Source: Opitutaceae bacterium (lineage in GTDB: Bacteria; Verrucomicrobiota; Verrucomicrobiia; Opitutales; Opitutaceae). Taken from it: a stretch of DNA of 10,920 nucleotides. The stretch lies in contig JAIRTK010000216.1 of the NCBI GenBank assembly GCA_031254955.1, positions 1 through 10,920 of the forward strand, read 5' to 3'. The position numbers were made by a program, and so were the translations under genes. Numbering within the stretch: position 1 is the first letter of the stretch; every line of letters begins with the position of its first letter. The notes beneath the pieces are model-generated. The model did no database searches, was not told the origin of the DNA, and saw nothing but the letters and a program-made list of their open reading frames with translations. Shown piece by piece: positions 1-10,920 of this stretch.

Positions 1-1
1 T

Positions 2-52
2 GGGGGAGGAGGGAGGTGGGAGGTGGGAGAGAAGCGGGAGGAGGGTGTGGGG
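2..52 (+). repeat. G-run tract, G-quadruplex-capable
   Basis: Seven runs of three or more G occur at 2-6, 11-13, 18-20, 25-27, 36-38, 43-45 and 49-52. The first four are separated by exactly four bases each, so 2-27 fits the usual four-run quadruplex pattern with short loops. The whole stretch is almost pure purine on the plus strand. No gene begins beside it, and whether it continues upstream cannot be seen. Folding is an inference from the pattern only. Confidence 0.55.
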
Positions 53-126
53 ATTATATGCAAGTTGATATATACTTTTCCAATCAGACTTAGAGCATCT
101 ATTAAAAAGAAAAATCGAGGGGGGGG

Positions 127-267
127 CTGTTGTGACATAGAGGACACAAATCTCCGATACAGAGGACACAGAGCGTTGATGCGGAAAACACAGAGAAAAA
201 AGACCTGTTCAGGCAGGGGCTTCGTGGTCTCTGCGGGTTGCGTTCTGTGTCCTCTGTGTCACAACAG
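127..267. repeat. imperfect inverted repeat, 22-base arms
   Basis: The arm at 127-148 matches the reverse complement of 246-267 at 21 of 22 positions, with 97 bases between. The arms carry the word GAGGACACA, and related words (acagaggacacagag, aacacagagaaa) recur as direct repeats just inside the left arm. A smaller hairpin, cctg-tt-cagg, lies inside near 204-213. The layout resembles the other palindromic elements in this window, though the arm sequence differs. It could form a cruciform or a long transcript hairpin. No coding capacity or target-site duplication was recognised. Confidence 0.75.
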
Positions 268-331
268 ACCTCATTGGTCTTTTTGCGTCTTTGCGTGGGT
301 TGTTTTGTTAGGCACTCTTATGGACGAGGTT

Positions 332-434
332 ACGCGCTGCTTGCGTAGCGCAGGCTGTCAGGCTTCTCGCTTCGCTCGGAACTCAACCTGCTGACGGGCC
401 GATGGCCCGCCCTGAAGCAGACTTGGAAGTCTGC
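332..434. repeat. chain of three short hairpins
   Basis: Three compact inverted repeats follow one another: gcgct...agcgc at 332-349, gacgggcc-gat-ggcccgcc (imperfect at the ends) at about 394-412, and gcagactt-gg-aagtctgc at about 417-434, whose arms are perfect over 8 bases. They look like parts of a dispersed intergenic repeat. None is followed by a T tract, so they are not obvious rho-independent terminators on the plus strand. Confidence 0.6.
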
Positions 435-533
435 GTTACGACAGAGGCGGCGCGTGACTTCAGTTATACTCTATGGGGCGCTTTTATGGAATGCTTCTAT
501 GAAGAGCTTTTTTGGGGGCGCCTTTATGGAGTG

Positions 534-569
534 CGGTGGCAGAGGGCGCGAAGCGCCCGGTGACGCCGC
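534..569. repeat. GC-rich hairpin repeat
   Basis: A perfect core stem gggcgc-gaa-gcgccc lies at 544-558, and the flanks gcggtggca and tgacgccgc (534-542 and 561-569) extend it with one or two non-Watson-Crick pairs. It is not followed by a T run on either strand, so it is better described as a palindromic repeat unit than as a terminator. It lies downstream of the minus-strand regulator gene and could stabilise or end that transcript; this is inferred. Confidence 0.6.
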
Positions 570-642
570 CTTTGGCCATTGTTTGAAGCGACTTGGATTT
601 TGCATCACGGCGAAAACCGGGTTGGCGAACATGTAGTTTATT

Positions 643-799
643 ATCATGCCGCCTTGGTCGCGGCTCTTCGCGTTATTCGCGGCTGACGCTCTTGTCGGCA
701 AAATCGGCTTCCCCCTCAGCCAGCTACTCGCGGCTCTTCGCAGCATTCGCGATTGGCGCATCATGCCGCCCTAGTCGCGGCTTTTCGCGTCATTCGCGG
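643..799. repeat. three copies of a short dispersed repeat
   Basis: The 40-base copies at 643-682 and 760-799 agree at 36 of 40 positions. A third, shorter copy of the core (tcgcggctcttcgc..attcgcg) lies at about 725-751. The last copy overlaps the 3' end of the minus-strand regulator gene and supplies its final residues and stop codon. Spacing is uneven and the copies diverge, so this is not a CRISPR array. Confidence 0.8.
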
Positions 800-1571
800 T
801 GGACGCCGGGCAGACCAAGGTTCGCACGCCGTGCCGGCGCAGCATCGCCGGGATGCCCGCGGGCGGGCGCTTGTCGGTGATGAGGGCGTCGAGCCGGCGC
901 GGATGCAGGGTGACGGCGGCGGAGCGACGGGCGAATTTGCCCGCGTCGAGCAGCAGGACGACACGGCGCGAGATGGCGGCGAGGGCGCGCTTGGCCTCGA
1001 TTTCAAGCGGGTTGGGGTCGCTGGGGCCGACTTCGCGGTCGAAGGCCGTCGCGCTGATGAAACACACGGAGGCGGCGAGCCGTCCGATTTCGCGGAGCGC
1101 GTCGGGGCCGGTCATGTTGCCGGAAACGGTGCTCAGCCAGCCGCCGATCACGCGCACCGCGAGCGCGGGGCGGCGGAGCCGCAGGCGCTGCGCGACGGGC
1201 AGGCTGTTGGTCACGATGGAGACCTGGGATTCCGGGAGGTGGTCGATGATGGCGGCGACGGTCGTGCCGCCTTCAAGCGCGACGGTGTCGCCGGCGCGGA
1301 CAAACTCCCGCACGGCGCGCGCGGCGATGCGTTGTTTCGCCGCCGCCGCCGCGTCGCTTTTCATCTCGAAGTCCGGCTCGCCGGCGGCCAGCGCCGCCGG
1401 GCGCGCGCCGCCGCGCTCGCGGCGCAACAGGCCAAGCTCCTCCAGCAGGCGCAGGTCGCGCCACACGGTCATGGCGGTGACGCCCAGCTCGCGGCGCAAG
1501 GCGGACGCGGCGACGCGGCCCCGGTCGCGAAGCAGGGAGAGGATGCGCTGGTGGCGGGTCGAGGCGGGCAT
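771..1571 (-). CDS. DeoR-family sugar-responsive transcriptional regulator
   Basis: The protein has 266 residues, a usual length for DeoR repressors. Residues about 1-55 form the DeoR winged helix-turn-helix: QRILSLLRDRG, then VTAMTVWRDLRLLEELGLLRR and a GG turn, matching the family pattern TxxRDLxxLxxxGxxxRxxGG, although the usual RRDL reads WRDL. Residues about 75-240 are the sugar-phosphate sensor domain, with EGGTT near 100-104, VTNSLPVA near 120-127, VIGGWLS, VLLLDAGKF and ALITDKRPP. Family members usually repress sugar genes and are released by a phosphorylated sugar. The gene diverges from the kinase with 74 bases between the start codons, so control of itself and the kinase is likely. 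The last ten residues and the TAG stop lie in a dispersed repeat. No Shine-Dalgarno precedes the ATG. Confidence 0.93.
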   Translation of the reverse strand: MPASTRHQRILSLLRDRGRVAASALRRELGVTAMTVWRDLRLLEELGLLRRERGGARPAALAAGEPDFEMKSDAAAAAKQRIAARAVREFVRAGDTVALEGGTTVAAIIDHLPESQVSIVTNSLPVAQRLRLRRPALAVRVIGGWLSTVSGNMTGPDALREIGRLAASVCFISATAFDREVGPSDPNPLEIEAKRALAAISRRVVLLLDAGKFARRSAAVTLHPRRLDALITDKRPPAGIPAMLRRHGVRTLVCPASTANDAKSRD

Positions 1572-1605
1572 GTTATATTGGGCGGTAAATGTTATAAAAT
1601 GTTAT
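1570..1605 (+). promoter_or_regulatory. three phased ATGTTAT boxes, likely DeoR operator
   Basis: The heptamer ATGTTAT occurs at 1570-1576, 1589-1595 and 1599-1605, with start-to-start distances of 19 and 10 bases, about two and one helical turns, so all three face the same side of the DNA. The first overlaps the start codon of the regulator gene. This AT-rich island sits in an otherwise very GC-rich region, and TATAAAAT-like sequence here could serve as a -10 element. DeoR-family proteins often bind repeated TGTTA-type boxes. Operator function is inferred from position, repetition and phasing. Confidence 0.65.
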
Positions 1606-1638
1606 TTCGCTCGCCTTGCCGGTCCCGGCAAGCGAAAT
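1604..1638 (+). promoter_or_regulatory. leader hairpin before the kinase start codon
   Basis: ATTTCGC at 1604-1610 can pair with GCGAAAT at 1632-1638, and TTGCCG at 1616-1621 with CGGCAA at 1626-1631 around a GTCC loop, leaving a five-base bulge (1611-1615). The structure ends seven bases before the ATG at 1646, and covers the place where a ribosome site would be. It has no following T tract, so it is not a terminator. It may modulate translation or RNA stability. The first arm overlaps the third ATGTTAT box. Confidence 0.5.
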
Positions 1639-1645
1639 CCCCGGC

Positions 1646-2626
1646 ATGTCCTGGTATCTCGGCATTGATGGCGGGGGAACGCGCACGCGCGCGGTGGTCG
1701 TGTCGTCCGATGGCGTCGCCGCCGGCGCGGGCGGGGCGGGTCCGTCGAATTATCACAACACCGGCATGGAGACCGCGGCGCGGAACCTGCGCGCCGCGGC
1801 GGACGCGGCCTGGGCGGACGCCGGCCTGAAGGCGCGCCCGGCGGAGCACGCGTTTCTCGGGTGCGCCGGCGTGAAGGCGCGCGGCGACATGCTGCGCGTG
1901 CGCGCGGCGGCGGAGTCGGCGGGGCTGGCGCCCGCCGGCGCGGTCACGGTGATGAATGATTTATACAACGCCCACGCGGGCGGGCTTCGGGGCGAGGCCG
2001 GGGTGGCGCTCATCGCGGGCACGGGGACAAACTGCCTCGGCATCGACCGCGCGGGCGGGGCCTTCATGTGCGGCGGCTGGGGCTGGCTGCTTGACGACGA
2101 GGGCGGGGCGTTCGGCCTCGCGCTCAACGCGTTGCGGACGGCGGCGCGAGTGGCCGACAAGCGGGCGGCGGACACGCGCCTGCTGCCTGCCGCGATGGCG
2201 TTTCTGGGGCTTTCCGAGCCGGACGACATGCTGGCGCGCTTCTACGCGCAGCCGTGGACGCCGGCGGAGATCGCCGCCTTCGCGCCGGTGGTCACGCGCC
2301 TGGCGTCCGAGGGCGACGCGACCGCGCACCGCCTGCTCGTGGCGGGCGCGCGCGCGCTGGCGGGCCTGGTGGCGGGCGCGAGCCGGGCGCTGGTGTTTCC
2401 GCGCGGCCCGCAGGTCGTGCTGCTCGGAAGCTGCGCGCGGGGCGGCGCCCCCTATCAGCCGCTCATCGAGGCGGAAATCCGCAAGCTCTGCCCGTCGGCC
2501 CGCATCGTCGAACCCAAGGGCGGCACGTTGCACGGGGCGGCGCTCAACGCCCTCCGGGCGGGCGGCGTCATCCCGCCGCCGCCGCTGGATTTCTCAAAAA
2601 TAACCCAAAACGGGGAGGCGGCCTGA
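1646..2626 (+). CDS. BadF/BadG-family sugar kinase (N-acetylglucosamine kinase-like)
   Basis: The protein has 326 residues and the ASKHA kinase fold of the BadF/BadG/BcrA/BcrD family, which includes N-acetylglucosamine kinase. The phosphate-1 loop is IDGGGTRT (7-14), the likely catalytic aspartate is in MNDLYNAHAG (D105), phosphate-2 is AGTGTN (124-129), followed by GGWGWLLDDEGGAFGLA (143-159), and the C-terminal nucleotide-binding part has VVLLGSCARGG and GGTLHGAALNAL. It should phosphorylate a sugar with ATP in the cytoplasm; a hexosamine or glucose is likely but the substrate cannot be read from the sequence. I chose the ATG at 1646, which puts DGGGT at residue 8; a TTG at 1616 would add ten residues encoded by the leader hairpin. 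The tail PPPPLDFSKITQNGEAA lies beyond the fold. Codons end mostly in G, unlike the glycosidase genes downstream. No clear Shine-Dalgarno. Confidence 0.92.
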   Translation: MSWYLGIDGGGTRTRAVVVSSDGVAAGAGGAGPSNYHNTGMETAARNLRAAADAAWADAGLKARPAEHAFLGCAGVKARGDMLRVRAAAESAGLAPAGAVTVMNDLYNAHAGGLRGEAGVALIAGTGTNCLGIDRAGGAFMCGGWGWLLDDEGGAFGLALNALRTAARVADKRAADTRLLPAAMAFLGLSEPDDMLARFYAQPWTPAEIAAFAPVVTRLASEGDATAHRLLVAGARALAGLVAGASRALVFPRGPQVVLLGSCARGGAPYQPLIEAEIRKLCPSARIVEPKGGTLHGAALNALRAGGVIPPPPLDFSKITQNGEAA

Positions 2627-2762
2627 CCGCGCGCAACGCCCCCCTCTCTCTCGTCGCCACCGCGCAATCCACGCAGTTATCCGCATTGACCGGCCCGCGC
2701 CTCCCGACGCGCGCGCGGCCTCTCCGAAAAAAAACCAACAACCCGAAAAACCCAATCCCGCC
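2627..2762 (+). other. kinase-glycosidase spacer with GC hairpin
   Basis: This 136-base gap has no gene. An imperfect GC-rich inverted repeat (ggcccgcgc at 2692-2700 against gcgcgcgcggcc at 2709-2720) is followed by an A-rich, not T-rich, stretch (2727-2755), so it does not look like a rho-independent terminator. It may be part of the leader of the next gene. The ATG at 2763 is preceded by A- and C-rich sequence with no Shine-Dalgarno. Confidence 0.4.
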
Positions 2763-5057
2763 ATGACTCCCCCATGCACCGCGCACCGCATCATCCTGAT
2801 GGCATTTTTTTCAGCCATCAGTCTTTCCGCCCCTCAACCCGTTTGCGCCGCCGCCGGCACGCCGCCGGACGCCGCCTGGACGCCGCCGCGCTCCGTTGAC
2901 TACCGCTTCGCGCCCGCCTGGCACCAGTCCCTCATCGGCCTGCCCGACGACACCTGCAAAACCCTCGTCGGCCCGCTCGGCCAGCTTCTCCTCGGATACG
3001 TCAACGACAGCGACGGCCAGCCGCTCTTCAACTTTCAACCGCGCCCGCGCCGCGGCTACCTCGCCACCGCGCATTTTCTCGCCGACGAAAACCAGCGCTT
3101 CACCGGCCAGCGTCTGCATTCCGCGCGCGTTCCCGTCGTGATCACCACCGCGGTTTGCGCCGGACTCGACATCACGCAAGAGACATTCGCCAACGCCGCC
3201 GCCTTGTCCGCCAACGCCGATCCCGCCGCCGCCGGCGACCGCGAGGACATCATCCTCACCACCATCCGCAACCCCGCCGCCGCCGCTGTCACCATCCGCC
3301 CCGTCCTCGTCATCAACACCCGCCCGCCCTCCGGGAAAAAAGACGCGCCCGCCGCGCGGACCGCCGTCTCGGGCCGCGTCGCCACGCTGCCGGACGGCGC
3401 GCGCCTCGTCGCCTCGCTTGAGCCGGCGCGCGTCCGCCGCAACCTCTCCGCCTTCAAGACACTCGTCGAGTTCGCGCCGCTCACCCTCGCCCCAGGCGAA
3501 ACCCGCCGCGTCTTTGTTGTGCACGACAACGCCCGCCCCTCGCTCCTCGCCGACGCCCTCGCCACCACCACCAGCGCCACCACCACCGGCGCCGCCGTCG
3601 CCGCCGTTGCCGACCCCGCCGAACTGCGCGACCGCATGGTCGCCTTCTGGCAAAACCACCCCGGCATCCCCTACGGCCGCGTCACCGTGCCCGACCCCGA
3701 AATCCAAAACCTCATCGACGCCTCCCTGCGCGGCATCTGGCAGGCGCGCGAAATCAAGGACGGCAAATTCTGCTTCCAAGTCGGCCCCACCTGCTATCGC
3801 GGCCTCTGGATCGCCGACGGCGCCACCCTCCTCGAAACCGCCACCCTGTTCGACCGCGCCGCCGACGCCCGCGACGGCGTCATGCACACGCTCTCCCGGC
3901 AGCAACCCGACGGCAGCTTCGAAGTCATCAAAAAATTCTGGAAAGAAAACGGCCTCGTCCTCTGGACCTGCGTCCGCCACGCGCGCCTCTCGCAGGACAA
4001 AGCCTGGCTCGAATCCGTCTGGCCTCGCCTCCAGAAAACCGCCGCCATCATCAAAAAACTCCGCGCCGACACGCTCGCCAACGACACGCCGCTCGACGAC
4101 GGCCTCATCCCGCCCGGCTTCATTGACGGCGGCCTGACCGGACGGGAGCACACCGGCGACCGCGACAAACAAGCCCCCGAATACTCCAACATTTACTGGA
4201 ACCTCGCCGGCCTCAAAGCCCTCGCCTCCGCCGCGCGCTGGCTCGGCAAAAACGACGAAGCCGCCGCGCTCGAAGCCGACTATGACGACTTCTTCGCCGC
4301 CTTCCAAAAAGCCGCGCGACGCGACCTCGCCGTTGACGACTTTGGCAACCGCTACCTGCCGACCGTGATGACACCGGAATGGCGCGACCCGCTCCCGCAA
4401 CGCGCGCAATGGGCGTTTTGCCAAGCCGTGTATCCCGGCCAGATTTTCTCCCCGGACGATCCCGTCGCCAACGGCACGCTCGCCATGCTCCACACCACGC
4501 TGCACCAAGGCATGGTCATGGGCACCGGCTGGATCGACTACGGCATCTGGGCCTACTTCGCCGGCTTCTACGGACACGCCTGCCTCTGGACCGGCGAACC
4601 CGGACGCGCCGCCGACGCACTCTACGCCTTCGCCAACCACGCCTCGCCGCTCTACGCCTGGCGCGAGGAACACCCGCCGCGCGACTACCAGCCCGACCTC
4701 TACATCGGCGACATGCCGCACAACTGGGCCAGCGCGCTTTTCGCCGAACTCGCCGTCCACCTCGTCGCCCTCGACCGCGGCGACGAACTGCACCTCCTTG
4801 AAGGCATCCCCGCCGAATGGCTCCGCCCCGGCATGGAAACGCGCCTCGACCGCATCGCCACGCCCTTCGGCCCACTCACGCTCGCCCTGCGCGTCAACGC
4901 CGCCGGCGACACCGCCGCGCTGACCGTCGCCCCGCTCGCCGACACATCCTGCAAGGCCCTCGTCGTCCACGCCCCCGCGCGCCCCGGCGCCCCCGCGCCC
5001 CCGCCCGTCCGCCTCGACCCCCGCCGCGCCAACACGCTCCCGCTCCCGCTGCGCTGA
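2763..5057 (+). CDS. secreted (alpha/alpha)6-barrel glycosidase, family unassigned
   Basis: The protein has 764 residues. A signal peptide is visible: HR at 8-9, hydrophobic IILMAFFSAISLS at 10-22, and likely cleavage around VCA-AAG (27-32). Residues about 45-285 read as an N-terminal beta-sandwich. Residues about 300-670 have the helical-hairpin layout of six-hairpin glycosidases, with aromatic and acidic motifs RGLWIADGATLLETATLF (346-363), QQPDGSFEVI, FWKENGLVLW (392-401), EYSNIYWNLAGLKALASAA, GTGWIDYGIWAYFAGF (587-602) and MPHNWASALFAE (651-662). A small C-terminal beta region follows. It should hydrolyse a glycan outside the cytoplasm. D352, E395 and D592 are candidate active-site acids, but I cannot assign a GH family or substrate. 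It lies 136 bases after the kinase and 20 before the isomerase, so it is probably co-transcribed at least with the latter. Codons strongly favour C-ending (and GAA, AAA) forms. Confidence 0.85.
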   Translation: MTPPCTAHRIILMAFFSAISLSAPQPVCAAAGTPPDAAWTPPRSVDYRFAPAWHQSLIGLPDDTCKTLVGPLGQLLLGYVNDSDGQPLFNFQPRPRRGYLATAHFLADENQRFTGQRLHSARVPVVITTAVCAGLDITQETFANAAALSANADPAAAGDREDIILTTIRNPAAAAVTIRPVLVINTRPPSGKKDAPAARTAVSGRVATLPDGARLVASLEPARVRRNLSAFKTLVEFAPLTLAPGETRRVFVVHDNARPSLLADALATTTSATTTGAAVAAVADPAELRDRMVAFWQNHPGIPYGRVTVPDPEIQNLIDASLRGIWQAREIKDGKFCFQVGPTCYRGLWIADGATLLETATLFDRAADARDGVMHTLSRQQPDGSFEVIKKFWKENGLVLWTCVRHARLSQDKAWLESVWPRLQKTAAIIKKLRADTLANDTPLDDGLIPPGFIDGGLTGREHTGDRDKQAPEYSNIYWNLAGLKALASAARWLGKNDEAAALEADYDDFFAAFQKAARRDLAVDDFGNRYLPTVMTPEWRDPLPQRAQWAFCQAVYPGQIFSPDDPVANGTLAMLHTTLHQGMVMGTGWIDYGIWAYFAGFYGHACLWTGEPGRAADALYAFANHASPLYAWREEHPPRDYQPDLYIGDMPHNWASALFAELAVHLVALDRGDELHLLEGIPAEWLRPGMETRLDRIATPFGPLTLALRVNAAGDTAALTVAPLADTSCKALVVHAPARPGAPAPPPVRLDPRRANTLPLPLR

Positions 5058-5077
5058 ACCTTCCCAACAAAACCACC

Positions 5078-5710
5078 ATGACAACCGGCAACACCAACCA
5101 CCCACCGCCGCCATGCCCGCTCGCCTCAATTGCGCGCGACGACCTGTTTGTCCGCTACACGCTCGAATCGGCGCGACTCGGAAACCGCCCGATGGCCGAG
5201 CGGCGGCTGGCCGACCTGCGCGGCTGCTTCGCGGACGAAGCCGCGTTCGAGGCGGCGCTCGCGCGGGGCAATCCGCTTTTATACTCGGTAAGCTCGGTCG
5301 AGCCGGCGTCCGGCGACGGCCAGTTGCACTACGGGCTGGGCATTTTGCAGCCGGGAAAAATCGGCGCGGAATATTATATGACAAAAGGCCATGTGCACGC
5401 GCACCGCCCCGCCGCCGAAATATACATCGGACTCGCGGGCGAAGGCGCGATGCTGCTGGAGGACGAAGCCTCGGGTGAAAGCCGCCTGGTGCCGCTGACG
5501 GCGCATTCGGTGGTGTATGTGCCCGGCCGCACCGCGCACCGCACGGTGAACACCGGCGCCGCGCCGCTTGTGTACATCGGCGTCTACCCGTCCAACGCCG
5601 GGCACGACTACGCGCCCGTGGCCAGAAACAATTTCCGCCAAGCCGTCATCGAGCGCGACGGCAAACCCGTGCCCGTCCCGCGCTCGCGACTCCAGGGGAC
5701 TTCTAAATAA
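5078..5710 (+). CDS. cupin-type glucose-6-phosphate isomerase
   Basis: The protein has 210 residues and matches the archaeal-type phosphoglucose isomerase cupin family (PF06560), which interconverts glucose 6-phosphate and fructose 6-phosphate with a bound metal in the cytoplasm. The metal site is complete: KGHVHAHRPAAEIY supplies H105, H107 and E114, and VPGRTAHRTVN supplies H154. The spacing is almost that of the Pyrococcus furiosus enzyme. NAGHDY near 173-178 is also typical. About 20 extra N-terminal residues precede the core. I chose the ATG at 5078 because the open frame upstream is only the glycosidase gene read in another frame. It starts 20 bases after the glycosidase stop, indicating an operon. 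The last residues (GTSK) and the stop run through the left arm of an inverted repeat (5694-5704). No Shine-Dalgarno. Confidence 0.94.
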   Translation: MTTGNTNHPPPPCPLASIARDDLFVRYTLESARLGNRPMAERRLADLRGCFADEAAFEAALARGNPLLYSVSSVEPASGDGQLHYGLGILQPGKIGAEYYMTKGHVHAHRPAAEIYIGLAGEGAMLLEDEASGESRLVPLTAHSVVYVPGRTAHRTVNTGAAPLVYIGVYPSNAGHDYAPVARNNFRQAVIERDGKPVPVPRSRLQGTSK

Positions 5711-5880
5711 AAACCAGGCCAGCCGCGAAATCCGCGAAAACCCGCCAAATTTATAAAAAGCATTCTTTTTAATAACTGATCGCGCAACATCGGTTAATAA
5801 ATCATGCGCTTTTTCCGATTCATAGTTTGCGCCCTTTCGCGCCCTTTCGCGGTTAAAAACTGAATTTCCAGAAGTCCCCT
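5694..5880. repeat. 187-base imperfect palindromic element
   Basis: The ends AGGGGACTTCT (5694-5704) and AGAAGTCCCCT (5870-5880) are a perfect 11-base inverted repeat. Similarity continues inwards for roughly 60 bases: AAAT, an A- or T-rich patch, then CCGCGAAA words on the left (about 5723-5740) against TTTCGCGG on the right (5845-5852). The right arm carries two tandem copies of GCCCTTTCGC (5831-5850). The centre is AT-rich and contains a small AAAAAG-CATT-CTTTTT hairpin (5755-5770). The element overlaps the isomerase stop codon. It has no coding capacity and resembles a non-autonomous miniature element or large palindromic repeat. No clear target-site duplication was found. Confidence 0.72.
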
Positions 5881-6010
5881 TTGATTTTCGTCACCCCGTC
5901 CCTGTGGACGACGCACGCAGTTGAAAATCACAAATCCCCAAATCCCCCAAAAGCCCAAATTCCGAAATCACAAAAAAGAGCGCGACCCGCCGCCGCCGCC
6001 CGCACACCGC
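5711..6010 (+). other. intergenic region before the fusion gene
   Basis: These 300 bases hold no gene. Most of 5711-5880 is the palindromic element. Then come a small hairpin, cgtcc-ctgt-ggacg (5898-5911), and an A/C-rich stretch at 5925-5977 in which AAATCACAAA occurs twice and AAATCCCC-like words recur, resembling a simple dispersed repeat. A promoter for the fusion gene may lie here, but I cannot identify one with confidence. The distance suggests the fusion gene has its own transcript, or depends on read-through. Confidence 0.45.
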
Positions 6011-9000
6011 ATGAAAACAAAACCATCCCGAAAACTCCCGTCCCCCCGGCTCCTCCTCCCGCTCCTCGCCCTTGCCGCCGCCGCACCCGCGTCTGCGCCC
6101 GCCGCTGCGTCTGCGCCCGCCGCCCCCACCGCGCCTGTCGCCACCGCGCCTGCCTCCGCCACACCCGCCGCCGCCGCCGCGCCCGCGCCCGACTTGCTCG
6201 TCTATTCCGGCTCGCCCGCCGGCGTCATGTCCGCCGTGGCCGCCGCCCGCAACGGCCTGCGCGTCGTGCTCGTCGAGATGCACAACCATGTCGGCGGCAT
6301 GATGGCAAGCGGCCTCATGGACACCGACGCCGGCGACGCCTCCACCATCTCCGGTCTCTCCGCCGAGTTTTTCCGACGCGTCCACGATTATTATCTCAAG
6401 ACCCACGGCAAAGACTCCATCGAATACAAACGCTGCCGTGGCGGCTACCACTTCGAGCCGCGCATCGCCGAGTTCATTTTCGGGCAAATGCTCTCCGAGG
6501 CGGGAGTCGTCGTTGTCAAAAACCACCGCTTCCTCTCCCTCACCCGGCGCCCCGGCGGCGGCATCGCCACCGCCACCTTCGAGCAAGTCGCCGCCACGCC
6601 CGCCGCCGCCCTTCCCGTCCCCCTCATCCCGCAAAAAACCCTCACCCTGGCCGCCGACCGCTTCATCGACGCCTCCTACGAAGGCGACCTCATGGCCGCC
6701 GCCGGCGTCCCTTGGACCGTCGGACGCGAGGCCCGCTCCCAATACGGCGAAACCCTCGCCGGCATCGCCGCCGACACCGACCCCGCCAAAATCGGACAGG
6801 CCGACCACCGCACCATGTCCTACAATTACCGCGTCACCCTGACCAACAAGCCGGGCAACACCGTCCCCTTCGCAAAGCCCGAACACTACGACCCGGCGCC
6901 GTTTGAAAAAATGTCCGGCACCGTCAATGCCATCAAAAACGGCCGGCGCGCCCGCTTCGTTGACCTCTACGTCGGCGCTGAAAAACGCGCCAACCCCAAC
7001 GACAAATATGACACCAACTGGTTCGACGACGGCGACTCCTCCAAAAACTACGCCGTCTCCGACTGGCCCGCGCGCGAAAAAATCGCGGCCCGCATCCGCG
7101 ACTACGCCCAATCCCAGCTCTACTACTACGCGACCCACCCCGGTTTCCCCCAAGCCTGGCGCGACGACGCCGCCGCTTGGGGGTATCCGAAAGACGAATA
7201 CACCGGCAACCGCCACTTCCCCTTCCAGCTCTATGTCCGCGAAGCCCGCCGCATGGTCGGCCTTCGCGTCCTCACCCAGCAGGACATCACCCAAACCCGC
7301 GCCCAGCCCGACGGCATCGCGACCGGCTCCTATGGCATTGATTGCAAAGTCGTCCGCTGGATTCAGCCCGACCCCAAAAAACCCCGCCTCCTCGACAACA
7401 CCCGCCACTACGTCCCCGCCCCCTACGACATCCCCTACGGCGTCCTCTGCCCGCCCGACCACCCCGGCCAACCCGGCAACCTCCTCGTCCCCCTCTGCTG
7501 CTCCGCCTCCCACGTCGCCTACTGCTCCCTGCGCATGGAACCCGTCTATATGATGCTCGGCCACGCCGCCGGCACCGCCGCCGCCCTCGCCCACCAACAA
7601 AAAATCCCCCAGCAAAAACTCGACCCCCAGACCCTCCGCGCCCGGCTCCGCAAAGAAAACGCCAGCCTCGACGACAACGAGCTCCCCGCCATCGCCATCA
7701 CGCACACCCCCGAGACCCCCATGCCCTCCGAACCCGTCGAATTTTCCCTGAAAATCCTCCGCCCCCTCCGCGACCCCATCGTCAAAATCGCATGGGATTT
7801 CAACGGCGACGGCGCTGTCGCCGCCACCACCGAAACCCCCGTCCACACCTTCACCCACGGCAAAATTTACCACGTCTCCCTCCTGGTCGAGGACGCCGCC
7901 GGACGCCAGCGGCTCGTCACGACCGACCTCTCCGTCGGCGACGCCGAAGCCACCGACTACTTCCTTGACGACGAGGAACCCCAGCTCGCCAACGGCGAAC
8001 TCACCGGACGCTGGCGCGCCAACTCCCCCCGCGGCGCCCGGCGCGACCGCAACCTCTGCTCCGGCCCCGGCTACCTCCGCGCCCTGAAAGACGCCCCCGC
8101 CGCCATCCGCTACGACTTCCACGGCATCGCCCCCGGCCGCTACCGCGTCGTCCACGGACAAGCCGCCGACACCGCCAACGCCGCCAACATCACCGCCACC
8201 ATCCGCATCCCCGGCAAACCCGACCGCGCTATCACCATTGACCAACGCGCCGCCCGCGGCACCCCCTTTCCCCGCCACCCCTTCGCCGGCATCTCCATTA
8301 CCGAAACCACCGACCTCTCCATCGAATTTTCCAACAAAAACGCCGACGGCAACCTCGTGACCGACGGCGTCCGCCTCATCTACATGGGCGAGCCTCGCCC
8401 CAAAAAAAGCGGAAGCGACGTCCCGCCGCTTTCCAACCCCCTCGCCCCCTCCATCCCCACCCCCGCTACCACCACCCCCGCCGCCGCCTCTCCCACCGCC
8501 GTCACCCCACCGCGCTACCACGGCATCCTCCGCGACCTCCCCCTCACCTCCATCCGCCCCGAAGGCTGGCTGCGCCAATTCTTCCAACGCCAGCGCGACG
8601 GCCTCGGCACCCACCACCGCCACTCCGGCTTCCCCTACGACTCCGACCTCTGGATCGGCCTCATCACCCCCGCCGCCTGGTCGCGCTACGAACAAACCGC
8701 CTTTCTCCTCGACGGCATCCACCGCGCCGCCGTCCTCCTGGACGACAAGGAATGGCAAAAAACCGGCCGCGCCAACGTCCGCTACGTCCTCGACCACCCG
8801 CAACCCGACGGCATCCTCGGCAAAACCGCCGCCGAGATGAACCTCACCCGCGAAAGCGGCTTCAGCCCCCGGCAATGGCCCTTCGCGGTCTTTTCCCGCG
8901 TCCTCTTTTCCGAATACGACGCCACCCGCGACCCCCGCATCCTCCAAAAACTCGCCACCCACTACCTCGCCCTCCCCGACACCCTCGGCGCATACTCCCG

Positions 9001-10417
9001 CGATGCCTCCAACATCGAAGGCATGGTCTGGCTCTATTTCAAAACCGGCGACCGCCGCCTCCTCGAAAAAGCCGCCGCCACCTACGCCAACTTTGAAAAA
9101 CACAACCCCTCCCGCGCCCGCGCCCGTTACCTCGCCGGCGCCCCCGTCAAAGGCCACGGCGCCATCGCCGCCGAAATGCTCGTCAACCCCGTCAACCTCT
9201 ACCTCGCCACCGGCGAAAAATCCCTCCTCGACGCCGCTCAAGCCGCCATCGCGACCCTCAATCAGGACGACCTCCTCCCCTCCTTCACCATCTCCTCCGC
9301 CGAAGACATCTCCGGCCACGCCCCCGAGCACGTCCACGAACTCTGCGCCCAAGTTGACCACACCTGGGTCCTCCAAAAACTCCTCCTCGCCACCGGCGAC
9401 GAACGCTACGCCGGCCAAATCGAAAAATCCGTCCTCAACGCCGGCCTCGGCTCCCTTTCAAAAGACTTCAAATCCCACCAATACTTCTCCGCCGCCAACC
9501 AGGCCGTCTCGACGCAAACCTCCTCGGCCATCGTCAAATTCGGCCCCGCCAACCTCGACCGCCAAGCCTACCGCCCCGGCCACACCGTCCAATGCTGCAC
9601 CGGCTCCGTCCACCGCATCCTCGCCAACTACGCCGGACAACTCTGGCTCGCCGAAAACGACACCACCCTCGTCGCGCCCCTCTACGCCCCCAACACCCTC
9701 ACGACAAAAATCGCCGGCGCCGAAGTCCGCATCCGCGAGGAAACCGATTATCCCTTCGACGGCAAAATCACCCTCCGCGTCGAGACCCCCGCCCCCGTCC
9801 GCTTCACCCTGAAACTCCGCATCCCCGCCTGGGCCGCCGGCGCGACCCTCCAAATCAACACCTCCCCGCCATCCCGCCTCCCCGCCCCCGCCTCTACCGC
9901 CGCCACCCCCGCCGCCGCCGGCGCCTACCACGCCCTCGACCGCGTCTTCGCCAACGGCGACACCATCACCCTCGACCTCCCCATGCGCCCCCGCATCACC
10001 CGCACGCAAGACAACGCCCTCGCCGTCATGCGCGGCCCGCTGCTCTACTCGCTCAAAATCCCCGAGCACGCCACCCCCCGCACCGGCCTCCGCCACACCA
10101 GCCCCGAATACCCCGCGTGGGACCTCACGCCCGCCGGCCCCTGGAACTACGCCCTCTCCGCCGCCGCCGCGCCGCGCATCCGCGTCCGCCCCAACCCCGC
10201 CGCCACGCGCGGCAGCTTCCCCTGGGACCTCGCCACGACCCCCGTCACGCTCGCGCTCCCCGCCCGCCGCGTCGAAAACTGGACGCTCACCCCCGACGGC
10301 AAAAACCCGCCGCTGCCCGCAGCCCCGCTCCTCCTCTCCGACAAAACGGAAATCATCGAACTCGTCCCCTACGGCGCCACGCGCCTCCGCTGGACCGTCT
10401 TCCCCGAGGCCCAATAA
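6011..10417 (+). CDS. exported FAD oxidoreductase / GH127-like glycosidase fusion
   Basis: One uninterrupted frame of 1468 residues. A signal peptide (basic 2-13, LLLPLLALAAAA 14-25) is followed by an Ala/Pro-rich linker to about 60. Residues 61-545 are an FAD-dependent oxidoreductase (PF12831 type): VYSGSPAGVMSAVAAA (64-79) is the dinucleotide loop, VGGMMASGL follows, and SASHVAYCSLRMEPVYMMLG (498-517) is the family's C-terminal signature. Residues about 560-645 look PKD-like (AWDFNGDG). Residues about 646-793 look like a golvesin-type beta domain. A Pro/Ser/Thr/Ala linker (795-837) leads to a GH127-like DUF1680 domain (838-1468), with E1110 and C1112 in HELCAQ and C1195-C1196 in QCCTGS, matching the zinc ligands and cysteine nucleophile of the bifidobacterial beta-L-arabinofuranosidase. 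The CCTG-VHR subgroup is less well characterised. Start chosen at ATG 6011, which begins the signal peptide; TTG 5921 would bury it. Substrates are unknown. Confidence 0.9.
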   Translation: MKTKPSRKLPSPRLLLPLLALAAAAPASAPAAASAPAAPTAPVATAPASATPAAAAAPAPDLLVYSGSPAGVMSAVAAARNGLRVVLVEMHNHVGGMMASGLMDTDAGDASTISGLSAEFFRRVHDYYLKTHGKDSIEYKRCRGGYHFEPRIAEFIFGQMLSEAGVVVVKNHRFLSLTRRPGGGIATATFEQVAATPAAALPVPLIPQKTLTLAADRFIDASYEGDLMAAAGVPWTVGREARSQYGETLAGIAADTDPAKIGQADHRTMSYNYRVTLTNKPGNTVPFAKPEHYDPAPFEKMSGTVNAIKNGRRARFVDLYVGAEKRANPNDKYDTNWFDDGDSSKNYAVSDWPAREKIAARIRDYAQSQLYYYATHPGFPQAWRDDAAAWGYPKDEYTGNRHFPFQLYVREARRMVGLRVLTQQDITQTRAQPDGIATGSYGIDCKVVRWIQPDPKKPRLLDNTRHYVPAPYDIPYGVLCPPDHPGQPGNLLVPLCCSASHVAYCSLRMEPVYMMLGHAAGTAAALAHQQKIPQQKLDPQTLRARLRKENASLDDNELPAIAITHTPETPMPSEPVEFSLKILRPLRDPIVKIAWDFNGDGAVAATTETPVHTFTHGKIYHVSLLVEDAAGRQRLVTTDLSVGDAEATDYFLDDEEPQLANGELTGRWRANSPRGARRDRNLCSGPGYLRALKDAPAAIRYDFHGIAPGRYRVVHGQAADTANAANITATIRIPGKPDRAITIDQRAARGTPFPRHPFAGISITETTDLSIEFSNKNADGNLVTDGVRLIYMGEPRPKKSGSDVPPLSNPLAPSIPTPATTTPAAASPTAVTPPRYHGILRDLPLTSIRPEGWLRQFFQRQRDGLGTHHRHSGFPYDSDLWIGLITPAAWSRYEQTAFLLDGIHRAAVLLDDKEWQKTGRANVRYVLDHPQPDGILGKTAAEMNLTRESGFSPRQWPFAVFSRVLFSEYDATRDPRILQKLATHYLALPDTLGAYSRDASNIEGMVWLYFKTGDRRLLEKAAATYANFEKHNPSRARARYLAGAPVKGHGAIAAEMLVNPVNLYLATGEKSLLDAAQAAIATLNQDDLLPSFTISSAEDISGHAPEHVHELCAQVDHTWVLQKLLLATGDERYAGQIEKSVLNAGLGSLSKDFKSHQYFSAANQAVSTQTSSAIVKFGPANLDRQAYRPGHTVQCCTGSVHRILANYAGQLWLAENDTTLVAPLYAPNTLTTKIAGAEVRIREETDYPFDGKITLRVETPAPVRFTLKLRIPAWAAGATLQINTSPPSRLPAPASTAATPAAAGAYHALDRVFANGDTITLDLPMRPRITRTQDNALAVMRGPLLYSLKIPEHATPRTGLRHTSPEYPAWDLTPAGPWNYALSAAAAPRIRVRPNPAATRGSFPWDLATTPVTLALPARRVENWTLTPDGKNPPLPAAPLLLSDKTEIIELVPYGATRLRWTVFPEAQ
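6089..6124 (+). repeat. 18-base in-frame tandem duplication
   Basis: Two adjacent 18-base copies (6089-6106 and 6107-6124) agree at 17 of 18 positions and encode ASAPAA twice in the Ala/Pro linker just after the signal peptide of the fusion protein. This is a small linker expansion that keeps the reading frame. Confidence 0.8.
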
Positions 10418-10480
10418 ACAATCCCGCACGCAAGAAAACTCAACCCCCGCAATCGCCCCGCTGTTTTCGACGACTGAATC

Positions 10481-10550
10481 AACCACTGATTTCCACTAAT
10501 AACCAAAACACCAATAAAAACAAACAGGCCATTAGTGATTATTAGTGGTT
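10481..10550. repeat. imperfect inverted repeat, 20-base arms
   Basis: The arm at 10481-10500 (begins AACCACTGAT) matches the reverse complement of 10531-10550 (ends TTAGTGGTT) at 16 of 20 positions, with a 30-base A-rich spacer. It is the first repeat after the fusion gene and could act as a 3' stem in its transcript. It lacks the compact GC stem plus T tract of a standard terminator. Confidence 0.7.
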
Positions 10551-10583
10551 AATAAAATAAAAATCTCTATTTTGAGCAGAAGA

Positions 10584-10650
10584 AAACAAAGGAAACCAAG
10601 AAAACAACAACGCAAAAGGCATTCTTCGTCCCCTCCGTTTCCTTCTGTTT
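10584..10650. repeat. weak inverted repeat
   Basis: AAACAAAGGAAAC at 10584-10596 is nearly the reverse complement of GTTTCCTTCTGTTT at 10637-10650 (one extra base). The spacer carries AAAAGGCATTCTT, similar to the AAAAAGCATTCTT in the centre of the element at 5694-5880. The pairing is short and imperfect, so the call is tentative. Confidence 0.45.
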
Positions 10651-10664
10651 AATAAAAAACATTT

Positions 10665-10811
10665 AGGGCAGTTTTGAAAAATTCGATTTAATCGCGGAAA
10701 CACGGAGAGGCGGAAACGCGGAATCTCATAAAAATCAATCATTACAAAATAATTTCCGCGTTTCCACCCTTCCGCGCTTCCGCGATTAAACCGGATTTCT
10801 CAAACAGCCCT
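10665..10811. repeat. 147-base palindromic element, about 60-base arms
   Basis: The inner arms 10687-10723 and 10754-10790 are inverted copies matching at 32 of 37 positions, with a 30-base AT-rich spacer. Similarity continues outwards (AGGGCAGTTTTGAAA at the left against the reverse complement of TTTCTCAAACAGCCCT at the right), so the whole structure spans 10665-10811. The arms are built of CGCGGAAA-type words. Size and organisation resemble the element at 5694-5880, including AGGG at the outer end. No coding capacity and no clear target-site duplication. Confidence 0.8.
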
Positions 10812-10895
10812 TTATCTCTCTCAAAGACACAAAGAAATGGATTATAATAACACGCCCGCCGGCACTTCGCGCCTTCGCGCCTTTGTGTGAGATAA
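10812..10895. repeat. imperfect inverted repeat with TTCGCGCC words
   Basis: TTATCTC...ACACAAAG at 10812-10833 pairs with CTTTGTGTGAGATAA at 10881-10895 once about eight extra bases in the left arm are looped out. The right side carries two tandem CTTCGCGC words (10865-10880). It directly abuts the preceding palindrome. Confidence 0.6.
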
Positions 10896-10920
10896 AAACC
10901 AAACCCTTGTCATGACACAG

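Follow-up and report, generated by a model that had tools for sequence, protein, structure and literature searches.

GH127 cysteine glycosidases are the described enzymes closest to one half of the protein discussed here, a 1468-residue gene product that we refer to as P0001. In structural alignments, HypBA1, BT3674, BT_1003 and Ara127N show 18–20% identity to this half; unlike them, the GH127-like half of P0001 sits behind a flavoenzyme. The nucleophile of HypBA1 is Cys417 (PMC10728902), and a zinc site made of three cysteines and one glutamate is common to GH127 and GH146 (PMC10850190). The sugar contacts of HypBA1 are R273, H194, H142 and Y145. For the other half, which Pfam assigned to PF12831 and not to GMC or VAO-type domains, described relatives offer less. 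PF12831 has almost no presence in the open-licence literature searched, where a single paper contains the accession, and no PF12831-type carbohydrate oxidase was found there. Flavocytochrome c3, urocanate reductase and the FAD-binding protein 2i0z leave about half of the P0001 flavin domain (the substrate part) unmatched and, compared with this group, P0001 has no haem domain. Similarly, a sequence search of the PDB with the flavin-half profile gave no full-domain relative among the best 60 of 69 matches; what matched was the tail of xanthan lyase plus short segments, with Rossmann parts the best among the latter.

Closer relatives exist among uncharacterised proteins. Stand-alone exported PF12831 proteins (P0020–P0031 type) have, like P0001, an FAD domain followed by a golvesin domain, many of them with a called PKD domain, and share 43–48% identity with the corresponding part of P0001 (ten aligned). 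They differ from P0001 in having no GH127 half and in having His rather than Lys at position 446. In two further proteins, P0002 and P0003, a single chain likewise carries an FAD half, the beta modules and a GH127 half, and both share Ser66 with P0001; P0003 differs from P0001 in that an esterase lies between the halves, His446 is kept, and Ser occupies the position of Glu1098. A literature search for this fusion architecture, or for sugar-oxidising relatives, gave nothing usable in open-licence publications, a set outside which most subscription journals fall; as far as that literature goes, the architecture is undescribed.

The window analysed here is the whole of one contig (C125, 10,920 bp) from a fragmented genome (G000; 574 contigs, 68.7% complete). 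P0001 is encoded by an uninterrupted frame at 6011–10417 (+), with domains in the order PF12831 flavoprotein, PKD, xanthan-lyase-type (golvesin-like) beta domain, linker and GH127-fold domain (Table 1). Pfam domains and fold models confirm the central claim of a preliminary description of this DNA, namely that a single exported frame joins an FAD oxidoreductase to a GH127-like glycosidase. The frame extends upstream of the ATG, to a TTG at 5921; we chose the ATG at 6011 as the start because a signal-like leader follows directly. A long frame on the opposite strand (5891–9418, 1175 aa) runs across the fusion gene and has no Pfam match; the plus frame is the coding one. The DNA encoding the Ala/Pro/Thr stretch behind the signal peptide is repetitive (6089–6190). 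A scan of the window for RNA families, tRNAs, promoters and terminators yielded nothing useful.

Table 1. Features of the 10,920-bp window (nucleotide positions are those of the window; residue numbers are those of P0001).
Feature	Position	Strand	Basis
DeoR-family regulator, divergent to the cluster	771..1571	-	Pfam
BadF/BcrA-type sugar kinase-like protein	1616..2626	+	PF01869, E 4.8e-35
764-aa protein, leader-like start, possible six-hairpin glycosidase	2763..5057	+	Sub-threshold Bac_rhamnosid6H match, E 0.18
Cupin-type glucose-6-phosphate isomerase, start estimated	5078..5710	+	PF06560, E 5.5e-30
Predicted Sec-type signal peptide, about residues 1-29	6011..6097	+	Sequence; cleavage site by eye
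Ala/Pro/Thr low-complexity stretch behind the signal peptide	6098..6184	+	Sequence; missing from P0002 and P0003
PF12831 FAD-dependent oxidoreductase domain, residues 61-546	6191..7648	+	Pfam E 8.4e-90, profile 1-416/416
FAD-binding loop VYSGSPAGVMSAVAAA, residues 64-79	6200..6247	+	Sequence; Ser66 in three fusions, 0/121 other aligned domains
Lys446 codon	7346..7348	+	His in 122/124 aligned PF12831 domains
Conserved C-terminal flavin motif, residues 498-517, invariant His501, Arg508, Glu510	7502..7561	+	Sequence, alignment
PKD domain, residues 557-634	7679..7912	+	PF18911 31.3 bits, cut-off 27
Beta domain of golvesin / xanthan-lyase C-terminal type, candidate module for glycan binding, about residues 640-794	7928..8392	+	Fold match
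Pro/Thr/Ala linker, residues 795-836, fusion joint	8393..8518	+	Unaligned between fusions
GH127-like (alpha/alpha)6 plus beta-sandwich glycosidase, residues 837-1468	8519..10414	+	Pfam, model pLDDT 92, structural alignment
Glu1098, candidate acid/base	9302..9304	+	E in 53/56 of subfamily; adjoins HypBA1 Glu322 in alignment
Glu1110 and Cys1112, counterparts of Glu338 and Cys340 in HypBA1	9338..9346	+	56/56 of subfamily
Cys1195 (nucleophile equivalent, HypBA1 Cys417) and Cys1196	9593..9598	+	56/56 of subfamily

The P0001 fusion is rare and real. A protein search identified P0002, encoded on another contig, with the same domain order and 62% identity over 96% of P0001, and P0003, in which the same parts flank a GDSL/SGNH esterase; Pfam confirms the parts of both. 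When the three fusions are aligned, both halves are conserved and the linker is not. A search for the same two-domain order elsewhere, suggested in the preliminary description, thus finds that the linkage recurs, in three proteins in all: the protein collection holds these two fusions besides P0001 among 7,991 candidates scored per search. An assembly error or frameshift as the source of the fusion is ruled out, since P0002 has the same order on another contig. The preliminary description had allowed for relatives encoded by two separate genes and a frame created by misassembly at the linker; separate genes do exist, and the fusion itself is real.

Searches of other genomes give the same picture of rarity at several levels. 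With P0001 as the query (E ≤ 1e-150), the window's own genome alone matched among 21 genomes of the family and 35 of the order (own included). With the GH127 half (E ≤ 1e-60), 12 genomes, the own one among them, matched out of 79 from the phylum, and the 13 matches outside the own genome are frames of 615–867 aa without a flavin domain. As had been expected, the two enzyme types are usually separate proteins: 12 of these 13 GH127-subfamily matches, spread over 11 other Verrucomicrobiota genomes, stand alone, and the 13th (G125, contig C26) starts at a contig end, so that its N-terminal side is uncovered. P0003 as the query (E ≤ 1e-90) matched 9 of 155 genomes, with both halves in one frame in the own genome only (at most three candidates scored per genome). 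Within the genus, all three genomes carry related FAD genes and the fusion was seen only in that of the window; completeness is 96% and 72% for the remaining two. A contig scan with the GH127 half (two peptide patterns) found two loci, neither fused. On contig C124 of the window's genome, a 132-aa frame (L058, 129–524) includes a segment with 62% identity to the C-terminal 81 residues of P0001; the frame starts 128 bases inside the contig, so that truncation at the contig end does not simply account for it, and it is perhaps the remnant of a second copy.

How might such a chain have arisen? Stand-alone FAD relatives stop near the start of the P0001 linker in 8 of 10 inspected cases, the other two continuing for ~30 residues, and 9 of the 10 nearest GH127 relatives inspected by eye have a leader of their own. 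The exception, P0135, is the nearest GH127 relative of P0003; it begins inside the domain and is perhaps a fragment. The boundaries of these relatives are most simply read as the end-to-end joining of two complete exported proteins. Separate but neighbouring FAD and GH127 genes were sought as the ancestor of the fusion, and none was found at the 13 loci of the 11 other genomes; three of these loci (L041, L046 and L048) are shortened by contig ends, and the GH127 frame of L046 starts at one. The analysed surroundings of FAD genes in two further genomes (G277 and G297, where all frames were scanned), in the two other genus genomes (G001 and G002), and on contigs C149 and C547 of the own genome revealed no GH127 domain. 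In trees of each half, P0001 and P0002 group together. A single clade for the GH127 halves of all three fusions is rejected (AU p 9.95e-12, 20 rows), whereas a single clade for their FAD halves is not (AU p 0.186, 21 rows). Given also that Ser66 is common to the fusions, the trees point either to repeated joining of one FAD lineage or to an old fusion that has been split repeatedly. If the same FAD lineage did become attached to this GH127 subfamily several times, functional need would be indicated.

The C-terminal half of P0001 has the GH127 fold, an (alpha/alpha)6 barrel with beta-sandwiches. In alignment with HypBA1, E1110, C1112, C1195 and C1196 face E338, C340, C417 and C418, i.e., the zinc site (three Cys and one Glu) is kept together with the Cys nucleophile. 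By contrast, none of the four substrate-binding residues of HypBA1 is kept, in a sequence-profile alignment that involves no superposed coordinates: Y145 faces W956 (W in 55/56), and H142, H194 and R273 face Pro953, about Ala999, and Ile1052, respectively. HypBA1 Glu322 aligns into a loop insertion beside the conserved Glu1098, and for this reason Glu1098 is the candidate, and probably the actual, acid/base. Because the zinc/nucleophile site is kept while the sugar-binding residues are replaced, this half is likely an active cysteine glycosidase whose substrate is probably not simply beta-L-arabinofuranose. The preliminary description was therefore right about a complete DUF1680/GH127-like domain, as fold and Zn/Cys site attest; the arabinofuranosidase label finds support only at the level of the family, H142, Y145, H194 and R273 being replaced. 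An aceric acid hydrolase assignment is not indicated either: the score against NCBIfam NF049879 is 96 bits, and the cut-off is 950.

Within the GH127 alignment, P0001 and P0002 depart together at K1058 (V), T1111 (L) and N1199 (S), columns conserved in 49–51 of the 54 others. In a control restricted to 95% columns, they have one departure in common, against two for each of two other pairs (of 12), and by this count the glycosidase half does not stand out. P0003 and P0135 have Ser at the position of Glu1098, and P0003 has Asp just before it.

Ahead of the fusion gene, the genes at 771–5710 likely form a sugar-use cluster, to judge from their predicted families, and the cluster looks like a fit to a degradative role. 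Its 764-aa protein (2763–5057), which has no Pfam or NCBIfam family at 0.01, is possibly an unclassified glycosidase.

The reading that we favour, tentatively, is that P0001 is one exported bifunctional enzyme in which the flavoenzyme oxidises and the cysteine glycosidase cleaves the same glycan, with the two steps coupled. The PKD and xanthan-lyase-type beta modules would dock P0001 on a polysaccharide; the PF12831 half would oxidise a hydroxyl group of a sugar to yield a keto-sugar or a comparable product; the GH127-type half would trim the same glycan by a retaining, thioglycosyl-enzyme mechanism; and the joining of the halves would couple oxidation to cleavage. The freed sugar would then be imported and used via the linked kinase and isomerase, with the DeoR regulator in control. 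That oxidation and hydrolysis act jointly on one glycan is plausible, on indirect support. Several observations count against this explanation: none of the 13 GH127-subfamily loci in other genomes has a PF12831 domain nearby, no GH127 domain lies in the analysed surroundings of other FAD genes, the candidate acid/base is Ser in P0003, the flavin half carries Lys446 in P0001 and P0002 and Ser66 in all three fusions, and the open-licence literature searched yielded no carbohydrate oxidase of PF12831 type.

Part of the indirect support comes from the company that PF12831 keeps. A profile search with the three fusions gave 157 matches; in a hand count from Pfam accessions, 41 of the best 120 of these 157 relatives, P0002 and P0003 included, have PF12831 fused to another glycan-type catalytic domain, a proportion that is no rate for the PF12831 family because the length filter, which admits proteins comparable in length to the queries, favours long, multi-domain ones (the shortest listed has 772 aa). 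Among these best 120 of 157, the 41 comprise 16 with glycosidase, lyase, BNR/sialidase-like or PF06439 domains, 22 with GDSL/SGNH esterases and 3 with sulfatases. A re-scan of 22 of the 41 confirmed all 22. P0099, whose only such domain is an accessory GH20, was excluded from the count, as were PhoPQ-type, peptidase, phosphatase and DUF partners. The partners span GH127, GH3, GH20, GH28, GH42, GH92, GH106, GH125, PL8, BNR, PF06439, PIG-L, sulfatase and esterase domains, and the flavin domain can lie on either side of its partner. P0014 and P0093, each of about 2200 aa, have the order GH92-FAD-GH125-PL8 in one chain. One further protein, P0030 (2723 aa), contains three PF12831 stretches with BNR repeat-like and N-acetylneuraminate epimerase domains.

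Gene neighbourhoods echo one of these fusions. In all three genus genomes (L054 on C149 of G000, L056 in G001 and L057 in G002), a same-strand GH92 gene comes directly after an FAD-PKD-golvesin gene, and GH92 is fused to PF12831 in P0014, P0093, P0115 and P0117. Counting against such a pairing, the second FAD gene of G001 and the FAD gene on own contig C547 have no GH92 neighbour. The FAD genes of G277 and G297 lie near genes for esterase, peptidase, WD40 and cytochrome c-type proteins; in G297 (L078, about 9241–16004), three PF12831 genes stand in tandem on one strand. The other PF12831 fusions and the PF12831-GH92 pair thus lend indirect support to the idea that the exported flavoenzyme family may work with glycan-degrading enzymes.

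A further link involves PF06439, named “3-keto-disaccharide hydrolase”: P0073 joins it to PF12831, and P0019, P0187, P0188, P0196 and P0198 join it to GH127-type domains. PF06439 has 12 matches in the own genome, and matches occur in 4 of the 14 control genomes as well. PF06439 may act merely as a glycan-binding domain in fusions. The triangle of PF12831, GH127 and PF06439 suggests keto-sugar chemistry.

These same associations can be taken differently. Possibly, though we think it on the unlikely side, P0001 merely tethers two independent enzymes, which would have a signal peptide and docking module in common and attack different bonds of the same plant or microbial glycan with no chemical hand-over. 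The GH92-FAD-GH125-PL8 chains of P0014 and P0093 do look like activity bundling, the esterase inserted in P0003 fits bundling too, and the linkers are not conserved among the fusions. What tethering leaves unexplained is the frequent pairing of PF12831 with such enzymes and the fact that PF06439 is joined separately to each half.

The preliminary description had proposed a complete PF12831 domain with a dinucleotide loop at residues 64–79 and a signature at 498–517, and this is borne out: the match covers the whole profile at 302.5 bits (gathering 27), the AlphaFold2 model of residues 56–794 (pLDDT 88) has a flavoprotein fold, and P0001 has the Rossmann dinucleotide loop, the GG doublet and the C-terminal His/Arg/Glu (G71, G95, G96, H501, R508, E510). 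G95, G96, D220, D226, R239, E240, R274, R410, R413, R414, H501, R508 and E510 are identical in all 124 aligned flavin domains. That this half is a canonical family member finds no support at residue 446, a near-invariant position of the alignment rather than a curated family criterion, which is Lys in P0001 and P0002 only. Position 66 is Gly in 118 of the 121 non-fused domains. Where a column is at least 95% conserved among the remaining domains, P0001 and P0002 depart together three times (G to S, F to Y and H to K), and P0001 departs from 90% columns also at 68, 342, 373 and 397. Among 15 mutual nearest pairs of similar divergence, scored at the ≥95% columns, one pair shows four shared departures, P0001/P0002 three, three pairs one and ten pairs none; by this control, the shift is unusual but not unique in number.

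With His446 changed to Lys in P0001 and P0002, and Gly66 to Ser in the three fusions, redox chemistry may be changed or lost. In the extreme case, the FAD half would have no ordinary catalysis and serve as a structural or binding part, leaving the GH127-like half to work. The restriction of Lys446 to P0001 and P0002 and the departures listed above favour such a loss. We nevertheless consider it improbable: the retention of the residues common to all 124 domains, including both flavin motifs, implies continued selection, and P0003 keeps His446. Each fusion lineage has shifted at one near-invariant site (446 in P0001/P0002, 1098 in P0003), a pattern that fits new substrates as well as partial loss.

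NAD-dependent GH4 and GH109 enzymes carry out oxidation, cleavage by elimination and re-reduction in one cycle. That PF12831 is likewise a flavin-assisted glycosidase or lyase, needing no electron acceptor, would be compatible with an exported protein, the lack of an acceptor domain in P0001 and the many glycan-cleaving partners, but we know of no precedent, the cytochrome c-type genes near two stand-alone relatives could supply acceptors, and we regard the idea as very improbable.

Returning to the coupled oxidation and cleavage that we favour, a broader and more specific version can be formulated, to which we give rather little credence as it stands: exported PF12831 flavoproteins would be an undescribed carbohydrate-active class partnering glycosidases, lyases, esterases and sulfatases, and in P0001 an oxidised (e.g., 3-keto) sugar would be removed by a re-specialised GH127-type half, giving oxidise-then-cleave chemistry in one chain. 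P0001 lends itself well to testing, since a single chain that can be expressed and mutated half by half contains both putative steps and the docking module. The rare fusion is part of a wider pairing of the uncharacterised PF12831 family with many kinds of glycan-degrading enzyme. Should exported PF12831 proteins prove to be sugar oxidoreductases, many of the proteins secreted by glycan-degrading bacteria would gain a role, and the proteins fused to PF12831 would tell which bonds are being prepared.
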